Shown here in pieces: positions 1 to 32,466 of a DNA stretch of 32,466 nt (within the stretch, counting starts at the first letter, position 1; each line of letters starts with the position of its first letter). Source of the stretch: Lacunisphaera sp. GTDB taxonomy: Bacteria; Verrucomicrobiota; Verrucomicrobiia; Opitutales; Opitutaceae. The stretch covers positions 1 to 32,466 of the forward strand of contig JAQSDJ010000067.1 of NCBI GenBank assembly GCA_029945855.1, written 5' to 3'. The translations under genes were made by a program, and so were the position numbers. The notes under the pieces are model-generated. The model searched no databases. It was not told where the DNA came from and saw only the letters and a program-made list of their open reading frames with translations.

Positions 1-440
1 GCGAAGAACACGCCGCCGGGGCTGACGACGAGGTTGTAGGCGGGGCGGTCCGCCGGCAGGTGGCGGACCTGGGTCAGGGCCACACGCTCCGTGGCGGCGA
101 ATAATTCGGCCGGTTCCGTCAACCGGTCGGCGCAGGTGAACACCCCGGCGGCGGTCTGCACCGGATGTTCGGGGGTGAGCCGGAGGGTGTGGCCGCCGGC
201 GGACAGTTCGATGAACTCCGCAGGTGCCACCTCGTAAACGGCCTGCACGGTCGCGGGCACGATGCGGCCGGCCGACTGGCTCCAGACCGCATCCCCGGCC
301 TGCAAGGTTTCGACGGCGCGCGGACCGGCCGGCGTGTCGATCAGGGTGCCGGCGGCGACGCAGCCGCCGCCCCCGCGCGCCAGCAGGCTCACCACCCCGG
401 CGCCCAGAATGAGCGCGAGAGCAATCAGGCGGCGCCACAT
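1..440 (-). CDS. Hint-domain (hedgehog/intein-type) exported protein, C-terminus cut by window edge
   Basis: Reading from an ATG at 440, the protein opens with a basic hydrophobic segment (residues 1-21), a Gly run and then Cys27 in CVAAGTLIDTPAG, which is the start of a Hint domain. Further blocks are visible: a GDAVWS turn, LRLTPEHPVQT (the conserved His block) and YNLVVSPGGVFFA at the window edge, where Hint domains usually continue into a short His-Asn end. Hint domains carry out autocatalytic thioester chemistry for self-cleavage or splicing. Here Cys1 follows directly after the signal or membrane segment, so there is almost no N-terminal passenger. The gene starts 14 nt after the DUF350 gene and is probably cotranscribed with it. 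No Shine-Dalgarno is seen. The domain call is from motif pattern; function is unknown. Confidence 0.75.
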   Translation of the reverse strand, partial: MWRRLIALALILGAGVVSLLARGGGGCVAAGTLIDTPAGPRAVETLQAGDAVWSQSAGRIVPATVQAVYEVAPAEFIELSAGGHTLRLTPEHPVQTAAGVFTCADRLTEPAELFAATERVALTQVRHLPADRPAYNLVVSPGGVFF

Positions 441-454
441 GGCGGAAGACGCGT

Positions 455-739
455 TCAATGCAGCGCGGCGATCACCCCGCCGAGGACGGCGGCGGCGATC
501 ACGAGGCTCACGCCGAGAATGCAGGCCCCGACGACGAGACCGAAATAAATCGCCACCGCTTGGTTGCCGCGGGCGATTTCCTTGCCCTCGTCGAGATGGG
601 GCGTCAGCCGGTCAATCAGCCGGGGCAGGAAGGAGGCCGCCAGCAGCACGAGGCCGACGCCCGCCAGGCCGCCAACAACGACATACACCACCGCCCAGCC
701 GAGCCAAACGTAGGGTTCCCAGTTCATGGCGGGCAGCAT
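455..739 (-). CDS. DUF350 family integral membrane protein
   Basis: This 94-residue protein has the compact layout of DUF350 (YjfL-like) proteins: a first membrane helix around residues 13-35, a short charged stretch with DEGKEIARGNQAVAIYFG in the middle, and a second Gly/Ala-rich helix pair to the C-terminus. The E-x-A-x-G-N-x-A signature in the loop supports the family. A second in-frame ATG at 727 (MNWEPY) is an equally likely start. It lies 14 nt upstream of the Hint-domain gene on the same strand. DUF350 proteins occur in envelope gene sets of unknown role; a functional link to the Hint protein is inference from adjacency. Confidence 0.8.
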   Translation of the reverse strand: MLPAMNWEPYVWLGWAVVYVVVGGLAGVGLVLLAASFLPRLIDRLTPHLDEGKEIARGNQAVAIYFGLVVGACILGVSLVIAAAVLGGVIAALH

Positions 740-845
740 GACGGACGGCGGCCGAATGGAAACTCATTTTGTTTTCCCAGTGCGGCGGAGGATCCCAGCC
801 CGCCTTCGTCCTGCGGGCGGCGGCGCGGCGAGCCCGCCGTGATTC
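740..845. repeat. Intergenic repeat-like stretch after the PEP-CTERM gene
   Basis: The 106-bp gap between the PEP-CTERM stop and the DUF350 start holds a GC-rich hairpin, CGGCG-GGCT-CGCCG on the minus strand just after the stop, followed by a less GC-rich tail with an AAAACAAAATGAG word. It could terminate the PEP-CTERM transcript, but there is no T-run. The layout resembles the other dispersed elements in this window, though no second copy is visible here. Confidence 0.35.
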
Positions 846-3800
846 TCAGGCCCGGCGCTGGCGCCACGCCGTCAAGCCGAGCAAACCTAGACCCAGCGCG
901 AGCAGCGCATACGTCGAGGGCTCGGGGATGCCGGCAAAGGTGGTCAGGTTGAGCATGAGCAGGGTATCTCCGCTCGCCAGGCTGACGCTGAAGGTGCCGA
1001 GGGCGAGACCGGTGCCGACATCCGTCTGGAATTGCGAGACATCGAGGGTGAAGGCATTCGGATCGAAGCCCGCGCCATTGGGCGTAATGCCCAGGGCGGA
1101 CATCAGCATCCAGCTGTAGGTGGCATTGGGCCCGATCGCGCCGGCCAAAATGCCCGGGTTGCCATCCGCGCCCAGGGTGATGGCCCGGAGGGTAAACTTG
1201 TTCGCGGTGGTGGCGGTGATTTCCAGCGTGGTGACGCTGCCGACGTTGACATGGTCGGAAACGAAGTTCCCGTTGTGCGCGAGGTTCCACTCATAGGTGC
1301 CGCCCGGCGCGAGGGTGAGGTGGCTGGAGAAATCCATGAACCCGATCTGCCCGCCCAGGGCGGAGCCGGGGGAGAGGGTGCCGCCGGTGCCGATGGTCGC
1401 CATGTTCAGCTGCCCGGTGCCGGCGAGGCGCCCGCCGTTGTCGATCACGATGGGATTATAGAGGTAAGCGTTGTCCAGGGCCAGCGTGCCTCCATGGACC
1501 CAGACGGTGGGGGTGCTGCTCTCCACGTAGAAATCGTTGCCGAGGACGAGCGTGCCCTGGTTGACCTGCAGGCTGACCTCGGGGGTGCCGGCGAGCGTGG
1601 CCTCGGTCGTGCCGTGATAGAAAAACATGCCACCATCATCCAGGCGCAGGTTGCCAGCGCCGTTTTTGACCAGACGGAGATTATCATCGGGGTAGGTGGC
1701 ATCCGATCTGAATTCGCCGCGGAACTTGCCGTCCAAGGATTGATTGATCGTCAGGACGGTGTTGGTCAGTGAGGCATGTAGATAAGCGTAGTCATACTCA
1801 TCCTTCGTCATGAGGCTGCCGATGACCGGGGCGGCCGTCTGGAAGTTGATCGATCCGCCGGAATAGCCGAAGCCGAGCGGGCCGGTGCCGAGGGCGGTGT
1901 TGCTGCCGACGTTGATGGTCGCACCCGAGGCGACATACACGCCGCCGCTGAAGGAGTTGTTGCCGGAGAGACCGAGGGTGAAGCCGCTGCCGCTGTCCTC
2001 ACCGACGTAGAGTTCGCCAGTGCCGGAGATGCCGCCGGCGAGGGTGAAGCTGTTGTCTCCGCCCACGTTCAGTTCGGTGCCCAGATTGATGTTATTGGGA
2101 ATGATCAGGCCGCTGGCGACGGCGCTGAGCCGCGGGGTCGGAGCTTCGCCATCGTTGCCAGACCATTCGGCGGGCAGAGTCATGCCCGTGACCTCGAGGG
2201 TGCCGGAGCCGAGGGCATTGGTCGTCGCCCCAACATTGCTCTGCCCCACCATGAGCTGGCCGCCATAGAGCATGATGGGGCCGGTGAGCGTGCTGTTGTC
2301 GCCGGTAAGGGCGACCTTGGAATAAGTCTGGTCGAGGTAATCCCCGAAAGTGGCGGGGGAGGAGGGGTCGCCGATATGCACGGCCCGGGACCCAGCCAGG
2401 GTGCTCGCGACCTCAAGGGCGCCACCCTTGTAGCCGGCGAAACGATAGGGGGCGGTGCCTCCGCCGGCCGGGGTGATCGTGCCGCTGAGTGTGAGGCCGG
2501 GCCCCTCGACTCCCTTGGTGGACGTGCCGAGGTAGAGGGCGTTGGTGAAGAGGCTGAGGTCGATGGGCGCGGTGTTTGGGAGGATGTAGTAACCGCCATT
2601 GCCATCAAAGCCAACCGCACCTACGGAGGAAGTGTTGATCTTCAACAAGCTGTTCAGGACGAAGTTGGCATCAGACTGGTCACCCCAGATTTCAAACCCG
2701 ACGTAGCCGCCCGGGTTGATGGTGACATTGCGCGTGCCGCTCGGGAAGGTGCCGGAGCCTCCGCTCGAACCGAAAATCAGGGCGGAATTCGTCACCGACG
2801 TGCCACCGGTGTAGTTGTTACCAGTGTAGGTCAGCCGGAGGGTGAGCGGCATAGCCGCGGGAGAGTCGACCACGAGCGCGCGCGTGCCCGTCAGCTGGGA
2901 ATCGACCTGCAGCCAGCCGCCACCGCCGCCGAAGCGGTATTCGGATCCTTGGGGCGTGATGGTGCCGGTGAGGATCGCGCTGGTGGCGGAGCCGAGCCGG
3001 GCGGTGGCGCCGAACGCGGTGCCGGTCGGAACGGCGGACAGGTCAATGCTGTCCGTGAAGATGTTGGGGGTGGATAGTTCGGGATCGGTATCGAGCCCGA
3101 TCGTGCCGATCGTGACCGCCTTGTTGAAATCGTTGAGGAAATACGACTGCACGCTGTTGGTGTAGCTGCTGTCGCCGAAGCCGATGTAGCCGTTCGTCCC
3201 CGCGGTCAGGTGGCCGACCGAGCTGGAATCGAGGTTGTTGCTGGGGATGGCATAGGCATTGCCGAAGATGAGCACGCCGTTGGTTGCCGTAGTGCCGCCG
3301 GTATAGCTGTTGCTGCCGGTCAGGACGACCGCGCCAGAACCGGTGACGTTGAGGCTGCGGGGGGTGCCGGCCTCGCCGCCCGTCTGGATGATGTTGCCCT
3401 CGAGGAACAGGGGCTGGCCGTTGGACTGAATGGTGGTGTTGGCCGTGAGCTCGATCGTGCTGTTGCCTTCGCCGGAATAGCCGATGTGCAGCTCGGTTTC
3501 GTTCTGGGTCGAGATCAGCCCGTTGCTGACGACGTTGTTTTCCAGATATACCGGGTAGTCGTCGTAGTAGTCAGACCTTGTCACCAGCGTGCCGCCATTG
3601 AACGTGAGGGTGCCGGTGCCCACGGGGTCGGAGTAGGAATCATATCCGGAATTGATGACGACCTTGCCTTGGGAAAGGACCAGGCCGCCGCCCCAATAAT
3701 TATTGGAGTAATTTCCGAGCACCAAGGTGCCGGCGCCGGTCTTGGTGATCTGGTAGTCATGGCTGACGTAGCTGAAGCTTTCGTTGGTGTAGTAGTCCCC

Positions 3801-4226
3801 GATCCCATCCTCGATCTCAAAGGTGCCGTTCGCAATATTCCAGGTCTGGCTGGCCTCCAGTTGCACACTGCCGGCGAGGGCGGAGTGCACCGCGGCTCCG
3901 GGGGAGTAGACGATGCCGCCGGCGCCGAGGTGGGTGGTGTCCGCGTAACCCTGCAGATAATACGGCCGGGTGTTACCGCTGAAGGTCAGCTGGTTGACGT
4001 ATATTTCGGAGTAGGAAACGTATGTCTTCGGCACGTTGCCGAAAATCACCCGGGTGTTGACCACATCCTCCAGCGGCGTCACGCCGTTGAGCCAGTTGCC
4101 CATTTCATTCCAGTAATTGGAGCTGGCAGCGCCGGTCCACGTATAGGTGACAATTTGAGCCCGGCTGGACGCGATTGAGCCCAAGGCGACGAGCAGGACG
4201 ACTAGTAGATTTATGCGCCGCTTCAT
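846..4226 (-). CDS. PEP-CTERM protein with autotransporter-associated beta-strand repeats
   Basis: The 1126-residue exported protein starts at the ATG at 4226 (MKRRINLLVVLLVALGS) with a clear signal peptide ending near SSRAQ. The body is Gly/Asn/Thr/Ser-rich and carries repeated units of the TIGR02601 type, recognisable by LTGSNSYTGGTTATNG, LTYTGNNYTGGTSVTN, LSGNNSFSGGVYVASG and KTGAGTLVLGNYS, which fold as a beta-helix passenger. The last 27 residues are a PEP-CTERM sorting signal: IPEPSTYALLALG, a hydrophobic helix, then WRQRRA. Such proteins are sorted by an exosortase in the inner membrane and exposed on the surface or in exopolymer. No exosortase is in this window, and no autotransporter barrel is present. 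The frame stays open upstream of 4226 but only across the divergent genes, so that extension is rejected. Confidence 0.9.
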   Translation of the reverse strand: MKRRINLLVVLLVALGSIASSRAQIVTYTWTGAASSNYWNEMGNWLNGVTPLEDVVNTRVIFGNVPKTYVSYSEIYVNQLTFSGNTRPYYLQGYADTTHLGAGGIVYSPGAAVHSALAGSVQLEASQTWNIANGTFEIEDGIGDYYTNESFSYVSHDYQITKTGAGTLVLGNYSNNYWGGGLVLSQGKVVINSGYDSYSDPVGTGTLTFNGGTLVTRSDYYDDYPVYLENNVVSNGLISTQNETELHIGYSGEGNSTIELTANTTIQSNGQPLFLEGNIIQTGGEAGTPRSLNVTGSGAVVLTGSNSYTGGTTATNGVLIFGNAYAIPSNNLDSSSVGHLTAGTNGYIGFGDSSYTNSVQSYFLNDFNKAVTIGTIGLDTDPELSTPNIFTDSIDLSAVPTGTAFGATARLGSATSAILTGTITPQGSEYRFGGGGGWLQVDSQLTGTRALVVDSPAAMPLTLRLTYTGNNYTGGTSVTNSALIFGSSGGSGTFPSGTRNVTINPGGYVGFEIWGDQSDANFVLNSLLKINTSSVGAVGFDGNGGYYILPNTAPIDLSLFTNALYLGTSTKGVEGPGLTLSGTITPAGGGTAPYRFAGYKGGALEVASTLAGSRAVHIGDPSSPATFGDYLDQTYSKVALTGDNSTLTGPIMLYGGQLMVGQSNVGATTNALGSGTLEVTGMTLPAEWSGNDGEAPTPRLSAVASGLIIPNNINLGTELNVGGDNSFTLAGGISGTGELYVGEDSGSGFTLGLSGNNSFSGGVYVASGATINVGSNTALGTGPLGFGYSGGSINFQTAAPVIGSLMTKDEYDYAYLHASLTNTVLTINQSLDGKFRGEFRSDATYPDDNLRLVKNGAGNLRLDDGGMFFYHGTTEATLAGTPEVSLQVNQGTLVLGNDFYVESSTPTVWVHGGTLALDNAYLYNPIVIDNGGRLAGTGQLNMATIGTGGTLSPGSALGGQIGFMDFSSHLTLAPGGTYEWNLAHNGNFVSDHVNVGSVTTLEITATTANKFTLRAITLGADGNPGILAGAIGPNATYSWMLMSALGITPNGAGFDPNAFTLDVSQFQTDVGTGLALGTFSVSLASGDTLLMLNLTTFAGIPEPSTYALLALGLGLLGLTAWRQRRA

Positions 4227-4355
4227 AAGGACTTCTGTAAAAGAGAGGGAAGAGTATCTCAAGCCCGATATTGCAACCTGCTGGAAGCAGCGGCCTGGGA
4301 CAGGTCCGGTCTGCTTCGGCCTTGCCGAGGCGGGCGCAGGCGCAATCCTCGGCAT

Positions 4356-4844
4356 ATGGCAGTTTTCGGCTCTCTCCCCACGGTGCGCGACCAGCTGGCG
4401 CATGATCCAAGATTCACGGCGGCACTTGATTATGTCGCAGAGGCCCTGCAGGCGGGCTCTCCCGTGCACCGGCGCATCGGCGGGGTGGCGGTGGGCGTCA
4501 CGGACCGGGTCGAACTGGCCGGCGGGGCCTTCGCGCTCGAGCAGGCTTATCAGTCCAAGCCACGCGCCGAGGCTTTCCTTGAATCCCATCGCAAATACAT
4601 CGACGTGCAGGTTGTCGTGGCGGGCGAGGAGATCCAGGAGGTGGTCGACATCGCGCGGATGGCGGTGGACGCGCCCTACGACGCCGAGCGCGACCTGATC
4701 AAATACCTCGATTGCCGCGACACCTCGCTGCTCAGCGCCCGGGACGGCCTGGTGGCCGTTTATTTCCCGGCGGACGGGCACATCTCCCGCGCGGTGGGTC
4801 CGGCGGTGCTCGTGCGCAAGACCGTGGTCAAGGTGCCGGCTTGA
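4356..4844 (+). CDS. YhcH/YjgK/YiaL family protein (DUF386, cupin-like)
   Basis: The 162-residue protein matches the YhcH/YiaL/TabA family in size and in its core motif ESHRKYIDVQVVVAGEE (residues about 76-92), followed by the D-x-A-Y-D region and the C-terminal YFPADGHISRAV segment with a conserved Asp and His, then VRKTVVKV. Family members are small double-stranded beta-helix proteins, several linked to sialic acid or sugar catabolism, often metal-binding. The substrate cannot be read from sequence. It is divergent from the PEP-CTERM gene with a 129-bp gap. No Shine-Dalgarno precedes the ATG. Confidence 0.88.
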   Translation: MAVFGSLPTVRDQLAHDPRFTAALDYVAEALQAGSPVHRRIGGVAVGVTDRVELAGGAFALEQAYQSKPRAEAFLESHRKYIDVQVVVAGEEIQEVVDIARMAVDAPYDAERDLIKYLDCRDTSLLSARDGLVAVYFPADGHISRAVGPAVLVRKTVVKVPA

Positions 4845-4846
4845 CC

Positions 4847-4897
4847 GTAGGTCGGGCTTTACGCCCGACAGGATGTCGGGGATAAACCCCGACCTAC
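4847..4897. repeat. 51-bp palindromic repeat, copy 1
   Basis: The element starts GTAGGTCGGGCTTTACGCCC and ends with the inverted arm ATAAACCCCGACCTAC. The two arms pair over GTAGGTCGGG/CCCCGACCTAC, with inner hairpins CGGGCTTTACGCCCG and CGGGGATAAACCCCG. A 47-bp copy in reverse orientation lies at 28215-28261; the two differ mainly by a 4-base loss at the centre. It sits between the YhcH-like stop (2 nt before) and the RlmJ start (10 nt after), where it could also act as an mRNA hairpin. This is a REP/MITE-type dispersed palindrome. Confidence 0.9.
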
Positions 4898-4907
4898 ACG
4901 GAATCCC

Positions 4908-5777
4908 TTGAACTACCGGCATCACTATCACGCGGGCAACTACGCGGACGTCTTCAAGCACACGCTCCTGCTGTTGCTCCTGCGCGCGATGCAGCGCAAG
5001 GAGAAGGGTTTTCTCTATCTCGACACGCATGCCGGGCGCGGGGGCTATGATCTCTCTGTGCCCTCGGTCCTGCCCGACGGCCGGTCGCGCGAGCCCGAGC
5101 ATCCCGCGGGCATCGGCAGGCTTTGGGGCGCGGCGGACCTGCCGCCGGTGCTGCAGGATTTCGTGGCGCTCGTGCGGCGGTTCAACGACCGCAACGGCGC
5201 CACGGGCGAGGAGCTGAAATATTATCCCGGTTCGCCGTGGATCGCGAAGCTGCTGCTGCGGCCGCAGGACCGCCTGGCCCTGTGCGAGCTGCGCGAGGAC
5301 GATGCCGAGGCGCTGGATTTTGAATTTGCCCGGGAATCACGCGTGACGGTGCAGGTGCTCGACGGCTACACGGGATTGAAGGCCCTGCTGCCGCCGCCGG
5401 AAAAGCGCGCGCTGGTGCTGATCGACCCGCCGTTCGAGGCCAAGGGGGAGTTTGCCGCCGTCGCCCGCGGCCTGAAGGACGCGCTGAAGCGTCTGCCCGG
5501 GGCGGTGATCGCCGTGTGGTATCCCATCACGGAGCGGGCGCGCACGGCGGAGTTTCACCACGCGCTGCTCGAACTGGCCGCGCCCACGCTGTTCGCTGAG
5601 CTGACCATCGCGGGCGAAGAATCGTTGGTGCGGATGAAAGGCTGCGGGCTGCTCATCCTGAATCCGCCCTGGCAGATCGACTGGGAGATCCGGGCGGTGC
5701 TGCCGGCGCTGCGCGACCGGCTCAGGCTGGACGCGGGGGCGGCCACGGCCTGCGACTGGCTCGTGCCGGAGAAGTGA
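4908..5777 (+). CDS. rlmJ: 23S rRNA (adenine(2030)-N(6))-methyltransferase
   Basis: The 289-residue protein follows RlmJ along its whole length: N-terminal NYRHHYHAGNYADVFKHT, the SAM-binding FLYLDTHAGRGGYDL (residues about 35-49), KYYPGSPWIAKLLLR (104-118), the catalytic LIDPPF (171-176, with Phe in place of the commoner Tyr of DPPY), AVWYPIT, and LLILNPPWQ near the end. RlmJ methylates A2030 in the 23S rRNA using SAM. The start is a TTG at 4908; no ATG lies near the conserved N-terminus. E. coli RlmJ is about 280 residues, so this one is full length. It begins 10 nt after the palindromic repeat. Confidence 0.95.
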   Translation: MNYRHHYHAGNYADVFKHTLLLLLLRAMQRKEKGFLYLDTHAGRGGYDLSVPSVLPDGRSREPEHPAGIGRLWGAADLPPVLQDFVALVRRFNDRNGATGEELKYYPGSPWIAKLLLRPQDRLALCELREDDAEALDFEFARESRVTVQVLDGYTGLKALLPPPEKRALVLIDPPFEAKGEFAAVARGLKDALKRLPGAVIAVWYPITERARTAEFHHALLELAAPTLFAELTIAGEESLVRMKGCGLLILNPPWQIDWEIRAVLPALRDRLRLDAGAATACDWLVPEK

Positions 5778-5792
5778 TTATCTGCATTTGTT

Positions 5793-5816
5793 GGGCCAGC
5801 GCTTGTCGCTGGGCCC
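5793..5816 (+). terminator. Hairpin after rlmJ, possible terminator
   Basis: GGGCCAGCG pairs with CGCTGGGCCC across a 5-base loop, 15 nt after the rlmJ stop. There is one bulge and no T-run, so intrinsic termination is uncertain. A second hairpin, CGCCG-ACGAG-CGGCG, follows at about 5836-5850. Confidence 0.4.
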
Positions 5817-5879
5817 GTGCTGCAAACTGAACGGTCCGCCGACGAGCGGCGACCCTACTTAAGCGGACGAAACCCGCGC

Positions 5880-6077
5880 TCAGCGCGCGCGCTGGGTCAC
5901 GCGGGTGGCCGTGAAGGGCAGGGGATCGAAAGCGATACGGGGGTTGGGCAGCAACGGCGCCTTGAAGACGGGCTGGTTCCACAGGATGTCGCGGATGATC
6001 GCCTGCCGCACCGAGCCAAGCGAGCCGGCCGCGGGGGCCGCGGGGCGCTTGAGGGTATTGTGCGGGAAGTAAGTCAT
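5880..6077 (-). CDS. Possible small hypothetical protein
   Basis: The 5778-6210 gap has one plausible small frame: 65 residues from an ATG at 6077, starting MTYFPHNTLKRP and ending VTQRAR. It has no membrane segment and no motif I recognise. It is flanked by two similar words on the minus strand, CTGCTTAAGTCGG upstream and CCGCTTAAGTAGG downstream, so it may lie inside a repeat-bounded segment. There is no Shine-Dalgarno. It may be non-coding. Confidence 0.3.
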   Translation of the reverse strand: MTYFPHNTLKRPAAPAAGSLGSVRQAIIRDILWNQPVFKAPLLPNPRIAFDPLPFTATRVTQRAR

Positions 6078-6120
6078 GGTGTTATTGAATACGGCTTGGT
6101 CGGAGCCGACTTAAGCAGAG

Positions 6121-6196
6121 AACCCGGAAGACCGGGCTTTGTTCCAAAAATAACCCCGGAAACCTGCGCTCCCGCCCGGGTGGTGGGGGGCGCAGG
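6121..6196 (-). terminator. Double hairpin downstream of the Hsp20 gene
   Basis: On the minus strand, 14 nt after the Hsp20 stop, CCTGCGC pairs with GCGCAGG (6163-6196), followed by TTTCCGGGG and a short T-rich run. A second hairpin, AAGCCCGG-TCTT-CCGGGTT, lies at 6121-6139. Together they are the best candidate terminator for the Hsp20 transcript. Confidence 0.55.
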
Positions 6197-6210
6197 CTTC
6201 GGCGCGGGGC

Positions 6211-6606
6211 TCAGGCCACCTGGCGATGCCGGTCCGGCGGGCTGGCGTGGGCCAGCCGGCTTTTCGGCAGCACGATGGTGAGCACGCCCCGGGTGACGGA
6301 AGCCTCCAGCGCCTCGTAGTCGAAGCCCAGCCCGAGCCGCAGCTTCAGCTGGTAATCGCGCTGCGCCCCCTCGAGGTGCAACGCCTGCCAGTTGACCCGG
6401 ACGTGGTGGGGCTTGCGGGCGGTCACGAAAAGATCGGGCCCCTGCGTGGTGATTTCCACGCCGCTGGCGTCGACGCCGGGCACGTAGACGGTGAGCTTCA
6501 ACGCCGAGGGGAGGTCCATGCAGTCATAGTGCGGCGCGCGGTGAGCCGGAGTGGGCTCCGCGGACGGAAAACGACTGTGATCGAGGCGATGGATGATGGT
6601 ATGCAT
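6211..6606 (-). CDS. Hsp20/alpha-crystallin family small heat-shock protein
   Basis: The 131-residue protein has an alpha-crystallin domain from about residue 35 to 115: LKLTVYVPGVDASGVEI, then DLFVTARK, a middle strand set YQLKLRLGLGFDYEAL, and the hallmark A/G-x-x-x-G-V-L-T-I-x-L-P (VTRGVLTIVLPK). The C-terminal I-x-I/V anchor is not obvious, and the N-terminal arm is short and His-rich. Such proteins hold unfolding proteins as ATP-independent chaperones. The start at 6606 is supported by AGGA 8-9 nt upstream, the only clear Shine-Dalgarno I found in the window, which fits a gene needing strong induction. A terminator-like double hairpin follows it. Confidence 0.87.
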   Translation of the reverse strand: MHTIIHRLDHSRFPSAEPTPAHRAPHYDCMDLPSALKLTVYVPGVDASGVEITTQGPDLFVTARKPHHVRVNWQALHLEGAQRDYQLKLRLGLGFDYEALEASVTRGVLTIVLPKSRLAHASPPDRHRQVA

Positions 6607-6686
6607 GATGATTCCTGTCTCGTCGGTTGGGGAAACCGCCGGGACTCCTGGAAGATTGGGACTTTATCCGTGTTTTACGGTGTCCG

Positions 6687-6830
6687 TCAGGCCAGGCAGC
6701 CCGAGCCGGTGATTCGCTTCAGCCACTGGGAGACGCACGCACACATCGGGGCGCAACCCATGGGCTGACCGGCCTTCGTAAGCGAAGTGCGGGTCTGCGG
6801 GTGGCGCTGATGCTGTTGGTGGTGCGACAT
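6687..6830 (-). CDS. Possible small Cys-rich protein upstream of Hsp20
   Basis: A 47-residue frame starts at an ATG at 6830 (MSHHQQHQRHPQTR) and ends QPMGCAPMCACVSQWLKRIT then GSGCLA. It has a His/Gln-rich N-terminus and a Cys-x3-Cys-x-Cys cluster plus a Cys near the C-terminus, a layout that could bind metal. It lies 80 nt upstream of the Hsp20 gene on the same strand. There is no Shine-Dalgarno, and no family is recognised. The 6607-6950 gap otherwise holds nothing I can assign. Confidence 0.35.
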   Translation of the reverse strand: MSHHQQHQRHPQTRTSLTKAGQPMGCAPMCACVSQWLKRITGSGCLA

Positions 6831-6950
6831 GGACTGAACTGAGCCACCAAAATGCACGCCTTGTGCCAGCGCGCCAATAAATTTCTCCGCTATGACGCGA
6901 CACAGCCGCCGCGCTTGCAGGGGCGGCACTGTGCCGGTAACTCCTCAGCC

Positions 6951-7325
6951 ATGAAAGCGATGACCGATGGGAAAACCACCGTGGCCGAACTGCGCCAGCG
7001 CGTGCTGGCCTTTGTCCGCGAGCGCGACTGGGAACAGTTCCACTCGCCGAAGAATCTCAGCATGGCGCTCGCGGCCGAGTCGGGGGAGCTGATGGAGCAC
7101 TTCCTGTGGACCGAGTCCAAAGCCTCGCTTGAGGTCGCCCGCGACCCGAAAAAACGCCGGGCGATCGAGGACGAGGTGGCCGATGTGGTCATCTACGCGC
7201 TGGAATTCGCCAACATCTGCGGCATCGACCTTGCCGCCGCGATCGAGACCAAGATGGCGGCCAACGCGAAAAAATACCCGGTCGAGAAAGCGAAGGGCCG
7301 CGCGGACAAATATACCGAGCTCTGA
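6951..7325 (+). CDS. MazG-like nucleotide pyrophosphohydrolase (dCTPase, RS21-C6/DCTPP1 type)
   Basis: The 124-residue protein matches the all-alpha NTP pyrophosphohydrolase family, closest in pattern to DCTPP1/RS21-C6: RERDWEQFHSPKNLSMALA, the metal-binding E-x-x-E in AAESGELMEHF, the second E-x-x-D in EDEVADVVIY, and the C-terminal KYPVEKAKG with KYTEL. These enzymes hydrolyse dCTP and modified nucleotides to the monophosphate and pyrophosphate, cleaning the pool. Start is ATG at 6951; an ATG at 6960 is an alternative. A convergent hairpin follows the stop. Confidence 0.88.
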   Translation: MKAMTDGKTTVAELRQRVLAFVRERDWEQFHSPKNLSMALAAESGELMEHFLWTESKASLEVARDPKKRRAIEDEVADVVIYALEFANICGIDLAAAIETKMAANAKKYPVEKAKGRADKYTEL

Positions 7326-7342
7326 ATCCTCACAGGAGGTAA

Positions 7343-7378
7343 CGGAGGGAACCGAGAGGAATTGCTCCGTTCCCTCCG
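7343..7378. terminator. Perfect 10-bp stem between convergent genes
   Basis: CGGAGGGAAC pairs perfectly with GTTCCCTCCG across a 16-base loop, between the stops of the MazG-like gene (plus) and the DUF5069 gene (minus). A bidirectional terminator is likely. The left side, with the preceding CAGGAGGTAA, closely resembles the inner arm of the element at 27550-27571, so this also belongs to the dispersed repeat set. Confidence 0.55.
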
Positions 7379-7394
7379 GTGAAACCTGAAAGTC

Positions 7395-7901
7395 TCACGG
7401 CCGGCCGCCGTAGGTCACGTAGTCGTCGAGCTCGAGCCAGTCGAACCAGGTCTCGATGTCCTTGCGGTGCGCGGCGTTCTTGCGGTGCACGTCGTTGAAG
7501 AACGCGCGGCCGTCGGGATTGTCGGGCGTCTGCTGCTCAAACCAGGCCGACCAGGCGGCGATCTCGGCCGCATGGCGGGGCGGGTTGCAGTGGGCCGCCA
7601 CATACGCGAGCAGTTCGCTGTCGGACTTGCCGGCCTTGATCTGCTTGAACAAGGCCGCGGGCTTGAGGCCGGTGAAGGCCCAGAAGCGCTGGTCCATCGG
7701 GCAATTGAAGTGGAAGTCGCCGTTGGTGCCGGCGACGACGGCGCGGGCCTTGTCAATCAGGCGCGGCAGGTGGACGTAGCCGCCGAGGCGGGTGCGCGGG
7801 CTGCGGGGCGGGTGCCGGGTGAGATCGGGCGCGCTGTAGTTGACCGCGCCGACCTGGGCGCTGGTCGGGCTGGTGTAGGATTTTTTCAGGGATTTGGCCA
7901 T
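7395..7901 (-). CDS. DUF5069 domain-containing protein
   Basis: The 168-residue protein has the DUF5069 pattern: PDLTRHPPRSPRTRLGGYVH followed by LPRLIDKARA (residues about 24-54), DFHFNCPMDQRFWAFTG (61-77) and ALFKQIKAGKSDSELLAYV (82-100), with an Asp/Trp-rich C-terminus ending DYVTYGGRP. DUF5069 proteins are common in Verrucomicrobia, Planctomycetes and relatives and have no established function. It lies 6 nt after the FmdB-like gene, so the two are likely cotranscribed. Confidence 0.85.
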   Translation of the reverse strand: MAKSLKKSYTSPTSAQVGAVNYSAPDLTRHPPRSPRTRLGGYVHLPRLIDKARAVVAGTNGDFHFNCPMDQRFWAFTGLKPAALFKQIKAGKSDSELLAYVAAHCNPPRHAAEIAAWSAWFEQQTPDNPDGRAFFNDVHRKNAAHRKDIETWFDWLELDDYVTYGGRP

Positions 7902-7907
7902 AAAGGT

Positions 7908-8156
7908 TCAGGGTCGGGGGATGCGCGGGCCGGCGTGACAGGCGCAGCCGGGGGCGCAGCCGGAAGCGGGGGCGGCGATCGGGGTTTTCTCGGTGACGCC
8001 CATCAACCCGAAGCCGCCCGTGATGACGCGCCGGACGGGTTCGCCCGTATCGGGATCTTGCCGCAGCGGGGCGTCCTTCATGCTCTGGACCACCTCGAAG
8101 CGCCGGGGCGTCTCCCCGGCCTGCCGGGGGATGGTTTCGTAGATGTAGGTGGCCAT
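7908..8156 (-). CDS. FmdB-like protein that has lost its zinc-ribbon cysteines
   Basis: The 82-residue protein follows the FmdB-type zinc ribbon family in MATYIYETIP, RRFEVVQSMKDAPL, TGEPVRRVITGGFGLMG, but neither CxxC knuckle is present: the positions hold ETIP and RQDPDTGE. Instead three cysteines cluster near the C-terminus (Cys67, Cys71, Cys73 in SGCAPGCACHAG). FmdB-type proteins are small putative regulators. The gene sits 6 nt before DUF5069 and its start codon abuts the left arm of a near-palindrome shared with the divergent gene at 8257. The sequence just before the ATG is CCCCTCCC, the opposite of a Shine-Dalgarno. Confidence 0.75.
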   Translation of the reverse strand: MATYIYETIPRQAGETPRRFEVVQSMKDAPLRQDPDTGEPVRRVITGGFGLMGVTEKTPIAAPASGCAPGCACHAGPRIPRP

Positions 8157-8256
8157 GGGAGGGGAGAAGTGAGAGTGAAGGTGGAAAGGGTGCGAAATCA
8201 AGCGTGGCCACCGGAAGGCTTGTCCACTTTCACTCTCACTCTCACTTTCCCCTCCC
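8157..8256. repeat. Near-palindromic divergent intergenic region, both arms ending in a start codon
   Basis: The left arm (8157-8185) and the inverted right arm (8223-8256) both begin GGGAGGGG and then run through GTGAGAGTGA words to GTGGA. The right arm carries one extra GAGTGA-type unit. The symmetry includes the start codons: ATG of the FmdB-like gene on the minus strand and ATG of the membrane protein on the plus strand. The 37-bp centre is unrelated sequence and may hold the promoters. Confidence 0.9.
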
Positions 8257-8622
8257 ATGCGAACCACCCGCGCGCTCGAACGCTATTACGTGCTGCCGTG
8301 CTGCCTGCTGCTGCTCAATCTCTGCAACGAGATCATCGCCTACAAGGCGCGGCTGATCGATGACGGCCTGTTGCGCACGCTCTTCATCATGGGTTTCGTG
8401 CTGTTCGGCGCCTCGCTCGTCGCATTCGCGATCGCGCCCGGCCTGATCTGGGTCGTGCAATCCTTGCGTCTCACCAGCCGCTCCAACGCCGGCCAGGCCG
8501 GCGAGGTCTTTTTTCTGCTCGGTCTCGGGGCGGTGATCTTCTGGCTCTACTACCGGAATTACCTGATGGGGACGGAATACATTCTGCCCGCGCTGTGGCG
8601 GAACGGTCTGCACCTGCCCTGA
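8257..8622 (+). CDS. Hypothetical membrane protein, 121 residues
   Basis: The protein starts MRTTRALERYYVLP and has three probable membrane helices: residues about 11-28 (LPCCLLLLNLCNEII), 40-70 (LFIMGFVLFGASLVAFAIAP) and 85-100 (VFFLLGLGAVIFWLYY), with a positively charged loop SLRLTSRSNAG between the second and third. I recognise no family. It ends 17 nt before the stop of the convergent M48 protease gene, and its start codon is part of the near-palindrome shared with the FmdB-like gene. Confidence 0.7.
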   Translation: MRTTRALERYYVLPCCLLLLNLCNEIIAYKARLIDDGLLRTLFIMGFVLFGASLVAFAIAPGLIWVVQSLRLTSRSNAGQAGEVFFLLGLGAVIFWLYYRNYLMGTEYILPALWRNGLHLP

Positions 8623-8638
8623 GCGGATGCGGTTTCCG

Positions 8639-10495
8639 CTACGGCTTGCGGGGTGGCACGGCTTTGGTCTGCCCGCGCAGGGAAAGGTCGATCGGCTCCG
8701 ACAGCTTGAGGTCCGGAGGGACCTTGGTCTCTTCCTCAAGGTTGAACTCGACGATTTGGCTGGCGCGGACAGCGACCTTCCGGCCGCGCACTTGTCCGGG
8801 CGTGAACTTCCACTGCAGGATGGCTTCCAGGGCCGGGGCTTCGAACTCCTGGTCGGTGGATCGCACCAGCCGGGGCTCGCGGACATTGCCATTTTGATCG
8901 ATCACAAACTCGACGGTGACCCGGCCCTCCAGCCCTTGGGCGGACATTTCAATCGGATAGACCGGCCCGGGCTGGCGCACGGGACGGGGCGGAACATAGT
9001 CCCTGTCTCCCGGGGCGATGACCGCCACGTCGAGCGACCCGGGCTTCATCGCCTGGGCCGCGAAGGCCGGTTTCGCCGGTGCGGCGGATTCATCCAAGCC
9101 AAACTTCACCGTGGCCGTGACCCGTGCGGGTATGTTGCGACCGCGAAACTGGCTGGGGGAAAACTTCCATTGGGCCACGGCGGCCAGGACGGGCGCTTCC
9201 AGTTCCGGTTGCTGCGACTTGGCGGTGATGGGGGCCTGCACCGCTCCCTGGGCATCAACGCCGAATTCCACGGAAACCTCCCCGACGATCTCGCGGGCGA
9301 CCAGTTCGGGCGGATAATCGGGCGGCGGCTGTGCGAGAGGACGAGGGGGGGTGGCCTCTTGGACGATATTCGCGACCGTATCCTTGCGGTGATCCAGCGG
9401 AAGTTCGGCCGTCGTATATCGGGTGGTCTCGGGGACTACCACCACCCAGCCGGTCCGGCGTGGCCGGGACCGGGGAAGAAGACCGCCGGGATTGATGCGA
9501 CGGATCCGATCAGCGGTGCTGGGGTGGGTGCTTAGATAGGAGAAATCCTGCGCGCCGTCGGGGCGGGATTTTTCGAGCTTCTCCAGGATGGACGCAAAAT
9601 ATCCCGGGTCGACTTTTGCTGCATGCAACACGTTGAGCGCATAATCATCCGCGGCCTGCTCGAATTCCCGGGAATAACCGCGTTGCAGCAGCGTCAGCGG
9701 GATCGTGGCCGCGAAGGAAGTGAGGGTGGAGAGGTCGCCGGTAACCGTGCTGACGACGAGCAACGCCGCCGAACCGCGGAGCACGCTCTGCAGGCCGTGC
9801 CGCAGCTCCGCGTGCCCGAGCTCATGGGCCAGCACGGCCATGAGCTCCTCGTCGTTCTCCGTCAGCTTCACCAATTCGTCCGACATCACGATGATGCCGC
9901 CGGGCAGGGCGAAGGCGTTGGGAAATTTGCCGCCCAGCGAACGGAATTCCACGCGGACCTTGCGCGGCAGGTGCTGCGGGTTCACGACGCGCTCCAGCAG
10001 CAGGACCACCCGCAGCCGGTCCGCCGGGCCGAGTTGCGACGGCTGGAGGTATCGGGCAAAGGCGGCGAGGGCGGACTGGCCGGCTTGGGCCTCTATCCTC
10101 TCGGGCACGGCATAAGCCGCGCGCTCCGCCAGCACCGGCAGCCCCCAGTAGACAATGGCGGTCACCACGCCCACCAGCAGCACGGTGGCGGCTGCGGCCA
10201 CCCGTGATCTTTCCTCGAGCCAGTGGATCAATCGGGGCAGCCCGCTTCCCCGTTGCCGGTCGACAAGCGCGGCCACGGCGGCGTGATCATGGGTCTCCAC
10301 GATCTGCCGGTCCGGTAGATAAAGAAAGCAGGGCACTGCGCCGAGGCGGTCGCTGGTCCGCACATCGGCGAGAGAAACATCCACCGTGGGTTCGATTCCA
10401 CCAAGATAAAGGCGTCCCGACTCCACGCGAAGATCGACCGGCCGGCTTTGCAGGGTTTCGCCGTCGCAATAGCTCCCGGTGAAAGTGGCGTTCAT
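8639..10495 (-). CDS. M48 family metalloprotease fused to two TonB C-terminal domains
   Basis: The 618-residue protein has a cytoplasmic-looking N-terminal region (1-95), a membrane helix (about 101-120), an M48 peptidase domain with HELGH at 224-228 and the third zinc ligand in REFEQAADDYA (Glu279), then a low-complexity linker. Two TonB-C-type domains follow, about 390-466 and 505-586, each with the P-x-Y-P start (PPDYPPEL, GPVYPIEM), a G-x-V-x-V-E-F strand and a Q-W-K-F-x-P motif. M48 enzymes cleave misfolded envelope proteins; TonB-C domains bind outer-membrane receptors or partner proteins. The gene overlaps the upstream DUF898 stop by ATGA, so translation is coupled. The domain joining is unusual for M48. 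Confidence 0.9.
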   Translation of the reverse strand: MNATFTGSYCDGETLQSRPVDLRVESGRLYLGGIEPTVDVSLADVRTSDRLGAVPCFLYLPDRQIVETHDHAAVAALVDRQRGSGLPRLIHWLEERSRVAAAATVLLVGVVTAIVYWGLPVLAERAAYAVPERIEAQAGQSALAAFARYLQPSQLGPADRLRVVLLLERVVNPQHLPRKVRVEFRSLGGKFPNAFALPGGIIVMSDELVKLTENDEELMAVLAHELGHAELRHGLQSVLRGSAALLVVSTVTGDLSTLTSFAATIPLTLLQRGYSREFEQAADDYALNVLHAAKVDPGYFASILEKLEKSRPDGAQDFSYLSTHPSTADRIRRINPGGLLPRSRPRRTGWVVVVPETTRYTTAELPLDHRKDTVANIVQEATPPRPLAQPPPDYPPELVAREIVGEVSVEFGVDAQGAVQAPITAKSQQPELEAPVLAAVAQWKFSPSQFRGRNIPARVTATVKFGLDESAAPAKPAFAAQAMKPGSLDVAVIAPGDRDYVPPRPVRQPGPVYPIEMSAQGLEGRVTVEFVIDQNGNVREPRLVRSTDQEFEAPALEAILQWKFTPGQVRGRKVAVRASQIVEFNLEEETKVPPDLKLSEPIDLSLRGQTKAVPPRKP

Positions 10496-11763
10496 AGGCC
10501 GAAGTCCATCCCGATGAATTCGCCGGCGGTCTCGCTGAAGGCGCTACCCTCGTCCTTGCCGAGACGTCCGATTGTCTCGATGGGCCGGTCCGGTTCGAAT
10601 TGGAGGCAACTGAGCGCATAGCTGGAGGAGCGCACCACCGCCCACGGGTAGAGCAGCCCGCAGGACGCGATGATGGCGCCGAGATTGCCAAGTTGCAGCT
10701 GGATCCAGCGGCCGGCGTCCATCCGGGCGACGAACCGGTGCCCGTCCAGCCGGGTGTGGTTCCAGACTTGGTTGAACAAGCGGGCGAAGAGGTAGTGCTT
10801 GGCGAGGTAGAACACGGAGCCATAGACGATGAAAAACGGCACGAGCTCGGTGAAGGTGGCGACCTTGTGCTTGGTGACAGCCAGCATGACGCCGGTCAGC
10901 ATGCCGCCCAGAATGAGCGCGCCAAAGATCATGGCCCCGCTCACCAGGTAACTGGAATAAAACGGCCCGCTCTTGGAGCTGAACCGGAAGAAGGCGTCGC
11001 CCAGCCGGTGGTTGCCGATGGTAAACTCGCGCTGGTTGCGCACCCAGGCCGGATAATAAAACCCGCAGGTGATGATGACCACGAGGAGCTGACCGAGGTA
11101 GGTCAGGGCAGCCATGCCGTAGGTCTGGTGAAAATAAAACCGCATGCCGCGATAGCACGTGTTGTGGGCGTTGAAGGCGAGCGACCGCACCACGACCCAA
11201 GGCAGCAACAGCAAACCGACGGCGAGGGCGCCCAGCCGCACCACGGGGTAAACCTGGCCGACCACCATGTAGGCGACGAAGAGCAGCGCGACCACGAGGT
11301 TGCCGACGAGAATGCGACGCGGATCCGCGCGGTAGTCGAAGCGATGGCCCATCAGCTCGGTGTTGCCGCGCAGATAGCGACGTTTCCGCACCTTGGCCCA
11401 CGCGGAGAAAATCCCGCAGGTCAAAAGCGTCAGCAGGGTGTTGACGATCCAGATGCGGAAATACTCCTTCGCGTCGCCATGGAAAAGAAATGGATGGGTC
11501 TTCCGCTTTTGCTCCATGCCGGGCGGCGGCGAAACTGGCCGTTCCATGATCGGCGGGGGACCTGCCTGCAGGCGCTGCTCCAGGGTCCGCCGCAGATCTG
11601 CGGGAGTGTCCTCCCGTCCAGGGAGAGGCAGGCTGACTGCGCCCATCTCGACCGGCACCGGGCGGGACGAGGCCGGTGGCGGTGTGGCATCTGGTGGCGA
11701 TACCGAATTTAACGGGGACAAATCCGTGGGCGACAGCGACCCGGGGGCAGGCTGATCAGACAT
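10492..11763 (-). CDS. DUF898/YjgN family membrane protein
   Basis: The 423-residue protein has a Pro/Ser-rich N-terminal tail (1-85), then YjgN family features: EYFRIWIVNTLLTLLTCG, FSAWAKVRKRRYLRGNT, GHRFDYRADPRRILVG, and a second similar half with YYPAWVRNQREFTIGNH and FNQVWNHTRLDGHRF. Several membrane helices cover residues about 105-370. DUF898 proteins are often encoded beside M48 proteases, as here, where the two genes overlap by ATGA. The role is unknown; a scaffold or regulator of the protease is a reasonable guess from context. The first ATG at 11763 is used; the long disordered tail means a later start is possible. Confidence 0.88.
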   Translation of the reverse strand: MSDQPAPGSLSPTDLSPLNSVSPPDATPPPASSRPVPVEMGAVSLPLPGREDTPADLRRTLEQRLQAGPPPIMERPVSPPPGMEQKRKTHPFLFHGDAKEYFRIWIVNTLLTLLTCGIFSAWAKVRKRRYLRGNTELMGHRFDYRADPRRILVGNLVVALLFVAYMVVGQVYPVVRLGALAVGLLLLPWVVVRSLAFNAHNTCYRGMRFYFHQTYGMAALTYLGQLLVVIITCGFYYPAWVRNQREFTIGNHRLGDAFFRFSSKSGPFYSSYLVSGAMIFGALILGGMLTGVMLAVTKHKVATFTELVPFFIVYGSVFYLAKHYLFARLFNQVWNHTRLDGHRFVARMDAGRWIQLQLGNLGAIIASCGLLYPWAVVRSSSYALSCLQFEPDRPIETIGRLGKDEGSAFSETAGEFIGMDFGL

Positions 11764-11820
11764 GCAGTTGAGTTTGGCCCGTCAGGTTACGAGTGGCCGG
11801 CAATTGACCGGCCAGCAAAC

Positions 11821-12669
11821 CTATTTCCACTCCGCGCGGATCTCTTCCGGCGTCCGGCCTTGCTCGCGCAGGGTGCGCAGGGCCAGCGCATCGTGACGCT
11901 TGGCCAGGCGCACGCCTTTTTCATCGAGCATCAGCTCGCAGTGATAAAAGGCCGGCGCGGGCAGGCCGAGCGCGCGGAACAGCAACAACTGGCGAAACGT
12001 CGAGAGCCGCAGGTCGGCGCCGCGCACGACCTCGGTGATGCCCATCGCCGCGTCGTCCACCACGCAGGCGAGCTGGTAGCTCGGGGCGTCATCCTTGCGC
12101 CACACGAGGAAATCCCCGAAGTCGCGGCCGGCCACGGCGGTTTGCGGGCCGCTGCATCCGTCGGTGAAGGCGAGGCTCTCGCCGTCGGGCACGCGGAAGC
12201 GCCAGTTGACGCCGTCCCCGGGGGACGGCGAGGCGTGAGGCTTGAGGGGGGAGGTTGGAGGAAGATTCTCCGGGCGGCACGTGCCCGGGTAGCGCGGCTC
12301 GTCGGTGTTCTCGTGTGGGGCGGTCGCACTCTGTTGGACGTCGCGCCGGCTGCAGGTGCAGGGGTAGAGGCAGCCGGCGGCGTGCAGCTGCGCGAGCGCG
12401 GCGCGGTAGAGCGGGATGCGGGCGCTTTGCGTGATCATCGGCTCTGCCCAGTCCAGACCGAACCAGCGCAGGTCCTCGATCATGGCGGTCACGAATTCCG
12501 GGCGGCAGCGCGCCGTGTCGAGGTCATCGTTGCGCAGCAGCAGGGATCCGCCGGCGGCGCGCGCACGATCCTGCGCGACCCAAAAGGTCCGGGCATGGCC
12601 CAGGTGCAGGAGGCCTGTCGGCGACGGGGCGAGCCGGCCGCGATAAGAAGACAGAGGAGAGTTAACCAC
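11821..12669 (-). CDS. gluQ: Glutamyl-Q tRNA(Asp) synthetase
   Basis: The 282-residue protein is a class I catalytic core without an anticodon domain: APSPTGLLHLGHA carries the HIGH-type signature (HLGH, 22-25), LLRNDDLDTAR the E/D-x-x-D substrate loop, CLYPCTCSRRDV and YPGTC the Cys zinc site, and VRLAKRHDA the KMSKS-like loop. This enzyme activates glutamate and attaches it to queuosine in tRNA(Asp). The length is close to the usual 290-300. The start is a GTG at 12669, lying inside the left arm of an inverted repeat, so the true start could be a few codons away. An inserted PPTSPLKPHASPSPG linker follows the zinc-site region. Confidence 0.92.
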   Translation of the reverse strand: MVNSPLSSYRGRLAPSPTGLLHLGHARTFWVAQDRARAAGGSLLLRNDDLDTARCRPEFVTAMIEDLRWFGLDWAEPMITQSARIPLYRAALAQLHAAGCLYPCTCSRRDVQQSATAPHENTDEPRYPGTCRPENLPPTSPLKPHASPSPGDGVNWRFRVPDGESLAFTDGCSGPQTAVAGRDFGDFLVWRKDDAPSYQLACVVDDAAMGITEVVRGADLRLSTFRQLLLFRALGLPAPAFYHCELMLDEKGVRLAKRHDALALRTLREQGRTPEEIRAEWK

Positions 12670-12744
12670 TAATGGCCACTAATGAACACAAATGGTCGAA
12701 AGTTCAGTCTGAAATTAGTGCTGATTAGTGGGGATTAGTGGTTT
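12664..12744. repeat. Inverted repeat of CACTAATG-type words between divergent genes
   Basis: The left arm (12664-12695) is AACCACTAATGGCCACTAAT and onward; the right arm (12713-12744) contains ATTAGTGCTGATTAGTGGGG and ends ATTAGTGGTT. Each arm repeats the CACTAAT word two or three times. The region is much more AT-rich than its neighbours. It lies between gluQ (minus) and the LOG-family gene (plus) and overlaps the gluQ start. Confidence 0.85.
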
Positions 12745-12755
12745 CAAACTCAGTC

Positions 12756-13337
12756 ATGCCAAAGTCCCTTTGTGTCTACTGCTCTTCCAGCGACCGGCTC
12801 GAGTCCAAGTATTACACCGCGGCCACCCAGGTCGGCGAGGAACTGGCGCGCCGCCAGTGGACCCTGGTCTACGGCGGTGGCAAGACCGGCCTCATGGGCG
12901 CGGTGGCCCGCGGCGTGAAGTCCGGCGGCGGCCGAGTCGTCGGCGTCATCCCCGAGTTCATGAAGGTGCGCGAGCTGGAGTTCACCGAAGCCGACGAGCT
13001 CATTTCCGTGCTCACGATGCGCGAGCGCAAGCTGGTCATGGAGACGCGGGCCGACGCCTTTCTCGCGCTGCCCGGCGGCTGGGGCACGCTGGAGGAGCTG
13101 CTCGAGATCCTGACCCTCGCGCACCTCGAGGTGCTGCAGAAGCCCATCGTGATCCTCAACCAGGACGGCTACTACGACGACCTGCTGCGGCTCTGCGAGC
13201 GCATCGTGCGGGAGAAATTCATGCACGCCACCATCCAGGGAAAATACGCGGTGGCCCGGACGGTGGCGGAAGTCTTTCCGCTGATCGAAAACTGGAGCCA
13301 GCAGCCCGGCGACGCGAAGTGGTTCCAGACGAAATGA
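12756..13337 (+). CDS. LOG family protein (TIGR00730, cytokinin riboside 5'-monophosphate phosphoribohydrolase type)
   Basis: The 193-residue Rossmann-type protein has both LOG signatures: YGGGKTGLMGAVA (residues about 40-52) and the PGGWGTLEE catalytic/nucleotide motif (104-112), with MRERKLVME between them. Family members hydrolyse nucleoside 5'-monophosphates such as cytokinin ribotides to free base and ribose 5-phosphate; bacterial substrates are often unknown. The start is the ATG at 12756 (MPKSLCVYCSSSD); an upstream in-frame GTG lies in the repeat and is less likely. Confidence 0.9.
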   Translation: MPKSLCVYCSSSDRLESKYYTAATQVGEELARRQWTLVYGGGKTGLMGAVARGVKSGGGRVVGVIPEFMKVRELEFTEADELISVLTMRERKLVMETRADAFLALPGGWGTLEELLEILTLAHLEVLQKPIVILNQDGYYDDLLRLCERIVREKFMHATIQGKYAVARTVAEVFPLIENWSQQPGDAKWFQTK

Positions 13338-13489
13338 GCGCATCAGGCCGGTGAGGCGTTCATGGCGGAACTGTCCGCACGAGGCTGTCGGAAAGGGAGG
13401 GACAAGGCGGGGCTTGTGTTTAAATCGGCCTCGTGTCATAAAGAACGTTTCTATCCCCAGTCAGCCAGAAGGCTTAACCCCAAGTCATC

Positions 13490-13795
13490 ATGAGCAGCAT
13501 CGCACGATGGTCAGCGTATGAATTCGATGTGTTTGCCCCAGATACCGCCTGGAATTGCGTATCGGGAGTATACATTTTCGCCGGCCTGGATGGGGGAGGA
13601 TGGGTCCCCCATTATATCGGGCAGACGGAAAACCTTCAGGCGAGCTTGGCCAATCATGAATGCTGGGCCGAGGCGTGCCGTGAAGGCGCCACCGACATTC
13701 ACGTGCTCGTGATGCCGGATACGGCCCGGCGCGAGGCCATCGAACAGGAGTTGTGCCGGGCGCACCAGCCGCGGCTCAACGCGCATCCCGTCTAG
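13490..13795 (+). CDS. GIY-YIG-like domain protein, probably catalytically altered
   Basis: The 101-residue protein has SGVYIFAG (GVY 26-28) and HYIGQTENL (YIG 42-44), spaced as in GIY-YIG nuclease domains, then a late helix AIEQELCRAH and a final QPRLNAHP with the family Asn. The Arg normally found after the YIG strand (N-L-x-x-R-L-x-x-H) is missing: here the segment reads ENLQASLANHE. The protein may therefore bind without cutting. It lies between the LOG-family gene and the end of the Bat operon. No Shine-Dalgarno is seen. Confidence 0.65.
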   Translation: MSSIARWSAYEFDVFAPDTAWNCVSGVYIFAGLDGGGWVPHYIGQTENLQASLANHECWAEACREGATDIHVLVMPDTARREAIEQELCRAHQPRLNAHPV

Positions 13796-13847
13796 GCCGC
13801 TGCGGCCAGGGGACGGTGTCCGGGCACGGCTTTAAAGTCCTCGGTGT

Positions 13848-13921
13848 GTCATTCTGAGCCGGGCGAAGAATCCATCAGGATTCGCGCATGCCGATGGATC
13901 CTTCGCCCGGCTCAGGATGAC
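13848..13921. repeat. 74-bp inverted repeat with CTGAGCCGGGCGAAG arms
   Basis: TCATTCTGAGCCGGGCGAAG at the left pairs with CTTCGCCCGGCTCAGGATGA at the right, with GATGGAT words nearer the centre. It lies between the GIY-YIG-like gene (plus) and the BatD/E gene (minus), both of which end here, and could terminate both. The sequence type is a dispersed palindrome familiar from several phyla. Confidence 0.85.
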
Positions 13922-13965
13922 CGGAACGGTAAATGGTGAAGCGTTCTCGACTTTGAAGCGGTGTT

Positions 13966-16707
13966 CTACCGATACAGCTTGATCAGGTCCGCGGTGCGGA
14001 CCCAGCCGCTCTGGCCGGCGGCGAAGTTCAGCTTGGACCAGCCGAGGAAAGTTTTCTCCACAACGGCGACGGAACCGGCGGAAAGCGGCGAGGTTTTCTG
14101 CGTCGTGTCGGCCTCGGTCGGGATGCTGCGCAGCACCGAAGGTTTCCAGACGAGCGCGACCTCGGGGTTGGCCAAGGCGCCGTAGGTGTGGAGGCTGAAG
14201 GTCGCGGCGGCCGCGAGCAGCATCGCGAGCAGGCTGGTCGTCAGGGCCACAGGTTTGCCCCAGGTGCCGATGCGGCGGTAACCCTGCAGGAGCAGGGCGA
14301 TGAGTGCGGCGGCCAGGAGCAGGGCGGCGCCCACGAGGGCGAGCTGCCATTCGCCGGGGGTGGCGAGACGCGCCAGCTTGAAGCGGCCTTCGCCGCGGGA
14401 GAGCTCGACCAGTTCCGGCGGGGCCATGCCCGAGCGTTGCAGACCGAGGGCGAGATCCCAGCGGGTGGTGTCGGCGCGGCTGTTGAGCAGAAAGGCGCCG
14501 GTCCAGTGCGCGGTGGCCTCGGCCCAGCGGTCCTGCTGGGCGAGGGCGAGGCCGAGATTGTGGCGCACGGTCCAGTCGGCGGGAGCCGAACTGACAACCG
14601 TTCGCCAGTTTTGCTCCGCCGCCGGAAAATCGCCGCGTTTGTAAGCCTCGGCGGCCGGCTCGGCGCCAAAGGCTGAAGGCTGAAGGGCTGAAAGACTGAG
14701 GAGGATCACGAGCCAGGCTCCGGCCCGAATTGCCCGGTTCAGTCCTTCGGCTTTCAGCTCTTCAGTCATGCCCAAAAACGGCAGCAAGTTGCGCGGGGCG
14801 AGCAGCGAGAAAGGCGACCAGCCGGGGACCTTGACGGCCTGCAGCGCACCTTCGGCGCGGTTCATCCAGTCGGCCGGCAGATTGTTTTCCCGGCTGTGCA
14901 GGGCGCGGTCGGCCTCGGACCAGAGGCAGGCCCAGGCGGTGGCGGCGTCCCGCGAGCGCCGGCTGACGCAGGCGTGCAGCAAGGGCGAGCCGGGCGCGGC
15001 GTGGGGCACTTCCCAGAGCTTGGCCGTCTCGGACTGCCAGATTCTGAGCTGGGACCCGCCTTCGCCAGGCTTCGGCGCGGCAAGGCGCAGATCGGCGAGC
15101 GCGGCGACGAGCTTGGCGCGGGCGGCGCGGCGCAGCCGCTCGGGGTCGTTCTGCCGCGAGCGGAGCGCGGCGAGAATCAGCCAGACGATGAAGACACAGA
15201 GGACGGAGGACAGCAGACAGAGGACGGCCAGCGTGCGGGTAGGAAGCGGCACGAAGCCCGTGGCGGACACGGTGATTGGTTCGCGCGGCAGGTTTTCCGG
15301 CGGCACGGGCGGGACGGCATTGGGCAGGACCGGCGCGGCGGGCGCGGTCGTGGGCGGCGGGTTGAGCGAGAATTGCACGGGCGCGCCGGAGCCGGCGGGG
15401 GCCGGCGCGGGGGCGGAGCCGGCGGTGACGATCACAGTGACGGGTTCGCTGGCGATGGTCCGGTAGGTGCCCGACTTGGTGTCGAAATAGGTGAAGCTCA
15501 CCGGCGCGAGCCGGTAGGTGCCGGGGCGCGAGGGCACGAGCACGACGTCCTCGCTGAGCGTGCCCTCGAAGAGCGTGCCGTCCTTCATCGCACGCTTGGA
15601 CTTCGGCTGCACGACCTGGAAGTCGTTGGAGACCTCGCGCTGCGGCAGCCCGGTGATGTCGGGCCAGTTGCCCGTGCCGGCGAGCTCAATGGTCCAGGTG
15701 ACGGGCTCGCCGACCCCGGCGGTGAGCGGGATGACCTTGGAGGTGAAGGTGAATTCGCCGACGGCGCCGGAGAATCCCGGCGTCGCGGCCGGCAGGGGCT
15801 TGATGGTCAGCGCCAGGGGATTGGACACGAGCTTGCGCTGCTCGACCTGCTGCATGGGGAGGAAGGCGAAGCCGCTGCTGGCGATGTTGAAATTGATCAT
15901 CTGCGAGGCCGGCTTGAGGGTGTAGTTGCCGGGCGTCTTGGCATAGGCCCGCGTGCCCTGCGTGAGGACGGCGTAGCGCTCGCCGCGAAGCAGCGTCTCG
16001 CTCAGCTCAAGCTTGCTCCAGTCCTCGGCGACGAGCGGGGCGGGCTGCCACTCCACGTTGCTGGCGGGCGAGTGCAGGTAGCGGCGGACAATGCTGAGCG
16101 AGTAGTCGACCGGGAAAACCTCCCCGGCCCAGAAGGTATCGCGCGGCGTGGTGACCTTCAGGGTGACGATATCATCCACGGCGAGGCCGGAGTTGCCGAG
16201 GGTGGCGTCGCCCACGGTGAACCGGGCGGCCTTCACGGGCAGCAGGCCCTTGTCGGTCATGATCTCGAAGGCGGGTATGGTGAGCGGATTCTTCGTCTCG
16301 GCGCGCACGGGAAAGACGAACGAGAAAGTCCGGGTCATCTTGAAGTTCACGATGCTGGTCTGGCTGCTCTGGGAAGGCCGGCCGAAGTTCAGGCCGTCCA
16401 CGCGCGGCAGCTTCGGATCGCCCTCGGGCTCGCAGTTTTCGAAGATCAGCGAGATCTCCGCGGTCTGGTTGAAACCCAGCTGGCCGCCCGGCGGGTCCCA
16501 GCGCACGGTCTGGGCGCGGCTTAAAGTGGGCCAAGCCAAGGCCAGCAGGCACAGTCCAACGAAGAGAAATCCCAACACACCCCGGCGCTTCGCGCCACCC
16601 CTCTCCAGAGGGGACCCAATCGCCTGCACGGCGGTTTTAAATCCCCTCTGCAGAGGGGTGCCCGACAGGGCGGGGTGTGTAGGGAGGGACATTTTACGGG
16701 AAAACAT
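13966..16707 (-). CDS. Fused BatD-BatE protein (Bat operon)
   Basis: One 913-residue frame holds two normally separate Bat proteins. The BatD part has a signal peptide (about residues 43-67, GFLFVGLCLLALAW to SRAQ), Ig-like beta domains beginning VRWDPPGGQLGFNQ, and a membrane helix around 487-512. The BatE part begins near residue 647 (MTEELKAEG) with its own signal-like hydrophobic segment ending SAFGA, TPR-like helices (AEAYKRGDFPAAEQNW, VRHNLGLALAQQDRWAEA), two membrane helices and a C-terminal SH3-like domain (GWSKLNFAAGQSGWVRTADL). BatD and BatE act with the VWA proteins at the envelope. The ATG at 16707 is 5 nt after the BatB/C stop, but residues 5-43 come from a dispersed repeat; a GTG at 16578 just before the signal peptide is a credible alternative start. 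An internal ATG at 14769 could allow separate BatE translation. Confidence 0.8.
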   Translation of the reverse strand: MFSRKMSLPTHPALSGTPLQRGFKTAVQAIGSPLERGGAKRRGVLGFLFVGLCLLALAWPTLSRAQTVRWDPPGGQLGFNQTAEISLIFENCEPEGDPKLPRVDGLNFGRPSQSSQTSIVNFKMTRTFSFVFPVRAETKNPLTIPAFEIMTDKGLLPVKAARFTVGDATLGNSGLAVDDIVTLKVTTPRDTFWAGEVFPVDYSLSIVRRYLHSPASNVEWQPAPLVAEDWSKLELSETLLRGERYAVLTQGTRAYAKTPGNYTLKPASQMINFNIASSGFAFLPMQQVEQRKLVSNPLALTIKPLPAATPGFSGAVGEFTFTSKVIPLTAGVGEPVTWTIELAGTGNWPDITGLPQREVSNDFQVVQPKSKRAMKDGTLFEGTLSEDVVLVPSRPGTYRLAPVSFTYFDTKSGTYRTIASEPVTVIVTAGSAPAPAPAGSGAPVQFSLNPPPTTAPAAPVLPNAVPPVPPENLPREPITVSATGFVPLPTRTLAVLCLLSSVLCVFIVWLILAALRSRQNDPERLRRAARAKLVAALADLRLAAPKPGEGGSQLRIWQSETAKLWEVPHAAPGSPLLHACVSRRSRDAATAWACLWSEADRALHSRENNLPADWMNRAEGALQAVKVPGWSPFSLLAPRNLLPFLGMTEELKAEGLNRAIRAGAWLVILLSLSALQPSAFGAEPAAEAYKRGDFPAAEQNWRTVVSSAPADWTVRHNLGLALAQQDRWAEATAHWTGAFLLNSRADTTRWDLALGLQRSGMAPPELVELSRGEGRFKLARLATPGEWQLALVGAALLLAAALIALLLQGYRRIGTWGKPVALTTSLLAMLLAAAATFSLHTYGALANPEVALVWKPSVLRSIPTEADTTQKTSPLSAGSVAVVEKTFLGWSKLNFAAGQSGWVRTADLIKLYR
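14669..14769. repeat. CTGAAGG-word inverted repeat inside the BatD-BatE joint
   Basis: The left arm (14669-14699) repeats GGCTGAAGG/GGCTGAAAG words; the right arm (14738-14767) is TTCAGTCCTTCGGCTTTCAG plus TCTTCAGTCA. It is the same word family as the intergenic elements at 20701-20790 and 28499-28644, but here it lies in an open frame and encodes MTEELKAEG and the end of the signal-like segment LSALQPSAFGA. Confidence 0.8.
16576..16680. repeat. 105-bp composite palindromic element at the BatD N-terminus
   Basis: The outer arms pair ACACACCCCG with CGGGGTGTGT; inside each arm is a second palindrome, CCCCTCTCCAGAGGGG on the left and CCCCTCTGCAGAGGGG on the right, plus GGCGCTTCGCGCC. The centre is TTTAAA-containing. 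This composite hairpin lies between the BatB/C stop and the BatD signal peptide and is read as protein (TPLQRGFKTA, SPLERGGAKRRGV) if the ATG at 16707 is used. Confidence 0.9.
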
Positions 16708-16712
16708 GGTTA

Positions 16713-18557
16713 TTACCAATCCTTGCCCGGGGTCTTGGGCTTCTGTTGCTGGCCTTGCATGATTTGCTGGAGCTTGGCGGGGGAATCCTGATTGCGGACT
16801 TGTTCGAGCTTCTGGAGCGGCATGGCGAGTTCGGGATCCTGATTCTGTTGCTCGGGCTGCTTGTCCTGCTGGCCGCCGACCTTTTGGGTGCCGGGCTTGG
16901 GGGGCTGGGGCTTCTGCTCGGCCTGCTGATCCTTCTTTTGGTCCTGCTGGTCCTTCATGTCGCCAAAGGCGTCCTGGTTTTGCTTTTGCTGCTGCTGCTC
17001 TTGTTGCTGCTGGTCCTGTTGGTCCTGCTGCTTCTGTTCGTCGGACTTTTGCTGATCCTGGTTCTGCTGTTGTTGTTGGTCCTGTTGCTGCTGCTGATCT
17101 TTCTTCTGCTGGTCCTGCTTTTGTTTGTCCTGGTCCTTTTTGTCCTGCGGCGGCGGCTCCTCCTTCTTGAGCAGTCCCTCGAGGTCCGCGCGCAGCTTGG
17201 GCCAGTCGGCGGCCTTGGCCTCGAGCTTCTCGCCGAGATCGACGCCCTGCAGGGCGTCGTGGATGACATTCTCCGGCGGATGCTGCTGGCCGGATTTCAT
17301 GCGCTGGCCGTAGGTGATGGTCGTCTGCGCCAGATCGGCGAAATCCTTGGCGGACAAGCCGCTTTTTTCCGCGAGGCGGGCGACCGTGGTGGAAAGGGGT
17401 TTGGCCAGGGTGTCTTCCTGGGCGCCATCGGCGGCGAGAGCTGGGAGCTGGGAGCCGAGAGCTGAGAGCCAGAGCAAGGCGATGATGAAGCTGGCTGTTG
17501 CGGATTGCTGGCTTCGGACCTCTGCCTTCGGACCTCTGGCTTTGCCGAGAGGCAAAGCTCGTTCCCGCGGGCGCACGGGGAACTCGGCCCAGAAACTGAT
17601 GAGCAGCAGCAGCAGACCCGGGGCGAGGAACCACTGGAAGCGCTCGATCAGGCGCGCGGTGTTTTTCTCGGAGAACTCGCCCTTGCGGCCGGCCTCGACG
17701 GTCTTGTTCAGCAACGCGGGCAGGTCCACCCAGGTGCTGGCGTCGGTATAGGCGCCGCCCGTGACCTGTGCCAGCTCCTGCAGGGTGGAGCTGTTGAGCC
17801 GCGAGAGCACGACGGCGCCGCGCTGGTCCTTGACGAACCCGCCGGCGGCATCGGGGATGAAGGAACCCTGCGTGGTGCCGACGCCGAGGCCAATGACGCG
17901 GATGCCCTTCGTCTTGAGCGAATCGGTGAGGCCCTTCCAGGTTTCCTCGGTGCTCTCGCCGTCGCTCAGGATGATGAGATAACGGTCGGCGGTCGAGGTG
18001 CCGAAGGCCTGGATGGAGGTCTCAAGCATCGCCTGGTAGTTCGAGCCGCCCTCGGGGAGATAGTCGGGATTCATCGCCGGCAGGAACTCCCGCAAAATCT
18101 CGTAGTCGGCGCTGAGCGGGCTCTGGAGAAAAGCGGTGCCGGCGAACATGACGAGACCGACGCGTTCGCCCTTGAGGCCGTCGAGGAGCGACTGGATGAG
18201 CAGCTTGCTGCGGTCGAGGCGCGAGGGTTTCACGTCCTGCGCGAGCATGGATTTGGAAAGGTCCACGGCGATGAGCACCTCGCGCGCCTGGTCGAAGACG
18301 CGCTCCTCGACCGTGCCCCAGTGCGGGCGGGCGAGGGCGATGATGCACAGCGCGAGGCCGAACCAGAGCCAGATGCGCGGGCGGGTTTCGGCCGTGGTGT
18401 GCCGCGTGCCGAGGGAGACATCGAAGGCCCCGGCCCAGGCGCGGGCGATCTTCGGCCAGGTGGTCGCGGCGCTCGCGGTGTGGCGGGCCAGCTCCCACGA
18501 GAAGAGCAGCACGAGCGGCACGAGCAGCCAGAGGAGATGTGGCGAGTGGAAGGTCAT
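16713..18557 (-). CDS. Fused BatB (VWA) and BatC-like protein (Bat operon)
   Basis: The 614-residue protein has a BatB part: membrane helix 7-20, second helix 61-75, and a VWA domain with the MIDAS motif DLSKS (99-103), followed by GGSNYQAML, IILSDGEST and a closing helix (FLAPGLLLLLISFWAEFP). After residue about 345 comes a repeat-derived linker (LPLGKARGPKAEVRSQQ), then a signal-peptide-like segment ending LGSQLPALAADG, then a BatC-like region with an extremely Gln/Lys/Asp-rich tract (about 440-560). VWA proteins of this type bind partners via a metal ion at the membrane. Its ATG overlaps the BatA stop (ATGA), so it is translationally coupled. The junction coincides with dispersed repeats. 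Confidence 0.85.
   Translation of the reverse strand: MTFHSPHLLWLLVPLVLLFSWELARHTASAATTWPKIARAWAGAFDVSLGTRHTTAETRPRIWLWFGLALCIIALARPHWGTVEERVFDQAREVLIAVDLSKSMLAQDVKPSRLDRSKLLIQSLLDGLKGERVGLVMFAGTAFLQSPLSADYEILREFLPAMNPDYLPEGGSNYQAMLETSIQAFGTSTADRYLIILSDGESTEETWKGLTDSLKTKGIRVIGLGVGTTQGSFIPDAAGGFVKDQRGAVVLSRLNSSTLQELAQVTGGAYTDASTWVDLPALLNKTVEAGRKGEFSEKNTARLIERFQWFLAPGLLLLLISFWAEFPVRPRERALPLGKARGPKAEVRSQQSATASFIIALLWLSALGSQLPALAADGAQEDTLAKPLSTTVARLAEKSGLSAKDFADLAQTTITYGQRMKSGQQHPPENVIHDALQGVDLGEKLEAKAADWPKLRADLEGLLKKEEPPPQDKKDQDKQKQDQQKKDQQQQQDQQQQQNQDQQKSDEQKQQDQQDQQQQEQQQQKQNQDAFGDMKDQQDQKKDQQAEQKPQPPKPGTQKVGGQQDKQPEQQNQDPELAMPLQKLEQVRNQDSPAKLQQIMQGQQQKPKTPGKDW
17436..17561. repeat. Short-word repeats at the BatB-BatC joint
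   Basis: Two clusters lie in the frame. One (17436-17474) is made of GAGAGCTGGGAGCTGGGAGC words and encodes the end of the signal-like segment. The other (17512-17561) has CTTCGGACCTCTG twice in tandem and a TTTGCC-GAGA-GGCAAA hairpin. Such runs are normally found between genes in this window. Confidence 0.7.
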
Positions 18558-19633
18558 GCGGCCAGTTTGGTGGAACCCGTCGTCCCGACGGGTTTGGCCG
18601 GTCCGGCGGACCGGCGCCCCCGCGGCAGGGACGGCGGCAGGGCGAACAGCGCGCCAAGGAACAGCAGCGCCGCGCCGGGGACGGCGAACCAGTGGAACAT
18701 CTCCGTGGTCAGCAGGTAGGACTTGGCGGTGAACTCGATCTTCTGCGCCCGGTCGATGGCGGCGAAGGCTTTTTCCGCGGTGTCGATGTCCATCGCGCGG
18801 AAAAACTTGGCGCCGGTGGCGTCGGAGATGGCGTGCAGCTGGCTTTCGTCGAGGTCGGAGATGGCACGGCGGTAGCCGATCTTGTTGTTGTTTTCGTCGA
18901 ACACCGGCATCGGCACGAGGCCGTCGCGGCCGGCGCCGATGGTGTAGACGGGCACGCCGCGCGCCTGGGCGATGGCGGTCGCCTGCTCGGGCGTGAGCAG
19001 GCCGCGGTTGTTGGCGCCGTCGGTCATGAGCACGACGAAGGCGCCCTTGCGCTTGCTGCCTTCCTCGCGCTTCGCCTGCTCAAGGCGGGTGAGCGCGACA
19101 CCGAGACCATCGCCGATGGCGGTGCCGTCCTCGATCATGCCGATCTTGAGGCGCTCGATCTGGCGCGCCAGCCACTCGTGGTCGAAAGTGAGCGGCGCGA
19201 GGGTGTAGGCGCGGCCGGAGAAGACGACGAGGCCGATGCGGTCGCTCGTGCGCTGGTTCACGAAGGCCTGGATGATGGGCTTGATGGCCTGGAGGCGGTT
19301 GATGCGCTCGCCGTCGCGCTCGTAGTCCTCGGCGAGCATCGAGCCGGAAAGGTCGATCGCGAGCATCAGGTCATAGCCCTGCTGCTTCACCTCGCGCTTG
19401 TCCTCGACGAGCTGCGGCCGGGCGAGCGCAAGGATGACCAGGACGAGGCCGGTCATGGCCAGCGCGGCCGGCCAGCGGGAAGAGGGAATGAGGGACGGCC
19501 GGTGCCACGAGGCGGCGAAGGGCACGATGAGCACCGGTGCGCCGCGGCGGCCGCGCACCCAGACGAGCAGCGGCAGCACCAGCAGCGCAAGCAGCCAGAG
19601 CGGGTCGGCGAACTGGTAGTCGGCGAAGCGCAT
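18554..19633 (-). CDS. BatA-type VWA-domain membrane protein
   Basis: The 359-residue protein has helix DPLWLLALLVLPLLVWVRG (10-28), a second helix (56-71), and a VWA domain with MIDAS residues DLSGS (94-98), the Thr in EDGTAIGDG and the Asp in LMTDGANN. A C-terminal helix (FAVPGAALLFLGALFAL) closes the usual BatA layout. The start is the ATG at 19633 (MRFADYQFADP); an open upstream extension is repeat sequence. It is followed with an ATGA overlap by the BatB/C gene. The tail SAGPAKPVGTTGST looks repeat-derived. Confidence 0.9.
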   Translation of the reverse strand: MRFADYQFADPLWLLALLVLPLLVWVRGRRGAPVLIVPFAASWHRPSLIPSSRWPAALAMTGLVLVILALARPQLVEDKREVKQQGYDLMLAIDLSGSMLAEDYERDGERINRLQAIKPIIQAFVNQRTSDRIGLVVFSGRAYTLAPLTFDHEWLARQIERLKIGMIEDGTAIGDGLGVALTRLEQAKREEGSKRKGAFVVLMTDGANNRGLLTPEQATAIAQARGVPVYTIGAGRDGLVPMPVFDENNNKIGYRRAISDLDESQLHAISDATGAKFFRAMDIDTAEKAFAAIDRAQKIEFTAKSYLLTTEMFHWFAVPGAALLFLGALFALPPSLPRGRRSAGPAKPVGTTGSTKLAA

Positions 19634-19642
19634 CACGCAGAG

Positions 19643-19757
19643 AAAATCCCAAACGCCAAAGGCCAAAGGCCAAACAAACCCGAAAAATCACATTTCGAGA
19701 CTTGGTTTTCGGATTTCAGAATTCTTTGGATTTTGGACATTTGGCGTTTTGCGATTT
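19643..19757. repeat. GCCAAAG-word inverted repeat between DUF58 and BatA genes
   Basis: The left arm (19643-19677) repeats CGCCAAAGGCCAAAGGCC; the right arm (19725-19757) is TTTGGATTTTGGACATTTGG and on. A nested pair CCGAAAA...TTTTCGG lies inside. The element fills most of the 138-bp gap between the DUF58 stop and the BatA start and is clearly more AT-rich than the genes. Confidence 0.8.
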
Positions 19758-19771
19758 GCCGGCGCAGCCGG

Positions 19772-20695
19772 TCAGCGGTGCCGGCCCGCGAACATGCGGG
19801 CGTGGAAGAAGCGCACGAGGGCGTCGAGGCGTTCCTCGTCGGTGCGGACGACGAGCCGGCTGAGCTGGTTGGGGAAAATGGCGCGGAAGGCGTCCTCGCG
19901 TTGCTGCCCCCACGCGGCATGGGCCTCGCGCTGCACGGTCGAGGTGCCGTTGAGCGTGACGAGCCGGCCGGCGACGGGATCGTAGGTGGTGAGCACGCGG
20001 TCGCGGGGCAGCTCGCGCTCCCACGGGTCGTCAACGCGGAAGCCCATCGTCTGGTAACGGCGCGAGAGCACGCTCCAGCCCTCGGGCTCGAGGCGCGGCG
20101 GGAAATCCCCGAGCCAGATCATGATGCTGTGGCGAGGCGCGGCCTTGGCGAGCAGGCGCCAGGGAATGGGATTTTCGATTTTGGATCCCCTATTTTCGAT
20201 GGAAGGAGCCGGCTGGCCGAGGAGGGTGGCGGCGGCGTGCAGGATCTGGCCACGGCCGCGGACGGGTTCCTTGAGCACGTAGCCGTTTTCCGAGGCATGG
20301 AGGAAGCCGACGCGGTCGCGGTTGACGGCGCCGAGCATCATGACGAGCCCGGCGAGTTCCATCAGCGCCTCGCGCTTGGATTGGGCGCCGGAACCGAACT
20401 GCAGGCTGACGCTGTCCTCGAACACGAGCAGGAGGGAGACCTCGCGTTCCTCGATGAACTTCTTGCGGTAGGGCTCGCCGAGGCGGGCGGTGACGTTCCA
20501 GTCAATGTCGCGGATGTCGTCGCCGAAGGTATATTTGACGACCTGGTCGAACTCCATGCCGCGACCGCGGAAGGCGGAGCGGTATTCGCCGCTGAGCACG
20601 TTCTCCACCGCGTGGCGCACGCGCCACTCGAGCTGGCGCAGGAGCGCGAGCTGGGAGGTGACGAGGGAGGCGGCGGTTTGGACGGGAGCGGACAT
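19772..20695 (-). CDS. DUF58 domain protein of the Bat operon
   Basis: The 307-residue protein has the DUF58 hallmark GEYRSAFRGRGMEFDQV and YTFGDDIRDIDWNVTAR (residues about 36-69), then a degenerate VWA-like fold (VSLLLVFEDSVSLQFG, REALMELAGLVMML). DUF58 proteins accompany MoxR ATPases and VWA proteins and probably act as adaptors. The start is the ATG at 20695 (MSAPVQTAAS). A stretch near residue 165 (PSIENRGSKIENP) is made of GATTTTCGATTTT-type words and looks like repeat-derived insertion between conserved parts. Confidence 0.9.
   Translation of the reverse strand: MSAPVQTAASLVTSQLALLRQLEWRVRHAVENVLSGEYRSAFRGRGMEFDQVVKYTFGDDIRDIDWNVTARLGEPYRKKFIEEREVSLLLVFEDSVSLQFGSGAQSKREALMELAGLVMMLGAVNRDRVGFLHASENGYVLKEPVRGRGQILHAAATLLGQPAPSIENRGSKIENPIPWRLLAKAAPRHSIMIWLGDFPPRLEPEGWSVLSRRYQTMGFRVDDPWERELPRDRVLTTYDPVAGRLVTLNGTSTVQREAHAAWGQQREDAFRAIFPNQLSRLVVRTDEERLDALVRFFHARMFAGRHR
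20170..20205. repeat. GATTTTCGATTTT-type words inside the DUF58 gene
   Basis: GATTTTCGATTTTGGATCCC followed by TATTTTCGATGG forms two near-copies of a word that encodes SIENRGSKIENP on the minus strand. A related run is present in rmuC at about 30533-30565 (EIENLKSKAEN). Both are AT-richer than their surroundings. Confidence 0.55.
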
Positions 20696-20700
20696 CAGTG

Positions 20701-20789
20701 AAAGGACTGAAGGGCTGAAAAGCTGAAGGGCTGAAAAATGCGCCAAAAACAGCCAAAGGAAACTTTCAGCTTTTCAGTCATTCAGTCTT

Positions 20790-20790
<1 letters not shown>
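20701..20790. repeat. CTGAAGGG-word inverted repeat between moxR and DUF58 genes
   Basis: The left arm (20701-20737) runs GGACTGAAGGGCTGAAAAGC and on; the right arm (20762-20790) is CTTTCAGCTTTTCAGTCATT and on. The centre has CCAAAAACAGCCAAAGG. It fills the gap between the MoxR stop, which lies within the right arm end, and the DUF58 start, 5 nt beyond the left arm. Confidence 0.85.
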
Positions 20791-21761
<971 letters not shown>

Positions 21762-21910
21762 GGGGAGGAATAAGTGAAAGAGACCCGCCTACGCCCGGTT
21801 GGGCTTAGGGGAGGTATGGAATGAAAGTGAAGGGGGCGAGCCGGCCGGTGACAAGAGGTGAGTGGGGATGCAATGAGACTGTAGAACAGGGTGGGAGTTC
21901 GGAAAAGTTG

Positions 21911-21997
21911 GCCACCAAAAGGCACCATAATGCACAAAAAAAGCGGTGAGCCGCCCGACGGCCGGTTTTTCGTGTCTTTTCGTGCCTCTTTGTGGCT
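21911..21997. repeat. Inverted repeat upstream of the release-factor-like gene
   Basis: The left arm (21911-21943) is GCCACCAAAAGGCACCATAA and on; the right arm (21965-21997) is TTTTTCGTGTCTTTTCGTGC then CTCTTTGTGGC. The loop holds a GCGG-TGAG-CCGC hairpin. It ends 10 nt before the ATG of the release-factor-like gene, so it is probably transcribed in the leader. Confidence 0.8.
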
Positions 21998-22007
21998 ATA
22001 CCAAGTC

Positions 22008-22415
22008 ATGGCTGATTTTCCGGACATCGTGGAAGCGTCGCTGCAGGCGCGATTTGTCTCCTTGGGCGTGCGGGCGGAGGACGTGGAGGAGCGTTTTGTC
22101 CGCGGGGCCGGGGCGGGGGGGCAGAAAATCAACAAGACGTCCTCGACGGTCTGGCTCCGGCACCGGCCGACGGGGGTGGAGGTGCGCTGCCAGCGCGAGC
22201 GCAACCAGAGCGTCAACCGTCTGCTGGCATGGCAGGATCTGGCGAGGAAACTCGAATTGCGGCAGACGACAGCCGCCGACCAGGCGCAGGCGTCGCGCGA
22301 GCTGGTCCGCCGCCAGAAGCGCCAGAAATCCCGCGGTCAGAAGATCCGGATGATTCAATCCAAGAAGCATCGCGCGGGCATCAAGTCGCAAAGAGGTCGG
22401 CCGGAGCGGGACTGA
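22008..22415 (+). CDS. Peptide chain release factor-like GGQ protein
   Basis: The 135-residue protein is a single RF-1 catalytic domain without codon-recognition domains: GAGAGGQKINKTSSTVWLRH carries the GGQ (37-39), then TGVEVRCQRERNQSVNR, and a Lys/Arg-rich tail (QKRQKSRGQKIRMIQSKKHR). This resembles ArfB/C12orf65-type factors, which hydrolyse peptidyl-tRNA on stalled ribosomes. It is not a normal RF1/RF2. The start is the ATG at 22008; the open frame upstream is the inverted repeat. Confidence 0.9.
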   Translation: MADFPDIVEASLQARFVSLGVRAEDVEERFVRGAGAGGQKINKTSSTVWLRHRPTGVEVRCQRERNQSVNRLLAWQDLARKLELRQTTAADQAQASRELVRRQKRQKSRGQKIRMIQSKKHRAGIKSQRGRPERD

Positions 22416-22502
22416 CGGTTATCACATCGTCCGTGACGAGTTGCTGGCGGCAATGTGTCGGAATGAACGCCCTGGCTCACATCGAAGCTCACCGGGTCGC
22501 CG

Positions 22503-22907
22503 TTGCAGGAAGGATGCCTCTTGGGCGATCATAACGATAATTTCCGCGTATGGTTGGCCAAACGATGCACAGACGCCGGCGGTGATTGGGAGCATGATGC
22601 CCATGCTATGATCACTACCCCGATCAAAGATCTCGCGGCGGCACGTGAGAACCCCGTCCAGCCTGAACGCACGGTCGCAAACGAGCTCCCCCAAGAACTT
22701 TCCCGGCTTCCCGGACAATACGGATTTACCGCCGTGAACTCCTGCGTGAAAGAGGGCAAGGCAGCGGCACGGGGCGGCGGCCGGCGGAAAGCCGGGCGCC
22801 CGAAGAAAGGGGCGGCGATCCCGAAGACCCGCCAGCGCTCGCTCGCCCCCACGGCCGGCTTTACGGATGACGGCCACCCGACGATCTTGGCCGCCACGCG
22901 CGGCTGA
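22503..22907 (+). pseudogene. Weak ORF, possibly a decayed small gene
   Basis: The 590-bp gap 22416-23005 has no convincing gene. The best plus-strand frame gives 134 residues; from an ATG at 22608 it reads MITTPIKDLAAARENP, ELPQELSRLPGQYGFTAVNS, a basic RRKAGRPKKGAAIPKTRQR and AGFTDDGHPTILAATRG. The basic stretch followed by TRQR...AGFTDD has the feel of a small DNA-binding protein whose C-terminus is altered, but I cannot name a family. Two minus-strand frames overlap it. Upstream, AGCATG-ATGC-CCATGCT forms a small hairpin just before the second ATG. Confidence 0.25.
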
Positions 22908-23005
22908 TCCATCCGGCCAGATGATCACTCACCAGTAATCCCGCCCTCCAGTCCGTCCATGGACAGTTTCAACCGTCTTCACCGCACCCCCATCAGCATC
23001 ACCCT

Positions 23006-24070
23006 ATGAACGTTACTTTCGCCATCACCCGCACCGGCGGGCAACTCAGCAAGGTCAAGTTCCGCGTCGGACGCCAAACGGTGGAACCCTTCTCCACCGC
23101 TCCGTGGTGTGACCAACCGGAAGCCAAGAAACTCATCCCCCTGCTGCGCGAGTTGCGGGGAGATTTCTTTTGTGCGCCGTTTGGCGCCGGGCCGGCCTGG
23201 CGGGGCGAGGCGCATCCGCCCCACGGCGAGTCCGCCAATGCCACCTGGAAAGTGGATTCATCCGAGGGCGGACGCCTGGTCGCCACGCTGCGGACCCGCG
23301 TGCGGCCCGGCAAGATCACCAAGGTCATCGAAGCCCGCGAGGGCGAAACCAACCTTTACCAGGCCCACCTGCTGGAGGGTTTTCAAGGCGGGATGTGTCT
23401 GGGCCACCACGCCATGCTCGACTTCACCCGCAATGGCCCGGGCCTCATCTCCACGAGCCAGCTGCGTCTCGCGCAAGTCCTCCCGGCCCCGTTTGAAAAT
23501 CCCGTCCAAGGCGGCTACTGCTCGCTTAAGGAAGGCGCGTGGTTCCGCCAACTCGACAGCGTGCCCCTGACCAATGGCGGGAGGGCCGATCTCACCCGCT
23601 TCCCCGCCCGGGAGGGCTTTGAGGACCTCGTGATGCTGCACCACCAGGACGCGGACGATTTCGCGTGGGCCGCCGTCGTTTTCCCGGACAAAAAGTTCGT
23701 CTGGTTCTCCTTGAAAAACCCCGCGTATCTCGCCTCCACCGTCTTGTGGCACTCGCATGGCGGGCGCCACTACGCCCCCTGGAACGGACGCCATCGCGGC
23801 GTGCTCGGCGTCGAGGACGTCACCGCCTATTTCCACCTCGGCCTTGCCGCCTCGCTGGCGGATAATCCCTGGAGAAGAAAGGGCGTGCCTACCGCGGTGA
23901 CCCTCTCCCCGGGCAAGCGCACCCGCATCCCCTACATCATGGGCATCGCCCCTCTCCCCCCTGGTTTCGATTCCGTCCACGGCATCCAGCGCACGGCCAC
24001 CGGAATCCGCCTCCACTCCGCCAGCGGCGCGCACCTCGATCACGCCGTCGATACGGCTTTCCTCCAATAG
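23006..24070 (+). CDS. Conserved-looking protein of unknown function, possibly galactose-mutarotase-like
   Basis: The 354-residue soluble protein has no signal peptide. Its beta-rich pattern (VTFAITRTGGQLSKVKFRVG, GRLVATLRTRVRPGKITKVI) and late motifs WHSHGGRHYAPWNGRHRG and LGVEDVTAYFHLG resemble sugar-binding beta-sandwich proteins of the aldose-epimerase fold, with several His and Trp that could contact sugar. This is a fold guess, not a family match. It is followed 16 nt later by the PfkB kinase, so the two are very likely cotranscribed and may handle the same sugar. Confidence 0.7.
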   Translation: MNVTFAITRTGGQLSKVKFRVGRQTVEPFSTAPWCDQPEAKKLIPLLRELRGDFFCAPFGAGPAWRGEAHPPHGESANATWKVDSSEGGRLVATLRTRVRPGKITKVIEAREGETNLYQAHLLEGFQGGMCLGHHAMLDFTRNGPGLISTSQLRLAQVLPAPFENPVQGGYCSLKEGAWFRQLDSVPLTNGGRADLTRFPAREGFEDLVMLHHQDADDFAWAAVVFPDKKFVWFSLKNPAYLASTVLWHSHGGRHYAPWNGRHRGVLGVEDVTAYFHLGLAASLADNPWRRKGVPTAVTLSPGKRTRIPYIMGIAPLPPGFDSVHGIQRTATGIRLHSASGAHLDHAVDTAFLQ

Positions 24071-24086
24071 ACCCCGCGCCCCAACC

Positions 24087-25184
24087 ATGAGCCCAACCAT
24101 GCAAAGATACACCGACTTCCTCCAGAACATCCGCGGCAAAATCCTGCTCGGCTGCGACGGCTTCGTCGACGAAACCTACGAGATTGTCGAAGTCCGGAAG
24201 AGTCAGTCCGAGTTCACGCCGATGAAAAGACTCAAGCAGTTCGGCGAACTGCTTGTCGAGCGGGCGGACGGCGGGGTGGGCCTGGAGCTCGTGCCCAAGC
24301 GCCGTTGCGAGGGCGGGTTTGCCATCAACACGGGCCGGGTCGCCGCGTGCTTGGGCCTGAGGCCCCGGCTGCCCGGGCTTTACGGCCGCCAGGCGATCGA
24401 TCCGGCCTACGAGCCATTCAAGGATATCTGCGAGCTGTTTTCCCTCGGCGACCCCGCGTTGACGATCGCCTTGGAGTTTGGCGACGGGAAGGTTCTGATG
24501 AGCAATCTCGCGGCAGTCTCCAGCCTGAACTGGGGGGACTTTGAAAAGCACTTCGGAGAAAAGAAACTCAAGGAAATGTTCGCGGGCGTCGACATCCTGG
24601 GCCTGGGCTATTGGTCGCTGACATCAAACTTTGATGAGCTCTTCCAGGGGTTCATGCGGCAGTATGAGACCACCCCGCCGCCCCGCCGGATGTTCTTCGA
24701 CTTCGCCGACATCAAGAAAAAGTCCAGCGAGAGTTTCACCCGCAGCCTGGAATTGATCAGATCATTCAGCGACAGGATCCCCATGGTGTTCAGCCTGAAC
24801 GAACATGAGGTGTTGGAATTGTTTTCCAGGATCGGCGTCGCGCGTCCGGAGCTGACCCCGCAGGCGATCAGCTCGGCCCTGGCCAGCGCCCGGGAAAAAA
24901 TAGGCTTCGCCGAACTGGTGGTCCATACGCCGGAATTTGCCGCGGCGTCCAGCGCGGCGGAGGGTGAAGCCTATGCCCTCCAGGAGCGCCAAACAAAGAT
25001 CGTCCGCCTGGCGGGTGCGGGCGACAGCTTCAATGGCGGCTACCTCTGCGCGTCGCTCGGGGATCTTTCCCTCAAGGAACGTCTCGTCGTGGCCAATGCG
25101 GTGACCGCCTTCTTCGTCACCCACGGCACCCCGCCGAATAAGGAAGAACTCATCGCCCAGATCGAAAAAGCCGCGGACAAGTGA
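24087..25184 (+). CDS. PfkB family carbohydrate kinase
   Basis: The 365-residue protein has the PfkB C-terminal signature AGAGDSFNGGYLCA (309-322) with the catalytic base Asp313 in the G-A-G-D anion hole. The N-terminus has LLGCDGFVDE (20-29) where ribokinase-type enzymes bind sugar, and EGGFAINTGRVAACLG (about 75-90) is the usual G-G-x-x-x-N region. The enzyme should phosphorylate a sugar or nucleoside with ATP; the substrate is not evident. ATG at 24087 or 24099 (MQRYTDF) could start it. It lies between the unknown protein and the UroD-like gene. Confidence 0.88.
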   Translation: MSPTMQRYTDFLQNIRGKILLGCDGFVDETYEIVEVRKSQSEFTPMKRLKQFGELLVERADGGVGLELVPKRRCEGGFAINTGRVAACLGLRPRLPGLYGRQAIDPAYEPFKDICELFSLGDPALTIALEFGDGKVLMSNLAAVSSLNWGDFEKHFGEKKLKEMFAGVDILGLGYWSLTSNFDELFQGFMRQYETTPPPRRMFFDFADIKKKSSESFTRSLELIRSFSDRIPMVFSLNEHEVLELFSRIGVARPELTPQAISSALASAREKIGFAELVVHTPEFAAASSAAEGEAYALQERQTKIVRLAGAGDSFNGGYLCASLGDLSLKERLVVANAVTAFFVTHGTPPNKEELIAQIEKAADK

Positions 25185-25223
25185 CGGCCAAAACCGGTGG
25201 GCCAAAGTTCAAATGACTCCGCC

Positions 25224-26429
25224 ATGCCCCCGGGCCGCGCCTCCGATTCGCCGGTTCAACCCGCCCCGATGACACCCCCGCCTGGATCAGGCTTCGCGGT
25301 GATGCAGGCGATTCTCGGGCGACGGCGGCCGTCGCGCATTCCCTATGGGCCGAACTACTGGCAGTGGTTCACCCACCATCGGAACCACGGGGTCCTGCCA
25401 CCGGAGCTCGCGGGCTGTGCCTCGCAGCTGGAGATGATGCAACGGCTCGGCCTCGATGTCTTCAGCCGCAACGCCTATTGCGACCCGCAGCGGTGCTGGT
25501 TTGGCGGACTGGCCACGGAGGTCTACGACGGCGTGGAGTTCGAGGAGCATTCCTTTGCCTCCGGCCACGACCTCGTCACCGAGCGCCACTGGCATACGCG
25601 CCGCGGCGACCTGACCGAGCGGGTGCGCTATGTCTTTGCGGGGTCGACGCTCGTCCAGGAGAAATTTGTGATCGGCGATCCCGAAGCGGACCGCGCGGCG
25701 TTCGGTGAACTGGTCAACGCCCGGCGCTGGCGCTTCAACGCCGCCTTGTGGCGCGTATGGCAGGCGCGGGTCGGGGACGGCGGCCTGGTCAATGCGGGGG
25801 AGCTTTTCAGTCCGCTCAAGCTGCTCCACCTGGCGGCCGGAGCCGACCAGGCGGTGTTGATGCTGGAGGATTATCCGGAGGAGTGCCGGGCCTGGATGGA
25901 CCGGCACGAGGCGGCGCAACTCGAGCTCGTGGACCAGATGCTGGCGGCGGGAGTGCCGGTCATGACGGCGATGGACAATCTCGACAGCGCGTTCCATCCC
26001 CCGCGCTATGTCGAGGCCTACTCCGCGTCATTCTACGAGGGCGCCAGCCGCCGGTGCCATGAACGTGGCGGGCAATTCTTCATCCACGCCTGCGGCCGCC
26101 AGCGGGCCATTTTGAAGCAGATCGCCGGCTACGGGGTCGACGGCCTCGAGGGCGTGGCGTTCCCGCCGCTGGGCGATGTCGAGCTGGACGAGGCCATGAC
26201 GCTGGCGGGCGACCGCCTGATCATCACGGGCGGGATCAGCGCCGCGGAATTCGAGCGCCTGCACACGCGCGCGCAGGTCTTCACTTATGTCCAGGACCTG
26301 GTCCGGCGGATGACGCCCCATGCGCACCGTTTCGTTTTGTCGGCCAGCTGCGCCACCCCATACACCGCGCCGTGGCCCATGCTGCAGCATTTCCACGACG
26401 CGTGGCGGGAATTCGGCAATCTCGCCTGA
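25224..26429 (+). CDS. Uroporphyrinogen decarboxylase-like (UroD/MtaA superfamily) protein
   Basis: The 401-residue protein has the UroD-type TIM-barrel pattern: LEMMQRLGLDVFSRNAY, a central VMTAMDNLDSAFHPP, then FFIHACGRQRAILKQIAGYG with the H-x-C-G zinc-type motif, DGLEGVAFPPLGDVEL, IITGGISAAEFE and a late VLSASCATPYTAPWPML with the third Cys ligand. The H-x-C...C set is that of corrinoid/cobalamin-linked methyltransferases rather than heme UroD. No corrinoid protein gene is nearby. The start is uncertain: GTG 25197, ATG 25224 and ATG 25269 are all in frame. It follows the PfkB gene closely. Confidence 0.85.
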   Translation: MPPGRASDSPVQPAPMTPPPGSGFAVMQAILGRRRPSRIPYGPNYWQWFTHHRNHGVLPPELAGCASQLEMMQRLGLDVFSRNAYCDPQRCWFGGLATEVYDGVEFEEHSFASGHDLVTERHWHTRRGDLTERVRYVFAGSTLVQEKFVIGDPEADRAAFGELVNARRWRFNAALWRVWQARVGDGGLVNAGELFSPLKLLHLAAGADQAVLMLEDYPEECRAWMDRHEAAQLELVDQMLAAGVPVMTAMDNLDSAFHPPRYVEAYSASFYEGASRRCHERGGQFFIHACGRQRAILKQIAGYGVDGLEGVAFPPLGDVELDEAMTLAGDRLIITGGISAAEFERLHTRAQVFTYVQDLVRRMTPHAHRFVLSASCATPYTAPWPMLQHFHDAWREFGNLA

Positions 26430-26442
26430 TCCGGTGGCAGAA

Positions 26443-26460
26443 CGCGGCGAGGGCGCCGCG
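26443..26460. terminator. Hairpin between convergent genes
   Basis: CGCGGCGAGGGCGCCGCG forms a 7-bp stem with a 4-base loop between the UroD-like stop (plus) and the stop of the membrane protein (minus). It lacks a T-run. Confidence 0.45.
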
Positions 26461-26475
26461 GCTCCAGAACAAGGA

Positions 26476-26967
26476 TTAACCGGCCACCGGCGGCGGGACG
26501 ACGGCGGGCGGCGCGTCCGCGGCGGCCTTGAGGGCGGCGCGGAGGGCTTTGGCGCCGCGGAAGAGGTAGAACAGCGCGAGGCCGTGGAAGCCGACCGACA
26601 TCCAGTCCTGAAACGCCACGTAGATCAGGGCGTCGAGGGAATAGAGGACGATGCCGGTGACGAAGGCCCAGAAGTGGCCCTGGCGGGAGAAAAAGCCCAG
26701 GCCGCAGATGGCGAGGAGCGCCACGGCGTCGATGGCAAAGGCGATGAGCTTCATTTCCCGGAAAACGACATCGGCGACGAGGGTGAAGCCGAGTCCGATG
26801 ACGAAGCTCCGGTCGGAGCCCGAGTGCATCATGACGCTGTTGACGACCGACAGTCCGGCGATCCACCAGAACCAGTTGGCTCCGCTCATGACCTCGGGTT
26901 CGGACCGGGCGACGAGGGCACGATCGATGCGCACGGTTTCGGTTTGGGTAAACGGATTCTCGGCCAT
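26476..26967 (-). CDS. Hypothetical membrane protein, 163 residues
   Basis: Starting at the ATG at 26967 (MAENPFTQTETVRID), the protein has a soluble N-terminal 25 residues and about four membrane helices: FWWIAGLSVVNSVMM, FVIGLGFTLVADVVF, LIAFAIDAVALLAICGLGFF, and FWAFVTGIVLYSLDALIYVA with FHGLALFYLFRG, ending in an Ala/Pro-rich tail. I recognise no family. The sequence before the ATG is CCCCATCCCCCC, with no Shine-Dalgarno. It converges on the UroD-like gene. Confidence 0.75.
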   Translation of the reverse strand: MAENPFTQTETVRIDRALVARSEPEVMSGANWFWWIAGLSVVNSVMMHSGSDRSFVIGLGFTLVADVVFREMKLIAFAIDAVALLAICGLGFFSRQGHFWAFVTGIVLYSLDALIYVAFQDWMSVGFHGLALFYLFRGAKALRAALKAAADAPPAVVPPPVAG

Positions 26968-27219
26968 GGGGGGATGGGGTTGGAGCGAGCGGCGGTCATT
27001 CCTATGCGGGATGTTCGCGCGGCTGGCGAGCGGACAATGGGTTGATGACCAAGATTCGCGGCTAGGTCGCCCGCGCTCCAATTTTGGAGGCACCTCGACC
27101 TCGCCGTGCAGGCGGGATCAGTGCCGTTGCCGCGTGCTCGCGGCCCGGTGTTTGTCCCCGCGCCTACGCGCGAGGCAAACGATCTCGCCCTGCAGTTCCA
27201 CATCCGGATACAGGCGGCC

Positions 27220-27507
27220 TCAGCGGCGCCAGTAGCCGGCGACCGTGAGCGCCACGCCGGCGAGGAGGATGACGTTGGCGAGGAGGCCGAAATTCTTTTC
27301 GAACCAGGTCGGGGGCCGGTCGAGCTGCTCGTTCAGGAGTGCCTCGCCGGACTTCCGGGCGTCGAGCCGGTGCTGCTTGCGGCGTGCGAGGTCGCGGCGG
27401 CTCTGCGCGGCGAAACCGCGGAGGACGATGCCCGCCATGACGAGCGTGACGCCGACGGCCAGCAGGGTTTCGGGGTCGGGGATGTTCACATGCTCCGAAG
27501 AAAACAC
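27220..27507 (-). CDS. Small hypothetical two-helix membrane protein
   Basis: The 95-residue frame starts at a GTG (27507) and has two membrane helices, LLAVGVTLVMAGIVLRGF (about 15-32) and LLANVILLAGVALTVAGYW (75-93), joined by a highly charged segment rich in Arg, Lys and Asp/Glu (SRRDLARRKQHRLDARK). No family is recognised. The start lies 4 nt from the edge of the 27511-27657 inverted repeat; a second GTG at 27489 is an alternative. The 252-bp gap before it (26968-27219) holds a CTCCAATTTTGGAG hairpin and otherwise nothing I can name. Confidence 0.65.
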   Translation of the reverse strand: MFSSEHVNIPDPETLLAVGVTLVMAGIVLRGFAAQSRRDLARRKQHRLDARKSGEALLNEQLDRPPTWFEKNFGLLANVILLAGVALTVAGYWRR

Positions 27508-27510
27508 GGT

Positions 27511-27657
27511 TTAACCACAGATTGCACGGATGAACACGGATACGGATTTAACAGGAGGAAACAGAGGGAACGAAGTAATCCGGCCCTCTCTTATCTCCGT
27601 TATCTCTTGTGAGAGTCCTTTGGATTGATCTGTGGCATCCGTGAAATCCGCGGTCAA
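27511..27657. repeat. Nested inverted repeat with two word families
   Basis: The outer arms are TTAACCACAGATTGCACGGA on the left (27511-27550) and GATCTGTGGCATCCGTGAAA with TCCGCGGTCAA on the right (27625-27657). The inner arms are ACAGGAGGAAACAGAGGGAA (27551-27570) and CTCTTATCTCCGTTATCTCT (27588-27607). The inner family is also seen at 7331-7378. The element fills the gap between the 95-residue membrane protein and the MOSC gene. Confidence 0.85.
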
Positions 27658-27658
27658 T

Positions 27659-28492
27659 TCAGAGCAGTTCCACCGCGTCGCCGACGCGCAAGGTGCCGCG
27701 CTTGGTCTCGTGGATGAGGTTGACGCCGAAGTTGACGTCGGTCGGGTCGGCCGCGTCGCGGCGGTAGGTGGCGAAGGTCTTCAGCGGCTCCTTGCCGCGC
27801 ACCGCGGTTTCCTGGTCGGTGGTGGTGACGGGGCAGCGGGCGCACAGCCCGGCGTTGCGCAGCACGACGTCACCGATCCGGATTTTGGACCACGCATCCT
27901 CGCCGTAGGGCGGGCAGCCGGCGACGACGAGGTTCGGGCGGAAGCGGTTCATCGGCAGCGGCTCCTCGTGCTTGGCCACCAGGCGGTCGTTGAGATCGTC
28001 GAGGGAAGCCTCGCTGATGACGAGCAGGGGATAGGCATCGGCGAAGCTCACGACATCGCCCGGTCGCGCCGTGGGCTTGACGATCGGGCGCTGGTAAGCG
28101 CCGCCCATGCGCACGAGGCGCAACGGCAGGTCGAGGAAATCGGAGAGCCATTCCGCAGGCTCGTCGCCGCAGTCGTCCGCGGTCATGGTGCTTTTCCAGA
28201 CGATGACGCGGCGGGTAGGTCGGGGTTTATCCCCGACTGTCGGGCGTAAAGCCCGACCTACAGTCACTGATCCATGACCGTGCGAGGAAAGGGTCAGGTC
28301 GTCCTTGTTCAGCGCGGTCCCGATCAGGGCCATGCGCGGGTGGGTGCGCTGGGTGAGGAACTTCCCGTCTTCCGCGGTGACGACCATGAAGCGCCGGTCA
28401 CCGACAAAACCGTAGTCGTCCAACTCGGCGGCGGACACGCTCAAGCCGCGGCAGGATTTGACGGGGTAGATATGGAGCGCGGACAGATGCAT
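27659..28492 (-). CDS. MOSC domain protein (YcbX type)
   Basis: The 277-residue protein has the MOSC N-terminal beta-barrel (IYPVKSCRGLSVS, GFVGDRRFMVV) and MOSC domain (MNRFRPNLVVAG, WSKIRIGDVVLRN, then CARCPVTTTDQET with Cys217 and Cys220, and VNFGVNLI). YcbX-type proteins bind the molybdenum cofactor via a conserved Cys and reduce N-hydroxylated compounds. Unlike YcbX, no ferredoxin domain follows. Residues about 78-93 (VGRALRPTVGDKPRPT) are encoded by a 47-bp dispersed palindrome inserted in frame in a surface loop region, apparently tolerated. Confidence 0.9.
   Translation of the reverse strand: MHLSALHIYPVKSCRGLSVSAAELDDYGFVGDRRFMVVTAEDGKFLTQRTHPRMALIGTALNKDDLTLSSHGHGSVTVGRALRPTVGDKPRPTRRVIVWKSTMTADDCGDEPAEWLSDFLDLPLRLVRMGGAYQRPIVKPTARPGDVVSFADAYPLLVISEASLDDLNDRLVAKHEEPLPMNRFRPNLVVAGCPPYGEDAWSKIRIGDVVLRNAGLCARCPVTTTDQETAVRGKEPLKTFATYRRDAADPTDVNFGVNLIHETKRGTLRVGDAVELL
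28215..28261. repeat. 47-bp palindromic repeat, copy 2, inside the MOSC gene
   Basis: This is the reverse-oriented copy of the element at 4847-4897, starting GTAGGTCGGGGTTTATCCCC and ending CGTAAAGCCCGACCTAC. It lacks 4 bases at the centre relative to copy 1. It lies within the MOSC reading frame and encodes residues about 78-93 without a stop. Confidence 0.9.
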
Positions 28493-28498
28493 GGGGGT

Positions 28499-28644
28499 AG
28501 AAAGACTGAAAGACTGAAAAGCTGAAAGGCTGAAGAGAAGTCAGCAGTTTGATAGAGGAAACAGCACAATAGCACTTCGGTGCTTCGTGCCGCTCGGTTC
28601 ACCCAATGGGTTCAGCCTTCCAGTCATTCGCCCCTTCAGCCCTT
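28499..28644. repeat. GACTGAAAG-word inverted repeat between TIGR03067-like and MOSC genes
   Basis: The left arm (28499-28536) repeats AAAGACTGAAAGACTGAAAA and on; the right arm (28610-28644) is GTTCAGCCTTCCAGTCATTC plus CCCTTCAGCCCTT and contains the stop codon of the TIGR03067-like gene. In the centre, AGCAC-TTCG-GTGCT (28571-28584) is a hairpin with a stable TTCG loop, which may end the transcript or mark the element core. Confidence 0.8.
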
Positions 28645-28998
28645 GGCTATCCGCCGGTAATTGGCGAAGTAGATCTGCGAACCCTCGGTCGAGGCGAACC
28701 TGGCGGGCCGGGTGCCGCCGAGGCCGTAGCAGATGGAGAGGAGATCGCCGGTGAACTTGAAAATGCACGGGATCGACTTGCCCGCGTTGGGGCCGATCAT
28801 GCCAGCCAGGGTCAGGCCCCCGGCATCGATGACATAGGTGCCCTGGTCGGCCGTCACGCCGCCGAAGCGCACGGCGTATTCGCCGCCGGTCAGCTCGATC
28901 TCCATCTTATCGAGCATCATCTTCGGCGCCTCCTCGCCTTCATGCTCGGCGTAGACGGGCTGCCAGATGCCTTCGAGGGAGGGGGACGGCATGTTCAT
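28636..28998 (-). CDS. TIGR03067-like small domain protein
   Basis: The 120-residue protein has the pattern LEGIWQPVYAEHEGEEAP near the start, a middle GTYVIDAGGLT, then GPNAGKSIPCIFKFTGDLL with ICYGLGGTRPARFAS and a final YFANYRRI. This matches the TIGR03067 family of lipocalin-like domains common in Planctomycetes and Verrucomicrobia, with no known function. No signal peptide is visible. ATG at 28998 or 28992 may start it. AGCTGAAAG words (about 29001-29034) lie directly upstream. Confidence 0.78.
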   Translation of the reverse strand: MNMPSPSLEGIWQPVYAEHEGEEAPKMMLDKMEIELTGGEYAVRFGGVTADQGTYVIDAGGLTLAGMIGPNAGKSIPCIFKFTGDLLSICYGLGGTRPARFASTEGSQIYFANYRRIAKG

Positions 28999-29036
28999 GC
29001 CGGAAAGCTGAGAGCTGAAAGCTGAAAGCTGAAGGA
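28999..29036. repeat. Tandem AGCTGAAAG words
   Basis: Four near-copies of AGCTGAAAG/AGCTGAGAG lie in tandem immediately upstream of the TIGR03067-like start codon. They belong to the word family of 20701-20790 and 28499-28644 but no opposing arm is present. Confidence 0.7.
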
Positions 29037-29055
29037 AAAAGTCGGGGGAAAGCGC

Positions 29056-29307
29056 TCAGTGACGCATTCGCGCCTGCCGGCGATTCCATTCATCCAGCAC
29101 CTGCTCTTCCGGTCGCGGGCGATTGGGAGCAATGAGGAGATAAAGCAGCGCGCCAATACCTGTCACAAAGATGATCACAATCACCCAGGTCAGGCGCATC
29201 GTCGAGTCGAGCCGTTCGTTTTTAATCGCCGAAATGAGGGCGTAGATCCACGTGGCAAAGAGAGTTACCGCAATAGCTCCTAACAGGAGGGGGCCGAGAA
29301 TGTTCAT
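29056..29307 (-). CDS. Small PLDc_N-type membrane protein
   Basis: The 83-residue protein starts at the ATG at 29307 (MNILGPLLLGAIAV) and has two membrane helices (about 4-24 and 36-57) joined by IKNERLDSTMRLTW, then LLIAPNRPRPEEQ and a charged tail. This is the layout of the phospholipase D N-terminal (PLDc_N) helical domain found alone in many small proteins: W-x-x-I/V at the second helix and Y-L-x-x-x-P at its end. The role is unknown. Longer upstream starts are unlikely. Confidence 0.75.
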   Translation of the reverse strand: MNILGPLLLGAIAVTLFATWIYALISAIKNERLDSTMRLTWVIVIIFVTGIGALLYLLIAPNRPRPEEQVLDEWNRRQARMRH

Positions 29308-29414
29308 GATGGAAGATTTGCTTCGTTCGCCCAAACCTACAGGTGCGCGGTATACGCGCGAGCACGCCGTGGACCTGAAATTAGGGGGAGCTGGGATTGC
29401 GTAAGCCTTCCGGC

Positions 29415-30707
29415 TCACACCCGCTTCACCACCTCGCGGGGGGTGGTCTCGACGAGGGCGGGGTCGGTGAGTTCCTTCGTGCCCTTGGCGCCGAGCTCGT
29501 TGAACTTGCGGGCGCCGGGGAGGAGGGTCTGCTCGAAGGAGCCGACGGCGGAGTTGTAGGCCTTGGTGGCGGTCTCGAGGCTGCGGCCGACCTTGTCGAG
29601 GTTGTCGGCGAAATTGGCGATGCGGTCGTAGAGCGCGCGGCCGAGGTCGGCGATGACCTGGGCGTTCTTCGAGACATCCTCCTGGCGCCAGCCGTAGGCG
29701 GCGGCCTTCAGCAGGGCGATGAGCGTGGCGGGCGTGGCGAGCAGGACCTTCTTCGCGATGGCGCGGTCGATGAGCGTCGGGTCGCCCTGCAGCGCGCCGG
29801 AGAGGAACTGGTCGCCGGGCAGGAAGAGCACGACGAATTCGGGCGAGGGCTGGAACTGCTCCCAGTAGTTCTTGGCCCCGAGGGCGTCGATGTGGCTGCG
29901 GACCTTGGCGGCGTGCTCGGCGAGCTTGGCGACGCGGACGGTCTCGTCGGTGGAGTTGGCGGCCTCGCGGTAGGCGTCGTTCGGCGCCTTGGCGTCGATG
30001 ACGATCTGCTGGCCGCCGGGCAGGCGGACGATGAGGTCGGGCCGGAAGCCGCCCGCCGACTGCTGCTCGACGAAGTCGCAGTAGGAACTCATGCCCGACA
30101 TCTCGACGACGCGGCGGAGCTGGAGTTCGCCCCAGGTGCCGGCGGTGGTGGTGGAGCGGAGGGCGGTGGTGAGCTTCGAGGCTTCGGCCTGCAGGGAAAC
30201 CTGGGCGGTGCCGAGCGACTTCAACTGCTCGGAGAGCTGGCCGTAGGCGCTGGCGCGGGCTTTTTCAATCTCCCCGATCTTGGCGTCGACCTTTTCGAGG
30301 GATTCCTTGAGGGGCTTGACCATCGAGTCGATGGCCTGCTGGCGCTTGCCAAGTTCGTCGGCGGACTGCTGGTGGAGCTTGCCGAAGGATTCGCGGGCGA
30401 GTTCCAGGAAGGACTGGTTGTTGGAGCGGAGGGCGTCGGCGGAGAGGGCCTTGAAGGAGTTGGTCAGGCGTTCGTGCGCGTCGGTGAGGGCGGAGATTTT
30501 TTCCGCGGCCGAGGCCCGTTCGGCGGAGAGATCATTTTCGGCTTTCGATTTTAGATTCTCGATTTCCGCCAGGCGCAGGCGCGCCGCTTCGAGGTCGGTT
30601 GTCAGCAGGCGCGCGCGCTCGTTGATCGCGGCGGAGCGGGATTGGGCGATGAACCAGCCCAGCGCGGCGCCGACGGCGAGACAGAGGAGCGCGATGAGGA
30701 GGTTCAT
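29415..30707 (-). CDS. rmuC: DNA recombination protein RmuC
   Basis: The 430-residue protein has an N-terminal membrane helix (3-21), a long coiled coil (about 30-190, rich in Glu, Ala, Leu), then the RmuC nuclease-like core: GTWGELQLRRVVEMSGM, DLIVRLPGGQQIVIDAKAP, VVLFLPGDQFLSGAL, LLATPATLIALLKAAAYGWRQ split over the catalytic region, and a helical tail. RmuC limits inversions and acts in DNA repair; its core is PD-(D/E)XK-like (the DLIV...IDAK pair). A short AT-rich word run near 30533-30565 (EIENLKSKAEN) resembles other repeats of the window. Confidence 0.93.
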   Translation of the reverse strand: MNLLIALLCLAVGAALGWFIAQSRSAAINERARLLTTDLEAARLRLAEIENLKSKAENDLSAERASAAEKISALTDAHERLTNSFKALSADALRSNNQSFLELARESFGKLHQQSADELGKRQQAIDSMVKPLKESLEKVDAKIGEIEKARASAYGQLSEQLKSLGTAQVSLQAEASKLTTALRSTTTAGTWGELQLRRVVEMSGMSSYCDFVEQQSAGGFRPDLIVRLPGGQQIVIDAKAPNDAYREAANSTDETVRVAKLAEHAAKVRSHIDALGAKNYWEQFQPSPEFVVLFLPGDQFLSGALQGDPTLIDRAIAKKVLLATPATLIALLKAAAYGWRQEDVSKNAQVIADLGRALYDRIANFADNLDKVGRSLETATKAYNSAVGSFEQTLLPGARKFNELGAKGTKELTDPALVETTPREVVKRV

Positions 30708-30783
30708 GAGGCGGGGAGTGAAGCGGGGAGAGGCCCGGCGCGCAAGTGCAACGGCTCGTCCGGAGGACTCGCCCGACCGATCC

Positions 30784-32466
30784 TCAGCGCAGGGCGCCGA
30801 AGGCGATCTGGATGTCGGTGCTCTTGATGCCGGGACCGGCGGAGAGCGTGCCGCCGTGCAGGCGGAGGATCTCGCGGGCGAGGAAGACCGAGAGCCGGCC
30901 CTGGTTGGGGGTCGAATTCGGATCGGGCAGGGGCAGGGTGCCGTCGAGCTCGAGCCGTTTGCCCTCGAGGGTGACGATGGCGGTGCGCAGGGCGCCGGTG
31001 CCGGTGGTGCGCAGGGTCAGGATGAGGTTTTTCACGCCCTCGTCGGGCCGGTTGGCGGCGACGGCATCGAGGATGGCGGTGAAGGCGAAGCGCAGCAGGT
31101 TCGGGTCGACGGAGAACACGAGCTGTTCCTCGGAAAAGCGCGTGGTGAGGCCGCGGGCGCTGGCGAGCTCGGTCAGGAGCGTGTTGAGGTCCACGGAGGT
31201 GGCGACCGGCGAGGCGATCTCGCCCAGAAGGGTCGCATGCTCGGCCAGGAGCTGCAGCTTCTGGATCTCGGTGGCGAGGGAGACCTCCCGGGCCAGGGTG
31301 ACGGCGCCGGCAGGCATGGGCGCATTGCTGTCACGGGAGAGGAGCTGGGAGTAGGTGACGAGGGAGACGAGCGGATTGGACAGCTCGTGGCTGAGGGTGA
31401 GGCCGAGGTTGCGGAAAAGCTCGCGGCGGTGTTGCTCGAGCTCGCCGCGGATGCGCTCGATCTCGGGGGCGGACTCCTCCCAGAGCACCCAGGCGCCGTC
31501 GATCTCGGGGGCGGGGCCGGCCGAGATGCGGTAGCGCCAAGGCGGGCGGGCGGGTTGGGTGATGGTCCGGCCGGTGTGGAGGACTTCGCCGATGATGGCG
31601 CGGACCTCGACCGGCAGGTCGGCGGAAGCGAGTTCGGTCCGCGACACGAGGCGGGCGCCGGGCAGATATTTCGCGAGCAAGGCGGAGTCGTCCGCGGTGC
31701 GCTTGAGCCCGGCCAGCTGGGCGGCCTGTTCCAGGCACCGCTCGAGCAGGCGGCCTTGGAGGACGGCCCGGAATTTGTCGGATTCGCGGAAGGGGGCGCC
31801 GTCGGCCCGCGGCCCGAGCGCCATCCAGCCCAGGAGCTGGCCCTGCCCATGGAGCGGCACGAGCAGGCGCGCGCCCCAGCCTTGCAGCTGCTGGCGGATG
31901 GGGGCGTCGAGGGCGGGATCCTCGGTGCCGGGCCACTGGGCGGAGTCGAGAATGGCGGGGTGCTCCTCGAGCCAGAGGGAGAGCGGGTGGCCGGCGCTGC
32001 AGCGGTGCGCCTCGTCGTCGGAGACGAAGGCATCCTGCTGGCGGAAGAAGAACAGGACCTTGCCCGACTTCAGGATGTAACGGCCGGCGCGGCGGAACTC
32101 ATCGAGCAGGCGCGGGCGGTCGCCCAGGTGGGCGAGGGCGCTCTCGAGGAAGTCCCAGGACTCCACGGGCTCGGCGGCCGGCGCGGCGGCGGCGGATTCG
32201 CGCGGGAAGGGCGGTTCGCTGCGGCGGGTGCGCTCGAGCGCGGACTGCAGCTGGGAATTCTTGTCGGCGATCTCCTCGAGGAGGTTGACGGCCTCGGCGA
32301 GACGGGTGCGGCTTTCGGCGAAGCCGAGGTAGAGGCGGGCGGTGCGGTTCTGGCGGGCCTGTTCGAAGGGCAGGCTGTGCGGCTCGCCGACGAGGATGAC
32401 GAGGGTGCCGTTGCCGCTGGCCAGGCGGGTGCGCGGGTCGTTGATGTCGGTGATCCAGACGCGGGA
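30784..32466 (-). CDS. Sensor histidine kinase-like protein with degenerate ATPase domain, N-terminus cut by window edge
   Basis: The frame is open from the right edge to a stop at 30784, giving at least 560 residues; a GTG at 32166 is internal, since coding sequence continues before it (SRVWITDINDPRTRL at the edge). The visible parts are an N-terminal region with coiled coil (EQARQNRTARLYLGFAES), a GAF-like domain (ARLLVPLHGQGQLLGWMALG), a HisKA-like H-box LTLSHELSNPLVSLVTYSQL, and a C-terminal ATPase-like domain. In the latter, the N-box reads AILDAVAANRPDEG, the DxGxG G1 box is not found, and GRLSVFLAREILRLHGGTL stands for the G2 region. It may therefore bind ATP poorly or act as a pseudokinase. 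Confidence 0.75.
   Translation of the reverse strand, partial: SRVWITDINDPRTRLASGNGTLVILVGEPHSLPFEQARQNRTARLYLGFAESRTRLAEAVNLLEEIADKNSQLQSALERTRRSEPPFPRESAAAAPAAEPVESWDFLESALAHLGDRPRLLDEFRRAGRYILKSGKVLFFFRQQDAFVSDDEAHRCSAGHPLSLWLEEHPAILDSAQWPGTEDPALDAPIRQQLQGWGARLLVPLHGQGQLLGWMALGPRADGAPFRESDKFRAVLQGRLLERCLEQAAQLAGLKRTADDSALLAKYLPGARLVSRTELASADLPVEVRAIIGEVLHTGRTITQPARPPWRYRISAGPAPEIDGAWVLWEESAPEIERIRGELEQHRRELFRNLGLTLSHELSNPLVSLVTYSQLLSRDSNAPMPAGAVTLAREVSLATEIQKLQLLAEHATLLGEIASPVATSVDLNTLLTELASARGLTTRFSEEQLVFSVDPNLLRFAFTAILDAVAANRPDEGVKNLILTLRTTGTGALRTAIVTLEGKRLELDGTLPLPDPNSTPNQGRLSVFLAREILRLHGGTLSAGPGIKSTDIQIAFGALR

Follow-up and report, generated by a model that had tools for sequence, protein, structure and literature searches.

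GTAG palindromes, often present as dimers, have been described inside genes where they encode residues of the host protein (Di Nocera et al., 2013; PMC3733652). The main text of that study gives O. terrae (Opitutus terrae), placed there in the Verrucomicrobia, the largest number of intragenic GTAG repeats, both uvrA genes being included, and reports that the recB genes of two Xanthomonas carry different REPs at about one site. It also assigns the RPE-4 and RPE-6 elements of R. conorii to the CGTC repeats, a class apparently without a dedicated transposase. The Rickettsia palindromic elements (RPEs), as outlined in a review (PMC10969869), are inserted in frame in unrelated genes, are open for translation and have a size of approximately 150 bp. 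RAYT/REPtron systems are described in PMC8266576 as having a GTAG tag, a hairpin, the pairing of a REP with an inverted REP and a transposase gene flanked by REPs; the dinucleotide cleaved by the E. coli TnpA-REP transposase is CT, which lies beside the REP.

The element considered here lies in a window of 32,466 nucleotides from Lacunisphaera sp., within the gene for a MOSC protein. In common with the intragenic GTAG REPs covered in the main text of Di Nocera et al. (2013) it is a pair of GTAG palindromes within a gene and encodes residues, and it has all of the above marks of the RAYT/REPtron systems, including CT beside the element, although here these are read from sequence alone. It shares with the RPEs a palindromic structure and a translatable, in-frame position in genes that are unrelated to one another, but differs from their size of some 150 bp in being 47 bp long and encoding 16 residues. 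In-frame GTAG REPs, and REPs at the same site in Xanthomonas recB, are already known. What appears to go further is the recurrence of hits to the same loops of MOSC, mnmA and nnrD across species and the presence of an eroded copy in the distant genome G139; the passages of Di Nocera et al. (2013) consulted describe neither an eroded copy nor a loop that has taken three families within one genus, and none of MOSC, mnmA, nnrD and mpl appears in them as a host. A partial search of the literature, supplementary tables excluded, yielded no report of different REP families taking one loop in the species of a genus. Elements named ‘extragenic’ are in this way linked to changes in the proteins that housekeeping genes encode, and the genus offers a countable outcome, the same loops with different REP families in around twenty related genomes, with which REP site choice, mere loop tolerance and the joining of REP-encoded peptides to proteins become testable.

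The MOSC element and its repeat family

The MOSC protein gene (MOSC_N + MOSC) occupies positions 27659..28492 on the minus strand (277 aa, stop included), and Pfam places MOSC_N at residues 3-121 of the protein and MOSC at residues 147-275. The insert, which falls within MOSC_N, is a head-to-head REP doublet of 47 bp at 28215..28261 (no strand assigned) with GTAG at both outer ends. It is built of two opposed 23-base units, each consisting of GTAG and a hairpin with a stem of 7 bp, separated by a 1-base spacer. The G-type half (28215..28237, plus strand) shows 0 mismatches to GTAGGTCGGGGTTTATCCCCGAC and the C-type half (28239..28261, minus strand) 0 mismatches to GTAGGTCGGGCTTTACGCCCGAC. The minus-strand reading frame of the gene is open across the whole element and, as 47 bp is one base short of 16 whole codons, one flanking base fills the last codon, giving 16 MOSC codons at 28214..28261 (minus strand) that encode residues 78-93, VGRALRPTVGDKPRPT. 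The sequence-only reading had proposed just such an in-frame insert of about 16 residues with no stop, and this is borne out. On the coding strand CT lies directly upstream of GTAG in the MOSC copy, and the opposite end has GG, neither CT nor TT. An AlphaFold model of the MOSC protein (mean pLDDT 36.9) was too poor for use; the PDB relative mARC1 aligns on either side of the insert and has no alignment over residues 72-103.

An intergenic copy of the doublet (copy 1; 51 bp, no strand assigned) lies at 4847..4897, 2 bases past the stop of the ORF at 4356-4844 and 10 bases ahead of the ORF that starts at 4908. The match between the two copies, which had been noted from the window itself, extends to complete identity of the halves; the spacer alone differs, with 1 base in the MOSC element and 5 in copy 1. 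It had also been suggested that this difference is a 4-base deletion that may have restored the frame. This was not upheld, as spacers over 75 doublets in the genome range from 1 to 25 bases (2 bases in 29 of the 75, 1 base in 4) and a deletion cannot be inferred as an event. A minus-strand ORF of 1418 aa at 846-5102, apparently spurious in its N-terminal part, overlaps both copy 1 and two plus-strand ORFs. Near the element its G+C content is highest at the first position of codons, and it was dropped as a host of copy 1.

The window lies in G000, a 5.0-Mb draft genome of 330 contigs, and the repeat family of the MOSC element is referred to as family A. A chance palindrome can be ruled out by half-site counts in the genome, where the half-element pattern has 142 exact matches and a control pattern 0, by shuffles of the window, in which GTAGGTCGGG (at most 1 mismatch) occurs 10 times against 1.82 expected and 0 of 100 shuffles reach 10, and by folding, which for the MOSC element and copy 1 is better than that of shuffles on both strands (z -5.9 to -8.1). 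Among the matches listed, with at most 4 mismatches per half, 109 distinct elements were found in 110 scanned loci, bearing out the dispersal that the sequence-only reading had expected; this survey rests on 100 listed places for each of 142, 161 and 160 matches and may miss divergent copies. Head-to-head doublets account for 75 of the 109 listed elements, single halves for 31 and other arrangements for 3, and no 30-base flank is common to any two of them. The base preceding GTAG is T at 126 of 158 half-sites (intact GTAG, at most 2 mismatches) and CT precedes it at 46 of the 158, compared with 5.1% in the flanks (p ~2e-22). Since CT is cut by the E. coli transposase beside the REP, this bias fits a junction made by an enzyme.

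The family has the properties of GTAG REPs and BIMEs in that GTAG lies next to a short hairpin, copies are numerous and dispersed, and halves are paired in opposition. The MOSC copy is not extragenic, being intragenic as are 15 others of 101 elements tested. This does not exclude it from the class, in which intragenic copies are counted in the main text of PMC3733652, and judged by these features the MOSC element is a GTAG-class REP doublet, that is, a non-autonomous repeat. An enzyme that could act on it is encoded by a minus-strand frame at C125:24000-24761, an uninterrupted gene for a 170-residue RAYT that matches NCBIfam NF047646 REP_Tyr_transpos with 85.4 bits (cut-off 80). Family A REPs are present on both sides of this gene, as in a REPtron, and it is the one of six Y1_Tnp matches in the genome that is tied to family A REPs. 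On the published biochemistry, it is probably the C125 RAYT that moves them.

A codon-usage score trained on the window genes was applied to the 101 of 109 elements that could be tested, the other 8 lying too near an end. Neither flank was coding in 66 cases, one flank in 17, and both flanks were coding on the same strand in 18. Sixteen of these 18 elements are in frame and open, the exceptions being those in L131 and L175; since no more than 2 in 9 of the possible combinations of phase give this result by chance for any one element, p is 3e-9. The preference of genic copies for open frames is thus clear among the elements tested, as the sequence-only reading had anticipated. Two phases are used, reading VGR in 13 elements and RSGF in 3, and the third opens with a stop. 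A screen on GC3 minus GC2 gave 18 candidates above 0.25, or 17 without the ORF at 846-5102, and 16 of the 17 were retained by the codon-usage test, which left out a single half-site in L160. Host genes above the curated cut-off (NCBIfam/Pfam) are those for MnmA, NAD(P)H-hydrate dehydratase, an ABC transporter ATPase, LysE, a SpoU methylase, Rsm22 and an exosortase, together with an amine oxidase-type oxidoreductase and, bearing two inserts, a transketolase-lipoyl protein; below it are UvrA, seen as a partial piece, and a Mur ligase that is closest to Mpl. Three look-alike proteins of one genome have an in-frame family A REP at a matching place (L163 1501-1558 and 3555-3612, L198 314-371). Two of the three also contain the peptide VGRDRLIPPSDAPRRDQRSRPT, perhaps another repeat, and a Pfam search of one of them returned no match.

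Host loops in related genomes

MOSC matches were obtained in 121 of 200 genomes searched and the loop was aligned in 73 sequences (74 with one near-duplicate). The closest relatives have no REP in this loop. The nearest, G187, has a MOSC protein 82-84% identical to that of G000 with PRNASAGV at the position of the insert, and the L067 locus of a Lacunisphaera MAG agrees with it in both loop and identity. These residues are absent from G000, in which the native loop has been replaced and not interrupted, and no clean empty site was found for the MOSC or the nnrD insert among the relatives compared. Because the REP is absent from the MOSC genes of the closest relatives, its insertion most likely postdates the split between G000 and G187. 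Matches to the 16-residue REP peptide in the 73 proteins number 16 in G000, 15 in G060, 13 in G125 and 10 in G139, with at most 7 in the other 69; a 45-residue query over 252 family genomes found 12 genomes and further eroded inserts may exist. The exact half-site pattern of family A was present in 42 of the 252, with 124 half-sites in G000, 32 in G060, 17 in G125, 2 in G187 and 1 in G139.

In G060 and G125, two members of another genus, the MOSC loop carries a family A doublet in the same orientation and frame as in G000. This agreement, together with the eroded loop of G139 in the same register, could be explained by a single REP insertion into MOSC that predates the separation of the genera, followed by loss in most lineages. 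Such an origin is very improbable and was rejected on the divergence of element and flanks and on the tree. The element of G000 is 96% and 94% identical to those of G060 and G125, whereas the rest of the gene is only 69% and 68% identical and 46-47% of the shared 4-fold sites differ. In the tree G000 groups with the REP-less G187 (support 97/91), G125 and G060 form a clade of their own and G139 falls elsewhere. The junction of the element in G125 and G060 is, moreover, two codons further on than in G000. Taken together, element-versus-flank divergence, the shifted junction and the tree point to three acquisitions in the MOSC loop, one of them probably common to G060 and G125.

In G139 the loop is no longer a REP at the DNA level, with 31 of 48 bases matching the G000 element, and it retains the register and 10 of the 16 residues of the REP peptide. 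Third codon positions account for 12 of its 17 base differences, more than an even spread would give (p 0.002). We read this loop as an old REP insert that would have aged as coding sequence. Selection on its peptide is only suggested, as G+C-rich codon usage gives a like bias to third positions. It had been stated beforehand that related MOSC proteins with the same loop encoded by non-repeat DNA would imply an ancestral sequence, and the distant G139 comes near to this; the tree and the unmutated state of the G000 REP oppose common ancestry all the same.

mnmA, nnrD and mpl were compared across 21 genomes of the genus. With MOSC they make four host genes compared in relatives, a small and biased sample in that all were picked for a REP in G000, and tolerance of the loops would by itself make recurrence likely. 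The mnmA loop contains family A in G000 and a family B REP, beginning GTAGGAGGGGC, in G187, where two of the 24 family B half-sites of the genome are in mnmA; the junctions in these two genomes are not the same. Family D, beginning GTGGAGCGCG, occupies the loop in G113, G227, G231 and G232 (6, 25, 15 and 3 exact half-sites per genome) and may be one inherited insertion in these species. A close variant of family D is found in G093, further palindromes in G071, G161, G175, G037 and G230, and short tandem repeats in G130, and the loop looks native in 5 of 20 genomes (G198, G147, G228, G236 and G229), leaving G233 and G234 unclassified. Hairpins with a stem of at least 8 number 23 in mnmA orthologues against 5.0 in codon shuffles, with corresponding values of 13 against 14.0 for MOSC, 5 against 4.8 for nnrD and 4 against 6.6 for mpl. 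Among the four genes a general excess of hairpins is therefore limited to mnmA, with most of the 7-bp family A stems falling below the threshold of this count. Of the 23 mnmA hairpins, 13 lie around reference residues 135-152 and 8 around 346-349, the other 2 being at different places. At the second mnmA loop (about residue 346 when the G000 protein is numbered from its first Met; L209 and other loci) the palindromes vary by species, that of G000 being GTAGGGGCGTCGCTTGACGACGCCC; the motif search for this loop missed it in 12 of 20 genomes.

In nnrD, family A is present at one place in G000 and G232, with spacers that are both of 13 bases and differ in sequence, and may be one inherited insertion. 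In G187, G230 and G113 the palindrome is of the F type, and the native turn is gone in G232, G187, G230 and G113, all of which bear palindromes. The sisters G000 and G187, despite their different families, have a right junction in common, CTAC followed by codons for YYS. In the nnrD genes of G187, G230 and G113 (L233, L236 and L244) the conserved VLKGP strand has an F-type palindrome on either side, as might be seen if the two halves of a doublet bracketed it. In all loci examined family C was seen once, family E at 3 places, all in mnmA, and family F at 5 places, all within three nnrD loci.

mpl has family A at one place in G000 and G227 (L255 and L256). As the spacer has the same length of 10 bases in both, the insertion was probably inherited once, and mpl was withdrawn as a separate recurrent hit. 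The mpl REP is absent from G187, the genome closest to G000 by MOSC; a loss from that genome, or else gene transfer, would account for this. The mpl loop of G175 is unrelated and longer, and no REP-like insert was found in the remaining 16 of 19 rows. Stops within the regions compared, with mnmA cut from the first Met and nnrD and mpl taken as matched, were all at or after the end (1 of 20 in mnmA, 2 of 19 in nnrD and 0 of 19 in mpl). The comparison shows the loops of MOSC, mnmA and nnrD, with mpl excluded, to have been hit by what appear to be separate events in other species.

Origin of the loop inserts

The explanation that we favour, with a probability of roughly 80%, is that a GTAG REP doublet moved by a RAYT was inserted into MOSC after the lineages had split and was kept by the tolerance of the loop. 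The C125 RAYT would move family A REPs as single-stranded DNA, and the insertions would land widely, selection retaining those that are intergenic or that lie in an open phase in a loose loop. One such copy would have entered the variable MOSC_N loop after the split from the nearest sampled relative, with the native residues being lost during or after insertion. The allele could survive because the REP lay in a stop-free orientation and phase in a loop able to tolerate 16 foreign residues. The protein would go on working and selection, rather than target choice, would pick the loops. The same filter of open phase and tolerant loop may cover both the copies in other housekeeping genes and the repeated hits in the loops of other species. 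The sequence-only reading took the MOSC copy as ‘direct evidence’ that the elements move and become protein; that they are dispersed, in frame and translated in silico stands, and the remainder was overstated, the evidence on movement being comparative throughout. Replacement of the loop in MOSC and nnrD is not predicted by simple insertion and counts against this explanation, as do the GG at the far end of the MOSC copy and the two exceptions among the 18 elements with coding flanks. As native residues are lost in these two genes and not clearly in mpl and mnmA, the final allele would not always be that of a clean insertion.

This last point bears on a possible, if less likely, course of events in which a loop once hit becomes a target and later families displace earlier ones through RAYT recombination or gene conversion. 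It would accommodate the mnmA loop, where three families that are multicopy in their own genomes (A, B and D) occur alongside other palindromes, as well as the presence in nnrD of either family A or an F-type palindrome and the missing native residues. The right junction common to G000 and G187 in nnrD would fit exchange better than simple insertion. The same data can, however, be accounted for by permissive loops hit repeatedly from the native state, the mnmA loop still looks native in the five species named above, and the mnmA junctions of G000 and G187 are unlike. With the withdrawal of mpl and the nnrD junction pointing opposite ways, the odds of such replacement are unchanged. On this view certain loops in the genus would be long-lived docking sites in which active REP families are exchanged, the MnmA loop for example being rewritten while old inserts are kept coding.

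It is unlikely that the REPs were retained as useful, with the loop peptide or an RNA hairpin selected for a function in folding or in pausing of expression. The residues and third-position changes of the G139 loop could be taken in favour of this, but G+C-rich codon usage would also yield such third-position changes, and for all four genes compared there are relatives that do without the insert. Least credible of all is an artefact of assembly in which a short dispersed repeat misjoined two contigs. REPs are natural points for a misjoin in a draft of so many contigs, yet one MOSC gene lies on both sides of the element with frame and order correct, and the arrangement recurs in other genomes. 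Insertion after the split and retention by loop tolerance remains the reading that we prefer.

Repeats of a different kind were seen close to the MOSC gene, where degenerate short tandem runs of the ctgaaag type lie around it at 28500-28536 and 29003-29036 of the window. By eye, similar short runs are present in the MOSC loops of G130, G093 and G016 (L039, L040 and L088) and in the mnmA loop of G130 (L222), and a second type of repeat may enter the very loops that are taken by REPs.
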